Source: a virus | DNA: 40,966 bases | Virus record (IMG/VR): IMGVR_UViG_3300047557_002959 | Span: 1-40,966 of that record | Strand: one strand, 5' to 3' | In this document: positions 1 to 40,966 of the stretch, piece by piece | Position numbering within the stretch: the first letter of the stretch is position 1 | Layout of the letters: each line of letters begins with the position of its first letter | Translations under genes and position numbers: made by a program | The notes under the pieces: model-generated | Database searches by the model: none | Seen by the model: the letters and a program-made list of their open reading frames with translations, nothing else | Told to the model about the DNA's origin: nothing

Positions 1-661
1 TAGTGCCAGGCTTGGATCCAAATACGTCAGTGCCGAATACCAGGCCTAGTCTACCGTCCGGCAAGGTGATATCTTGAACACCCGGGGTCTGTTTAGCCTC
101 CCATAAGCCAGTTGTCAGGACAGGAACTTGATCACCGTTGATGTAGACCAAAACGTCTTGATCAGCCACCAAGTACCCTCGCTCTTGAGTAACGAAGGCT
201 TGGTAATCTGTACCGGTACCGGGCAGCGATAAGGCTTTCACCAGACCTTGCCGCAAGGTAATCGACTGAGGCGTACTGGTTACTACAACCGCCTCGGGCG
301 TGTACCAGTACGAACCTGCGCCACTAAATTGCGAGTACGCAGCAATCAGCAATTCGCCGGCGGGTATAGAAATGTCTGCAGTGACCTCTACAGGCGCCTT
401 GCGAGTGAGTCGAATACCCAACATCTGGGTGATGGCGTAGATGCTGCTCTCCGCAGACGCAGTGGTCGGGAAGGCATTGAGCACCCCTTGCTGGATGGAA
501 AACTGATCGTAAGCGCCGACGGCTGCGATCGCCTCAATTAGGGTTTGACCTGTCGAAGAGGTCAGCAAGTCTTGCCAAGTAGATGCACCGGTTAAGACCT
601 CTTGGAGACCTGCCACCAAGTCGTCGTGGTCAGGACGAACAGTAGAAAGAGATATTGTCAT
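1..661 (-). CDS. Baseplate wedge protein, gp6/baseplate J-like (partial)
   Basis: The reading frame opens with ATG at 661 and runs off the left edge of the window, so only about the first 220 residues are visible. The product begins MTISLSTVRPDHDDLVAGLQ and continues with alternating helical and beta segments and no membrane segment. Baseplate J/gp6-like proteins form the wedge that links the central hub to the tail fibres in contractile tails. The assignment rests mainly on position: the start overlaps the stop of the gp25-like gene in an ATGA arrangement, and a gp6/J gene directly after gp25 is the usual order in T4-, P2- and Mu-type phages. The segment containing TGQTLIEAIAAVGAYDQFSI fits the N-terminal part of such proteins. 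The C-terminal domain, needed to confirm the family, lies outside the window. Confidence 0.7.
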   Translation of the reverse strand, partial: MTISLSTVRPDHDDLVAGLQEVLTGASTWQDLLTSSTGQTLIEAIAAVGAYDQFSIQQGVLNAFPTTASAESSIYAITQMLGIRLTRKAPVEVTADISIPAGELLIAAYSQFSGAGSYWYTPEAVVVTSTPQSITLRQGLVKALSLPGTGTDYQAFVTQERGYLVADQDVLVYINGDQVPVLTTGLWEAKQTPGVQDITLPDGRLGLVFGTDVFGSKPGT

Positions 662-1089
662 GCGGACACCTTAAAGGTAGCGATCACGTGTTGGTCGGTA
701 AGACGATAGTAGTAAGCCACGCGCACGGCGTAGCCTGGAAGGCTCATTACTGTCAGCACTTGAGTGTTGGCATGGTCTAGGGCTATTCTAGGTTCCCAGA
801 ACTCCAGCGATTGAACCAAGCTGGCACGAATCTTGGAGGCAGTGATCTGATCGATCGGTTCCTGCAGAAGGTGATACAGCAAAGTACCGTAAGTAGGCTG
901 AAAGATGCGCCCTCTTGCACCCACAGGGCAGGTCAAGAGGTTGTAGATGGAGTTGTTAATGGCTTGAACGTCAGGCAGCAGAAGAGGCTTACCGTTCTGG
1001 TCATAGCTAGAGTTGACATCCAGCCACGTCGCGCCTTTGCGTCGTACCGAATAGTCAATCAGGTCGCTCTTAGTTAACTCGGTTGGCAT
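658..1089 (-). CDS. Baseplate wedge protein gp25 / GPW family
   Basis: A 143-residue protein with the GPW/gp25 signature in its middle: a segment around residues 48-100 containing NLLTCPVGARGRIFQPTYGT, then LLYHLLQEPID and a helix ending in EPRI. In T4 gp25 is the small wedge component next to the sheath that nucleates sheath polymerisation, and the EPR-type motif is a family hallmark. The length is close to the usual 130-145 residues. The gene sits between the PAAR gene and the gp6-like gene and overlaps the latter by four bases (ATGA), which implies translational coupling. I am confident of the family. Confidence 0.9.
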   Translation of the reverse strand: MPTELTKSDLIDYSVRRKGATWLDVNSSYDQNGKPLLLPDVQAINNSIYNLLTCPVGARGRIFQPTYGTLLYHLLQEPIDQITASKIRASLVQSLEFWEPRIALDHANTQVLTVMSLPGYAVRVAYYYRLTDQHVIATFKVSA

Positions 1090-1090
1090 G

Positions 1091-1366
1091 TCATGTCCCG
1101 TATGAGGTTAATGTACTGCCGCTAGTGCCGGCGTGACCACAAGATGCTTGGTCCCCTGCACCACAAATAGGTTGGCCGTTTGCCGTTGTCTTGCTCGACC
1201 CTTGCACCATCGTAGGTGAGGCCAAGTGTGCCGCAGTATCGTGGGGAGTCACCGCAGCAGTCACGCAGACAATAGGCTGCCCTCCTACAAAAGTCTGGGT
1301 GCTTACTACACCAGTGATAGTGCCGCCTGCCGAATCCACACCTACTCGAAGTACGTTCTTAGCCAT
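1091..1366 (-). CDS. PAAR-like tail-spike tip protein
   Basis: A 91-residue protein rich in Gly, Thr and small residues. It carries the pattern of PAAR/gp5.4 proteins: short beta segments, a central PHDTAAHL stretch and late Cys/His residues (ICGAGDQASCGHAGTSG) suited to bind a metal at the cone apex. Such proteins cap the tip of the central spike and sharpen it for membrane puncture. The start codon overlaps the stop of the spike gene (TAATG), matching the functional pair of spike trimer and tip. The canonical length is 90-100 residues. The alternative, an unrelated small baseplate protein, is less likely given the neighbour. Confidence 0.8.
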   Translation of the reverse strand: MAKNVLRVGVDSAGGTITGVVSTQTFVGGQPIVCVTAAVTPHDTAAHLASPTMVQGSSKTTANGQPICGAGDQASCGHAGTSGSTLTSYGT

Positions 1367-2037
1367 TATGGTAAGTTCACTGTGCCGCCACCCGTGAAGT
1401 TACTGGTGCCGGTTACGTTAAAGGTCAGGTTGTCCGCAGACAAGGTCAAGTTAGCGTCTGTACTCAGCGTCAAGTTGCCTGTTGCGTGGACTGTTCCTGT
1501 GCCGCCTGCGGTCATCGACAAATTGCCTCCTGCGGAACCTGAGATGTTTCCTGTTACTACGGCTGCCAGGTTAGCCACCACTGTGGTCGTAAGGTCACCG
1601 GACTCGACGATCTCGATAGTCGTGCCTGACTTGTGCTTCACATATATCTTGACGCTACCCGGAGTCTTGTCTACGTAGAAGACATTACCGGCAGTGTCTT
1701 TCCAGCCGTACCTGTTAGGGTAGTTGGTCGACAGCTCTACAGGTAACGTATTGACCCGGAGGTGACGTCCTATCCACACCGGGTAATGGATGTCTCCGTT
1801 TTGCAACATGATATAGACTTGATCGCCGATGCTAGGCACATCAATGCCTACAGCAGACGTTCGGGGACGGCAAGGCATCACCCAAGGTAGCGTACTGACC
1901 GGGCCTTCCAGGAGGCCTTTAACTGTCACCTGCAGGCGCTCTGCCTTTTCTGGGTCCAGGTTATTGACTACTGTCCCCAATAAAATTGCTGTGGTAAAGT
2001 CCGTCTGCTGCTCTTGCTGAGCCATTGAGTTAAGCAT
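1366..2037 (-). CDS. Baseplate central spike protein (gpV/gp5 OB-fold type)
   Basis: A 223-residue protein. Residues about 15-100 resemble the OB-fold domain of baseplate assembly protein V/gp5: LGTVVNNLDPEKAERLQVTV, then LPWVMPCRPRTSA and a GDQVYIMLQNGDIHYPVWIG strand pair. The C-terminal half is a repetitive Gly/Thr/Asn-rich beta stretch (AGGNLSMTAGGTGTVHATGN) typical of a triple-stranded beta-helix needle. No lysozyme domain is present, unlike T4 gp5. It should form the trimeric membrane-piercing spike under the hub and carry the PAAR tip. The ATG at 2037 is preceded by a weak AGGG; an alternative in-frame ATG four codons later lacks an SD. Confidence 0.85.
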   Translation of the reverse strand: MLNSMAQQEQQTDFTTAILLGTVVNNLDPEKAERLQVTVKGLLEGPVSTLPWVMPCRPRTSAVGIDVPSIGDQVYIMLQNGDIHYPVWIGRHLRVNTLPVELSTNYPNRYGWKDTAGNVFYVDKTPGSVKIYVKHKSGTTIEIVESGDLTTTVVANLAAVVTGNISGSAGGNLSMTAGGTGTVHATGNLTLSTDANLTLSADNLTFNVTGTSNFTGGGTVNLP

Positions 2038-2038
2038 G

Positions 2039-3163
2039 TTATTCTTGCCCTGGAATTCGTGCGTCGATACCCATGCGGTACAACTCGAATTTCTCGAAGT
2101 AGTTGATACCTTGGATATAGATAGCCTTGCTCGCTACCAAGTAGTCCCCGGACAGCGGGCGATTCTGTGCCTTGTCCGACGGCGTGCCTGCCTCGAAGGA
2201 CACCCAGTCCAGAGGCTCTAGTCCTGTTACGTCAGGCGTGACCAACTCGACACCCATGCTGTATAGGTTGCTCAGGCGGCGATTCTGGTAGATAGCCTCT
2301 TCGTACTTGGCGTGGACGTTACCGCAGTCGATAGGGCGAAACTGAACCGCGCTCTTGCCAATGTTCTTGTGCAGCGCAGAGTTCATTGCAAGCTGCGTGT
2401 TTCTCTTCGAGACAGAGACCTTGTCTTTGGTCACGCTGTCGTCGGTGTGGATACTAGGGGCGTAGAACTCTGAGGCGTACCCGCTTAAGGCGTTCATCAA
2501 GCCGGAGAAGGACTTGGGCTTGTAGTCGGTTGCAATAAAAGTGCCGTTGCGATACTTACTGCTCACAAACCGGCCTTTAACGGGCCGAACCTGAGACACG
2601 TCGCGGTACCGTAGTTCGCCACCTAGCGTAACCGCAGACTGCATACAGCTCTTAGCGTCTTTGTACCCGTGGTCTACAACCTCGCGAACGAAGTGGAAGA
2701 ACTTCTTACTCATCGGATGCCACAGCTGGCCGTCTGCTGTACGAGTGCCGTCGTAGGTGAGGCCGGTTTGCTGGGCAACTGTACCTAGTACGTCGTAGGA
2801 CGAACCTCGGATAGGCGTAGTGCTAGATTCCAGCCAGTACCGAGGTGCGTCTAAGTAACCGTCGATATCGTACTGGATACCCGAGGCAGCTATCTCTGTC
2901 TTGTGCAGGTTGAGCCGGAATTTGTAGGTTGTAGGCTTGTCCTTGACCTTAATCACCACCTGAATTTTTACACCGTCTGCCAGTGATACATTCTTGGTCA
3001 GCCAATGAACACTGTCTAAGAGGCTCAGCCGTACCATAGGTAGCCCCAGACGAGTCGAGGAGCTCATGTGCAAAAAGTTGAATACGTTTACCCGATCGAG
3101 AGGGAATTCCTTCCCGTCGAAAAAGATCGCGATCTCTAGCCGATCTTTTATACGGTAGCTCAT
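2039..3163 (-). CDS. Baseplate hub protein (gp27/late-control D-like)
   Basis: A 374-residue protein directly upstream of the spike gene in the transcript, where gp27/gpD-type hub proteins normally lie. It is soluble, beta-rich and without membrane segments. An N-terminal strand block (LEIAIFFDGKEFPLDRVNVF) is followed by a middle section resembling the tube-like domains of hub proteins, and by a C-terminal region with PDVTGLEPLDWVSFEAG and GDYLVASKAIYIQG, similar to the last domain of late-control D proteins. It probably forms the trimeric ring joining the tube to the spike. The gene overlaps the gp53-like gene by four bases. The family call is from layout and general pattern, not from a decisive motif. 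Confidence 0.7.
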   Translation of the reverse strand: MSYRIKDRLEIAIFFDGKEFPLDRVNVFNFLHMSSSTRLGLPMVRLSLLDSVHWLTKNVSLADGVKIQVVIKVKDKPTTYKFRLNLHKTEIAASGIQYDIDGYLDAPRYWLESSTTPIRGSSYDVLGTVAQQTGLTYDGTRTADGQLWHPMSKKFFHFVREVVDHGYKDAKSCMQSAVTLGGELRYRDVSQVRPVKGRFVSSKYRNGTFIATDYKPKSFSGLMNALSGYASEFYAPSIHTDDSVTKDKVSVSKRNTQLAMNSALHKNIGKSAVQFRPIDCGNVHAKYEEAIYQNRRLSNLYSMGVELVTPDVTGLEPLDWVSFEAGTPSDKAQNRPLSGDYLVASKAIYIQGINYFEKFELYRMGIDARIPGQE

Positions 3164-3489
3164 ATCAGAATGTCCGTAGAGCCGGTCTCATCTAAACTCT
3201 CCAGCAAAGTTGTCAGTGCCGTCATGTCGGGTATCTTCAACTCCGTCCCAGCTACTACGTCTAGGAGAGGGTCGAAGATGTCGTTGTATATGGCGATAGC
3301 CCACCACAGTCCTGTTTCACGAAACACTTCGTAGGCTATACCTGGAAGGTTCGCTTCAAAGGCGCCTGTGACTTGGAAGGTACTTGACGCAGGGACTATG
3401 AACCTTAAATTTACATAGTTGGCTTTCAGCCAGTCTAGTGCCTGCGAGTTGATGAGGGGTATGAAGTTGGCTTGACGAAAATCAGACAT
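3160..3489 (-). CDS. Baseplate wedge protein, gp53/LysM-like
   Basis: A 109-residue protein with the typical gp53-like signature: an aromatic-rich core (FRETGLWWAIAIYNDIFDPL) followed by VVAGTELKIPDM, the LysM-like pattern of a helix, then an IxxP strand end. In T4 gp53 clamps wedges together around the hub. Short LysM-like tail proteins of this length are also found in P2/Mu-type phages (gpX). The gene overlaps both neighbours by a few bases, so translation of initiator-like protein, this protein and hub is likely coupled. The LysM-like fold is likely; a direct peptidoglycan-binding role is not implied. Confidence 0.75.
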   Translation of the reverse strand: MSDFRQANFIPLINSQALDWLKANYVNLRFIVPASSTFQVTGAFEANLPGIAYEVFRETGLWWAIAIYNDIFDPLLDVVAGTELKIPDMTALTTLLESLDETGSTDILI

Positions 3490-4465
3490 TGGTCATCCTT
3501 TTCGCTCCGACAGGCTTGGCACCTTCGTTCCAGAACATTACGTCTAGGTCGGCCTGTGTTGGTATGTAGAACATCTTGAAGCTGACTTGAACCTGCGCCC
3601 GCGTAGGGTTACCGTCCGGTCCGATGATGGTATTGAACGTAGGGCTCACGTCCGTTATCACGATCGAAGGGATGTAAAGGTAGTTGCCGATGTAGAGAGA
3701 AATGTTCCCCTCAATCGCGTTGACCATCTGCGAGCTGAGGTTAACCAGCGTGTCGTTAGTCGACGCCTTCAAGTCCTTGATGGTGTTGATGGGTACGTTG
3801 ACGAACGCAGACATGAGGCCGTCTTTGTTGATGGACTCGCTAACGCTGGTCACATTCTTGCTAATCGAACTAAGTAGTCCGGAGCCGCCTTCCCAAACAG
3901 ACTTGCCCATGCCTACGATACCACCACCTTCTTTGGATTCAGTAGTCGGTTTCTGCGGAGTAGGAGTAGAGGTAGTCTTCCTGCCACCTACCGGCGTCTT
4001 GAGCTTCTCGATGTTGATGTGGGGACCAGGAGATTCCAGCAAGCCCCCGCCGGTAGGATCCTTTGGCATAGTCAGGCGCAGAAGGTCCTTGATAGGCTTC
4101 ATTACCTCTAGGTACGAACTATGGGTGGCTTGAAAGATCAGCGGCATTTGGAACTGGACCTCGGTACCACCTTGCCACACCTGTGCGGTCATGGCCTGCG
4201 TGACCATGTTGACGCCAAACGCACGGGCTAGCGAACTTAGCCCAGGCATCATTTGGTTTAAACCCTGAGCGAACGGGGCTTCGTACTCGGCCTGAATGTC
4301 TAGGTTCACCTCTTCGGGCAAGTAGGCCTTGATAATGACCGCACCTTCTTGGCTCGGCGAACCTGCGCCATCGTTAGAGACGATCGTCACCTGGTACGGA
4401 TGGTTGACCGACTCGTCTCGAGTGAACCGTTGGGCAAAGGTAGAGGAGGTTGCTACGGTTGGCAT
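3482..4465 (-). CDS. Putative baseplate tail-tube initiator/cap protein
   Basis: A 327-residue protein without transmembrane segments. The N-terminal 120 residues are beta-rich (YQVTIVSNDGAG, then VIIKAYLPEEVNLDIQAEYE). A low-complexity Thr/Pro/Lys linker sits near residues 155-180. The C-terminus (ISLYIGNYLYIPSIVITDVS, then a PTRAQVQVSFKMFYIPTQADL segment) has the strand pattern seen in gp48/gp54-type tube-initiator proteins. Those proteins have a tube-like fold and start tube polymerisation on the hub. Its position between the cell-wall enzymes and gp53 fits. An SD (AGGATG) precedes the ATG. The role is inferred from pattern and context, so an unrelated baseplate protein remains possible. 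Confidence 0.5.
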   Translation of the reverse strand: MPTVATSSTFAQRFTRDESVNHPYQVTIVSNDGAGSPSQEGAVIIKAYLPEEVNLDIQAEYEAPFAQGLNQMMPGLSSLARAFGVNMVTQAMTAQVWQGGTEVQFQMPLIFQATHSSYLEVMKPIKDLLRLTMPKDPTGGGLLESPGPHINIEKLKTPVGGRKTTSTPTPQKPTTESKEGGGIVGMGKSVWEGGSGLLSSISKNVTSVSESINKDGLMSAFVNVPINTIKDLKASTNDTLVNLSSQMVNAIEGNISLYIGNYLYIPSIVITDVSPTFNTIIGPDGNPTRAQVQVSFKMFYIPTQADLDVMFWNEGAKPVGAKRMTNV

Positions 4466-4472
4466 GGTAGTA

Positions 4473-5672
4473 TCATCCTGTTAGAGCCAGAACATTGCCG
4501 TTGCTGGTTCGATAGTAATCGGAAGGCTGCTTCTTAGGCGAAGGGCCAGACAGAGCAACGCCTGAGGATTGTTGCGAGGCCTCTGTAGGCGCTATAGCTA
4601 CTTGCACAGGCTGCTTAGGCAAGCTGTCGAACGATACCGGTACGGCCTCGGTGTTGGCTACGGTAGTTTTTGCCGGCCCACCAGAGAACGTAGGTGCAGC
4701 GGCCGTAACCGAAGGCGAAGACTTAGCCGTATTATCTGGCAGCAAGACGGTCGTATCCGCAGCAGCCATTGTGACGGGCGTATTGGTCTGCTGTGCAAAC
4801 TTGAGGTACTGCTTACCTACCTTACCGTACAGAGTGGCGTACACCTCAGCCACTGTCTTAGGGACGCCCTTGGCCGTGAAAAAGATATTCTTGTTTGCCT
4901 TAGCTGCCCTAGGCATGACTTCGGCGGCGATCGCGTTAGGTGCGTCCTTCAAGGAGTCGAGCAATGTACGAGCGCCTGTAGCACCTAAGAAGAAGCCTGC
5001 GTAGACGTCAGTGACCGACGGCTCTTTCCCTAGTGTCTTTCTCAGGCTGCGAACGATGTCCCGGACGTAGCAAGCGCCTAGGATAGCGTTCTTCTCTGGG
5101 ACCTTGATGTCCCTGTTAGTAATGCCGTACTGCTTGCCGTATTTCTTTACCAGCTCTTGCCAGGTGCCCGACACCAACTGAAAGAGACCTAGCGCACTGG
5201 ACGTCTTGGCCTTGGCATTGACGTTGAACCGGGATTCCTGGTGAGCAATGGCCAGGAGCAGAGCCTTGTCTATGCCTACTACCTTGGCCGCATTGTCGAT
5301 AATAGACATTACCGGCTGGGTAGGCTCGGTGACCTGCAACTGATCGAGCTCTGCTTTGGACACTACCGGAGCAGAAGGGGCAGCCGCTGCCTGAGTCTGA
5401 TCTTTAGCCTCTACTGTCTCAGGGCCCAGCACCTTGGCTTTAATGTCTGCTAGGCTAGGCAGCTTGAGGTCGAAATCCGTCGAGGCCAAGAGCTTGGCTA
5501 CTAAAGCCGTGATGCCTGCAACACCAGCAGCAACACCAACCCAAGGGTTGATCTTGAAGGCGGACTCTTTCTTTTCTCGCAGCAGGTCGGTCAAGGTGCT
5601 GAACAACCCAGCCTCTTCTGCAATACTAGGATCGTGCAGCATCGTGGCCTTGGCGTCCGCAGCGGTCCACAT
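4473..5672 (-). CDS. Tail lytic transglycosylase (SLT domain)
   Basis: A 399-residue protein with a soluble lytic transglycosylase domain at about residues 120-280. The catalytic glutamate is E146 in AIAHQESRFN, followed by SALGLFQLVSGTW, the equivalent of the family GLMQ/LFQ motif. It should cleave the glycan between MurNAc and GlcNAc during DNA entry. A hydrophobic stretch at residues 44-64 (WVGVAAGVAGITALVAKLLA) may insert in a membrane or pack in the tail. The C-terminal 120 residues are low-complexity Ala/Pro/Ser/Thr-rich. The start overlaps the tape-measure stop (TAATG). With the M15 peptidase next door the tail carries both glycan- and peptide-cleaving activities. Confidence 0.85.
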   Translation of the reverse strand: MWTAADAKATMLHDPSIAEEAGLFSTLTDLLREKKESAFKINPWVGVAAGVAGITALVAKLLASTDFDLKLPSLADIKAKVLGPETVEAKDQTQAAAAPSAPVVSKAELDQLQVTEPTQPVMSIIDNAAKVVGIDKALLLAIAHQESRFNVNAKAKTSSALGLFQLVSGTWQELVKKYGKQYGITNRDIKVPEKNAILGACYVRDIVRSLRKTLGKEPSVTDVYAGFFLGATGARTLLDSLKDAPNAIAAEVMPRAAKANKNIFFTAKGVPKTVAEVYATLYGKVGKQYLKFAQQTNTPVTMAAADTTVLLPDNTAKSSPSVTAAAPTFSGGPAKTTVANTEAVPVSFDSLPKQPVQVAIAPTEASQQSSGVALSGPSPKKQPSDYYRTSNGNVLALTG

Positions 5673-7993
5673 TATCCGCCACCTATCGCGCCGACGTTCA
5701 TGGCCAACAAGCTACCATCAACCGAAGAGAATAGAGGTATGTCGTTAACACCAATAGCGGAACCTGCGCCTCCGGATCGGCCTCCTCCACCTCCACCCGA
5801 ACTCTCCGCCGAAGCTACCGAAGTATCGCCGGGGGTAGCCGGAGGGGGAGAGAATGACTCCGAGGTAGCCTCAGTATTTCCTCCCTTAGCTATAGACGCC
5901 ACTCCACCTTGATTGCTGGCGTAGTCCGCAGAGTAGATACCTTGTTGCGCGGCAGCCTTAGTGATACCTGTGGGCTGCACGTGCCACGGTTCACCTTTAA
6001 CAGGCCGGCTGAACCCGAACTTGCTCAGCAGCCCCATAGAGTCCAGGCGGTTGCCGTCCGCAGACTGCACATCCAGAGCGTAACCGAACTCGTGCAACGA
6101 GCTACCCGGAGGGGCTACCTTCTTAGGCGAGCCCGACTTCTTGTTTTCTTCGTAGAGCTTTCTTTGCTGATCAGACGGGCGATAGGCAGAGTTGACTCCT
6201 ATCAGCTTGCCTGTCTTGTCCTTGTACTCCTGAGCCATACCCAAGAAGTTCTGCTGCACCGCGCCATTGACCCCGGTAACATCTACCTGGCCGTTGGTGC
6301 GGAACAACTTGCCTCGCTGGGACTCCATGGTGCCACCTGAGGTGACAGGCGAAGGTGCAGCCGACGCAGGAGGCGTAACAGGGCTAGCCACTTCAACTTG
6401 TGCAGGTGGGGTGCTGACGGGTGTTACGGTGGCTGCAACAGCTTGCCGGGCATCTCCTCCCGCGTTAGACGGGGCAGCAGGAGGCACAGACGCAGAGGAA
6501 GGCATGGCTATAGGCGCTTTGCCTTGTTTGCGTCGCATCTCGTTAGCCTCTTTGTACATCTGCTCTTTGGTGCGCTCACTGTCTGCTTTAGCTTCGGCGT
6601 CTATGTCCCGACCTGTGACCAGCTTACCTGCAAAGTTGACAGCCTTGCTCAGACCTTTGCCGACAGTGTTCTTGAACCACGGCTGTTCGTTGAGCCACTC
6701 TCCGATCTTGTAGCCCACGGCACCAGCAGCGGCTAGGGCTAGAGCAGGACCGGCCACCTTGACTAAGCTACTGCCAAAGCTGGCTAGTGTCGCGCCTATT
6801 CCGGCCACCATCTTACCTAAGCTTTCCTGCAGAGCTGCCAGGAACTTGGAAGGGCCACTGGTAGAAGATGCTTGCTGTGACTGAGGCTTGTTCTTGCGAA
6901 CAGCTCTTACTAGGTTGCGTACCTCGCCTAGCAACTTCTGTTTGTACGTAGTCTGCGATAAGGTTTCGGTACCCCCTGCGGTAGCCGCCTCAGGCATAGC
7001 CGGAGTGCCGTCCGCGCCAATACTCTGAGCGTAACCGCGGACTTTACCTGTCTTGCGGAAGTGCCGCAGATCACGGTAGTCGTTGACCAACTTGCGGGCA
7101 GACTGAATCTTGCCCTTTACTTTGTCCTTGAGGTCCAAGGCGTTCTGCAGGTTGAACGCACCTATACCTACTCGCCCTAAGAGCTTCCTCTTAAAGTCTG
7201 TGCGGAAGTCTTTGATGTTCTTCTGCATTTCAAGAAGCTGAGTCTCCCGCTTCTTGTACCTATCCTCTAGCTTGGTCTGGATAGTGTTCGCGCGGTCCAA
7301 CGTAGACTCGAGCGTCTCCGTTAGCCGTTCGGCCGAGTTGGCATTCCCTAATGCGCCTAAGAGCTTCTCATTCTCTTGCTCTAGTGTCCTTATCTTGTCT
7401 CGGTGAGACCTAGTACCCGCCTTCTCGTCGGTCTCTTTGTACATCGACATCAGAGATGCGTACTGACCATGCAGCGTGTTAAGGCGTTTTACCTCAGCCT
7501 TCTTGCCGTCCGCCTCTGCGTACTTGAGTTCTTTCTGCAGTTGCTCCAAGGTCTTGGACAACGCGAGAACATGGGCCGCCTGCGACTTGCGCCAAGCCTC
7601 CTGAGCCTGCTTCTCTTCTTTGCGGGCCCGGCTCTGGTTTAAGGTACGCTCATCTTTCGCCCGATCAGATTCGGTAATGCGTCGGCCTTTAGCTACTTCT
7701 TTGGTTACAACCTTCCCGACCTCAGACAGTATCGCATCTTGCTGGTCGGCGGAGAGAGTAGAGAGGGTCTTCGACAGGCCTTTTTGCAGCTTGAGGTACT
7801 GCTCACGCATGGCCTTTTCGTTGGCCTTCTGCAACTTCTTGGCCTCAGCCTTACTCAGACCGCCAGACGCAACCACTCCGGCCAGCATAGGATCCAGCCG
7901 TGTCGGATCAGTACGATCGAGCTCCGTACCTAACCATCTTGCCTTCTCCCTGTCTGTCCTAAAGTCACCGCGTCCGGCGGTCTGTGTAGCCAT
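5672..7993 (-). CDS. Tape-measure protein with C-terminal M15 peptidase domain
   Basis: A 773-residue protein. Residues about 60-300 are charged and heptad-like, suggesting coiled coil. Residues about 410-430 form a small hydrophobic Ala/Gly segment. Residues about 575-680 are a D-Ala-D-Ala carboxypeptidase-like M15 (VanY-type) domain: NSAYRPSDQQRKLYEE, then H634 and D641 in SLHEFGYALDV, and H671 in EPWHVQ. These are the expected zinc ligands (His, Asp, His). The last 90 residues are Gly/Ser/Pro-rich. The location after the tube and chaperone genes and the coiled-coil length support a tape measure that also cuts cross-links in peptidoglycan. The start (AAAGGGAG-SD, TAATG overlap) is clear. 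Whether the same chain is both ruler and hub is inferred. Confidence 0.75.
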   Translation of the reverse strand: MATQTAGRGDFRTDREKARWLGTELDRTDPTRLDPMLAGVVASGGLSKAEAKKLQKANEKAMREQYLKLQKGLSKTLSTLSADQQDAILSEVGKVVTKEVAKGRRITESDRAKDERTLNQSRARKEEKQAQEAWRKSQAAHVLALSKTLEQLQKELKYAEADGKKAEVKRLNTLHGQYASLMSMYKETDEKAGTRSHRDKIRTLEQENEKLLGALGNANSAERLTETLESTLDRANTIQTKLEDRYKKRETQLLEMQKNIKDFRTDFKRKLLGRVGIGAFNLQNALDLKDKVKGKIQSARKLVNDYRDLRHFRKTGKVRGYAQSIGADGTPAMPEAATAGGTETLSQTTYKQKLLGEVRNLVRAVRKNKPQSQQASSTSGPSKFLAALQESLGKMVAGIGATLASFGSSLVKVAGPALALAAAGAVGYKIGEWLNEQPWFKNTVGKGLSKAVNFAGKLVTGRDIDAEAKADSERTKEQMYKEANEMRRKQGKAPIAMPSSASVPPAAPSNAGGDARQAVAATVTPVSTPPAQVEVASPVTPPASAAPSPVTSGGTMESQRGKLFRTNGQVDVTGVNGAVQQNFLGMAQEYKDKTGKLIGVNSAYRPSDQQRKLYEENKKSGSPKKVAPPGSSLHEFGYALDVQSADGNRLDSMGLLSKFGFSRPVKGEPWHVQPTGITKAAAQQGIYSADYASNQGGVASIAKGGNTEATSESFSPPPATPGDTSVASAESSGGGGGGRSGGAGSAIGVNDIPLFSSVDGSLLAMNVGAIGGG

Positions 7994-8232
7994 TAACGTC
8001 TCCCTTTGCCTCGGTTGCGTTGAACTGTGGCGTTCTGCTTATTGACTTGCCGTTGCTTGGCCACCTTGTCTGACAGGTACACCAGAGAACGTAGGTCAAC
8101 CTGGTCCAGCGGCACGTAGGCGCCGAACTCTTCCATCAAGACGTATTGCCTGTCAAGAAGAGTCCCCTCCTCGTGCAGAGGGAAGAAACGAGAGTGCAGA
8201 GATAGAGACTTTCGTCCTCTTCTCTGCACCAC
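7993..8232 (-). CDS. Tail-assembly chaperone downstream frame (possible frameshift extension)
   Basis: An open frame of up to 79 codons that ends in TAATG at the tape-measure start. It overlaps the end of the preceding gene by about 80 bases in another frame. No good independent start is visible. The two GTG codons at 8232 and 8229 have an SD (GAGGAG) that lies too close. The strong SD GAGGAGGGG near 8167 faces no in-frame start, and the first ATG is at 8118-8116. The well-ordered part begins LDRQYVLMEEFGAYVPLD and ends in a basic tail. Two overlapping frames just before a tape-measure gene are the classic G/GT arrangement, so this may be made as an extension of the upstream protein. The region before about 8155 may not be translated in this frame. 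Confidence 0.55.
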   Translation of the reverse strand: MVQRRGRKSLSLHSRFFPLHEEGTLLDRQYVLMEEFGAYVPLDQVDLRSLVYLSDKVAKQRQVNKQNATVQRNRGKGRR

Positions 8233-9139
8233 ACTCCTCGCATCTCACTGTTACATATTCATCAACGCCATAGTTCGTGGCGGCCTGGATGTAGTCCTCG
8301 AGCTCTTGGATGTCGTCTGGGGACATGGTCTGAACGAGACGGATGCGGGATTCTAGATCGCGCTCTCCGTTGTCACCTCGAGTAAGGTAGCTGGCCCTGT
8401 CAGCAAGCCACGCCCACTCCTCGAATTCACCCTCGGCGTCTCGGGAAGCATCTCCTGCGGCCGCTGCTTCGGCAACCGAAGCCTCGATGCTGTCCTCCTT
8501 CTCGGTGATGGCAACCACGTCGGCCATAGTAGCGAAACCCAAAGGGTAGCGGCTACCAATTGCGTCCGGTAAGTAGAATTTGTCCAGGGTAGCGGCGTCC
8601 AGCTCTCGCTGGGTGAGGCTGGAAGAGGTAACCAGCATCTTGATCTCGAGGGACTCCGGCGGCAAGGCCTCCTTAGGATCGTCAGACATTACCCTAGCAA
8701 CGTGTTTAGGGTCCTCGCACAAAGTGTGATGCTGGTAAGGCACTTTGGTGTAGGAGTTGACGCGCAACCAGTACATGACGAAGTAGAAGTCGCTGGACGT
8801 AAGGGAGTAGGCACTCACGCCAGGCTCTAGCGTAGCCGAAACGCCGTCGACCAAATGCCGCAACATGCCTTCCTTGTGGGCACGATTGAACTTGGTTTGT
8901 TCGCTGGCGCGCACAGGGCGAAGAGACAGGGACTTGAAGGAGTAAGGGAGGAATTTGCTCAGCAAAGGTAGGGCTACGTATAGCGCATCTACTTCGGAGT
9001 AAGACTTGCTCTCGGCAGGTTTTGGCGTACTGCGAGACGTAAAGGATACGTCATCCACCATTTCTACCTTAGGCTTGCGGTCAAAGGACATTGCGCCCTT
9101 GCTGACCAAGTCTGAGTTTGGTGCACCGGTATTGCTCAT
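8153..9139 (-). CDS. Putative tail-assembly chaperone / hub-assembly protein
   Basis: The frame opens further upstream with GTG at 9181, but the ATG at 9139 is chosen because it follows GAGGT five bases away. This gives 328 residues starting MSNTGAPNSDL. The middle has a conserved-looking helical segment (VMYWLRVNSYTKVPYQHHTL, with CEDPKHV after it). The C-terminus has a VRCEECGAEKRTKV zinc-knuckle-like half. Placement between the tube genes and the tape measure, and its overlap with the next frame, match tail-assembly chaperones that coat the tape measure; the T4 gp26 baseplate-hub assembly group is another option. The Asp/Glu/Ala-rich stretch near residues 205-240 may be a linker. Confidence 0.55.
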   Translation of the reverse strand: MSNTGAPNSDLVSKGAMSFDRKPKVEMVDDVSFTSRSTPKPAESKSYSEVDALYVALPLLSKFLPYSFKSLSLRPVRASEQTKFNRAHKEGMLRHLVDGVSATLEPGVSAYSLTSSDFYFVMYWLRVNSYTKVPYQHHTLCEDPKHVARVMSDDPKEALPPESLEIKMLVTSSSLTQRELDAATLDKFYLPDAIGSRYPLGFATMADVVAITEKEDSIEASVAEAAAAGDASRDAEGEFEEWAWLADRASYLTRGDNGERDLESRIRLVQTMSPDDIQELEDYIQAATNYGVDEYVTVRCEECGAEKRTKVSISALSFLPSARGGDSS

Positions 9140-9196
9140 ATGTGACCTCGATGGGTTAAAAGATCCGCAGGACAATCCCACGGAGTGCAGCGAAAC

Positions 9197-10084
9197 TTAA
9201 ACGAAAATGTTACCGAAGCTGGAGTTCATCGCGGCACCTGCTGTGGTGTAAGCACCTTGAGCAGCCGAAGATAAACCGTTGTCAGAACCATTCAACGCCG
9301 ACATGAAGTTGCCTGGGAATCCTGCACTACCACTACCTACAGCAGACAGAAGAGCGTTAGCCATGTCCGTCGGAGGAACCGTCCGCACAGTTAACTTTAC
9401 ATCATCTACGGATAGCTCAATCGACGGCGTTAGGCGATCGGATGCACTCGAAGTCAAAGACAAAGGATCCATCGAGGTCGGCCAGCACCCGTAGTAGGTG
9501 AAGGTGTAGACCTGAATGGCGCGGGTAATGTCTAGCACCACTACCTCAATGTTCTGCTTGTAGCGGTTGGAGTAGTTGAACACTCCCGTCTGAGTATTCT
9601 GGATCAGGTCACGCCAAGCTTCCCAGTAAGCACCAGTCCTGCCCGACGAGTCGTCGTAGCACTTGAGGCTGACGTTGCTGAGGTTCATCTTGGAAGGCCA
9701 CTTGTTGTCTTTGCCTTCCTTGAACTGCGTCACCTGGTCATAGCTCCTCACCGGTGCGGTAAACTCTTCCACGTAGTGCCAGGGTAGAACCAGGTTACCG
9801 ATAGTCGGGAGAGTGCAGAACCAGTTGTAGCTAGGCAGCGGATCTTTCCTACCCAGGGCGTTACCTAAGACGTGCTTGCCGAAACCAGCCGTACCGTTCA
9901 AGCCGTAGCTAGAGATTGCGCTGCCGATCTTAGTCGCCAGGTCGGCAGGGTTCGCCAAGTCTTTAGCGGTAATGCCGAAGTTGGAAACGATGGAAGACAA
10001 GGCCTTGACCGGAGTCGAAAGACCTTGTCCCATTGTTGCAATGATGCCCGACAGACCGCCTGCTGCGCTATCTCGGAGTCCCAT
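9197..10084 (-). CDS. Tail-tube-like protein (tube paralogue or tube initiator)
   Basis: A 295-residue protein. An N-terminal 85-residue Gly/Ala/Ser-rich helical section is followed by a gp19-like tube domain. The parts YEEFTAPVRSYDQ-like (HYVEEFTAPVRSYDQVTQFK), ISRAIQVYTFTYYGCWPTSM-like (DITRAIQVYTFTYYGCWPTS) and SLTSSASDRLTPSIELSVDD follow the strand order of tube proteins, in which a YxxYGxWP(S/T) turn is a recognisable feature. The main tube gene upstream has the matching IKIYGMWPSNL. It may be a tube-initiator (gp54/gp48-like) or a minor tube ring. A stop 57 bases before the next ATG and a short intergenic space separate it from the chaperone gene. Confidence 0.6.
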   Translation of the reverse strand: MGLRDSAAGGLSGIIATMGQGLSTPVKALSSIVSNFGITAKDLANPADLATKIGSAISSYGLNGTAGFGKHVLGNALGRKDPLPSYNWFCTLPTIGNLVLPWHYVEEFTAPVRSYDQVTQFKEGKDNKWPSKMNLSNVSLKCYDDSSGRTGAYWEAWRDLIQNTQTGVFNYSNRYKQNIEVVVLDITRAIQVYTFTYYGCWPTSMDPLSLTSSASDRLTPSIELSVDDVKLTVRTVPPTDMANALLSAVGSGSAGFPGNFMSALNGSDNGLSSAAQGAYTTAGAAMNSSFGNIFV

Positions 10085-10096
10085 GTCCGCGAGGTA

Positions 10097-10378
10097 TCAA
10101 GACTGACCTAGGTTCGCGTTGTCGGTTTGACGAGACAACGCCACTAGATCCTTACCAATTTGCGCCGCCTCAGAAGCCGTGAGGGACAAATACTGGTAAT
10201 TGTCGCCTTTAATGCCCTGAGGCCTCCTGTCCACGATTACCGCTAACGTGGTATCCAGAACTTTGGCTTCCGCTTTCTTCTCTGCCTTGGTCATCTTGCG
10301 TACTTCGATGTGGGCAGGTTTTTTCTCTGGCGTAACGGCCTGCTCTTGAAGTCTTGCCACTACACGTTTAATGGTCAT
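10097..10378 (-). CDS. Unknown small protein of the tail module
   Basis: A 93-residue, strongly charged protein beginning MTIKRVVARLQEQAVTPEKK. It is rich in Lys and Ala up to residue 45, then has SLTASEAAQIGKDLVALSRQ, an amphipathic helix. No cysteine and no hydrophobic segment are present. It lies between the main tube gene and the tube paralogue with 10-12 base gaps, so it belongs to the tail operon and is probably a minor virion or assembly protein. I do not recognise the family. Confidence 0.7.
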   Translation of the reverse strand: MTIKRVVARLQEQAVTPEKKPAHIEVRKMTKAEKKAEAKVLDTTLAVIVDRRPQGIKGDNYQYLSLTASEAAQIGKDLVALSRQTDNANLGQS

Positions 10379-10388
10379 GTTCTTTTCC

Positions 10389-10907
10389 TTAAGCCGCGGA
10401 GTCGTCGACCCAGTCGTAAGTGAAGGTAACCGAGTGGGTCACTGCTTGCGACGCTTGTCCATCCAGCTGGGAGTCCGCTAGGTTGGACGGCCACATGCCG
10501 TAGATCTTGATAGTACGGATCACAGAGGGCGTATCATCGTACAGGACGAGTTCGCCGTTGGTAGCGTAGATGTCCTTCGACGTACCTGTGTTGAGCTTCC
10601 AGCTGCGGGCAAGCTCTTTCCACTTGGTGAACATGTCGCGAGTGTTACCATCACGCGACTCCAGAAGCGTACAGTCGAACGTCTTGGTGTAGAGAGCCCG
10701 ACCTGCGTAAGACAGCTCTACGCCGTGCAGCCCCACCAGCACCGGCTCAATCTGAAAGCCGGGGATGGAGGTCGTTTGGCACTTGAAGGTGAACGGGCGC
10801 GAATTGGAGGTGCCCGGCATGTTCGGGATAAACAGGTCCCAATTCCATTGTTGAAGTGGGTCTCCGACCCCCCGGATATCCGATATTGAAGTTCTTCCCA
10901 CGGTCAT
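10389..10907 (-). CDS. Tail tube protein (gp19-like)
   Basis: A 172-residue protein with the length and strand pattern of contractile-tail tube proteins: WNWDLFIPNMPG near residue 22, FKCQTTSIPGFQIEPVLVGL (the loop that contacts the next ring), ELSYAGRALYTKTFDCTLLE, and the C-terminal RTIKIYGMWPSNLADSQLDG with VTHSVTFTYDWV. It should polymerise into hexameric rings forming the inner tube through which DNA passes. The gene lies just after the sheath gene, the standard sheath-tube order. The ATG follows AAGGAGACATG-type spacing. The call is firm. Confidence 0.9.
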   Translation of the reverse strand: MTVGRTSISDIRGVGDPLQQWNWDLFIPNMPGTSNSRPFTFKCQTTSIPGFQIEPVLVGLHGVELSYAGRALYTKTFDCTLLESRDGNTRDMFTKWKELARSWKLNTGTSKDIYATNGELVLYDDTPSVIRTIKIYGMWPSNLADSQLDGQASQAVTHSVTFTYDWVDDSAA

Positions 10908-10924
10908 GTCTCCTTGATATGGGC

Positions 10925-12883
10925 TTAACCTGCCAGGTTAGCCAGGTTAGTTTCGCTAAACTCTACGCCTTGTTTCGTGATCACCAGGTCGAGCTTGATC
11001 TCGTGAACCGGGATGATAGGCGTGATGAAGACGCTCACCTTGAGAATGCCTGCCGCAGTAAGGGACGGCGGGTTATTCTGGTTCGAGGACACTACCAGGT
11101 AGGCGCTAATGCCTCTGCGCGACTGGATGATATCCAGGTACTGCGATAAGGCGTCGATGATCTGCTTGCGGAGAATGTCGTCGTTCGGCTCTTCCAGTGC
11201 GTACAGGAGGTAGCTATACACCGACTTCTTGATGATGTTACAAAGCCTGCGTACACTCAGCCAGCTCAGTGCGCTCGACTTGTTCTGGAGAGTCACCTGC
11301 TCCCACAGAGCAATGCCGGCGCCGAGGAACGTGCGAGTGTAGTTGACCTGGGCCTTGAACAGCGACGTGCGATCCGCATCACCGTACTTGTACCGCACAC
11401 CACGCACATTGACGAGGCCGCGATTCAAACCAGCGATAGACCACCACGGGTCAGTCACTCGGTCAGTTCGCGCACACAAGGCGCCGGCCCATCCGGAGAA
11501 CGGCACGTACAGCGTCTTGCCGTTGTAAGGATCGGATTCCAGAACGTCCGGCCCGAACAGTGCGGAGTACGAGCTGTTGAGGTTCAGGGTCAGGTTGCGA
11601 TAGTCGATCATGCCTTGTGCGGAGGATTGGCTGGTCGACGGTACGTCCAGGAGCGCAATGGCGGTGGCTCGCTGCTGAACGATGCTGTCCATAGCCAGCT
11701 GCACCGAAGGATCCGCTACACCGGAGTTGATAAGGATATCGACGTCGACCTCCTCGCGCTCGCGGAAAGCTTCCCAGGCCAGTTCGATCTGGTTGGTAGT
11801 AACCGTAGCACCATCGAGGCCGCCATTCAATGCCACCTGGGCAGTACGTCCGCTGAGAACGGGCACGGATACCAGCGAAGGTACATTGCTGAAGCAGCTG
11901 ATGTAGGACGAGAACGGATTCACCCTCTGCATCAGCTCAGTCTGTACTCCGTCGCCGTCGACCGCGTCCGCTAGCGTAATAGGGAACGTCTCCACAGGAA
12001 TGGAGCTAGACACGGAGTAGTCGAATACGTTGAGGACGTACTCTTCGGACAGCACCAGGTCGCCAGACGAAGTGATCGGGGAGATCGAAGTAGTGACGGA
12101 GATGGAGCCAGTATCGACCCAAGTGACCGTGCTACCCGACTGCGCCGTGATGCCGACCTTCGTGATGAACTTGACGGTACCAGAGCTTCTACCATACACG
12201 CGGTAGCCTACTGCACCTTCGACCGCGTTCCATGCCAAGGATACCGAACCCGTGGTTCCAGAAGCTACTGCCCCTGTAACTTCTGCCGTCGCTAGGCTTT
12301 CGCCGGTCGAGGACAAGGCGGATACCCGGTAGGTGTAAGTAGCTGCACCTAAGGAACCGCCAGTGATAGCAGGAGTAGCAACTAGGCCCGTTGGCGTGGT
12401 CAAGTTGGTCGTAATGATCTGGACGCCGAGTGCGGCGTTGGCGTACGCACCTGGGCCGCGTTTCGGATAGAACAGAGCCAGAGCCGTCTCGCCACCGCCC
12501 ACCAAAGACGCCCAGCTAGGGGTGAGAGGATTAGTAATGCCGCTACCTAAAGAGGCTGCACTGGCAAGAGCCATGTCGCCGGACACGGTCTTGAGGATTG
12601 CGCCGGCGTAGTTGTACCCGCTACCGGCTACGCGGTTACACCAGAGGCTGTTGCCTTCTCGCAGGAAGTCGAGGGCGCAGTAATGGCTGAACGAGAGCGC
12701 GGCTACAGGAATGCCGTACTCCGAAAGGAACTGCTCCGGGCTGCTGACGTGAAACAGACCCAGGCGCCCTTTAGGCGAGACCATGACCGTGCCAGCAGTG
12801 GCCGAACTTGCTTGAACGAGAGTCTGAGATAGGTCTATCTCGTTGAACCTCACATCACTAGATTGTTGCTGCAGGATAGCCAT
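10925..12883 (-). CDS. Tail sheath protein with inserted FN3-like domain
   Basis: A 652-residue contractile sheath subunit. The N-terminus (MAILQQQSSDVRFNEIDLSQ) and the C-terminal third (PWWSIAGLNRGLVNVRGVRY, NYTRTFLGAGIALWEQVTLQ, then SSALSWLSVRRLCNIIKKSV and a C-terminal strand VSVFITPIIPVHEIKLDLVI) have the conserved core shared with T4 gp18 and other sheaths. Between about residues 158 and 275 is an extra domain with the FN3/Ig-like pattern: NLTTPTGLVATPAITGGSLG, YTYRVSALSSTGESLA, then WNAVEGAVGYRVYGRS. It would sit on the outer surface. The sheath surrounds the tube and contracts to drive it through the envelope. A clear start and an upstream hairpin mark the gene. Confidence 0.93.
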   Translation of the reverse strand: MAILQQQSSDVRFNEIDLSQTLVQASSATAGTVMVSPKGRLGLFHVSSPEQFLSEYGIPVAALSFSHYCALDFLREGNSLWCNRVAGSGYNYAGAILKTVSGDMALASAASLGSGITNPLTPSWASLVGGGETALALFYPKRGPGAYANAALGVQIITTNLTTPTGLVATPAITGGSLGAATYTYRVSALSSTGESLATAEVTGAVASGTTGSVSLAWNAVEGAVGYRVYGRSSGTVKFITKVGITAQSGSTVTWVDTGSISVTTSISPITSSGDLVLSEEYVLNVFDYSVSSSIPVETFPITLADAVDGDGVQTELMQRVNPFSSYISCFSNVPSLVSVPVLSGRTAQVALNGGLDGATVTTNQIELAWEAFREREEVDVDILINSGVADPSVQLAMDSIVQQRATAIALLDVPSTSQSSAQGMIDYRNLTLNLNSSYSALFGPDVLESDPYNGKTLYVPFSGWAGALCARTDRVTDPWWSIAGLNRGLVNVRGVRYKYGDADRTSLFKAQVNYTRTFLGAGIALWEQVTLQNKSSALSWLSVRRLCNIIKKSVYSYLLYALEEPNDDILRKQIIDALSQYLDIIQSRRGISAYLVVSSNQNNPPSLTAAGILKVSVFITPIIPVHEIKLDLVITKQGVEFSETNLANLAG

Positions 12884-12917
12884 CTGTGTGTTCTCCGTTT
12901 CTGGAACTCGGGGATTG

Positions 12918-12939
12918 TATGGGATCTATGTACCCCATA
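12918..12939 (-). other. Hairpin in the leader of the sheath gene
   Basis: Inverted repeat TATGGG / CCCATA at 12918-12923 and 12934-12939 with a 10-base loop. It lies in the 72-base gap between the small gene ending at 12956 and the sheath start. No U-run follows on the minus strand. It could be a processing or stability element for the abundant sheath mRNA. Confidence 0.35.
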
Positions 12940-12955
12940 AAATTACTCTAACTGC

Positions 12956-13135
12956 TTAGGCGGCAGGGTGCAGTTTCACCTGAGGATGATCTGTCAGCCA
13001 CATATCGTCGACCAAGGAACCTTCGGTCAAAGTGGCACGACCTTTCGGCTGAACGATAACCTTGTCGTCCTTGCCTTGATCATTGACGAAAGGTACAGCG
13101 ATTTGTTCGTCGGAACTGTTGATTAGGGTTTGCAT
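12956..13135 (-). CDS. Small conserved-position protein before the sheath gene
   Basis: A 59-residue ORF starting MQTLINSSDEQIAVPFVNDQ and ending VKLHPAA. The ATG is preceded by an excellent SD (GAGGAG, five bases away). The protein is mainly beta-like with a short charged middle (GKDDKVIVQPKG) and has no cysteine or hydrophobic span. The tight spacing from the upstream gene (11 bases) shows it belongs to the tail operon. A virion or assembly role is likely by context; I do not recognise a family. The short length makes automated gene callers likely to miss it. Confidence 0.75.
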   Translation of the reverse strand: MQTLINSSDEQIAVPFVNDQGKDDKVIVQPKGRATLTEGSLVDDMWLTDHPQVKLHPAA

Positions 13136-13146
13136 TGTGTCTCCTC

Positions 13147-13494
13147 TTATCCGCTAATGATGGCAATGTCCACCGGCGAACCGGAAGCATTGTTGAACTC
13201 GATGCTGGTGACTTCTGTGTCCAATACCAGCAGGCTATTGACCGTCTGCGTAATGGTCTCATTGTTGAAATCGAAAACGACCGTCACCTGAATAGGTGCG
13301 CTGACGCTGACAATGAGCGCCTTGTTTCCGGCCGGAGGTGTGTAAGGGTACACACCACTAAGGGCTACGCTAGAGTAGATACTAGCGAGGGCATCGTTGG
13401 TGTTGATGAAAGACGCCATGAAGGCACCTACGTTACGCTTGATGTTGTTGGTAACGTGGTACACCGCAAGCTGGACGGCAGTCGCTTTACTCAT
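13147..13494 (-). CDS. Unknown tail/neck-region protein
   Basis: A 115-residue protein. The N-terminal 45 residues are helical (KATAVQLAVYHVTNNIKRNV); the rest is a beta-rich domain with Ile/Val strands and conserved-looking turns such as PPAGNKALIVSVSAPIQVTV. It has no cysteine and no membrane segment. It overlaps the neck-region gene by four bases (ATGA). Its place between the neck candidate and the sheath suggests a minor virion component. Family not recognised. Confidence 0.7.
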   Translation of the reverse strand: MSKATAVQLAVYHVTNNIKRNVGAFMASFINTNDALASIYSSVALSGVYPYTPPAGNKALIVSVSAPIQVTVVFDFNNETITQTVNSLLVLDTEVTSIEFNNASGSPVDIAIISG

Positions 13495-14177
13495 TGTGTA
13501 GTGTCCTTACGAACAGGGAAAGACATGAAGACAGAAGATGAGCCAGAAGCGGCATCTGTCGTCGCTAGCTCTACTTGAACCTCCTTAACCAGTGGTCGCA
13601 GGATAGGTTTGTCTTCGGATAGGTAGCCGTTGACTGTGAGCTGCGTGGTCAACTCGTGCTCTGGGATGTTGTTGGGATCGGCCTCACGTTTAGGGACAGT
13701 GAGATTGTCCTCGAGAAAGACAGCAATGTCCAATGCTCTACCGTACTCGACGGTGTACTTGAGGACACCACTTTGGCAGGCGAATAGCCACCGCTTGACA
13801 AACTTCATCAGCCGGGCGTGGTCGTTGTCAAAGTACCGCACATCGAACACTGTACTGGTCGGTAGCAGCCTCATCACGTAGACGAACTGCCCTAGTTGGC
13901 CTTGAACCTGAGTTACTACGCCTGACCTAGCCATAGGTCGAGGCCGGTAGCCTTCTTTGTTGATGCCTTGAGTGCTAATGCTCAGGAAGATGTACGGGTA
14001 AGTTACCTCGTTGTTGGAGACATCGCGCAGACGCTTCAACAATTGAATCTCGTCAGTAGCATTGCAGATGACGGCAGGAACCCCGAAGACCTCTTCGATC
14101 CTCTTCTTTAGTCCAGAGTAAACAAACTCCTCAACAGGAACTAAACTAGGTTGTGCGATATCTGCCAAAAGGGTCAC
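13491..14177 (-). CDS. Putative neck/tail-terminator protein
   Basis: A 228-residue protein starting MTLLADIAQPSLVPVEEFVY. A helical N-terminus is followed by a mixed alpha/beta core (YPYIFLSISTQGINKEGYRP, FVYVMRLLPTSTVFDVRYFD, then FVKRWLFACQSGVLKYTVEY). This fold order, helix then strands containing a long ISxxG loop, resembles small tail-completion or tail-terminator proteins (T4 gp15-like). Position just after the head genes and before the tail genes supports it. Without homology tests the call stays tentative. Overlap with the next gene (ATGA) implies coupling. Confidence 0.45.
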   Translation of the reverse strand: MTLLADIAQPSLVPVEEFVYSGLKKRIEEVFGVPAVICNATDEIQLLKRLRDVSNNEVTYPYIFLSISTQGINKEGYRPRPMARSGVVTQVQGQLGQFVYVMRLLPTSTVFDVRYFDNDHARLMKFVKRWLFACQSGVLKYTVEYGRALDIAVFLEDNLTVPKREADPNNIPEHELTTQLTVNGYLSEDKPILRPLVKEVQVELATTDAASGSSSVFMSFPVRKDTTQ

Positions 14178-14189
14178 CTACATAGGTAA

Positions 14190-14221
14190 AGAGGTGAGGC
14201 CAAAACCGCAGCCTCACCTCT
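14190..14221 (-). terminator. Hairpin terminator after the acidic head-region gene
   Basis: Perfect 11-bp stem AGAGGTGAGGC / GCCTCACCTCT (14190-14200 and 14211-14221) with a 10-base loop. On the minus strand it is followed by a short U stretch (TTTACC). It lies between the acidic gene and the neck-region gene, so it should separate or attenuate transcription from head to tail genes. Confidence 0.75.
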
Positions 14222-14247
14222 AGAACTTCCACGCGAGCCGAGGCTGA

Positions 14248-14742
14248 TTACTTCTTGGCAGCCTTAGCCAGGGTTGCCTGCAGACGAGCCAGGGCAGACA
14301 TGTTGCTAGCGGTGCGGGCGATCTTGCGACGGCGCGAAGCCGAAGCTTCAACCATCTCTTCTTCGTCATCATCTTCCTCGCCATCACCACCTTCGTCGTC
14401 GCTACCTTCTTCGACAACCAATTCGTCCAGCTCTTCGTCGGACACTTCACCATCGCCGGCTTCCGAGACGTCGTCCAGAAGGGTTTCTAGCGAATCATCT
14501 TCGCCTTCGCCCATCATGTCACCTTCGGCGGCCTTCACGGTCTTGCGGCGCGCTTGCACCTTGCTGCGGCGAACGCGAGCTTCTTCCTGCATGTCGTCGA
14601 CGTCGTCGATGGCATCATCCAGACCAGGGTCTTCCGACGCCTTGATCAGCAGCTTACCTGCGGTCTCATGCTTGCCGGCGCGGGCAGCAGCAGCCGACGC
14701 CAACAGCAGATCCAGGGAACGGTGGTACTTTTTCATCGGCAT
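14248..14742 (-). CDS. Highly acidic head-region protein
   Basis: A 164-residue protein with a basic N-terminal helix (MPMKKYHRSLDLLLASAAAA), a charged middle and a very acidic stretch at about residues 75-130 that includes long Asp/Glu runs, then a basic Ala-rich C-terminus (ASNMSALARLQATLAKAAKK). The composition resembles scaffolding or DNA-condensing core proteins. It is placed just after the capsid gene, separated by a strong hairpin. It could also be a decoration or packaged protein. The SD GGAG is eight bases before the chosen ATG. No family recognised. Confidence 0.65.
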   Translation of the reverse strand: MPMKKYHRSLDLLLASAAAARAGKHETAGKLLIKASEDPGLDDAIDDVDDMQEEARVRRSKVQARRKTVKAAEGDMMGEGEDDSLETLLDDVSEAGDGEVSDEELDELVVEEGSDDEGGDGEEDDDEEEMVEASASRRRKIARTASNMSALARLQATLAKAAKK

Positions 14743-14765
14743 GTTCTAATCTCCACGGGTTGAGG

Positions 14766-14800
14766 AGTTAGGCGGGCCCTGTGTTTAAGCCCGCCTAACT
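14766..14800 (-). terminator. Strong hairpin after the major capsid gene
   Basis: Perfect 12-bp stem AGTTAGGCGGGC / GCCCGCCTAACT (14766-14777 and 14789-14800) with an 11-base loop. It lies four bases past the capsid stop in the minus-strand transcript. No long U-run follows, so it may be a partial terminator or an RNA-stabilising end that raises capsid mRNA over downstream genes. Confidence 0.8.
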
Positions 14801-14803
14801 ACA

Positions 14804-15865
14804 TTAGGTACGAATGCCCTTGGCGACGGAACGGGCGTTGCCGAGCACGAAGGAGACCGACTCAAACAGCCACCAGCCGCGACCAGCAATACCTTCCGTG
14901 ACGCCGTCGGTCGGCTGAGCCTCGACGCCGCCGCGATCGGTGTACTGACCGTGCGTAGTCGGATCGGCGATGACGTAGAACTCGCCCTGGTTCAGGACCT
15001 TGTGCTCCGGGTGACGATAAGCATCGGAGACGATCGTCATTCCGTACAGCACAGCCAGTTCGCCAGTCATGATCAGCTCATGACGCGCAACCGGTTCAAT
15101 GGCCTGGATGAACGACGCGTCGCCGACGATGTCATTGTACAGGTCATTCGCCATCAGCACCGAGGTGGTCTGCAGGCCCCAACGAGCGACGTTGGTGCGA
15201 ACCGACATCAGCAGCAACGGCGTGAGGGTGCCGGAGATCAGGGTCAGCGGGTTGTCCAGGCCGACAGTGGCGTTGGCCAGGTTGTACCACACGCGGTCTT
15301 CGCCAACCATGATGCCTTCCAGCGATTCCTGGTACTTCTCTTCCAGGACGTCGCCGGCGGATTGGTTGATGTCGTTCTGCGGAATGAACGGGCGAGCTTC
15401 GATCTGGAACTCAGGCGGCGTGAACAGCTTGTCGCGGGTGATCTGCGAAGCCAGGCGCGTCGGCGACGTCGACCAAACAGCAGTGACGTCCTTCTTCCGC
15501 AACCACACGCGCGGGATTTCGCCCTGGCTCAGGTCTTGACGCGCCAGGAACTTACGAGCAAAGCCCTTGCGATTCATTGCCTGGTACAGGTTCTGGGCAA
15601 CAACTTCGCCCAGTTCGCGGTGAGCAACCTTGTCGTTGAAAGCCGCAGCAACCATCTCGCGATGGAGGCGCGCAGCCTTCTGACGCTCTTGAGCCTGGCT
15701 TTCGGTAACGACTTGGCCAGACGACGTGGCGGCCAAAAGCTTCAGCTGTTGCTGGATCAGATCGCGCTTGGACGAAGCATTCAGATCACCGTTGGCGCCG
15801 ACGGCACGTTCTTGGCTGTCCGAAAACCGCAGTTCCGAAGCAACAATGGGGTGTTTCATCTTCAT
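14804..15865 (-). CDS. Major capsid protein
   Basis: A 353-residue protein with the layout of HK97-fold capsid proteins. There is a charged helical N-terminus of about 110 residues (with QQQLKLLAATSS and HREMVAAAFNDKVAHRELGE). A long mixed core follows (RTNVARWGLQTTSVLMANDL, QAIEPVARHELIMTGELAVL), and then a C-terminal region with VLNQGEFYVIADPTTHGQYT and WWLFESVSFVLGNARSVAKG. The last part resembles the P-domain and final strand of such shells. The AGGAGAGG SD, the strong terminator-like hairpin right after it and the head-gene neighbours support an abundant structural protein. Processing of the N-terminus by a protease is possible, but no protease gene lies in the window. Confidence 0.8.
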   Translation of the reverse strand: MKMKHPIVASELRFSDSQERAVGANGDLNASSKRDLIQQQLKLLAATSSGQVVTESQAQERQKAARLHREMVAAAFNDKVAHRELGEVVAQNLYQAMNRKGFARKFLARQDLSQGEIPRVWLRKKDVTAVWSTSPTRLASQITRDKLFTPPEFQIEARPFIPQNDINQSAGDVLEEKYQESLEGIMVGEDRVWYNLANATVGLDNPLTLISGTLTPLLLMSVRTNVARWGLQTTSVLMANDLYNDIVGDASFIQAIEPVARHELIMTGELAVLYGMTIVSDAYRHPEHKVLNQGEFYVIADPTTHGQYTDRGGVEAQPTDGVTEGIAGRGWWLFESVSFVLGNARSVAKGIRT

Positions 15866-15897
15866 TGGGTACCTCTCCTAGTCAGTTGGTCTGCGGC

Positions 15898-16593
15898 TTA
15901 CTGCGCAGAGAATTCGATGCCCAGGAACGCGCCCTGAGGACCAGATGCATTCGGCGCTGCAACAACCACACCGTTGACCGTCGCACCGGAACCACCGATC
16001 GTGAAGCGACCGTTAGCACCCGTAGTGATGATCGGATTGGTTGCCATCCAGTTCACCGCAGTGTCGTACTCGCTGGTGTAGATGACGCCGGACTTGACGA
16101 CACCAACTTGACCCAGCTGAGCAGCCGCCGTGCCGCCCGGGGTAATGTCACCCTGGATCGAAACAGCTTCCACTACGGTCGGGACGAAGCGATAGACGGC
16201 GACGATGGTTTGGCCTGCAGCCGCAACACCGGTGCCGCCGAACGTCAGGGTAGCCCCCGACAGTTGGTACTGGGTAGCACCCGCGCCGGCCGCAACAGCC
16301 GTTGCGCCGTTCAGCACCGTCAGAGTGGAGCCCGACGGAGTGCGCGACAGGGTGTAGGTCAGACCTGCGCCGATGACGAAGGTTTCGACTTTCGGGAAGG
16401 AAGCCAAGGTGATCTGGGCAGAAATTGCCACGCCCAGGAACAGTTCGCCAGAGCTGCCAGCCGAAGGCGCCGCACCAAAGACGCCGGCGATAGTGCTGGC
16501 AACCAGGGCTTGACCTTCCGCAGCAACAGCGGCACCGGCAGCCAGGGCCACTTCATGGCTGATCTGGAAGCGCGATTTAGGAAAGTAGATCAT
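15898..16593 (-). CDS. Capsid-associated structural protein (decoration candidate)
   Basis: A 231-residue protein, Ala/Gly/Thr/Val-rich and poor in charge. Several short segments read like beta strands (VETFVIGAGLTYTLSRTPSG, GATQYQLSGATLTFGGTGVA, TIVAVYRFVPTVVEAVSIQG). It lies directly before the major capsid gene in the transcript. A head decoration or minor capsid role is likely by context. An SD (AGGAG) is 11 bases upstream of the ATG; a closer out-of-frame ATG is ignored. No family recognised. Confidence 0.6.
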   Translation of the reverse strand: MIYFPKSRFQISHEVALAAGAAVAAEGQALVASTIAGVFGAAPSAGSSGELFLGVAISAQITLASFPKVETFVIGAGLTYTLSRTPSGSTLTVLNGATAVAAGAGATQYQLSGATLTFGGTGVAAAGQTIVAVYRFVPTVVEAVSIQGDITPGGTAAAQLGQVGVVKSGVIYTSEYDTAVNWMATNPIITTGANGRFTIGGSGATVNGVVVAAPNASGPQGAFLGIEFSAQ

Positions 16594-16612
16594 TTTTCAT
16601 TTGACTCCTATG

Positions 16613-18076
16613 TTAAGCGGGGAAAAGGGAGGACGAAGCGTCCTTCCCATGACTCTTCAAGAGCGAAGCGATGACCGAAGTCGGTCGAGAAGGACTACCT
16701 GCCTTGCCACCGAGCAGCGCGGCAGTCTCCGACTGAGCCACAGGACGGATGTGCGCCGTCGCTGCGAATTCGTCGGAATCGTCAATACTGTCGTCTTCAT
16801 CCTCTTCTGCGGATAGAACGGTATTGACTAGATCGAGTGTTGCCGCCAGTTCATTGCGGGACTCTGCCGAACGGGAGCGGACAACTTGGGCTTGTTGAAG
16901 GAGAGTTGCCGCGTAGGCCAGGCCATGCTTGTCGAACACGCGGTCAACGATCTTGGCAGGCGATTGCACACCAGCGGTGGTGAGTTCTGCTACGAGGGCA
17001 GCCTTCAGAGGATTGGTAATCCCCTTCCAGAAACCCTTGTTGATGCCGACGGTAGCGATATCAAGCGATTGCTTGACCGCCGCCTCCAGCTGCTTCTCCT
17101 TGGTAAGGAGTTCAGCGGTAGCAGACTCGACCTTGGCACTGACGACGGTCGCCAGTTGTTTGGCCACACGGATCTTGATCTTGACCGGCGAGAACGAGAA
17201 TGCCTCGACAGTTTTGACCACGCCGTGCTGTTTCAGATGGTTGGCGATTGCGGTATGGAAGGCATCCTTGCCCCACAAGTCCTTGTTGTCGCCGGCAGCC
17301 GACTGGTGCAGGTGAGCGACGATAGTGGTCTTGCAGGCAATAGCGATCGAGTCGCCGAAATCCAGGACACTGGCTTCAGCAGGCACGTCCTCAAGGTCAT
17401 CCATGAGACTGACTTCGAGTTCTTCTGCTTCGTCGCTGGCTACGGCGCCACCATCAGATTCAGGATCACCTCCTTCCGATTCGCTGCCTTCGTCGCCGGC
17501 AGCGGTTAGGTCACCAGGATTGCCTACGGGATCGGCAACAGGAGCTGCGTCGCCTTCGCCTGCGCTGTCGTCGCCAAGCAGGTCGACTTCTTCGAGGTCG
17601 TCGGACGCAATTTCGTCCGCGTCGAACTCTTCGTCATCCATACCTTCGTCGTCGGCCGCAGTGATCTTGGTGCCGCAGATGGTGCAAGAAATTTCCTTGT
17701 CCAGTGCAGCCAGAACGCTACGTTGCAGGGCGTGGGTCGTGCCGCAGGAGGCGCAATCGACGGACACGCATTCTTCGTCGACGGGAAAGTCGACCATCCC
17801 GTCATCGTCGGCCGCAGTTGCCTTTTCCTTGACATGAGTGCTTCCGCACACGATGCAATGAAGTTCCGCAGAGGCTAACTCGCGAGGCGTGGCGAACTCA
17901 GTGGTGCAATCAGCGCAGTGGACTGTCGAGAACGGCAGCTTGCTGATGGTTGCACTTGCGTTCTCCGCGGCTAGGAGCGCAGCATCGGAGGAAGAGAAGA
18001 CAAACACGCGATCCGCCGCTGCACAGGCAGCCAACGCGGCAGCTCGTACAAGAGTGGAACTGTGGGTTTTTGACAT
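16613..18076 (-). CDS. Head-region protein with two zinc ribbons and acidic linker
   Basis: A large protein (487 residues from ATG at 18076; a TTG two codons earlier, at 18082, has better SD spacing and is an alternative). The N-terminal 140 residues hold two four-cysteine zinc-ribbon-like units with CxxC pairs (CADC/CIVC near residues 55-80 and CASC/CTIC near 110-135). Next comes an acidic Ala/Asp/Glu/Ser linker to about residue 240. A C-terminal helical domain follows, with FGDSIAIACKTTIVAHLHQS and ATVGINKGFWKGITNPLKAA. It is the first gene of the structural transcript. The acidic middle and position ahead of the capsid genes suit a scaffold/core protein, but this is inference. Confidence 0.65.
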   Translation of the reverse strand: MSKTHSSTLVRAAALAACAAADRVFVFSSSDAALLAAENASATISKLPFSTVHCADCTTEFATPRELASAELHCIVCGSTHVKEKATAADDDGMVDFPVDEECVSVDCASCGTTHALQRSVLAALDKEISCTICGTKITAADDEGMDDEEFDADEIASDDLEEVDLLGDDSAGEGDAAPVADPVGNPGDLTAAGDEGSESEGGDPESDGGAVASDEAEELEVSLMDDLEDVPAEASVLDFGDSIAIACKTTIVAHLHQSAAGDNKDLWGKDAFHTAIANHLKQHGVVKTVEAFSFSPVKIKIRVAKQLATVVSAKVESATAELLTKEKQLEAAVKQSLDIATVGINKGFWKGITNPLKAALVAELTTAGVQSPAKIVDRVFDKHGLAYAATLLQQAQVVRSRSAESRNELAATLDLVNTVLSAEEDEDDSIDDSDEFAATAHIRPVAQSETAALLGGKAGSPSRPTSVIASLLKSHGKDASSSLFPA

Positions 18077-18239
18077 GTTCAAACAATCTCCTATTTTGGT
18101 TTCGGGCGCCCCGACTTAACGAAGCTACATTACGCAGGTGTCGGACCATATTAAATTACTATGTGCAGAAACCAGTGAGGAATGTAAATACGTTTTAGCA
18201 CAACGACGTGCCTTTTAGTGGATACAAGGAGGTAGTACC
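18077..18239. promoter_or_regulatory. Divergent intergenic control region
   Basis: About 160 bases between the leftward structural operon and the rightward PP-loop operon. It contains a TGTAAATA core at 18183-18190 on the plus strand, 49 bases before the PP-loop start codon, and the SD AAGGAGGT at about 18226. The structural operon has its SD AGGAG at about 18089. No convincing standard -35 box was found. The promoter call for the plus side rests on the recurrence of the TGTAAATA core elsewhere. Confidence 0.5.
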
Positions 18240-18899
18240 GTGGGACCCGACACCGAGAACAAGGCAGAGAGTAAGGCAGAAGGGGGCACCAGCCCTTACC
18301 TAGTTACAAGTAACGTACCTCTAGATCGTATGGAGCCGTGGAATCCTTACAGGGGTTACGCCGCAGGCACACTAGGCGACAAAGTGCGCCTTGCCGTAGG
18401 TAGAATTCAGAAGGTAGCCCAGCTAGGCGCAATCTACGTAGGTCATTCTGGAGGCAAGGACTCCGATGCGGTAATGAGGCTGACGGAGATGGCCATGGGC
18501 CCGTACAGCCAGCATCTTGTGGTGCACACGATGAAAGACATTGTGCCAATGGAAGACCGAGGGCACTTGGCAGACAAGATGGCTAGGAAAGATTCGCCAA
18601 ATGCCAACCGACTGTTTATGGTGCCGGCTTCGGGTATGCAGGATTTTATCCGACGCACTCAGGTAGTGGCACAAGTAGACGGTACCCGACGAGACGAGTT
18701 CAGTCGTACCGATGGCCGAAGCACTAACCTGATCGTAGATGGCGTGGAACAATCCCGGGAAGAGATGACAGACTTTACGAAAGAAGGTCTGTTCGGAATT
18801 GCCTTCTGTTTCCCTATCTACGATTGGTCCGAGGTGGAGGTGTACAAGTTCCTCGCGGTCGAAGGGGTGCAGATCAGTCCGTCGTACTACACGACCTAA
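18240..18899 (+). CDS. PP-loop ATP pyrophosphatase, PAPS-reductase-like
   Basis: A 219-residue protein. The PP-loop (SGGKDSD) at residues 70-76 binds ATP, and a C-terminal YDWSEVEVYKFLA segment is the DW-type motif of the PAPS-reductase/sulfotransferase-like branch. The enzyme should adenylate an oxygen or sulfur atom on its substrate; family members include PAPS reductases, tRNA thiolases and DNA phosphorothioation DndC-like proteins. It lacks a C-terminal cysteine motif typical of PAPS reductase and is shorter than most. The start is GTG, with an AAGGAGGT SD. It leads a three-gene operon with no gap to the next gene (TAAATG). Which substrate it acts on cannot be told. Confidence 0.75.
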   Translation: MGPDTENKAESKAEGGTSPYLVTSNVPLDRMEPWNPYRGYAAGTLGDKVRLAVGRIQKVAQLGAIYVGHSGGKDSDAVMRLTEMAMGPYSQHLVVHTMKDIVPMEDRGHLADKMARKDSPNANRLFMVPASGMQDFIRRTQVVAQVDGTRRDEFSRTDGRSTNLIVDGVEQSREEMTDFTKEGLFGIAFCFPIYDWSEVEVYKFLAVEGVQISPSYYTT

Positions 18900-19286
18900 A
18901 TGTGGCAGGTGTGGGTAGGCCAGATAAAACCTAGTTCGGGGATAGTGAGAGCCAAAAGAATAGTCCTGAGGAAGAAGGTACTTCGTTGCGAAGTAGGTCA
19001 GGAGAAAGGCTCGGGGACTTGGGTAGAGATTCCGCTGGACGATCTTATACACATCACGACGTACGGTGACGTTAAGGATCGAGGGTACTACCAGGTGAGA
19101 TACTCGGACTACACCTACGATAACCGCGTGTTGATAATTAGTCCGTACAAACCCAGGACGAAGATAATTAAAGGTGTGCCGTTCTGGGAGGTGCGAGTAG
19201 ATGAGAGAAGTGTCGAGGGACTCGCCTACAAAATGCTCGTGCTGAAATCTAATTCGCAAGTCAATAAACAGGAGCGCCGCAAATGA
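18900..19286 (+). CDS. Unknown protein in the PP-loop operon
   Basis: A 128-residue basic protein starting at the base after the PP-loop stop codon. It is a mixed alpha/beta protein with several Trp/Tyr/Val strands (KIIKGVPFWEVRVDERSVEG, then MLVLKSNSQVNKQERRK at the end) and no cysteine pairs. The tight linkage and coupled start suggest it is made with the PP-loop enzyme and perhaps works with it. The end overlaps the next start by four bases (ATGA). Family not recognised. Confidence 0.6.
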   Translation: MWQVWVGQIKPSSGIVRAKRIVLRKKVLRCEVGQEKGSGTWVEIPLDDLIHITTYGDVKDRGYYQVRYSDYTYDNRVLIISPYKPRTKIIKGVPFWEVRVDERSVEGLAYKMLVLKSNSQVNKQERRK

Positions 19287-19726
19287 GTAAGAGCACCGCA
19301 GTTGCAGATGTGAAGAAGCAGGCGAGCGTTTGGGTAACCTTTGCTTTTGAAGGTATCCATTGTTATCCGGAGGCCGCCACCCACCCGAACCTGGAAGACG
19401 TCAGCTTCCTAGGGTCGCCGCACAGGCATCAGTTCAAGGTCAAGCTGACCGTGCCGGTTACCCACTTTAACCGAGATGTGGAATTCATTCAGTTGCAGCG
19501 GGCAGTGGTAAAGGTTTTCTACGCCAGGGTGTCCGGTGGTCGGAAAATTCAAGTAGGGGAACCGCTTCAACTAGGAGCAATGTCCTGCGAAATGATGGCG
19601 GAAGATGTCTACACCGCGTTCCTGGTCGCGTTAGCCAAGTTGAAAGGCACTCGGAATGCTGTGCATCCTGCGACAGTGGAAGTTTCGGAAGATGGCGAGA
19701 ACGGAGCGACCGTAGTGTTCGGCTAG
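19283..19726 (+). CDS. Unknown phage protein with HRHxF and SCEMMAE motifs
   Basis: A 147-residue protein. It has the segment FEGIHCYPEAATHPNLEDVS, then FLGSPHRHQFKVKLTVPVTH, and later GAMSCEMMAEDV. The HxH plus late Cys/Glu pattern suggests a metal site or a small ligand site, faintly like T-fold/QueD-type enzymes. I recall similar proteins in other phages but know no function. The overlap with the previous gene indicates operon membership and coupling, and the terminator after it ends the operon. Confidence 0.65.
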   Translation: MSKSTAVADVKKQASVWVTFAFEGIHCYPEAATHPNLEDVSFLGSPHRHQFKVKLTVPVTHFNRDVEFIQLQRAVVKVFYARVSGGRKIQVGEPLQLGAMSCEMMAEDVYTAFLVALAKLKGTRNAVHPATVEVSEDGENGATVVFG

Positions 19727-19748
19727 TCTGATCGCAGAATCTGCTCAA

Positions 19749-19779
19749 GAGAAAGGGGCCTCTAATGGGCCCCTTTCTC
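19749..19779. terminator. Bidirectional hairpin between convergent operons
   Basis: Perfect 12-bp stem GAGAAAGGGGCC / GGCCCCTTTCTC (19749-19760 and 19768-19779) with a 7-base loop. It lies between the end of the plus-strand operon (19726) and the end of the minus-strand glycosyltransferase operon (19796). It should stop transcription from both sides, though neither side has a long U-run. Confidence 0.8.
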
Positions 19780-19795
19780 ACGGCTGTACGGCGCG

Positions 19796-20992
19796 TCAGC
19801 CGCGGAAGCTGTGCCTCGAATCTCTTTCGATGGTCCGAGCCATTATGCTCATAGGTTGAAAGCAATAGTGTTTAGCCCTATCCCGACAAATATCTCGCCA
19901 GTTACCGTGAGGGGTCGGCTTCGGCGACCTATAGGTGTTCGCTTCCAGGAGAACTTGTATCTTGCTAACTACCTGGTCCTCGTCATCGAACAAGAACGCC
20001 CTCTCCCAACCAACCAGTTCAGGGTGAGACAACGAGTTGCGTACCAAAGGGTAGCACTCGTACATCATAGCCTCCACTATGCAGTACCCGAAATTCTCTT
20101 CGATACTGGTCGAGAGCATAACCGCACTCTCTTCCAAAAGTGCGTGGTACTCGGCCTTGCTCAACCCTGCCTTGATAGTGATGATCCCGTCTGACTCCAT
20201 CTCGCGGGCAAGTTTAAGGAGCCACGTCTTGTTGGACGTGAAATGGGGGCGAGAAGTGCACACCACAATCTCGATCGTAGGGTCTTCCCGTTTGAGAATG
20301 TATGCCAAGTCGAGACTGAGGTTAGGCCTCTTCTCCCAGTCGAACCTGTTAGGTAGCACCACTTGCCGCTTCTTAGCAGCAGGCTGGCCCTCTTGAAGAA
20401 AATCGTTCCTGGCGTAGTCACTTTTGAAGAGGGGATTGCCGGACACCACCAGCTTCGAGGCTAACGCCTCTTGATCTTTCTGAGGTAGGTTCAACGGCAG
20501 CAGACGCCTCTCGATGAAGGCTCGCTTGTGGTAATCAGAACCGACAAAGACGGTGTCGCAAGCCGCAAGCCAGCCGACCTCCGTGAACCTCTGGTAAGGT
20601 GCTGCAACAGCAAAAGCATCCTCTATCGTGTAGGACGCCGCGTGAAGGAATCCGTAGATCAGGATTGGCACCTTGTTGAGCTGAGACAAGAGGCGAAGGC
20701 TCTCGATGCCCCAGAACTCTATATCGGAGACGAAGAAAATGTCCCCAGGTCGGATCAGTTTTTCGCGGAACATCTTCGCAACCTTCTGCATCTGACTATT
20801 CTTGTAGTAGATGGTGCTGTTGATGTCCAGGAACGTCCCTACCTCAACGTGGTCGGTAAGAGTCTCGCCTGAGATGTTGTAGGCCTCGATACCGTCGATG
20901 TGATCCTCAAAAGCTTTCGGCAAGTGGTTGTACCAGGACTCCGTGTATCTCTCCGGCAAAGGCTCGATAGGGAGGATGTGAAGTTTCGTCAT
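19796..20992 (-). CDS. Glycosyltransferase, GT-B/GT4-like
   Basis: A 398-residue protein starting MTKLHILPIEPLPERYTESW. The ATG at 20992 overlaps the previous stop (ATGA); a longer open frame upstream is not used. The C-terminal half has GT-B features: KLVVSGNPLF, then RQVVLPNRFDWEKRPNLSLD (donor-loop opening), IVVCTSRPHF, and SIEENFGYCIVEAMMYECYP, the E-x7-E-type motif with family GT4 appearance. It should transfer a sugar from a nucleotide donor. Candidate acceptors are DNA bases, a small thiol-like molecule or surface glycans. Its neighbour is a PIG-L deacetylase, the same pairing seen for MshA/MshB and BshA/BshB and in GPI synthesis. That makes a GlcNAc transfer followed by deacetylation attractive, as inference. 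Confidence 0.8.
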   Translation of the reverse strand: MTKLHILPIEPLPERYTESWYNHLPKAFEDHIDGIEAYNISGETLTDHVEVGTFLDINSTIYYKNSQMQKVAKMFREKLIRPGDIFFVSDIEFWGIESLRLLSQLNKVPILIYGFLHAASYTIEDAFAVAAPYQRFTEVGWLAACDTVFVGSDYHKRAFIERRLLPLNLPQKDQEALASKLVVSGNPLFKSDYARNDFLQEGQPAAKKRQVVLPNRFDWEKRPNLSLDLAYILKREDPTIEIVVCTSRPHFTSNKTWLLKLAREMESDGIITIKAGLSKAEYHALLEESAVMLSTSIEENFGYCIVEAMMYECYPLVRNSLSHPELVGWERAFLFDDEDQVVSKIQVLLEANTYRSPKPTPHGNWRDICRDRAKHYCFQPMSIMARTIERDSRHSFRG

Positions 20993-21501
20993 GTTGGCTC
21001 CGGTGTAGGAAAAGGTGAAGGTAGTTCGATGTCGTTTTGGAATTCTTCCGGGTGTGTTCTCTGAAACGAGAGTCGTGTAGCACAAAGCACCGTAGGTCCT
21101 CGGCTAGTCTCTTGACTGAATTTGATTTGGTCTAGCGGCTCTAGACCCCAGAGTGAAGGTTTGCCTTCTACGTGAATCATGAACCCTAGAGAAGGGTACT
21201 GGCGTCGAAGTTCATACCAGGATTCACTGTAGTCGGTTACCTCGAGAGTAACCAGTAACCGAGATTTCATATCCAGAAACGGACCGATATACTCACCGAA
21301 AAAGTGAGGAGTGATCTGATTGGTGTGGTCTGATATGTAGAAATGAGAAGCGCCGTGCTGGTTAGCGTAGATGTGCAGCCATCGCCCGAGCGCACAAGCA
21401 CTCTCATGGTGATGGAGAAACGCCTGCAGCAGCTCTGCGTAGCTCATGAAAATCGTCTTGATACCTCGCAAGCGTCCTTCTACTTCTATTCCTATCTTCA
21501 T
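20989..21501 (-). CDS. Unknown protein between glycosyltransferase and PIG-L genes
   Basis: A 170-residue protein starting MKIGIEVEGRLRGIKTIFMS. It is alpha/beta, with HIYANQHGASHFYISDH, SRLLVTLEVTDYSESW and PLDQIKFSQETSRG as notable stretches. Several His residues lie in the N-terminal half but there is no cysteine cluster. The middle position in a coupled three-gene set (12 bases after the PIG-L gene and overlapping the glycosyltransferase start) suggests a partner in the same pathway. I have no firm family assignment. SD GGGG is about ten bases upstream. Confidence 0.6.
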   Translation of the reverse strand: MKIGIEVEGRLRGIKTIFMSYAELLQAFLHHHESACALGRWLHIYANQHGASHFYISDHTNQITPHFFGEYIGPFLDMKSRLLVTLEVTDYSESWYELRRQYPSLGFMIHVEGKPSLWGLEPLDQIKFSQETSRGPTVLCATRLSFQRTHPEEFQNDIELPSPFPTPEPT

Positions 21502-21512
21502 TTACATCCCCT

Positions 21513-22400
21513 TTAAACACTCACTGACCAAGAGGAACCGTCTTCTGCCCTGGCCGTAACCTTCAAGGACTCGACCTGCCCTAAGGGCAAGCTGAACAGC
21601 AGTTCAGGATGAATCTCTTCCACTATGTATCTGAGGTTGGGTATAGTGACGGCCCTCCCGTACTCGGATAACTTCACGGAAGATTGCCTCAGCACCGCGT
21701 CCAGGTTAGCCTCTAGCTCTGAGAGCAAGCCCCAGTCTTTCAGAGAAACTTCGGCGTCAATGTAGATGCCGGAAGTGATCTTCCGATCCGTATCTGGGTA
21801 GCTACTTAGAACCACGTGAACGTAGCGAGTGAGTCTCGCCGCTGACCTAGTATTGTCCCGACTGTAGCCCTCAAACAGAAAGTATTTCTCATTCTGAAAC
21901 AATGAGAACTGGGAAGGGTAATTCTGGAGCAAGGCTTCTTTCTTCTGGCTCGCAATGTGCGAGGGCAAAGGGACAACAGACGGGGAAGACATGTCTATCG
22001 AGTAGAACTCCAGCTGTACCTTCGAGGCACCTCCGGCTGTTAGCCTGTGTGCGACCTTCCGAGCCGTCCAATTTACCATCTTGTGATGATGGTGCACATC
22101 GGTAATGTCAGGGACCAACCAGATAGTATTCGCCGTATGGTACTGGCGCATAATCCGGTGTATGGCGTTGTCCAGAGACATCATCGACAACATCGCATCC
22201 GGAGCGTGGGAGAATGTCAGGAGGAATCCGTAGAATTGACTTGCGCGTATAGCCTCTTGCTGCCGCTCTTCCGTAAGATCGAAGAAGTAGTGGACTCCGC
22301 TAACGTGGCCGGTCAGGAGTTTGGTGTAGCACCCTATCATTTCGTCGTCGACGTGGGGCGCCAAGATTTGGTACTCCAGTAGGTCGTTGTCCGCAGACAT
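21513..22400 (-). CDS. PIG-L/LmbE-like de-N-acetylase
   Basis: A 295-residue protein. The PIG-L signature PHVDDE occurs at residues 15-20 (H16, D18, D19), with a second metal-binding His cluster in DVHHHHK near residues 101-107. These match the zinc ligands of MshB, BshB and PIG-L, which remove acetyl from GlcNAc linked to an acceptor. The catalytic Asp after the first His is present. About 120 extra residues at the C-terminus (from SSYPDTDRKITSGIYIDAEV) form a separate alpha/beta section not typical of the family. SD AAGGAG precedes the ATG. Together with the glycosyltransferase it suggests a two-step sugar modification. Confidence 0.85.
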   Translation of the reverse strand: MSADNDLLEYQILAPHVDDEMIGCYTKLLTGHVSGVHYFFDLTEERQQEAIRASQFYGFLLTFSHAPDAMLSMMSLDNAIHRIMRQYHTANTIWLVPDITDVHHHHKMVNWTARKVAHRLTAGGASKVQLEFYSIDMSSPSVVPLPSHIASQKKEALLQNYPSQFSLFQNEKYFLFEGYSRDNTRSAARLTRYVHVVLSSYPDTDRKITSGIYIDAEVSLKDWGLLSELEANLDAVLRQSSVKLSEYGRAVTIPNLRYIVEEIHPELLFSLPLGQVESLKVTARAEDGSSWSVSV

Positions 22401-22652
22401 CTAGATCTCCTTGGTTTTGTAGTGGCCGTCTTTGACCAGCATCTTGGATGTGGTGCCACCAGGATTGAAAACATCAAACGCGGTGTACCCAGGTTTCTTG
22501 GCCGGATACATCTGAGTGGCCTTGAAACGGCAGACCTCAGAAGGTCGTACCGTGTAGTTGTAGTCCGCGCTGATCATATAGACCTCGCCCTCGACCGGCT
22601 CAGACTTCAAGGTCGTTACCAAAAGAGGGGCGAGGACTTTGACCAGTATCAC
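22401..22652 (-). CDS. Unknown small protein before the PIG-L gene
   Basis: An 83-residue protein starting MILVKVLAPLLVTTLKSEPV. It is beta-rich with a basic second half (CRFKATQMYPAKKPGYTAFD) and ends immediately before the SD region of the PIG-L gene. No transmembrane span, no paired cysteines. It belongs to the leftward operon that begins at 23010. I recognise no family. Confidence 0.6.
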   Translation of the reverse strand: MILVKVLAPLLVTTLKSEPVEGEVYMISADYNYTVRPSEVCRFKATQMYPAKKPGYTAFDVFNPGGTTSKMLVKDGHYKTKEI

Positions 22653-22653
22653 G

Positions 22654-23010
22654 TCAAGACTCTTTCATCTGGCCTTCGAGACCTGTCGCCACTCGCCGAG
22701 CAGTACGGGCCTCCAGGCTTCGGAGGGCGTCCCACATATGGGTGAGGGCTACCTCATTCTCCTCGCAAGGAAACGCGTCGTTCAGAACCTTGGTTCGGTC
22801 GATAAGGATCGCCAGCAAGGCTTCGTTCGTTACGCCGTTGAGACCGAAGGTCTTGACCGGCCCTTCCTGGAAATCAATCGAGATCGTTTTATGGGCGGTT
22901 CGTGTCAAGAACCGAACCTCATAGTGATGCCCATTAGGCTCCGCCGAATGCGGCCCAGGTACAGAGAAAACTTCGAGACCATTACGGTCAACATAAACGG
23001 CATGAGGCAT
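22654..23010 (-). CDS. Small phage protein, Acb2/Tad1-hairpin-like (candidate cyclic-nucleotide sponge)
   Basis: A 118-residue protein. The N-terminal beta part (MPHAVYVDRNGLEVFSVPGP, then HSAEPNGHHYEVRFL, then TISIDFQEGPVKTFGLNGVT) is followed by a helical hairpin (NEALLAILIDRTKVLNDAFP, then EENEVALTHMWDALRSLEAR and a tail with RRVATGLEG). I recall a large phage family with this same end, R-x-x-RG-x-EG, that I associate with the Acb2/Tad1 hairpin domain. In that family proteins sequester cyclic nucleotides to block CBASS-type defence. That role is hypothesis here. It is the first gene of the leftward operon, with a TAAGGAG SD and a promoter-like core 48 bases upstream. Confidence 0.55.
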   Translation of the reverse strand: MPHAVYVDRNGLEVFSVPGPHSAEPNGHHYEVRFLTRTAHKTISIDFQEGPVKTFGLNGVTNEALLAILIDRTKVLNDAFPCEENEVALTHMWDALRSLEARTARRVATGLEGQMKES

Positions 23011-23203
23011 GAAAAACTCCTTAGGGAAAGAAATCGGAATCGACTAACTCCACCTACTATTTACAGTCTGTAGAAAAGGCGCAGCCTTGCGTTAGCTGTT
23101 GCCGTTAGGCAACGATAGCCTCGAGCGAAGCGAGGGCTATCACAAATGACTCGTGTTCGTGTTGTTTTGCCAACTCTAGTGGCTTAGTTAGATAGGCACG
23201 AGA

Positions 23204-23233
23204 TTGTAGGCACGAGAACGAGTTGTTTATAAT
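23204..23233 (+). promoter_or_regulatory. Sigma70-like promoter candidate
   Basis: TTGTAG at 23204-23209 and TATAAT at 23228-23233 with an 18-base spacer, pointing toward the ATPase gene. The -10 box is a perfect match; the -35 box matches only its first three bases. About 300 bases separate it from the gene, so it could instead serve a leader or origin transcript. Confidence 0.35.
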
Positions 23234-23380
23234 GCAATCTTACGATCGCAAAGCGATCGGTATGATTGGATACACTAACGTGGTTTTAAAGATTCTAGAG
23301 TATTGGTTGATGTTGTGTTGTTGTAATGTGTACACATATAGTAAGGTTTCACTGCACTTCTAGAGTGATTCACAACAGGT

Positions 23381-23445
23381 TGTTGTGAAACTCTATTAAG
23401 CAATTACCTGTTGTGAAACTCTATTAAGCAATTACCTGTTGTGAA
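23381..23445 (+). repeat. 28-bp tandem repeat with partial third copy (iteron-like)
   Basis: Unit 1 is 23381-23408 and unit 2 is 23409-23436, identical, both starting TGTTGTGAAACTC and ending CAATTACC. A third copy starts (TGTTGTGAA) at 23437. The outer 13-bp arms GATTCACAACAGG (23367-23379) and CCTGTTGTGAATC (23435-23447) are an inverted pair. This looks like protein-binding sites or iterons. Confidence 0.85.
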
Positions 23446-23450
23446 TCGCT

Positions 23451-23470
23451 ATAAAGGCCGCGGCCTTTAT
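23451..23470. repeat. 20-bp perfect palindrome
   Basis: ATAAAGGCCGCGGCCTTTAT equals its own reverse complement. It lies between the 28-bp repeats and the plus-strand TGTAAATA core. It could be an operator for a dimeric regulator, or a short hairpin. Confidence 0.8.
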
Positions 23471-23482
23471 GGTACCTTAGAC

Positions 23483-23490
23483 TGTAAATA
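23483..23490 (+). promoter_or_regulatory. TGTAAATA promoter-like core before the ATPase gene
   Basis: TGTAAATACC, 42 bases before the ATG at 23533. The same core occurs before the PP-loop operon, the leftward operon starting at 23010 (as the reverse complement), and before the gene at 37428. It resembles a phage -10 or a T4-late-like TATAAATA box. No standard -35 box is visible. Confidence 0.4.
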
Positions 23491-23532
23491 CCATGTAGAA
23501 CACCACTCTTACCTGCCAAAGGAAACCTGCAC

Positions 23533-25728
23533 ATGTCTACTTTTCAGCCGTTACTCGAGGTAATGGACGCCTTGCCTGGGGCAGGCAAAACCTCATATTT
23601 CCTCGTAACTGCTCGCAAGATGCTTCTGAGCAAGAAGGCGCCTACTCACACCTTCCTCTACGTTGCGCCTACAAAGGCGTTATTGAGCGAGGTGGTGCAA
23701 AAGATAAGGATGATCAAGACAAGGAGAGCCCAGATCTACACCGTATGGTCTGCAGACGACGATGACTTTACGGACACACCTAATCGAGACATTGCTCGTG
23801 TCTTGTCTTTGGCTAATCCTTACACCAAAAGCAGTGGTGTGGTTCACCACCTAGGAGGTTTGCTGGACCCTCAGAGTAAAACTGCCGCACCCCTCGGCAG
23901 TATTATCTTGACCACCTACGCTGCTTTCTTAAAACTCCCCCCACCTAAGCCCGAGGAACCTACTCGAAAAATCTGGGTGTTTTTCGACGAGGCTAGGAAA
24001 TGCTTAGGCGTGAGGCGAACGGTCTCGATGTCTGTTCCCGGCATCTTCCCCCTTATCCAACTATACGACCCTAAGGTGTATGAGAAGGAGAAACCTACAG
24101 GGTGGGTAGCTTTCAAAATAACTCGACCTGCTACAACCAAACAGATGAACGAGTTGAGGGACCTCAACTACACTCGAGGCGCTTACGATGGCACCTCCAG
24201 CAGTAGCCAGATGATTACGTATCTGCAGCAAGCTGACTACTCCAGATCTACTCAACACTTGATGGTGAACCTCACGGGCGTAGACTTACCTTTCATTGAG
24301 GTAAAACCTGGTGTGTGGAAAGTTGACCTCGACCAGCTCAAGGTGCCCAAGAAAACTTGGGCCTCCCAGAAAGTATCCCTGTATCCGTTCATGAAACCTA
24401 CCCGCATGTTCGACGGGTACGACCGGGTCACTATGTTGAGTGCTTTCTTCAAATACTCTCAGATGTACCACATGCTAAGGCAGCAATCCTATCGCATGGT
24501 AGACCTGATACACCCTTCGCCTGAGGCAATGGCACAGATAGAAAACACTCCTCGCTTGACTAGGGCGTACCAGAGCGCCCAGGAGATAAGGACACGCAGC
24601 CTCAAGCTTAAGAAAGACTTGCAGGTAAGACTAACCCTGGTACCTTTGCTGTCTGCTGCCAAAGGATTCAAGCCGACAGCTTTCGATGAACCTCTACCTC
24701 TGAAGTCCCAGAGGAGGCTCACTAAAAACTTGCTCTCCCGGGGACTCATCACTTCCCCTGAAGTCGTGGACAAAGTAAATCAGCTGATACAGAAAGCAGG
24801 TGTTAAGTGGGGCACCTATGAATTGATCTCTTTCCTCTGGAACTTCTATTACTACTACGACTCCCCTTATGTCACGCCTACCCGAGAGGAGAAGGCTACG
24901 ATGAAGAGGCGAGACTCACTCTTCGATCTCAAGAGGGAGCTCTACATCTTGCTCAAGCCTTATATGGTGAAAAAAGATGGCACTCCAAAAAATCCTTTAG
25001 ATATTCTATTGAGGAGAGGTTGGACCTGGATAGCGAACTACAACCCCACCTCTAAATGGGGACTGGATACACCACCTCTGACAGTCCTCAATTCTAGGTT
25101 GAGGCCTATTCCCTACATGCCAGTGATCTCCTCAGGTACGTGTCAGACCGTGTGGAAAAAGTCTGCGCTGATACCGGATACGTTGGAGGAGGCTCACCTT
25201 AGGTGGGGTGGTCGGCTTACTCTCACAGATGGTCCTTACCTCAATGGTCTAAATCACTGGCTCACCGAGATGTACTTTATTCACCTGGCGGCCCTTAACC
25301 CTCCTTTGGATGTGGTTCGTCTCTACAAAAAAGCCCTCCCAGACTACAACCCGGACTACGATCACGTCCTAGAGAACCTCATTCAGACGGTGTACCGAAC
25401 TAACCTGAGAGTCCCTTTTGCCTCTGCCCCTATTCATATGATTCTGTCTCACGAGGAGTTGGCTCACTCCTTGTGCCATATGTTGAGGAGGAACTTTCGT
25501 ATCGTGCCACCTAGTCTGAATCTGACAGAGCTTAGGGTAGTAAAGCGCGATACTCCTACTCGAACCAAAGTAGAACAGACGCGAGTGAACACCTTACGTT
25601 CGTACTGGTCGAGGTACAAGGTTAGAGCAGCGGCCGGGGATAAGAAGGCCCAGGAGAAGTTTAAGGAAGTGGACAAGGAGTTGCGACAGCTAGGATGGAA
25701 GCCTCAGAATCGTAGGAAATCACTGTAA
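23533..25728 (+). CDS. SF2-like helicase/ATPase, orphan
   Basis: A 731-residue protein. Walker A is GAGKTS at residues 16-21, motif Ia-like YVAPTKALLSE near residues 43-53, and the Walker B/motif II is VFFDEAR at 149-155, a DEAR variant of the DExx box. A motif-III-like stretch (RVTMLSAFFKYSQ) appears near residue 300. The C-terminal half is basic and helical and I recognise no second helicase lobe with certainty. It probably couples ATP hydrolysis to nucleic-acid remodelling in replication, repair or transcription. It is a single gene with its own promoter region, and its wording (many Lys, Pro, Tyr codons) differs from neighbours, consistent with a foreign origin. Confidence in an ATPase is high, in helicase activity modest. 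Confidence 0.65.
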   Translation: MSTFQPLLEVMDALPGAGKTSYFLVTARKMLLSKKAPTHTFLYVAPTKALLSEVVQKIRMIKTRRAQIYTVWSADDDDFTDTPNRDIARVLSLANPYTKSSGVVHHLGGLLDPQSKTAAPLGSIILTTYAAFLKLPPPKPEEPTRKIWVFFDEARKCLGVRRTVSMSVPGIFPLIQLYDPKVYEKEKPTGWVAFKITRPATTKQMNELRDLNYTRGAYDGTSSSSQMITYLQQADYSRSTQHLMVNLTGVDLPFIEVKPGVWKVDLDQLKVPKKTWASQKVSLYPFMKPTRMFDGYDRVTMLSAFFKYSQMYHMLRQQSYRMVDLIHPSPEAMAQIENTPRLTRAYQSAQEIRTRSLKLKKDLQVRLTLVPLLSAAKGFKPTAFDEPLPLKSQRRLTKNLLSRGLITSPEVVDKVNQLIQKAGVKWGTYELISFLWNFYYYYDSPYVTPTREEKATMKRRDSLFDLKRELYILLKPYMVKKDGTPKNPLDILLRRGWTWIANYNPTSKWGLDTPPLTVLNSRLRPIPYMPVISSGTCQTVWKKSALIPDTLEEAHLRWGGRLTLTDGPYLNGLNHWLTEMYFIHLAALNPPLDVVRLYKKALPDYNPDYDHVLENLIQTVYRTNLRVPFASAPIHMILSHEELAHSLCHMLRRNFRIVPPSLNLTELRVVKRDTPTRTKVEQTRVNTLRSYWSRYKVRAAAGDKKAQEKFKEVDKELRQLGWKPQNRRKSL

Positions 25729-25750
25729 GGACTAACAGTAGATTTAGTGG

Positions 25751-25779
25751 TTTTAGGGCTTGCCCTTTTGTGTTAAAAT
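25751..25779 (+). promoter_or_regulatory. Promoter with TAAAATACGT core
   Basis: TTTTAG at 25751-25756, a 17-base spacer, and TAAAAT at 25774-25779, followed by ACGT. The same 10 bases TAAAATACGT occur at 27043-27052. It lies in the gap between the ATPase gene and the first gene of the accessory array, 60 bases before its ATG. The -35 box is poor, the -10 box good. Confidence 0.6.
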
Positions 25780-25786
25780 ACGTACA

Positions 25787-25814
25787 CGCAAGCAGCCTGT
25801 CGGCTGGCGTTTTT
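25787..25814 (+). terminator. Hairpin with U-run in the leader (attenuator candidate)
   Basis: A CAGCC/GGCTG stem (25793-25797, 25802-25806) with outer CGC/GCG pairing (25787-25789, 25807-25809) is followed by TTTTT at 25810-25814. It lies between the promoter and the SD of the gene at 25839. The shape is that of an intrinsic terminator within a leader, so partial termination or antitermination is possible. Confidence 0.5.
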
Positions 25815-25838
25815 ACAACCAACTTAGGAGTCTCGAAA

Positions 25839-26069
25839 ATGAAATTTTCCACCCTGGAACAGATTCAAAACCATGCGTGGGTCGGTAACCACGCATCTGA
25901 CAGGGCAGCCTTCGATGCTGTCCACGAGTTCGTGGTCGACACCAACCGGCCGGTGGCCGATCGCGCGGCAGCTTTGCGCGTGAAGTACGACAAGGGTATG
26001 GGAGTCGACCCTGAACTCCAGATCCCGGACGAGGAGTTGGTCAGCAATTACCTGTCCGCGCAGAACTGA
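25839..26069 (+). CDS. Small accessory protein, unknown
   Basis: A 76-residue protein; the true start is the ATG at 25839 after TTAGGAG, not the earlier in-frame ATG, which lies inside the promoter. It begins MKFSTLEQIQNHAWVGNHAS and is soluble and helical, with an acidic C-terminus (VDPELQIPDEELVSNYLSAQ). It is the first gene of the accessory array. Similar SD sequences (cTTAGGAG) precede the next two genes, marking a common set. No family recognised. Confidence 0.75.
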   Translation: MKFSTLEQIQNHAWVGNHASDRAAFDAVHEFVVDTNRPVADRAAALRVKYDKGMGVDPELQIPDEELVSNYLSAQN

Positions 26070-26107
26070 TTTTTCACCCACGCACCATCAACTTAGGAGT
26101 TCGCATC

Positions 26108-26596
26108 ATGCCTAGAGTACATTCGAGTTACACCTGCCCTGAAACCGGCAAGGAGAAGAAAGGGACCTTCTACATCGCCAGTGACACCCTCGTCCGCGCC
26201 ATGAAGGTGAAGCGGCAGTTTCACGTTATCGGGAAGAACGTGTTTGTCGCCCCGAAGCCGGATGCGGTACTCAACAAAGAGAAGGCCCTAATCCAGTGGG
26301 TTTGTGGCCTGAAGCCGGCCCGCTCCTTGAAGGAGGTTCAGGAACAGATTCGCCGCCAGATGCTGAAGACTTCGACTACCTGGATCAAGGCTTCTCCTGA
26401 GGAGGAGACGAAGTACCGCGCGGCGGTGGCCCAGGTTCGCAAAGTTGTCCAGGCTTACGTCCTGCGCCAACACGAGTGGCGACGCAAGGAAAGGCGTTTG
26501 GCTCTGACCCAAGCCATTAACGTGTTGGCTGCCAACAAGTGCGCTACCGTCGACCAGGCTCGCGCCCAGATCGCCGAGCTCTCAACCAAGCTGTAA
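26108..26596 (+). CDS. Basic accessory protein, unknown
   Basis: A 162-residue Lys/Arg-rich protein. The N-terminal 50 residues include a CPETGKEKKGTFYI segment; the rest is helical and charged, for example ALIQWVCGLKPARSLKEVQE and QHEWRRKERRLALTQAINVL. Composition suggests nucleic-acid binding. There is a TTAGGAG SD ten bases before the ATG. It sits in a run of genes with matching SDs and short spacers. No family recognised. Confidence 0.7.
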   Translation: MPRVHSSYTCPETGKEKKGTFYIASDTLVRAMKVKRQFHVIGKNVFVAPKPDAVLNKEKALIQWVCGLKPARSLKEVQEQIRRQMLKTSTTWIKASPEEETKYRAAVAQVRKVVQAYVLRQHEWRRKERRLALTQAINVLAANKCATVDQARAQIAELSTKL

Positions 26597-26637
26597 TACC
26601 GTTTCACCAACCCACTCTACTTAGGAGATAGATTCAA

Positions 26638-26979
26638 ATGCTTAACATCCGTGCCCCTTACGTTTTCGATCCCAAGAACCCACCCAAGTTCGGAACCCAG
26701 GTTCAGTTCCGACCTGTAGGTTCCGCCAAATTGCTCCAGAAGGTTTTCGCCGGCGCGACCCACGCCGCAGAGGCCCTGTCCTTCGTCAAGGAACACGTTG
26801 CGGCTCTCACTGACGAGGAGTACCAAAAAGCGTCCGCGATAAGCCGCAAAGATCGGGTCCGCAAGTTGATGCCTGCTCGTGCGGACGAAGCCTCGGTTCA
26901 CATGTGGGTACGTCAGAAGCCGGTTTGGGACTGGCATGTGCTGGTTCCGGTGTGCAGTGACGCACGGGCGCACACCTAA
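26638..26979 (+). CDS. Accessory protein, unknown
   Basis: A 113-residue protein starting MLNIRAPYVFDPKNPPKFGT, with the helical stretch LSFVKEHVAALTDEEYQKAS and a tail containing VRQKPVWDWHVLVPVCSDAR. It has no paired cysteines and no membrane span. The SD TTAGGAG matches those of the previous two genes. A hairpin terminator follows 13 bases after its stop, so this is the end of the first small operon. Confidence 0.7.
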   Translation: MLNIRAPYVFDPKNPPKFGTQVQFRPVGSAKLLQKVFAGATHAAEALSFVKEHVAALTDEEYQKASAISRKDRVRKLMPARADEASVHMWVRQKPVWDWHVLVPVCSDARAHT

Positions 26980-26992
26980 GCCACGCGCAGGC

Positions 26993-27021
26993 ACCGGTGG
27001 GCCTAGGTGTAGCCCACCGGT
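26993..27021 (+). terminator. Hairpin terminator after the first accessory operon
   Basis: Perfect 10-bp stem ACCGGTGGGC / GCCCACCGGT (26993-27002, 27012-27021) with a 9-base loop, followed by TGCTTT. It directly precedes the next promoter. Confidence 0.7.
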
Positions 27022-27048
27022 TGCTTTCCTGCACAAAAGCAGTAAAAT
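27021..27048 (+). promoter_or_regulatory. Sigma70-like promoter with TAAAATACGT core
   Basis: TTGCTT at 27021-27026, a 16-base spacer and TAAAAT at 27043-27048, continuing ACGT. It overlaps the base of the terminator hairpin. It is about 35 bases before the ATG of the next gene. The core is the same ten bases as at 25774. Confidence 0.7.
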
Positions 27049-27081
27049 ACGTTAACTTCGGACGAATCTCGTTTGGGGGAA

Positions 27082-27405
27082 ATGGAAACTTTGGAAATCT
27101 ATCCGCGTCTGTCTATTAAGGAGAAAATCATCAACACCAATCCGCACGTCCAGCAATCCGAAGTCCTGCTCGCCCATGGTTTTGCTTCCACGCAGATCAC
27201 GAACAAGGGCACCCTGTTCAATAACGGCCACGTCGTAATCGCCAAAGATATGATCTTCGGCTTGTGCATCTGGGACGGCGACAACTTTGTGCCGTTGAGC
27301 GAAGGCGACCAGTCCGAACTGGACATGGTACGCGGCCTGATCAACAAGGGCAACCACCCGTTCATGTGGTGGGACGAGTTCAACGCCGTCAAACCGCGCA
27401 GCTAA
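27082..27405 (+). CDS. Accessory protein, unknown
   Basis: A 107-residue protein starting METLEIYPRLSIKEKIINTN. An in-frame TTG three codons earlier gives a longer form; ATG is preferred although the GGGGGA SD sits unusually close to it. It contains GHVVIAKDMIFGLCIWDGDN, then an acidic stretch and HPFMWWDEFNAVKPRS. Its own promoter lies directly upstream. No family recognised. Confidence 0.65.
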   Translation: METLEIYPRLSIKEKIINTNPHVQQSEVLLAHGFASTQITNKGTLFNNGHVVIAKDMIFGLCIWDGDNFVPLSEGDQSELDMVRGLINKGNHPFMWWDEFNAVKPRS

Positions 27406-27446
27406 TAAACCAACTGGGGCTACGGCCCCCAACTAGGAGATCAATC

Positions 27447-27752
27447 ATGGCAGTCAAGACACTCAAAACTTTGCCGGCGAAACTGGTACCTATTCTCAAC
27501 TCGATGCAGGATCGCGTCGATACCTTATCGAAAGGTAAGTATGCGGACAAGCCGACGGCTGCCAAGTTTCGCGCAGCAATCACAGCAATCCAATCTGGTG
27601 ACTGGGGAGACCATGCCTCTTTCCTGGCGGATTGGATTTCCCTGATGGAGTTCGGGGTTAAAGGGACAGGTGGCGGCGAAAAAGAAGCAATGAAGCGGTA
27701 CGCCGGGTACAGGAAAGTTCTAGGCTTGCCTCCTGCAAAGAGTCGGCCCTGA
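27447..27752 (+). CDS. Accessory protein, unknown
   Basis: A 101-residue protein starting MAVKTLKTLPAKLVPILNSM. The ATG at 27447 follows the SD CTAGGAGA by seven bases; the long in-frame extension upstream is out of frame with its neighbour and is not used. Helices dominate (KPTAAKFRAAITAIQSGDWG), and the C-terminus is basic (EAMKRYAGYRKVLGLP). The SD and spacing match the zinc-binding gene downstream. No family recognised. Confidence 0.7.
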   Translation: MAVKTLKTLPAKLVPILNSMQDRVDTLSKGKYADKPTAAKFRAAITAIQSGDWGDHASFLADWISLMEFGVKGTGGGEKEAMKRYAGYRKVLGLPPAKSRP

Positions 27753-27838
27753 AACTTGCTCACACGCCCTGGAACAAGACTGGTCGCCTCGAATGGCATC
27801 GAGTGCAGGACCGCAAACGGAAGGGCATCCGTATCGCA

Positions 27839-27937
27839 GGTGGCTGGTGGATTTTGTTCGGCCGCCTCCATTCACTTTTCAACTAGGAGATCAATCATGA
27901 GCGCAGTTTTCGGACCTATATCAAGTTTGCCTGGATC
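27839..27937 (+). repeat. Duplicated block, copy 1 (about 100 bases)
   Basis: The sequence from 27839 to about 27937, including the SD and first codons of the zinc gene, is nearly identical to 29588-29686, offset 1749 bases. Mismatches are few. In copy 2 it lies inside an open frame; in copy 1 it is mostly non-coding. It marks a segmental duplication. Confidence 0.85.
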
Positions 27938-28325
27938 GCTCCACCTTGCCCCTCAAGGGCAGATGTGCGACACGCACCCTGACCGTCCGGCAGTTCGCCG
28001 CGTTCAGGGCGAAACGGACAGCATGGGCTGTGAGATGGCTGATATGTGCCAGGAGTGTCTGGACGCTGACCGTGCGGCCGAGCCGGAACCGGGCAAGTGC
28101 GACTGGTGCCCCAACGTCGAGGTGTTGCGCCCTGTGCGTGACTACGACGAAGGTATGGCCGGCCCTGTGTACCATGTTTGCCAGGCTTGCAAAGCCAAGC
28201 TTAACGCAGCGGCCACTGAGGAACTGGCCGACCGGGAGCGCTACGACCACGAGGATTGGCTAGCCGAATTGGCCCACGACGACCTGGACGACATTGACTG
28301 CTCTGCGAGAGCAGAACATTTCTGA
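27897..28325 (+). CDS. Zinc-binding accessory protein A
   Basis: A 142-residue protein starting MSAVFGPISSLPGSLHLAPQ. It has four Cys-rich sites: CDTH, MCQECL, CDWCP and CQACK, forming two likely zinc ribbons, with an acidic C-terminus (ELAHDDLDDIDCSARAEHF). Sequence and upstream DNA are repeated at 29646, where a diverged paralogue lies. The pairs and size suit a small protein that binds a host factor or nucleic acid. The SD is CTAGGAGA. About 140 bases upstream of the start form no clear gene and belong partly to the duplicated block. Confidence 0.8.
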   Translation: MSAVFGPISSLPGSLHLAPQGQMCDTHPDRPAVRRVQGETDSMGCEMADMCQECLDADRAAEPEPGKCDWCPNVEVLRPVRDYDEGMAGPVYHVCQACKAKLNAAATEELADRERYDHEDWLAELAHDDLDDIDCSARAEHF

Positions 28326-28335
28326 GGAGACACAA

Positions 28336-28494
28336 ATGGACATACAAGTGAATTGGATCATCTTGTGGGTCGACCTAGCCTACTGGGTTCTGCTGAACAA
28401 ACATTTCGGATGGAACGGCTACCCAAAATCCGATAATGAGCTACTAGCGGACGGCTTATCTTTCGTCATATTTGCGTTGGCTTTCGTGAAATAA
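28336..28494 (+). CDS. Small membrane protein
   Basis: A 52-residue protein starting MDIQVNWIILWVDLAYWVLL. It has one or two hydrophobic segments (residues about 5-22 and 38-51), with a polar bend between. It should sit in the inner membrane. The SD GAGGAGAC precedes the ATG by six bases, ten bases after the zinc gene stop. The second copy of the zinc gene is also followed by a small membrane segment, hinting at a repeated pair. Confidence 0.7.
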   Translation: MDIQVNWIILWVDLAYWVLLNKHFGWNGYPKSDNELLADGLSFVIFALAFVK

Positions 28495-28504
28495 GGAGAC
28501 ACAG

Positions 28505-28678
28505 ATGAAGATTTTGATGATTGTGGTATTCGTTACCAACGGTCGTTTCTACTACGAGACACCGGTCTACGCGACAGAGTATCCTACCGAAGCTGCGTGT
28601 CTGGCGAAAGCGGGTACGTACCCTACTAAAGGGATCACCTACTACAAAGCGGTGTGCGTCCCTAAAGTTCAAGGTTGA
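28505..28678 (+). CDS. Small accessory protein, unknown
   Basis: A 57-residue protein starting MKILMIVVFVTNGRFYYETP. A short hydrophobic N-terminus could be a signal or a membrane strand, followed by a basic, Tyr-rich body with two cysteines. The ATG follows TAAGGAGACACAG. It lies between the membrane gene and the next ORF without overlaps. The short length keeps it below usual gene-calling limits. Confidence 0.65.
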   Translation: MKILMIVVFVTNGRFYYETPVYATEYPTEAACLAKAGTYPTKGITYYKAVCVPKVQG

Positions 28679-28695
28679 TCAACGAGGAGATTCAG

Positions 28696-29196
28696 ATGAA
28701 AATCACACGCCAAGGTTTCGGCACCGAACGTGCTTACGTTACGGTGTTCGCCCCGGACAACACCATACGCCACCTGCGTCGCTTCCTTCACTTGGAGGAC
28801 GACGCCCCTTTGGTCGTTTACGGCGGCATGAAGATGGTGTCGTCCGGGTACGGGTGGTATCGCATCGATGCCTACAACCCGCGGGCTCTGGGCAAGGATC
28901 TGGAGTTCGCCCTCGAGCGGCTGGAAGCTTGCCTGGTCTGGATGCAGGCAAAGTTGACCTCAGAGGTCCGCTGCCTGGTTGCATACGGGGTGCAAGGGGC
29001 CGACCACATCGACCGCGACGCCCAGCGCAAAGCTTTCGAGGCCATCCAGGCCGACCGCGGTGTTCGGAAGGACGTTGCGGTTCTGCAGGAGAACCAATTC
29101 AAACGCCAGCGCGCCGAGGCGAAACCTGCCTCGGCGGATATGCTCCAGCTGTTGGCTTCTCGCGTCAATGGCAAGTTTCACCGCACAGGAGCCTGA
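28696..29196 (+). CDS. Accessory protein, unknown
   Basis: A 166-residue protein starting MKITRQGFGTERAYVTVFAP. It contains RYGGMKMVSS-like (VVYGGMKMVSSGYGWYRID), then FALERLEACLVWMQAKLTSE and VRKDVAVLQENQFKRQRAEA, with the helical C-terminus ending in a basic tail. It has one cysteine pair apart but no zinc ribbon. SD GAGGAGATT. It is placed right before the fused ORF; no family recognised. Confidence 0.65.
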   Translation: MKITRQGFGTERAYVTVFAPDNTIRHLRRFLHLEDDAPLVVYGGMKMVSSGYGWYRIDAYNPRALGKDLEFALERLEACLVWMQAKLTSEVRCLVAYGVQGADHIDRDAQRKAFEAIQADRGVRKDVAVLQENQFKRQRAEAKPASADMLQLLASRVNGKFHRTGA

Positions 29197-29198
29197 TC

Positions 29199-30263
29199 GT
29201 GGGCAGAGCTAACAGCAGCGATCGTCGCGTAATCGACCTTGTGAAGACTCTGGTCGGCCTACCGACGGTCAAAATGACCGTCGAAGGGGTCCGAGTGATT
29301 CGCAGGATCACCCGCGCGGATTGCCTGAAACATACAGGAGTCGATCTAGAGGTTCTCTGGTCGGAGCATTGGGGTCACGGCAACAACCAGGTGTTCCTAT
29401 ACGACGAACCTGTATGCGCCAACTGCCACTCGCCGTACACCAATCACGGACCAAATCACCCGTACGGTGAAAGCACCTTGTGCTGGGGGTGCCGTGCTGA
29501 CGATGCGGCCGAGGACCGCAACCTGACGTTGCCTCCAGGATTCCTGACCAACTTCGACTTGCGCGACTTGCCTGCGTACCAAGCAGCGGTGGCTGGTGGA
29601 CCTTGTTCGGCCGCCTCCATTCACTTTTCAACTAGGAGATCAATCATGAGCGCAGTTTTCGGACCCTTATCAAGTTTGCCGGGGTCCCGGCACCCTGTCC
29701 CGCAGGGCATGAAGTGTGATGATTGTGATAACCCTGCAACCTACAGGATGCAAGGGGAGACCGACAGCTTCGGCTGCGAGATGCACGATCTGTGTGACTC
29801 GTGCTATGCCAAGGTGCAGGCTTCGATTGCTGAACACGCGGCAGAAGTATCTACCGGAATATGCGAGTGGTGCAAGCAACCAGCAACGGACCTCCGACCT
29901 CGGCGTGACTTCGAGGAAGGGCAAGCAGGGCGTGTCTACGATGTTTGCGGCGCCTGTGTCAAGAGGGAAAACGATGCGCTGGAAGCTGAGCGTGATGACT
30001 ACCTTACGACGACAGGGACTACGGAGACGATGACGTCTTCGCCCGAAGACGTCGTTACCAGGAGGATTGACATGAACCTACTCCGAGTTCTGAGGCGAAT
30101 CCCTCTGTCTGACCGCTGGTTCTGGGGCACCCTCATCGCCTATCTCGGATGGGGTACATACACGTTGATCAATGATCTACCGCCGCCCAGTTCGGCATAT
30201 CTGATCCTTACCTTGTGCGTCGGGATCGTGCATTGCGAATGGGTTCTCTGGAGACAGAAATGA
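29199..30263 (+). CDS. Fused ORF: zinc protein B with N-terminal extension and membrane tail
   Basis: An uninterrupted 354-residue frame from GTG at 29199 to 30263. It covers three parts. The first (residues 1-149) starts with GRANSSDRRVIDLV and has a CANC...CWGC zinc pair. The second begins with MSAVFGPLSSLPGSRHPVPQ at 29646 and is a paralogue of the 27897 gene, with CDDC, LCDSCY, CEWCK and CGAC. The third starts MNLLRVLRRI at 30072 and holds two hydrophobic segments. Both internal starts have good SDs (CTAGGAGA and AGGAGG), so three proteins may be made from one frame. The first part runs through the duplicated intergenic sequence, which shows that a recombination event joined them. Which product is used is unknown. 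Confidence 0.6.
   Translation: MGRANSSDRRVIDLVKTLVGLPTVKMTVEGVRVIRRITRADCLKHTGVDLEVLWSEHWGHGNNQVFLYDEPVCANCHSPYTNHGPNHPYGESTLCWGCRADDAAEDRNLTLPPGFLTNFDLRDLPAYQAAVAGGPCSAASIHFSTRRSIMSAVFGPLSSLPGSRHPVPQGMKCDDCDNPATYRMQGETDSFGCEMHDLCDSCYAKVQASIAEHAAEVSTGICEWCKQPATDLRPRRDFEEGQAGRVYDVCGACVKRENDALEAERDDYLTTTGTTETMTSSPEDVVTRRIDMNLLRVLRRIPLSDRWFWGTLIAYLGWGTYTLINDLPPPSSAYLILTLCVGIVHCEWVLWRQK
29588..29686 (+). repeat. Duplicated block, copy 2
   Basis: Second copy of the block at 27839. It includes the SD CTAGGAGA and the MSAVFGP start at 29646 and is fused to the end of the preceding reading frame. Confidence 0.85.
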
Positions 30264-30811
30264 ATGCACTCAAGGTAAAGTGGAAGTACCAGGAAAACGT
30301 GGATACAGAAAGGCTCTCCTTAGAGCTAGGGTCGCTTCGGGCAGAGGTGGTTGATCAGGATGGCGACAGGTCAGTATGGTCTGTTACCTTGAACTCGATC
30401 GAGGTGGCAAGAGGCAGCGCGGACAACCTGAGCCCTGAATATCACTTTGACTCTGCTCGTGAGGCCGCAGAGTGTGCCCTCGCAAAGTACGGCGTGGAAG
30501 TGGAAGGGGCGGCTCCAAGTGCAACAAGGTATCACGGTTTCACTTGCCCTGTCTGCGGCAGCCACTTCTTCGGAACCGAGTTCTGGCACAAAGATGCCTC
30601 AAGCAACATGGTTCAAGGCCGCCGTACAGGCCACTGCCAAGAGAACCAGCACTCGGGCAACGGCTGTACCTTCTCGTGGGACCGCGATGATCCTGTGGCG
30701 GAGGGTGTGGCAATATACACCCAGACAGAGGCGGAGTGGCGGGCTAACTACAGCTACAGGGAAGGCGTGCCTGATACGTTGGCGGAAGTCAAACCTCTGG
30801 AGGACCACTAA
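30260..30811 (+). CDS. Zinc-binding accessory protein, unknown
   Basis: A 183-residue protein starting MNALKVKWKYQENVDTERLS, overlapping the fused ORF stop by four bases (ATGA). The N-terminal 90 residues are mixed. Then comes TCPVCGSHFFG with a later CQENQ...GCTF pair, a likely zinc ribbon of restriction-alleviation or nucleic-acid-binding look. An acidic helical C-terminus follows. The ATG is preceded by TGGAGA. A similar zinc arrangement recurs in the neighbours. Family not identified. Confidence 0.7.
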   Translation: MNALKVKWKYQENVDTERLSLELGSLRAEVVDQDGDRSVWSVTLNSIEVARGSADNLSPEYHFDSAREAAECALAKYGVEVEGAAPSATRYHGFTCPVCGSHFFGTEFWHKDASSNMVQGRRTGHCQENQHSGNGCTFSWDRDDPVAEGVAIYTQTEAEWRANYSYREGVPDTLAEVKPLEDH

Positions 30812-30822
30812 GGAGAACCAAG

Positions 30823-31095
30823 ATGGATATGAACGCATCTGAGTTGGTAGCCGAGCTGGGTAGTGCAGGGCCAAAATTCCTCAGCTTCTTTCGAGAGGTG
30901 CTCGACAAGCAGATTACTAAGACAGTCGAGGTCTGTGGGTACGAGGATACGCATTTCATCGCCGCAATCACCGCCATGTTTGATGACGTAACCTGTCTGC
31001 ATGGTATTTCTGTAGAGCACCAAAACGCCCTGGGCGCAATATATAAGGCCTGTAAGGCAGCCTGGGTGTCTGTGGGCGGCAGTATCCTACTTTAG
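30823..31095 (+). CDS. Accessory protein, unknown
   Basis: A 90-residue helical protein starting MDMNASELVAELGSAGPKFL, with KSFFREV-like (SFFREVLDKQITKTVEVCGY) and ALGAIYKACKAAWVSVGGSI near the end. It has three cysteines but no CxxC pair. The SD AAGGAGAACC starts the run of AGGAGAAC-type SDs that continues through 31972. No family recognised. Confidence 0.65.
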   Translation: MDMNASELVAELGSAGPKFLSFFREVLDKQITKTVEVCGYEDTHFIAAITAMFDDVTCLHGISVEHQNALGAIYKACKAAWVSVGGSILL

Positions 31096-31104
31096 GAGAA
31101 CGAC

Positions 31105-31293
31105 ATGACCACGTGTGATTGCTGTGGGGTAGAAATTCGGTTCCCGCAGACGGAGTGCGAATCCCAGCTTTACTCTCCGCACCATGCTTATACTCTGTGT
31201 GAGTTCTGTTCTCGCAAAGAGGATAGCGAGGTGGAAAAGGCCGGTACTAACAACTTGCCTGAGTTGCTGGCAACTTACAGGTACAACCCATAA
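31105..31293 (+). CDS. Small zinc-finger protein
   Basis: A 62-residue protein starting MTTCDCCGVEIRFPQTECES. The CDCC near the start, a single Cys and CEFCSRK later give a candidate zinc site. Helical C-terminus (NNLPELLATYRYNP). SD TAGGAGAACGAC, six bases before the ATG. The short length and zinc pairs resemble other small phage host-modifying proteins. Family not identified. Confidence 0.65.
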   Translation: MTTCDCCGVEIRFPQTECESQLYSPHHAYTLCEFCSRKEDSEVEKAGTNNLPELLATYRYNP

Positions 31294-31306
31294 CCAGGAG
31301 AACGAC

Positions 31307-31501
31307 ATGAAATGCCCACATTGTGGATACCAACACGGCTACGGACCGGTAGACGACGGTAAGTACCAAGATGTAAAAGGGAAGAGCGGAGGCTTCTACA
31401 AGCTGCCCATCAGTATGGAGCGCCCTCAAGTAGGCAGCGGTCGGATGGACACCATCGAGGTCTTTGGCTGCCCTGAGTGCAACAAAACATTTATCAGTTA
31501 A
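31307..31501 (+). CDS. Small zinc-ribbon protein
   Basis: A 64-residue protein starting MKCPHCGYQHGYGPVDDGKY and ending EVFGCPECNKTFIS. The two CxxC pairs frame a short basic middle, the pattern of a single zinc ribbon. The ATG at 31307 follows CAGGAGAACGAC; longer in-frame starts upstream overlap the previous gene and are not used. Role unknown, perhaps nucleic-acid or RNAP binding. Confidence 0.7.
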   Translation: MKCPHCGYQHGYGPVDDGKYQDVKGKSGGFYKLPISMERPQVGSGRMDTIEVFGCPECNKTFIS

Positions 31502-31516
31502 GCGGGGAGAACCGAG

Positions 31517-31738
31517 ATGGCTATCGAGAAAGGTAAGTTGCAGTTGGAAAAATGGGCGTACCTAAAGTTTCAGAAGGCATTTAAAGCCGGCGCCTTCTCA
31601 GGTCAACGGTACGGACAGGCTTTCTACCACCACTTCAACCTTCACAAACTCGCGGATCAAACCCAACTCAAAGGCCTGTACGAAAAAGATGGCGAGGCCG
31701 CTATCGGCACGATCTCCGAAGTATTCCGATTTAACTAA
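31517..31738 (+). CDS. Small accessory protein, unknown
   Basis: A 73-residue protein starting MAIEKGKLQLEKWAYLKFQK. It is basic and aromatic-rich in the first half (AGAFSGQRYGQAFYHHFNLH) and contains no cysteine. The SD GGGGAGAACCGAG precedes the ATG. Its position in the same small-gene run implies co-expression. No family recognised. Confidence 0.65.
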   Translation: MAIEKGKLQLEKWAYLKFQKAFKAGAFSGQRYGQAFYHHFNLHKLADQTQLKGLYEKDGEAAIGTISEVFRFN

Positions 31739-31754
31739 CCTAGGAGCAACCACA

Positions 31755-31958
31755 ATGGACCGCAAGCGAATGCAAGTGTTTATCCCAGAGGGCGCGGAAG
31801 TCGAAATCCACTTTCAGGTAGGTGAAGTGGAGCGCGAGGAGTCCCTCATTATCCATAATGGTGACACGAGCGACCGGATCGCAATCGCCATCCAGCCATT
31901 CAACAAAAATGCCATTTTCGACACGCGGAACGGTCGAATCTGGATAGAACCCATCTAA
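31755..31958 (+). CDS. Small protein resembling the N-terminus of the next gene
   Basis: A 67-residue beta-rich protein starting MDRKRMQVFIPEGAEVEIHF. The first 50 residues match the pattern of the start of the 31972 gene: QVFIPEGAEVEIHF versus QVFFPPEGAEVRLSF, then IAIQPF versus ITVEPL. The two are likely tandem duplicates of a small domain. SD CTAGGAGCAACC. No cysteine. Function unknown. Confidence 0.65.
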   Translation: MDRKRMQVFIPEGAEVEIHFQVGEVEREESLIIHNGDTSDRIAIAIQPFNKNAIFDTRNGRIWIEPI

Positions 31959-31971
31959 CAGGAGAACCGAA

Positions 31972-33003
31972 ATGGAAGTCACACGACCGCAAGTATTTTT
32001 TCCACCGGAAGGGGCCGAAGTTCGCCTCAGCTTCCCGCCCAGCACCGGAACCCAGTGGGAATCCGTACGCCTACGTAGTGCCCGTAATCTCAAGATTACG
32101 GTTGAACCCCTCCACAGGGAAGATGAAAGCACCACGGGGTATGAAACGAAACCCGATACCAAAGACCCCAACTACCGTTACAAGGTGTTGGCACAAACCC
32201 TCGCGGCCAACGTGCACAACGACAAGTTGTCGGATGCTGCATTCCGGCAGTTCGTAACCAACTGCGTCCAGGAATTCATTCCTCCTCGTGACGCATCGAT
32301 GGCTGTCGCCTATGAAGAGCAACTCGGCGCCAAGAAAGAGGTGCAAATGCAACTACGCACCGACATCTGGCAGTTTAAGGGCTGTACTGTGTACAAACTA
32401 CAATCCACCGGTCGTCGCGGGGATGCCGATCAGTTCCAAAACGAATACATGTTCCGCGTGGAGTACATACCTGCACCCGGCAATGCCCAGATACAAGAGG
32501 AGCGCGCCTTGGTAGAAGGTCGCATGGCACAGTACATATCCCAAGCCCTCAACGGGTGGGGTACGTCGCGCCCTGCACCTATCGAAAAGACACCCAACAT
32601 CGCCAAGTTCAAGGCTTTCGAGAAGGCGCTGAATGAATTGTGTACTCAGCACGGTGTGGTGTTACAGACAGCCCCAGTAAGTGCCGAGTTGCAGGTACGC
32701 GACGCGACAGAGGTGGACTTCGACATCGGTGCTCCACCTACGTACTTGGCTTCCTTGAAGGACGCTACAGAGTACGTTGAAGCTTCCGACGCGCCACAGG
32801 CCGACCTGTTGGACTCGGGCAATCACGGAGACTACTCCGCACCAGTTCCCCACAACGGACTAGGGTACTGCCCTGTCTGCGGTTGCCCTGGTAAAGCGCG
32901 AGAGAAACGGCCCGATGGTGACGACATCTGCAAGAACAACCATCGGTATCCGTCGGCTACTGCGGAGTATCCTGCAAAAGGAGGCAGTAATGACCCCGCC
33001 TAA
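31972..33003 (+). CDS. Two-domain accessory protein with zinc ribbon
   Basis: A 343-residue protein. The N-terminal domain (about 50 residues, MEVTRPQVFFPPEGAEVRLS) is duplicated in the previous gene. A middle part (about residues 65-220) is mixed, with FRQFVTNCVQEFIPPRDAS and QYISQALNGWGTSRPAP. The C-terminus has YCPVCGCPGKA and ICKNNHRYP, a probable zinc site. It may be a DNA-binding or modification-related protein, but I have no family. SD CAGGAGAACCG. The end overlaps the next start. Confidence 0.65.
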   Translation: MEVTRPQVFFPPEGAEVRLSFPPSTGTQWESVRLRSARNLKITVEPLHREDESTTGYETKPDTKDPNYRYKVLAQTLAANVHNDKLSDAAFRQFVTNCVQEFIPPRDASMAVAYEEQLGAKKEVQMQLRTDIWQFKGCTVYKLQSTGRRGDADQFQNEYMFRVEYIPAPGNAQIQEERALVEGRMAQYISQALNGWGTSRPAPIEKTPNIAKFKAFEKALNELCTQHGVVLQTAPVSAELQVRDATEVDFDIGAPPTYLASLKDATEYVEASDAPQADLLDSGNHGDYSAPVPHNGLGYCPVCGCPGKAREKRPDGDDICKNNHRYPSATAEYPAKGGSNDPA

Positions 33004-33253
33004 GAATGACTTCTGGTCCATCCTGGTATTCTTCTGCGGCAGCGTCCAGGTCTTTCACACCAAGGAAGACCCTGCCAAAGATAAGCGTATCGTCGAAAGG
33101 GCTACGCTGATAACTCCGCCCAACGATGTTGTGCCGGTCAAAGACAGGTTCGGCATGTTCTCCAAGCCCATCATAATCTCCTCTGTGGCACGGTTAACCT
33201 CCGCTTTTGGCCGCCGTCCATCCACCCCGTCATCATACTCCCACCTCGTATAG
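32990..33253 (+). CDS. Accessory protein, unknown
   Basis: An 87-residue protein starting MTPPKNDFWSILVFFCGSVQ, overlapping the previous gene end by 14 bases in another frame. A short hydrophobic patch near residues 8-20 could be a weak membrane or core segment; the rest is basic, ending RRPSTPSSYSHLV. SD AAAGGAGG, strong. No family recognised. Confidence 0.6.
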   Translation: MTPPKNDFWSILVFFCGSVQVFHTKEDPAKDKRIVERATLITPPNDVVPVKDRFGMFSKPIIISSVARLTSAFGRRPSTPSSYSHLV

Positions 33254-33261
33254 GAGCAATC

Positions 33262-33333
33262 ATGAAATCAACCACAGTAGGTGATTTTATCGCAGCCATG
33301 AAATCAACCACAGTAGGTGATTTGATCGCAGCA
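33262..33333 (+). repeat. 36-bp tandem repeat at a gene start
   Basis: 33262-33297 and 33298-33333 match except for a single-base difference (TTT versus TTG). Each copy starts ATGAAATCAACC. Confidence 0.95.
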
Positions 33334-33852
33334 CTGTCGAAGTACCCCGTTACTACACCAATCGTAGGTCTTACGACGACCGGCGACATCTCGTCCGTGT
33401 TATCGATCCAAGAAGCGCCCACTGCCGAATACAAGTTGCTCAACATAAGTCTGCATTTTTGGCCCTATAGCATGATCACCGAAGACACAGTCCTTCTAGG
33501 TAGAGTGGCGCCTGCGCCTGAACCCCTGCCACGGATCGTACCTTTGGATCCGATACCGGCCAACGCTAACCCGTTTCACTACGACCTGTACCACATGGGT
33601 GTGGGCGTCACCGGCCCTTGGATGGCAATGTACTCCGAGCACTACGGCCTTAAACCTGAGTACAACCAGACGGCAGAGGAGAAGGTCAGCATGAAACCTG
33701 TCTGGCACGACGACCCGAAATACATCATCTTGATCAACCAACGTACTGGTCAACGGTTCAAGATGATCTGGGATCAGGTACCTAAAGAAGATTTTTCCGA
33801 AGTGATGCAAGCGATGATGCGCCAACGCGAACTTGAAGAACGAGGAGACTGA
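33262..33852 (+). CDS. Accessory protein with duplicated N-terminal 12 residues
   Basis: A 196-residue protein whose first 12 residues MKSTTVGDFIAA are repeated as MKSTTVGDLIAA. The DNA is a 36-bp tandem copy with only one mismatch. The SD TAGGAG precedes the first ATG; the second ATG, at 33298, has none, so the first copy may be a recent duplication. The body contains VTTPIVGLTTTGDISSVLSI and a C-terminal helix (EDFSEVMQAMMRQRELEERG). No cysteine. Function unknown. Confidence 0.65.
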   Translation: MKSTTVGDFIAAMKSTTVGDLIAALSKYPVTTPIVGLTTTGDISSVLSIQEAPTAEYKLLNISLHFWPYSMITEDTVLLGRVAPAPEPLPRIVPLDPIPANANPFHYDLYHMGVGVTGPWMAMYSEHYGLKPEYNQTAEEKVSMKPVWHDDPKYIILINQRTGQRFKMIWDQVPKEDFSEVMQAMMRQRELEERGD

Positions 33853-33853
33853 C

Positions 33854-33910
33854 ATGAACATGAAAGACTGTTTGATTCGCAGGAAAAACGAGGACGGAGG
33901 TGTGAAATGA
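33854..33910 (+). CDS. Micro-ORF (18 residues) coupled to the next gene
   Basis: ATG at 33854, one base after the previous stop, encodes MNMKDCLIRRKNEDGGVK and stops at TGA 33908-33910. Its stop overlaps the next gene start (ATGA at 33907). It has a GAGGAG SD and contains the next gene's own SD (GGAGGTG) in its coding region. It could be a leader that couples translation; it could also be chance. Confidence 0.4.
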   Translation: MNMKDCLIRRKNEDGGVK

Positions 33911-34410
33911 GACTGACCCCGCCGGACTGGATGGCTCTCCCTACCATCGGCACCCGTGTCCGAGTGCTACCCGACGCAACCAAAGGTTGGAAGTCAATAC
34001 AACTGGCAATCGTTACCAGCGTGAAGCTGGGGCCTAAGTGCGAGGTTACGGTGGCCTTCGAGGACCGAAACGACGTGGATGAAACACTCAATCTAGCTCA
34101 GATTGAACCCGTCAACAGTGTGCCTCGCACCATTACCTTGCCGGAACTGTATTCGTTCGGCGACGCACTGCTGAAACTGGACGCAGGTGAGTGCGTGGGC
34201 ATTCAACCGTATAAGGAAGGGACGACTCAAGTTGGGTACGTGATACGGTTCCACCCTAAGTGGATGAATCCAGAAGGGCCGGGGCGCATACTGTGTTGGG
34301 CCGACCGCAGCCGAAGCCCTTCGATAGACATTGATGGGGACATACGAGTGGATCAGTTTCTCGGCAAGTGGAAACTGGTCGTCCTCGATTGCTCCAAATT
34401 TCACCACTAG
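33907..34410 (+). CDS. Accessory protein, unknown
   Basis: A 167-residue protein starting MRLTPPDWMALPTIGTRVRV. The first part is beta-rich (GTRVRVLPDATKGWKSIQLA, KCEVTVAFEDRNDVDETLN), similar to small SH3-like barrels; the C-terminus is alpha/beta with SPSIDIDGDIRVDQFLGKW. No cysteine pairs or membrane spans. SD GGAGGTG. Coupled to the micro-ORF upstream. Function unknown. Confidence 0.6.
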   Translation: MRLTPPDWMALPTIGTRVRVLPDATKGWKSIQLAIVTSVKLGPKCEVTVAFEDRNDVDETLNLAQIEPVNSVPRTITLPELYSFGDALLKLDAGECVGIQPYKEGTTQVGYVIRFHPKWMNPEGPGRILCWADRSRSPSIDIDGDIRVDQFLGKWKLVVLDCSKFHH

Positions 34411-34421
34411 CAGGAGGCATC

Positions 34422-34763
34422 ATGCACCGCGACAAACCCTACCGCCGACGGCCCAAGCACCCTCGCAAGCCGCCGTATACGTCTAAAGAGTACCAGCAGT
34501 TTCGGCGGTATTTGAGCATCAAGTACCTGCCTGCATTGATAGCCGAGCACGTAGTCAACGACTCCAAGCGACTCGGGTTTGCCAAGAGAATCCTCAACCC
34601 AGAGATAAAGCAACCGCCACCCGATACCCGCGTCCAAGATGCGTTCCACGCAGAACTTGTACCGTACAACCACAGGCTGAGGTACGCGCACCTGATACCG
34701 GCAGATTTCAACTACCTGCAATGGGATGTGTCCCGAGCAACCACAGGAGTAAATCATGGATAG
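34422..34763 (+). CDS. Basic accessory protein, unknown
   Basis: A 113-residue, strongly basic protein starting MHRDKPYRRRPKHPRKPPYT. The basic N-terminus is followed by helical segments (LSIKYLPALIAEHVVNDSKR) and an aromatic C-terminus. The ATG at 34422 is chosen for the AGCAGGAGG SD. The end overlaps the next start by eight bases. Likely nucleic-acid binding by charge alone; no family. Confidence 0.6.
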   Translation: MHRDKPYRRRPKHPRKPPYTSKEYQQFRRYLSIKYLPALIAEHVVNDSKRLGFAKRILNPEIKQPPPDTRVQDAFHAELVPYNHRLRYAHLIPADFNYLQWDVSRATTGVNHG

Positions 34764-35400
34764 CAAACAGCAACAGCAGATGGAACGGGTCGCGCAACTG
34801 GAGGCGTGGTTCCCGGTAGGTACGGAGTTTACGTACCTGGGGGTGACGATGGCCGCAACCCGCCACAAGGACAACTACCACGTAGTTTCCGGGCAACCTC
34901 CGTTGATTGGAGCGGTTCTGACAGCCCACTACTTGGACAAGGCCGGAGTACTACAGCAGGCCAAATTCAACTACCCGGAGGCAGCCGCCATCGCTGAAAA
35001 GACACAACCTGTTCTACAGGAGAAACTCACGGTCGGCGAACCTGTCACTCAAGACAACCTGGAGCCCCAGTGGATAGTGAACTCGTTGGGCGAGTTGGGG
35101 GTGAAGGTGGGGGGCCGATTCTTCTTTTTGTACAAAGGCGACAGCATAGAGTACGGGGATTCTTCGCCCACCTCTGAAGGGTATGCGACGAACGATGATG
35201 GATCTGTGATGCAGTACCGCATCGTTGGCAAACGTGAGTTCGGCGAAGTCTGTCACCCTATAGGCCAGATTAAAGTTGAGAATGGGGTACTTTACGACAG
35301 AACGCCTTATCCGTACACCGTTAGGCTGGAGTACATACACGGCCTGAGTTTCGGCGAACCGGCGGACGGTGATTGGCGCCCTCTACCTGCAAAGGCTTAA
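34756..35400 (+). CDS. Accessory protein, unknown
   Basis: A 214-residue protein starting MDSKQQQQMERVAQLEAWFP. It is beta-rich with segments such as FTYLGVTMAATRHKDNYHVV and GVKVGGRFFFLYKGDSIEYG, suggesting a compact beta domain. An acidic middle and a C-terminal aromatic stretch (RLEYIHGLSFGEPADGDW) follow. There is no cysteine pair and no membrane span. SD CAGGAG. Function unknown. Confidence 0.6.
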   Translation: MDSKQQQQMERVAQLEAWFPVGTEFTYLGVTMAATRHKDNYHVVSGQPPLIGAVLTAHYLDKAGVLQQAKFNYPEAAAIAEKTQPVLQEKLTVGEPVTQDNLEPQWIVNSLGELGVKVGGRFFFLYKGDSIEYGDSSPTSEGYATNDDGSVMQYRIVGKREFGEVCHPIGQIKVENGVLYDRTPYPYTVRLEYIHGLSFGEPADGDWRPLPAKA

Positions 35401-35418
35401 ACATCTTAGGAGAACAGA

Positions 35419-35538
35419 ATGAAAGCTAAGAAATTCATCAAGAAAGTCCTAACTTTTAGGGCCGACCCGACCGACAGCGAGATAGCTCAGTTCTTAGGCG
35501 GCGACTCTTCTACGGTAACCACCGAGAGCTACTCCTAA
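35419..35538 (+). CDS. Small basic protein, unknown
   Basis: A 39-residue ORF starting MKAKKFIKKVLTFRADPTDS and ending TVTTESYS. The ATG follows TTAGGAGAACAG, the same SD type as its neighbours. The start is basic, the rest acidic and Ser/Thr-rich. Too short to assign. Confidence 0.55.
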   Translation: MKAKKFIKKVLTFRADPTDSEIAQFLGGDSSTVTTESYS

Positions 35539-35764
35539 ACTTGCAGGTTTTGTGCGAAGAGTGCGTGGTGCTGGAGACGGCGCGGCGTTCGGCGGCTTCG
35601 GGTGAAACCCTTGCTAAAGACGAAAAATTCGCCTTGGGTCCTAGTGTAGACCCAACGAGAGAGAAGGGCGGGAAAAGGTTCAGCTCCTAGGTGGTTACCA
35701 GGTAACCCTGCCTAAAGGGTACCTCCTGTTCCCGACTAGCACCACTCGACTCAGTTGGACACTT
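35539..35764. other. Interval with weak ORF and inverted repeat
   Basis: A TTG-start frame at 35541-35690 (49 codons, VLCEECVVLETARRSAASGE near its start) lacks a good SD but has a CxxC pair; it could be a small protein or chance. A GGTTACC-A-GGTAACC inverted repeat lies at 35693-35707. No other gene is credible here. The next ATG is at 35765 with a weak SD. Confidence 0.35.
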
Positions 35765-35971
35765 ATGCGACGAGGCCACCTAATAGGGTATGTTTCCTCC
35801 TATAGGGACGAAAACGACGTCGACTTTGGCGAGACCTTGCATTTTAGCGAGACCCACGGGAGCTCCGATATAGGACACGACTGTATCGACTCGTTGCAAG
35901 AGGCTGTGGATAGCCTTATCAGTACTCACGAGGAATACATCGCCTCGAAAAACAAAAGGAAGCTGAAATGA
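35765..35971 (+). CDS. Small acidic protein, unknown
   Basis: A 68-residue protein starting MRRGHLIGYVSSYRDENDVD. Acidic middle (HGSSDIGHDCIDSLQEAVDS) and basic C-terminus (SKNKRKLK). It overlaps the next gene start by four bases (ATGA). The SD before this ATG is poor, so translation may depend on an upstream leader. No family. Confidence 0.6.
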   Translation: MRRGHLIGYVSSYRDENDVDFGETLHFSETHGSSDIGHDCIDSLQEAVDSLISTHEEYIASKNKRKLK

Positions 35972-36276
35972 AGCCTCAAGGAAAGGTCGAGGTCATACAG
36001 TTTATCCCAGGTGTCCCTAATCCGATGATAGCCCAGGCTACTTTGGTGTGTCGAGACGAAGCGGGAGTTCTGTGGCAATTCTCTGGATGCTACATGGTAG
36101 GCGACTTAACGCCTTACGCTGAAGGGCAACCACTGGAAATCTACGATTGGACTCAGAAAGTTCGTAAGGAATTAGGCTGGTACAGATCGGATAAGCTGAC
36201 GAACGAACTAGCTGAGACTCTCTACCGAGAAAGAATCACTCCGGCCGAAGCAGCAAAACGAATTCAGGAGATGTAA
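35968..36276 (+). CDS. Accessory protein, unknown
   Basis: A 102-residue protein starting MKPQGKVEVIQFIPGVPNPM. The first half is beta-rich (ATLVCRDEAGVLWQFSGCYM), the second helical with TPAEAAKRIQEM at the end, a helix-turn-helix-like look but unproven. It overlaps the previous gene and its TAATG stop overlaps the next start. No family recognised. Confidence 0.6.
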   Translation: MKPQGKVEVIQFIPGVPNPMIAQATLVCRDEAGVLWQFSGCYMVGDLTPYAEGQPLEIYDWTQKVRKELGWYRSDKLTNELAETLYRERITPAEAAKRIQEM

Positions 36277-37286
36277 TGAACTACTCTACTCACGCCATCG
36301 ACAGCCTCACGCCTTGGGTTGAAGCTCTAAGATTACTGCCCGGCATCGATCACCTAAGCGGGCAACTTATCTTAGGTTGCTTGAAGGACTCGGTAAAGTT
36401 TCTGCTGCCTGAGAATGGCGACGTTGGCGTGACGGTGTCTTCGGCGGAGGCAATGGCTTTCGTGCGCCCTGTCTACCCCCTGATAGCTTTCGAGTATTCG
36501 GTCGATCCGGATCTGTCCTTGGACCCTGATGGTGTGTACAATGGGGTTCTCCTGAAAGGAAAGTCCGTTCCGCTGGACAAGGCGTGCAAGCGGATATCTT
36601 TGGTCATCTCTGGTGACGAGATGTTGCGGCGAGAGGAAGTTTCTCCGCGCTTTGCCTCGGCAAAGATTCCGGACGGGTTTCATGTTATCTCGCTCTACTA
36701 TTCACCTAAGGTTCAGCAATGGGTGATGGTACCGATGCGAGTTTTCGTGCCCTACGATTCGGAGTTCAAGCTAGAAGAATTCCCTATCGGTTCAGGGAAG
36801 ATGCAGCCCTCCTACACGGTCAAGCCTCAATGTTTTTTACCTTCGCTGGTTGCGGATACCGCTCGCAGTCGTGGGTACTCAAAGGAGGAAATGGAGAAGA
36901 TGATGATGCTCGACTCCCAGTACGAAACGAGCGTCGCGTTGAATGCACTGGCTTGTATCAACGCCAAAAACGTCAAGACCATAACCGTAGATGCTCCAGC
37001 TAAACTTAACGCCAAGCGCCGTAAGAGCGGAAGGGCCCCTTTCTTCGAGTACAAAGTTCTCGACATCTTTCTTGGCGAGAAGGTGCGCAGGATTCAGTCC
37101 GGAGGAGACAAGCGAACCCGGGCGGCACTCCAGACATGGCTCGCCTGTAGCACGAGACTCCACTCTGTTCGCGGCCACTTCAAGGTTAGGAAGACCGGCA
37201 TGTTCTGGTGGAGTTCCTTCATGCGAGGGCGTCAAACATCAGGTGAGGTCCAGAAAGATTACCAATTGAAGGGCGATCCTAAGTAA
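36276..37286 (+). CDS. Conserved phage protein of unknown function
   Basis: A 336-residue protein starting MNYSTHAIDSLTPWVEALRL. Its C-terminal part carries the recognisable motif RLHSVRGHFKVRKTG and then MFWWSSFMRGRQTSG, which I recall from a family of unknown-function proteins in many phages. An upstream helical segment (MEKMMMLDSQYETSVALNAL) and a basic stretch (PAKLNAKRRKSGRAPF) precede it. There are no catalytic motifs I can name. TAATG overlap with the previous gene and a hairpin just after its stop define the operon end. Confidence 0.65.
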   Translation: MNYSTHAIDSLTPWVEALRLLPGIDHLSGQLILGCLKDSVKFLLPENGDVGVTVSSAEAMAFVRPVYPLIAFEYSVDPDLSLDPDGVYNGVLLKGKSVPLDKACKRISLVISGDEMLRREEVSPRFASAKIPDGFHVISLYYSPKVQQWVMVPMRVFVPYDSEFKLEEFPIGSGKMQPSYTVKPQCFLPSLVADTARSRGYSKEEMEKMMMLDSQYETSVALNALACINAKNVKTITVDAPAKLNAKRRKSGRAPFFEYKVLDIFLGEKVRRIQSGGDKRTRAALQTWLACSTRLHSVRGHFKVRKTGMFWWSSFMRGRQTSGEVQKDYQLKGDPK

Positions 37287-37288
37287 AG

Positions 37289-37305
37289 CCCTGTAAGATA
37301 CAGGG
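37289..37305 (+). terminator. Short hairpin after the conserved gene
   Basis: CCCTGTA / TACAGGG stem (37289-37295, 37299-37305) with a 3-base loop, located three bases after the stop codon. No U-run follows. It may be a weak terminator. Confidence 0.5.
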
Positions 37306-37316
37306 GTTGGCAAGCA

Positions 37317-37324
37317 TGTAAATA
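37317..37324 (+). promoter_or_regulatory. TGTAAATA core upstream of the next gene
   Basis: The TGTAAATA core at 37317-37324 is 103 bases before the ATG at 37428, just upstream of a separate sigma70-like promoter. It is the same core as at 18183, 23058 (minus) and 23483. Confidence 0.35.
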
Positions 37325-37338
37325 GCTGAAAATAGTGG

Positions 37339-37367
37339 TTTACAAAGCTTGTCTGCTCCTGTAGAAT
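37339..37367 (+). promoter_or_regulatory. Sigma70-like promoter
   Basis: TTTACA at 37339-37344, a 17-base spacer and TAGAAT at 37362-37367; each box matches the consensus at five of six positions. It drives the gene at 37428 and probably those after it. The leader is about 55 bases long. Confidence 0.75.
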
Positions 37368-37427
37368 GAAGGCAAGGAAGCACATCCTGTGCGACCTGCT
37401 GTAGCAAATTACTTTAGGAGTAACACA

Positions 37428-37700
37428 ATGAAAACCCAACGCAAACTGGTCGAATTTTTCCAAATCAACGGCATCGAGGCTTCCGCCTGCCACGGGCAGG
37501 TCCTCGTCGATGCTCCGATCAAGCGGGTCGAGCACCTGGTCGCCCGCCGTGGTGGCAAGTGCAGCGGTCTCAAGGTCGGTCGTACCTCGAACCGTGCCAA
37601 CGCCAACCAGAAGTTGGTGGCGTTCAAGGCGTCCAGCCCTGACGGTACGCTGAAGTTCGCTCGCGAGGAGCGTCGCGTTACCTCGATCACGATCGGCTAA
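37428..37700 (+). CDS. Small basic protein, unknown
   Basis: A 90-residue protein starting MKTQRKLVEFFQINGIEASA. It is rich in Arg/Lys, with RRGGKCSGLKVGRTSNRANA in the middle and a C-terminal VTSITIG. The ATG is preceded by TTAGGAGTAAC. The charge pattern suggests RNA or DNA binding. The gene has its own sigma70-like promoter, so it may be strongly and early expressed. No family recognised. Confidence 0.7.
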   Translation: MKTQRKLVEFFQINGIEASACHGQVLVDAPIKRVEHLVARRGGKCSGLKVGRTSNRANANQKLVAFKASSPDGTLKFAREERRVTSITIG

Positions 37701-37789
37701 ACATGCGCCCGACTTTGCGGGGGCGAGGCTAACCCTCCGTCCTCGCAAAACCTGTTTCACCTCCGCTCATCACCTATTAGGAGTTCACC

Positions 37790-38332
37790 ATGAAAAATCA
37801 CCATTGCACTTCCTGTAACCAGTCTTTTACCCGCACAGGATTCGAGGCGCACTCCTGCGTAACCGCTGCCTCGAAGATGTCTCGCAAAGAGCGGCTACAG
37901 GAGCTCCTCAGGACAGGCGGCATCGACCGTCGGTACTACAAGCAGGAGATGCGAAAGTTGGGCACCGGCGTGTGTTACGCCGTAACAAAGGCCGAGAGTT
38001 ACGCCGCAAAGTTCTCTTGCGCCAAGCGGCCGGCGGATCAAGCCAAGTTGATGTCCGTTTGTTTCAACGACGCTCTCCTCGGGCGTCTCCTCACTGTCCG
38101 CGAGATCGTCGACTACATCTGCGTCGGCCGGTCGCGAGCCGGCATAGGGTCAAAGTACGATCCGTACCGCGGCCTCGCCGGCAACAAGCTGATGAAAGCC
38201 TACCAGCGCGACGCGGAACTTATCTTCGGGTGGTTCACGCTCAACAGTTCCGACCCTAAGACCATGGTCAAGGCCTACCGCGCGATCGTCGCCATCCAGG
38301 CCGGCCCTTGCAAAACCCAATCCCCAAAGTAA
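37790..38332 (+). CDS. Zinc-finger accessory protein
   Basis: A 180-residue protein. The N-terminus has a C2H2-like zinc finger (CTSCNQSFTRTGFEAHSC) at about residues 6-23. A basic helical body follows, with MSRKERLQELLRTGGIDRRY, a middle with CAKRPADQAKLMSV, and TMVKAYRAIVAIQAGPCKTQ near the end. SD TTAGGAGTTC before the ATG. It may bind nucleic acid. No named family. Confidence 0.7.
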   Translation: MKNHHCTSCNQSFTRTGFEAHSCVTAASKMSRKERLQELLRTGGIDRRYYKQEMRKLGTGVCYAVTKAESYAAKFSCAKRPADQAKLMSVCFNDALLGRLLTVREIVDYICVGRSRAGIGSKYDPYRGLAGNKLMKAYQRDAELIFGWFTLNSSDPKTMVKAYRAIVAIQAGPCKTQSPK

Positions 38333-38377
38333 CACCTCCTCAGCACAACTCCGCCTATCACTTATCATGAGATCATC

Positions 38378-38506
38378 ATGCTCACCTTCATCATTGGAAA
38401 TTCCCTCAACGCCTCTTTCCGCATTCTCTACTGGAACGACCTCGCCGAAGAATGGGGACCGAAGTCAGGGACGCGGTTCATTTTGTCAGCGTCGCTGACG
38501 CCTTAG
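38378..38506 (+). CDS. Short frame, possible 5' part of a split gene
   Basis: A 42-residue ORF starting MLTFIIGNSLNASFRILYWN and ending SASLTP. It overlaps the next frame (38452) over its last 18 codons. The N-terminal part looks like a real protein start, while the C-terminal part after AEEWG has no clear sense. A -1 shift near 38452 would join it to the next ORF. The SD is weak (GAGAT). It could be a complete short gene or a fragment. Confidence 0.4.
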   Translation: MLTFIIGNSLNASFRILYWNDLAEEWGPKSGTRFILSASLTP

Positions 38507-38907
38507 CGGCCGCCCTCAAGTTTACGGACTTCATGCTCCAGCTGGCTATCTACGAGGTCGACGAGGACAACCTGATTCTCAATCAAAAGAACCCGATCAT
38601 CGTGCAGCGCCCTCAGACGGATATCGGCGACATCTGCATCAGGCACAATCACGGTCAGATAACTTTGCGCGATGCCGTGTGGCATCCGTACCCTGTCGGC
38701 AAGGAGTACTACAACCCGGATGGCACCAACGGGTACCTCGAGGGCAAGGTGGTTAGCGGCGGCTACACCAACCGACTCTTCTGGGCTACTAGCCACACTC
38801 CGTTGGAAGTGGGCACGGTGCATCGCCAAGACTACTGCCCGATAACCCGCATTCACCCTGTTTATAACAGCTCGCTCAAGAGCATCGACTGCTGCACTTG
38901 CGGCTAA
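38452..38907 (+). CDS. Accessory protein, start uncertain
   Basis: A 151-residue frame starting MGTEVRDAVHFVSVADALAA. There is no SD near the ATG; it begins inside the 38378 ORF, so a shift from that frame is an alternative. The body has DNLILNQKNPIIVQRPQTDI, then HNHGQITLRDAVWHPYPVGK, and ends with SIDCCTCG, a Cys-rich terminus. Function unknown. Confidence 0.55.
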   Translation: MGTEVRDAVHFVSVADALAAALKFTDFMLQLAIYEVDEDNLILNQKNPIIVQRPQTDIGDICIRHNHGQITLRDAVWHPYPVGKEYYNPDGTNGYLEGKVVSGGYTNRLFWATSHTPLEVGTVHRQDYCPITRIHPVYNSSLKSIDCCTCG

Positions 38908-38919
38908 CCGGAGAGAAAC

Positions 38920-39384
38920 ATGACCACGAAAACGACACCTCAAAGCCTGATCGCCGCAATAGAGCACTACCAGTGCCCCAGCTGTGCTAACGGCACCGAC
39001 CCAAAGCCCTGTTGAGAGTATTGTGCCTCCGACACAGGGTGTACCTCCCATTGCCCTGGTACTCTGGACGCAGGAGCCCGCCTCCTTTTCCTCGGCCTTC
39101 CGAGAGGCTTTACTTTGGTTGGCTCTGCAGGAGCAGGTTCGCGTCAAGCGAAACTAGAGATTTTCGAGTCGACGGATCACCTCTACCGAAACTATCCGAC
39201 GGTGAAGACCATGTTCTCGCTTCCTATCTGGAAGCACTGGGACGACCAAGGTAATACCATAATGCGTTGGTACAGCCCTCGCACCAACGTAGGCTGGTCA
39301 CTGGTGATCTTAAGGGGGGACGCTCGAGAGGACTTCCTTTACGCTCGCGAGATAACTGCGGAAGAATTAAAGGACATGGACTAA
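38920..39384 (+). pseudogene. Cys-rich protein interrupted by an in-frame TGA
   Basis: From ATG at 38920 (SD CGGAGAG) a frame runs to TGA at 39013-39015, after MTTKTTPQSLIAAIEHYQCP and SCANGTDPKPC, then continues open in the same frame to 39384. After the TGA come EYCASDTGCTSHCPGTLDAG, then LFLGLPRGFTLVGSAG, and later TMFSLPIWKHWDDQGN, a full-looking 154-codon protein. I recall phage proteins with the same order of Cys-rich start, FLGLPxGF and VWKY-type middle. The TGA may be a nonsense mutation, a read-through site or a sequencing error. The 3' part alone could start at a TTG at 39115, but it has no SD. Confidence 0.55.
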
Positions 39385-39420
39385 CATCCGAACACTCTTA
39401 CTAACATCCGAACACTCTTA
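39381..39420 (+). repeat. 20-bp perfect tandem repeat
   Basis: CTAACATCCGAACACTCTTA at 39381-39400 and again at 39401-39420. The first copy includes the stop codon of the previous gene; the second precedes the SD of the radical SAM gene. Confidence 0.95.
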
Positions 39421-39432
39421 AAGGAATTTTCG

Positions 39433-40407
39433 ATGAAATTCACAAATCCATACGGACCGAATACAACGGTGCTTCTCCCAGGTAGTTGCAACGCCAAATG
39501 CGACTTCTGCTTCTGGGACCGAAAGAGCGCAAAGATCAAACCTCCCGAAGACTACCTCGACAAGGTGTTCTCTGTCCTGAGCAACTTGCCGTCCCAGTGT
39601 CGGACGCTTTCTATCAGCGGAGGTGAGCCTACGTTGAGCCCCTGGCTGCCGAAGTTTCTGGCCCGCCTGAGTGTGTGGCGCCGGAGCCACCACTTGGATC
39701 GTGTAGTCCTGACTACGCACGGGGGCAACCTGCTTTCAAAGATCGGAAGCGTCGCCTCAGTGGTCGACCACATCAACATCAGCCGACACGCAATCACGGA
39801 CGAGGACAACTGGACGATCTTCAAGACCGACAAGATACCGGACAGTATGAATCTGAGCCTCCTTATTAGCAGGGTGCACGACTTAGGCACTTGCGACGTC
39901 ACTTTGAATTGCGTGGTGCCGCGGGACGTTACCTCCAAGTTTTGCAAAGACTACATCAAGTTTGCCAAGGACGTGGGAGCAGATGCGGTTAGCTTTCGTA
40001 AGGTCGCGAGCGACGTGACGTCCACGAAAGCTGAGCGAAAGTTCGCCGAGAAATACGGAGTAGGGTCGGAGACGAAGTGCCCTGTTTGCCGCGGCATGGA
40101 GCAAATGGTCAAAGGGTTTCCTGTACGCTGGAAAGGCTCCGTGGAAGAACCCTCCCTTGAAACGAAAGGTATCTACGAGGTGGTTATCCATCCTGACGGT
40201 CTTGCGTATTCGGATTGGGGACGCACGACCTTGATACCCGCCCTGAACAAAAAAGCTCCTCCGAAAAGAAAGACTACAGCCGTTCGAGTCCATGGTGGTT
40301 GCCAGGGCCGGAGTAGTGGTAGAGGCGGCTGCGGTGGCAATGGCGGAGGATGCGGGGGTAGAGGAGGCTCCCCTGGTTGCGGATCCCGAGGGATAGGAGG
40401 CTGCTAA
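39433..40407 (+). CDS. Radical SAM protein with Gly/Cys-rich tail
   Basis: A 324-residue protein. The radical SAM cluster motif CNAKCDFC (C19, C23, C26; CxxxCxxC) is followed by ISGGEPT at residues 61-67, the SAM-binding GGE-type motif. A second Cys pair (CPVC) near residue 216 may bind an auxiliary cluster. Residues 287-324 form a tail of Gly, Arg, Ser and Cys, with Cys spaced 7-10 residues apart (C290, C300, C307, C316, C324). Such a tail is unusual for a stand-alone enzyme and resembles a microcin B17-type Gly-rich peptide. The enzyme could act on a nucleotide, peptide or its own tail. SD AAGGAATT. The gene end overlaps the next start (TAATG). Confidence 0.8.
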   Translation: MKFTNPYGPNTTVLLPGSCNAKCDFCFWDRKSAKIKPPEDYLDKVFSVLSNLPSQCRTLSISGGEPTLSPWLPKFLARLSVWRRSHHLDRVVLTTHGGNLLSKIGSVASVVDHINISRHAITDEDNWTIFKTDKIPDSMNLSLLISRVHDLGTCDVTLNCVVPRDVTSKFCKDYIKFAKDVGADAVSFRKVASDVTSTKAERKFAEKYGVGSETKCPVCRGMEQMVKGFPVRWKGSVEEPSLETKGIYEVVIHPDGLAYSDWGRTTLIPALNKKAPPKRKTTAVRVHGGCQGRSSGRGGCGGNGGGCGGRGGSPGCGSRGIGGC

Positions 40408-40625
40408 TGGCGACTTCTCGATCCCCTCTTTCTAGGAAAAGTTTATCGGAGTTTGTGCGGCAGCAGAGGCAGCTGGTCGCTATGCACGAAGGTGCGAAGC
40501 GGGCTGCTCTCGCAGAGCACCGTAACCATGATGCGGCGAGAAGCGATGGCTTGATGCGAGGCATCTTACAGGTGACAAACGATCTTGTCGAAGAATATGG
40601 TTTGACCCTTGAGGAGGAGACATGA
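40407..40625 (+). CDS. Small basic protein after the radical SAM gene
   Basis: A 72-residue protein starting MATSRSPLSRKSLSEFVRQQ. It is basic in the first part and helical throughout, ending VEEYGLTLEEET. Start overlaps the radical SAM stop (TAATG) and is preceded by TAGGAGG. It is co-expressed with the radical SAM gene and might be a partner or substrate, which is speculative. No cysteine. Confidence 0.6.
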   Translation: MATSRSPLSRKSLSEFVRQQRQLVAMHEGAKRAALAEHRNHDAARSDGLMRGILQVTNDLVEEYGLTLEEET

Positions 40626-40894
40626 AACTTCGTGAAGCAATCATTTTGTTGTCCCTGATACTGTCCTGGACCTATTATCTCTGGCCAGGTAAAAAGCCTA
40701 GCCAGACGGTCTTGACCGCAGGTGCCTACCATCGAGCCGAGAGATTCTGTTACGACCAGCGTAAAGCCTTTACCTGGAGACGAGGTGAATACGACGAAAT
40801 TCAGTCGGTAGCCTGCCTGAGCACCAACCCTTCAACAGGTAAAGACGAACGGGAAGAAATTCCTACCTACATTTTGCACGGAGAGAATCCATGA
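40622..40894 (+). CDS. Small membrane-anchored protein
   Basis: A 90-residue protein starting MKLREAIILLSLILSWTYYL, with a single N-terminal hydrophobic segment at residues 6-21, probably a membrane anchor or signal sequence. The soluble part contains two Cys (FCYDQRK and SVACLSTN). ATGA overlap with the previous gene; SD GAGGAGGAG. Function unknown. Similarity to phage spanin-like or Rz-like proteins was not evident. Confidence 0.6.
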   Translation: MKLREAIILLSLILSWTYYLWPGKKPSQTVLTAGAYHRAERFCYDQRKAFTWRRGEYDEIQSVACLSTNPSTGKDEREEIPTYILHGENP

Positions 40895-40966
40895 AAACCA
40901 TTGTTATCCGCGGCGTTCGCGTCTCGGTCCCTGACCTTCTTGTGAAGCACCGCGAAGGCGTGCGGT
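40891..40966 (+). CDS. Start of a gene cut by the window edge
   Basis: The ATG at 40891 (ATGA overlap with the previous stop) opens a frame MKTIVIRGVRVSVPDLLVKH that continues past the right edge. SD GGAGAG. Only about 25 codons are visible, so no family can be given. Confidence 0.6.
   Translation, partial: MKTIVIRGVRVSVPDLLVKHREGVR

Follow-up and report, generated by a model that had tools for sequence, protein, structure and literature searches.

A phage gene cassette that probably tailors 7-deazaguanine in DNA with an amino sugar

Five genes in a virus record of IMG/VR, encoding a glycosyltransferase (GT), a 170-aa protein, a PIG-L family de-N-acetylase, a PP-loop enzyme and a HRHxF/SCEMMAE protein, are proposed to form the sugar-tailoring part of the phage 7-deazaguanine DNA-modification pathway, yielding an amino-sugar 7-deazaguanine in DNA. 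We put the probability of this reading at about three in four. Judged from gene content in relatives, the cassette is not a loose set of sugar enzymes but supplements an established virus pathway in which a modified base takes the place of G in DNA, and comparison with related phages points strongly to its link with that pathway. The original prediction had recognised no known phage pathway in this gene set; in relatives the 7-deazaguanine DNA pathway (FolE, QueD, QueE, DpdA) accompanies it.

The stretch of DNA analysed, here called the window, comprises positions 1 to 40,966 of record IMGVR_UViG_3300047557_002959, and the locus extends from 18240 to 23010. The following features were assigned:

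18240..18899, plus strand: PP-loop ATPase of the PAPS-reductase/CysD/FAD-synthase branch; GTG start at 18240 with AAGGAGG upstream, intact SGGKDS
18900..19286, plus strand: 128-aa protein between the PP-loop and QueD-like genes, function not assigned
19283..19726, plus strand: QueD-like T-fold protein (HRHxF/SCEMMAE); phrog_17812, E=9e-28; AF2 pLDDT 92.5
19749..19779, no strand: perfect 12-bp inverted repeat (GAGAAAGGGGCC / GGCCCCTTTCTC), from the sequence
19796..20992, minus strand: GT-B glycosyltransferase (GT4-type); PF00534, E=4.9e-11
20989..21501, minus strand: 170-aa QueE paralog without Fe-S cysteines (G170); AF2 pLDDT 91.3, hhalign against QueE
21513..22400, minus strand: PIG-L family de-N-acetylase (HVDDE, HHHH motif) with an extra C-terminal region; PF02585, E=2.3e-5
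22401..22652, minus strand: 83-aa ORF abutting the PIG-L start in the same operon; weak PF21461 match, E=0.004, below cut-off
22654..23010, minus strand: 118-aa protein, first gene of the minus operon; phrog_2428 (function unassigned), E=2e-28

All five genes named in the original prediction were present. The start of the GT gene was set by homolog alignment to the ATG at 20992, correcting a TTG at 21085; this ATG overlaps the stop of the 170-aa gene by 4 nt (ATGA), and therefore the two genes are probably translationally coupled. The hairpin at 19749-19779 separates the convergent operons and, from its sequence, is probably a bidirectional terminator. For the 128-aa ORF no convincing Pfam or PHROG match and no homolog in the relatives was found, so that it was seen in the window only. 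A homolog of the phrog_2428 protein lies near the operon of one relative (L003, 16885-17241, E=1e-26). FolE, QueD, QueE and DpdA were not found in the 41-kb window, so the full pathway is assumed for the phage from which it derives. A radical SAM protein at 39433-40407 was considered as the window's own QueE and rejected, as it did not match the QueE profile.

In Xanthomonas phage X1 a single operon (order FolE-PP-loop-PIG-L-170-GT-DpdA-HRHxF-QueE) encodes all five proteins, as is also the case in many uncultivated contigs. Since the same proteins recur in co-oriented operons in X1 and many IMG/VR contig groups, their association is not due to chance. In the window, compared with these relatives, the PP-loop and HRHxF genes are opposite in strand to the GT, 170-aa and PIG-L genes, a difference that counts against the proposed reading. 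The earlier view that the two convergent operons are one system was right. The predicted pairing of GT and PIG-L is likewise real and conserved in X1 and the contig groups, and the co-occurrence in other phages, whose absence had been set beforehand as refuting, was found. The core genes are spread over >100 phage contigs and the cultured phages X1, ACP17, Phosso and the Paride/PA5oct group; ACP17 and Paride have this core without PIG-L.

The pathway genes were counted in 27 relative records carrying PIG-L or the 170-aa gene. FolE was detected in 24 of them, QueE in 23 and DpdA in about 18, the last comprising 13 records plus one weak match with the A10 family and five further records with a CAjan-type DpdA (E down to 3e-30 against CAjan DpdA). 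Among PDB entries, the DpdA profile finds TGTs of the archaeosine and queuine types (E=4e-9). QueC (PF06508), which would ordinarily act next in the pathway, exceeded the cut-off in a single record of the 27, and one relative (G011/L024) carries QueC alongside PIG-L and GT. L003, L004 and ACP17 have a genuine QueD gene as well. In 98 further contig groups HRHxF and GT occur without PIG-L, and most of these groups have DpdA and FolE or QueE. Within the window's capsid lineage the pathway is encoded by Motura (QueD-QueC-TGT-QueE-FolE) and by a contig (G027) with DpdA, QueC, FolE and QueE, while in BcepSauron, the closest isolate by capsid, no DpdA of the relatives' family was found. The BcepSauron result and the QueC of G011/L024 count against the proposed reading. 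PF01702 (TGT) exceeded its cut-off in none of 16 phage records, including G002; because the DpdA of G002 matches the A10 profile and nevertheless scores none, PF01702 is too insensitive to prove absence of DpdA. In phi38:1 (NC_021796) no 7-deazaguanine gene is annotated within the 50 kb examined. In the operons no conserved NDP-sugar synthesis gene was seen, and no cysteine-ligase, inositol or malate-linked gene recurred in the relative operons read.

The 170-residue protein, previously regarded as unknown, is a QueE (7-carboxy-7-deazaguanine synthase) paralog as judged by profile comparison. The long relatives of the family matched QueE in hhalign with prob 97.3 and E=1.7e-11, and the whole family including the window's member with E=3.5e-7 (controls 0.02 or worse). 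Like QueE, the family has the N-terminus EGEG..G..T.F, and in its long members the similarity extends to the C-terminal region. Unlike QueE, the Fe-S Cys motif of radical SAM enzymes is absent from the 16 aligned members, and the family is therefore classed as a QueE paralog only and not as a radical SAM enzyme. The assignment was derived from profiles of the longer relatives and not from the fold search: the model of the 170-aa protein gave no PDB match below E=0.02 and one unnamed viral match in BFVD (E=6e-8). A further difference from QueE is its fusion to the PP-loop enzyme in a single ORF in two relatives (L121 and L130). The PP-loop protein, homologs of which occur in 20 of 28 contig groups, scores PF01507 (E=5e-5) and not QueC; with SGGKDS at residues 70-75 and profile matches to FAD synthase (6e-9) and CysD (3e-8) for its family (A8), it has both the SGGxDS motif and the family match of the PAPS reductase / CysD / FAD synthase group.

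The HRHxF/SCEMMAE protein had been left unplaced, and fold search identified it as a QueD paralog. The top Foldseek match of its model is E. coli QueD (4ntk, T-fold; E=1.5e-4, prob 1.00), and hhalign against QueD gave E=1.2e-4 and prob 55; hmmsearch against PDB sequences had returned bacterioferritin matches only, at chance level, and it was the fold search that settled the identity. His26, His47 and His49 are invariant in 45 homologs and, aligned by eye to E. coli QueD, correspond to the three zinc ligands of QueD / 6-pyruvoyl tetrahydropterin synthase; the same alignment reveals a shared C-terminal Glu motif. The position of the catalytic Cys before the HxH motif of QueD is occupied by an invariant Leu43, because of which the protein is classed as a paralog and not as QueD. 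On the model and alignment it is thus a T-fold paralog with retained zinc histidines and a lost catalytic Cys. Of the 28 groups 25 have it, 11 as a standalone protein and 14 as a fusion to the C-terminus of PIG-L; no group has both forms.

The window's GT is 56% identical to its homolog in X1. The PIG-L protein matches PF02585 at 25.3 bits, just under the curated cut-off of 28.2 bits, with intact HxDDE and HxxH motifs; across an alignment of 22 sequences, His16, Asp18, Asp19, His103 and His106 do not vary. As a single-sequence query it found no match among viral contigs, where an alignment-based search found 12. A vestigial QueD-like domain in its C-terminus was considered and dropped, as hhalign gave E=0.15 and controls were equally good. 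By analogy with its pairing with a GT4 enzyme, its substrate would be of the GlcNAc type.

How the sugar is bonded to the base, in which order the enzymes act and what they finally make are given here as we infer them for the window's phage, the early steps from the gene content of relatives. 7-Carboxy-7-deazaguanine would be made first, and since QueC is normally absent the base would not be carried to preQ0. The QueD-like zinc protein may then act at the 7-substituent, and the GT would transfer an N-acetylated sugar, probably GlcNAc, from which PIG-L would strip the acetyl group and expose the amine, as suggested by family chemistry and by the fusion of the PIG-L and QueD-like genes. Being fused in two relatives, the PP-loop enzyme and the QueE-like protein that lacks Fe-S cysteines are predicted to be one ATP-dependent unit that might activate, cap or ligate by adenylation, either at the base carboxylate or with a group on the freed amine; this step is the least certain. 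The resulting amino-sugar 7-deazaguanine in DNA would block restriction enzymes and other DNA-targeting defences. Whether phage DNA carries a glucosamine-type 7-deazaguanine, made without QueC and completed by the PP-loop enzyme on rewired Fe-S-free QueE and rewired QueD scaffolds, with queuosine-pathway folds duplicated for new tailoring jobs, we regard as an even bet.

A different chemistry is conceivable, though rather unlikely, in which the GT is a C-glycosyltransferase that links the sugar to C7, possibly with loss of the carboxylate, and PIG-L and the PP-loop enzyme tailor afterwards. DpdL is reportedly a QueD paralog and a proposed CDG decarboxylase, and the HRHxF protein could be DpdL; the base would then offer the sugar no evident oxygen or nitrogen to attach to, which counts against the main reading. 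Retention of the QueD zinc site and C-terminal Glu motif with loss of the catalytic Cys suits this role, as does the nucleophilic C7 of 7-deazaguanine, and about 98 groups, in which QueC was not detected, have HRHxF and GT as the minimal set, implying a GT that operates without an amide or nitrile handle from QueC. However, GT4 enzymes usually form O- or N-glycosides. That the modified 7-deazaguanine is destined for tRNA of host or phage, as a queuosine-like hypermodification, is improbable: the relatives' transglycosylase falls within the TGT superfamily and glycosylated queuosine exists as a tRNA nucleoside, mannosyl-Q and galactosyl-Q being real examples (PMC8654956), but several relatives' DpdA are close to that of CAjan, a phage with 7-deazaguanine modification of DNA (Hutinet et al. 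2019).

Modification of LPS or capsule glycans on the host surface by GT and PIG-L, excluding other phages and with the deazaguanine neighbours coincidental, has a parallel in phage DLP3, where glycosyltransferases/PIG-L proteins occur alongside the sugar genes WcaG and WecE and whose glycosyltransferase, its authors propose, modifies LPS (PMC7326821). We consider this role very improbable and rejected it because of the surrounding deazaguanine genes and the fusion of PIG-L to the QueD-like protein, since FolE, QueE, QueD or DpdA accompany GT in most PIG-L groups and about 98 others, PIG-L is fused to the QueD-fold domain in 14 groups, and no conserved gene for NDP-sugar synthesis was seen in the operons. 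The original prediction allowed for a modified base, nucleotide or thiol-like compound. Whereas the sugar-amine modified base fits best, a diffusible mycothiol-like thiol or nucleotide countering host defence is barely credible: GT4 and PIG-L do match the MshA/MshB and BshA/BshB pairing, but their recurring partners are deazaguanine enzymes, and the thiol was rejected for want of supporting genes in the relatives.

Phage 7-deazaguanine DNA modification has been described for 9g, CAjan and nt-1 with FolE/QueD/QueE/QueC/DpdA (Hutinet et al. 2019, PMC6884629). Like these phages, the relatives carry FolE, QueD, QueE and a DpdA of the TGT superfamily among replication genes; unlike them, they almost always lack QueC and have GT, PIG-L, PP-loop and two Que paralogs added, of which combination the window carries the added part only. 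The cassette shares with MshA/MshB and BshA/BshB the coupled GT4 and PIG-L families and probably the GlcNAc-then-deacetylate logic, whereas its acceptor would be a deazaguanine base instead of inositol or malate, and it has no cysteine ligase. The proposed sugar on a modified base as shielding resembles T4 hydroxymethylcytosine glucosylation and TET/GT hypermodification, which differ in that they concern pyrimidines; no hydroxymethylase or TET gene recurs with the cassette. Glycosylation of a 7-deazaguanine nucleoside, proposed here, is also the reaction of QTMAN and QTGAL, which, unlike the cassette, work on tRNA in animals and modify queuosine at its cyclopentenediol.

In the literature, which was covered in part, no published glycosylated 7-deazaguanine in DNA was found. 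To our knowledge, the 7-deazaguanine DNA derivatives are all small (cyano, amido, formamidino, aminomethyl, carboxy and similar), and a sugar-bearing form, if true, would add a class to the known DNA hypermodifications. Two orphan families are placed, one as a QueE paralog free of Fe-S cysteines, the other as a paralog of QueD. The hypothesis is testable now because the core genes are available in so many contigs and several cultured phages. An amino sugar on modified G, as predicted from the genes, would probably shield the virus DNA from bacterial defences, and the cassette points to a new kind of protection from restriction and from other defences that target DNA.

The window, a virus record of 40,966 bases, derives from a myovirus: its first 16.6 kb (from position 1) encode sheath, tube, baseplate and capsid proteins on the minus strand. 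All genes of the originally predicted modification locus were present, arranged in two convergent operons:

18240-18899, plus strand: PP-loop ATPase
18900-19286, plus strand: 128-residue open reading frame
19283-19726, plus strand: HRHxF/SCEMMAE gene (HRHxF)
19749-19779: perfect 12-bp hairpin in the sequence, meeting point of the operons
start codon ATG 20992, minus strand: GT-B glycosyltransferase (GT), start set by homologs
20989-21501, minus strand: 170-residue protein
21513-22400, minus strand: PIG-L, predicted de-N-acetylase

The GT start overlaps the stop of the 170-residue gene as ATGA, and the same minus-strand set includes a 118-residue gene and an 83-residue open reading frame. The 128-residue protein, for which no homologs were found among the relative loci examined, is inserted between the PP-loop and HRHxF genes in this phage only. 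Tandem copies of CCTGTTGTGAAACTCTATTAAGCAATTA, each of which resembles a promoter when read on the minus strand, occupy the intergenic region at ~23385-23460 upstream of the divergent operons.

The GT/170-residue/PIG-L triplet was found together in Xanthomonas phage X1 and in the IMG/VR loci L003 and L004. By tblastn against cultured phages, X1 encodes homologs of all five proteins in a single operon in the order FolE, PP-loop, PIG-L, 170-residue protein, GT, transglycosylase (annotated as queuine tRNA-ribosyltransferase), HRHxF and QueE. In L003 and L004, HRHxF, PP-loop, PIG-L, the 170-residue gene, GT, DpdA, QueE, FolE and QueD are co-oriented within ~10 kb. GT and HRHxF adjoin QueE in Sinorhizobium phage Phosso, Acidovorax phage ACP17 and Pseudomonas phage Paride, with FolE also in Phosso and ACP17 and QueD also in ACP17; PIG-L was not found in the examined stretches of these three. 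Additional genes lie within the cassettes of L003 (6638-8681) and L002 (7992-8783), namely a possible GT-A-like protein common to both and a DUF2264 protein in L003 (PF10022, E=2e-65). The operon of L012 encodes two PP-loop homologs; the additional one (14722-15381, E=3e-13) may serve a ligase step of its own.

For a census, profiles were built from alignment-search results, all loci were scanned and overlapping loci were merged, giving 28 contig groups with PIG-L or the 170-residue gene, the window included. GT occurred in 28, PIG-L in 27, PP-loop in 20 and the 170-residue gene in 16; since GT, PIG-L and the 170-residue gene served as search bait, the independent evidence lies in the remaining genes. 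Whole-record searches of the 27 other groups detected FolE in 24, QueE in 23, DpdA in 13 (plus one weak match) and QueC above the cut-off in one. CAjan-type DpdA was found by phmmer in five further records, and L123 shows the DSGAF motif only. Among the PIG-L/GT records, only L024/L025 (group G011) carries a real QueC, alongside a weak DpdA match; its gene set is possibly a transitional arrangement. Besides the census set, 98 groups have HRHxF and GT, mostly with DpdA plus FolE or QueE; in the flanks of these loci a one-sequence model detected no QueC save in the CAjan control.

The DpdA profile matched archaeosine and queuine transglycosylases in the PDB. The PP-loop profile, with SGGKDS intact, matched two enzymes that transfer adenylyl groups, FAD synthase and CysD. 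PIG-L retains HxDDE and HxxH, and GT is of the GT4 type, a group that includes MshA and BshA. The AlphaFold2 model of HRHxF from 45 sequences (pLDDT 92.5) had E. coli QueD as its best PDB match (Foldseek, E=1.5e-4, probability 1.00). Its invariant His26, His47 and His49 correspond by eye to the QueD zinc ligands, and an invariant Leu43 occupies the position of the catalytic Cys. L003, L004 and ACP17 encode a true QueD separately; HRHxF is therefore a QueD paralog with a new role.

The AlphaFold2 model of the 170-residue protein (pLDDT 91.3) gave no PDB match below E=0.02. Comparison of its longer relatives (L120-L134) with QueE by hhalign (probability 97.3, E=1.7e-11) showed an EGEG..G..T.F N-terminus and a C-terminal region in common, and the family including short members gave E=3.5e-7 against QueE, compared with 0.02-0.8 for five unrelated controls. 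The Fe-S cysteines are absent, making the protein a QueE paralog rather than a radical SAM enzyme. The window also encodes a radical SAM protein (39433-40407, plus strand; PF04055, E=8e-8) with CNAKCDFC and a Gly/Cys-rich C-terminal tail, to which the QueE profile gave no match. Of the 28 groups, 11 encode HRHxF as a separate protein and 14 as a fusion at the PIG-L C-terminus; no group has both forms, and in three HRHxF was not found. In L121 and L130 PP-loop and the QueE-like protein form one open reading frame. Proteins that are fused in this way, or whose arrangements exclude each other, are likely to work in one step or on one molecule. In L120, a radical SAM gene (8257-9018, CxxxCxxC) lies between the PIG-L/HRHxF fusion and PP-loop.

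The nearest capsid relatives of the window are the jumbo phages BcepSauron, BcepSaruman and Motura. Motura has QueD, QueC, transglycosylase, QueE and FolE, and another capsid relative, G027, has DpdA, QueC, FolE and QueE and no GT; the 7-deazaguanine pathway thus occurs in this lineage, and is inferred for the window's phage itself. BcepSauron has no DpdA of the profiled family. The classic deazaguanine operon of Motura holds, between QueC and transglycosylase, an asparagine-synthetase-like gene (NC_049849, 18037-19317; L202, 6038-7318), possibly another tailoring ligase.

The analysis directly showed which genes are present, the families to which they belong, their fusions and an almost complete lack of QueC. 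The cassette would add an amino sugar to 7-deazaguanine in phage DNA. From family chemistry, the starting base would be 7-carboxy-7-deazaguanine, to which GT may attach an N-acetylated sugar; PIG-L would expose the sugar amine, and the PP-loop/QueE-like unit may perform ATP-dependent activation and ligation. If HRHxF is the proposed decarboxylase DpdL, reportedly described by Cui et al. 2023, C-glycosylation at carbon 7 is the natural reading. Glycosylated 7-deazaguanine in DNA was not found in the literature searched and would provisionally be new, since the likeliest sources (Cui et al. 2023 and a 2024 MMBR review) lay outside its coverage. Because GT and HRHxF alone form the core in ~98 groups, glycosylation probably needs neither PIG-L nor PP-loop, which look like later tailoring.

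Follow-up and report, generated by a model that had tools for sequence, protein, structure and literature searches.

A phage radical SAM enzyme carrying a cysteine- and glycine-rich tail as a candidate self-modifying RiPP-like system

The radical SAM gene, its parts and its surroundings

The window, the whole stretch of 40,966 bases analyzed here, is an entire IMG/VR virus record whose genes include those for phage tail sheath, major head and baseplate. Near these structural genes (18240–22400) it also encodes a PAPS-reductase-like protein, a glycosyltransferase and a PIG-L-like deacetylase. On the plus strand, positions 39433..40407 encode a 324-aa radical SAM protein with a fused C-terminal Cys/Gly tail; the gene starts with ATG, its stop lies within these coordinates, and AAAGGA at 39420..39425 (plus strand), read from the sequence, is its probable ribosome-binding site. 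Immediately 5' of that site, a 20-nt unit occurs twice in tandem without a mismatch (39380–39419). Downstream, the gene is followed by a co-translated neighbor on the same strand, a 72-aa ORF (40407..40625) whose start overlaps the radical SAM stop as TAATG. The original prediction described this ORF as small, basic and coupled to the enzyme: the coupling stands, given the overlap, but the basic character does not, as the ORF encodes about 10 K/R against 11 D/E by hand count. Near neutral, Cys-free and without a family at cut-off, it is not the basic partner that had been proposed, and its lack of cysteine also ruled it out as a precursor.

The protein exceeds the cut-off of the Pfam Radical_SAM model (PF04055; 33.0 bits versus 29.5), and five cysteines fall within its last 38 residues, bearing out the prediction of a radical SAM enzyme with a Cys-rich tail. 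Many NCBIfam radical SAM families match it weakly, and all the matches listed are below their curated cut-offs: MoaA (TIGR02666; 48.1 bits versus 284.05) and viperin (NF038283; 41.8 versus 180) are far below, as is HxsC (29.2 bits), and no known RiPP-maturase family in NCBIfam reached its cut-off. The folded core (residues 1–264; 39433..40224, plus strand) consists of a radical SAM barrel, which starts directly at the N-terminus, and a short Twitch-like C-terminal part ending in a conserved DW. AlphaFold modeled the whole protein at a mean pLDDT of 87.8, with block means of 78–99 across the core and values under 50 for residues 289–319 and 321–324. The best solved-fold matches of the model were MoaA (Z 18.9), SuiB (17.9) and viperin (17.3), with SkfB and CteB lower. 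The model combines a confident MoaA/SuiB-like core with a disordered tail.

Two cysteine motifs mark this core. The CX3CX2C motif (C19, C23 and C26; 39487..39510, plus strand) of the SAM-binding [4Fe-4S] cluster has Cys at each of its three positions in 45/45 rows of our alignment of relatives, and motif and model together support a core predicted to bind [4Fe-4S] and SAM and to generate the 5'-deoxyadenosyl radical. Toward the end of the core, a CPVC motif (C216 and C219; 40078..40089, plus strand) provides candidate auxiliary-cluster ligands. MoaA has three auxiliary-cluster cysteines; of these only the CxxC is conserved in the Twitch-like region here, and no counterpart of the third was seen in the alignment.

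A linker that varies between relatives (residues 265–286; 40225..40290, plus strand) leads to the Cys/Gly tail (residues 287–324; 40291..40404, plus strand), the proposed substrate core, which has a pLDDT of about 42 and is of a conserved kind. Within these 38 Gly-rich residues the five cysteines (290, 300, 307, 316 and 324) are spaced 10, 7, 9 and 8 residues apart. The excess is modest by itself relative to the Cys rate of the protein's own core (binomial P = 0.0065) and larger relative to a generic 1.1% rate (binomial P = 6e-5); because a single-protein excess is only modest, it is conservation across relatives that places the tail above chance. Recent DNA repeat expansion was rejected as its origin, since the Gly codons of its five Gly-Cys steps are mixed and no direct repeat of at least 14 nt was found within it. 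No internal ribosome-binding site or start was seen before the tail in the window gene.

Relatives carry the tail fused or on an adjoining small protein

Searching with the window protein (P0001) by tblastn returned 49 phage records at 23–33% identity, most of them from jumbo phages of Erwinia, Dickeya and Yersinia, and 7 of the 7 annotated proteins among them that were read to their stop end in a Cys tail (e.g., ...GCQYRTVGCSYGESESAGGCSFRSPGSCSF). Five annotated jumbo-phage homologs (L003, L004, L005, L008 and L009; L-numbers denote homolog loci) have an extra region of ~95 residues (MKxIKHTFRLTDLV..) before the barrel. Alignment- or sequence-driven scans of viral contigs gave 20, 20, 6, 57 and 13 mutually overlapping loci, and a genome-contig scan gave 4; a single-sequence viral-contig scan with P0001 returned 23 stretches, with no relative among them. 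All 40 loci L011–L050 (21 distinct C-terminal regions) have at least two C-terminal cysteines, and the nearest relatives, L052, L057 and L076 (60–63% identity), end in ...GCGSGGGGCGGGGGCGSGGGGGCGSLERRGC, ...GGCGGGGGGVGGC and ...GGGCGGGGCGRRSRC. At L084 (5917–6825), an in-frame TGA interrupts the homolog. Beyond weak matches, no neighbor gene is common to the closest relatives of the window.

To place these loci, we used an alignment (A6) of 45 hand-picked representative rows, which takes in 20 of the 57 loci from the largest viral-contig scan and leaves out L103–L117, near-copies, the broken-frame L084 and L098–L100/L102. In the resulting tree, 39/45 rows form one side with support of 100/100, hereafter the tail clade. 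The original prediction had asked whether the tail is conserved, and in this clade 32/39 rows have it fused, as a variable linker followed by 2–6 Cys with the last Cys 0–5 residues from the stop; tail-less relatives or random low-complexity ends, which would have spoken for a functionless repeat, are not what the clade shows, with L062 and L070 as exceptions. Two cysteines are present in 17 of the fused rows, three in 3, four in 8, five in 3 and six in 1, mostly spaced 5–10 residues apart (range 4 to 15, with one spacing of 51). L023 and L024, 2 of these 32 rows, have two tail Cys each but fail the strict Gly+Ser test described below, and L053 has an internal array of seven Cys followed by 80 residues. 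Both a tail of its own and an adjacent tail ORF are missing in L070 and in L062, which has a single terminal Cys; a search for a distant partner across the whole L070 contig and 20,000 of the 20,354 bases of the L062 contig found none worth following, the L070 contig giving one chance-like 25-aa match not adjacent to the enzyme.

The CPVC-type CxxC goes together with the tail: both cysteines are present in 38/39 tail-clade rows, the exception being L011, which has a tail and only one Cys of the pair, and in 0/6 rows of the tail-less clade L088–L101, which lacks tail, partner and CxxC pair alike. As a control, 15 other radical SAM loci (L103–L117, several of them near-copies and L105 a 54-residue fragment) had tails in 0/15. 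The tail motif also follows the enzyme clade. C-x-aromatic (C-x-F/Y/W) occurs at 39/39 jumbo-phage tail cysteines that have a +2 residue, versus 2/37 elsewhere, although the jumbo rows (L013–L030) come from related phages and the 39/39 are not 39 independent events. Some relatives' tails read RCGY or RCGF, which resembles the loop of class III ribonucleotide reductase; we rejected a glycyl-radical loop reading, as relatives also place S, N, T, D, E, H, R, V or Q directly after the Cys. The enzyme-tail architecture is real, conserved and unusual.

Four tail-clade rows (L056, L083, L085 and L065) are split, each pairing a tail-less enzyme with an immediately adjoining same-strand tail ORF of 29–93 aa. 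Downstream of the enzyme lie a 65-aa ORF within 3 nt in L056 (end VGCGSGGCGHGSPARSCGSGGC), a 29-aa ORF in L083 (end PGCGGGGGCGNS) and an overlapping ORF of 57–60 aa in L085 (end YGGGCHVFRGCGS); the 93-aa partner of L065 lies upstream and ends in SNSCYYFGWGC. A distant huge-phage clade (L098, L100, L102, L007 and L137) likewise has a tail-less enzyme, directly after an 86–111-aa protein with a Cys/Gly/Ser tail (e.g., DDGCGRGGYPRSSC). These huge-phage partners have a common N-terminal region and a varying end, in which the last Cys is invariant in 7/7 aligned. Exceptions are L135, with one Cys, and L139, whose two-Cys end is below the Gly/Ser threshold; no tail was seen near the enzyme in L134 (near L006) or L140. 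A separate precursor-like protein, with an N-terminal segment and a Cys core, thus stands beside the enzyme in the split relatives only, and in the window the core is fused.

To compare adjacency with background, we applied a tail test devised once the first split loci were known, whose Gly+Ser threshold, initially 7, was lowered to 6 when the huge-phage partners first showed. It was passed by 9/47 ORFs adjoining a tail-less enzyme versus 6/945 non-adjacent same-strand ORFs of the same loci (Fisher P 2e-9, in which the kinship of the loci overstates independence), and a partner passing the strict test was found at 9/21 tail-less loci. When the split partners and small neighbors were searched against Pfam (ten) and NCBIfam (nine), no small protein matched at cut-off; the N-terminus of the L137 partner came below, at 23.4 bits to Stealth_CR4 versus a cut-off of 27.4.

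The huge-phage loci have further features. A conserved 43–60-aa protein (..FxxAVAxATxxExxxGAACGQLSxI..), possibly a second partner, adjoins the split enzymes of L098 (6853–7002), L100 (6849–6980), L102 (5897–6028) and L139 (2798–2980), with no Pfam or NCBIfam match at cut-off for those of L098 and L102. L102 has tandem paralogous partners before one enzyme (4327–4665 and 4683–5018), the first with the last Cys only, and in L098 and L100 a second radical SAM protein, RlmN-like by our reading of its motif, is encoded directly upstream of the partner gene (4846–5631 in both).

Fusion or fission happened more than once, because the three rows labeled as split in the tree occupy three separate places: L085 pairs with fused L081 (support 97/98), L083 groups with L054, L059 and L062 (99/92), and L056 lies elsewhere with weak support. 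L065 is labeled "none" in the tree, its upstream partner having been found only later. In fused L077 and L060, a leader-like helix (CAAGGAGGAGTTATG and AAGGAGGGGATGTG) comes just after an in-frame start that has a strong ribosome-binding sequence; in the model of L077 this helix (residues 288–308) is fairly confident and the tail disordered. We take this internal start as a fusion scar, or as a route to a separate peptide as well.

A proposed built-in substrate and the competing readings of the tail

That the tail sits on a separate neighboring small protein in several relatives suggests that in the window it is a built-in substrate that would be modified by its own enzyme. The original prediction of an enzyme and a candidate substrate-like tail in one polypeptide is supported in that relatives keep the tail and several carry it on an adjacent small ORF. 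We consider it probable, with real room for doubt, that the gene product is a peptide-modifying radical SAM enzyme bearing its own substrate at the C-terminus, a RiPP-like pair acting in cis here and split in relatives. This reading is supported by the conserved kind of tail, the split pairs, the adjacency contrast, the tree placement, the internal starts of fused L060 and L077, the clade-specific motif, the CxxC, and the predicted disorder with the SuiB match. Counted against it are the loci without a tail pair (L062, L070, L134/L006, L140, L135 and L088–L101), the failure to reach any maturase cut-off, the fact that no protease, transporter or recognition domain was seen, and the capacity that 2–6 Cys with Gly could also have to bind metal.

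Mechanistically, the disordered tail would fold back, or reach a neighboring molecule, so that its Cys motifs enter the active site, where the 5'-deoxyadenosyl radical would modify residues of each motif. The conserved CxxC may carry an auxiliary cluster that is short of ligands, leaving room for a tail Cys to bind. In MoaA and the sactisynthase CteB, the auxiliary cluster leaves a site free for the substrate, which in CteB occupies it through a peptide Cys (PMC6231123); streptosactin (GggA/GggB), a radical SAM product, has Cys-Ser and Cys-Gly S-C(alpha) bonds (PMC8172795). From these two precedents we infer that the enzyme would crosslink the Cys motifs of its own tail, most likely through a thioether, or another crosslink, that joins Cys to a Gly or Ser close by; in jumbo phages with C-x-F/Y, the crosslink would run from Cys to the +2 aromatic residue instead. 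An S-C(alpha) thioether specifically is a tentative suggestion, and we would sooner doubt it than rely on it. In split relatives, the tail sits on a small protein that has an N-terminal segment of its own, so the reaction would run in trans in those relatives but in cis in the window. Because no export or protease gene was seen beside the enzyme gene, the tail, once modified, would probably act within the infected cell.

Among the other readings, the tail could be part of the enzyme, its cysteines completing an auxiliary iron-sulfur cluster with the core CxxC while a small molecule or a macromolecule of the host serves as the actual substrate. The core's two C-terminal cysteines (C216 and C219) are one fewer than the three of MoaA, the fused tails have a minimum of two, and L088–L101 lack both CxxC and tail, all of which would suit such a ligand role. 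However, a cluster ligand fits poorly with a Cys number that ranges over 2–6 (and reaches 7 in L053's internal array), with spacings of 4 to 15 and one of 51, and with a tail in L011 beside only one CxxC cysteine; in nine loci the ligands would have to come from a separate 29–111-aa protein, and ligation does not need C-x-aromatic. We regard this as unlikely, if still the strongest competitor.

The variation in repeat number, the motif switch between clades and the carriage of the tail by a separate protein are also ill-suited to a tail serving as a flexible gate or redox arm, moving into the active site while another substrate is turned over. Such arms have precedent in the C-terminal glycines of MoaA and the Cys arm of ribonucleotide reductase, which enter the active site during turnover, and the best fold match to MoaA and the disorder of the tail are consistent with one; we nevertheless give this reading little credence. 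Equally improbable, in our judgment, is a metal- or nucleic-acid-binding low-complexity extension unconnected with catalysis: the window tail is rich in Gly, Arg, Ser and Cys and disordered, as such an extension would be, yet the tail accompanies this enzyme in fused and split form alike, and the jumbo-phage tails obey the C-x-aromatic rule.

Comparison with known systems

If the built-in substrate reading is true, borosins would have a cis-acting radical SAM counterpart, and phages would widely carry a modification system of the RiPP type, among them cultured jumbo phages of Erwinia, Dickeya and Yersinia that allow a direct test. The fused form would offer a single-protein assay for radical SAM modification, and the cis and trans relatives a natural series for precursor-enzyme fusion and separation. 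Whether they amount to a novel phage-borne RiPP-like class is, to us, evenly balanced: a self-modifying radical SAM enzyme with its core in cis, present in small phage contigs as well as in jumbo and huge phages, with several cis/trans switches and a Cys motif (C-G-x or C-x-aromatic) that changes with clade. Our survey of the open-access literature (most subscription journals and preprints fall outside it) turned up neither a phage radical SAM RiPP nor a precursor fused in cis to a radical SAM enzyme.

The sactipeptide and ranthipeptide systems (e.g., GggA/GggB and CteA/CteB) share with the phage system the pairing of a radical SAM enzyme with a small neighboring protein that combines leader and core and contains Cys, Gly and Ser. 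By contrast, the phage core is mostly fused to the enzyme, which has the CxxC only and not a full SPASM domain, falls below every maturase-model cut-off and is phage-borne, with no protease or exporter seen. In both sequence and fold, MoaA and viperin rank among the closest matches to the phage core, yet its scores are far below their family cut-offs. Borosins (OphMA) combine enzyme and core in one self-modifying polypeptide, and split bacterial forms of the family exist (PMC11285071). The likeness is one of architecture only, with the enzyme fused to the core in 32/39 rows, whereas borosin enzymes are methyltransferases acting on backbone nitrogen and the phage protein has a radical SAM fold. 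By the tests listed here, then, the phage protein is not a borosin, a MoaA or a viperin, and would work like a radical SAM RiPP system and, in its fused arrangement, like borosins.
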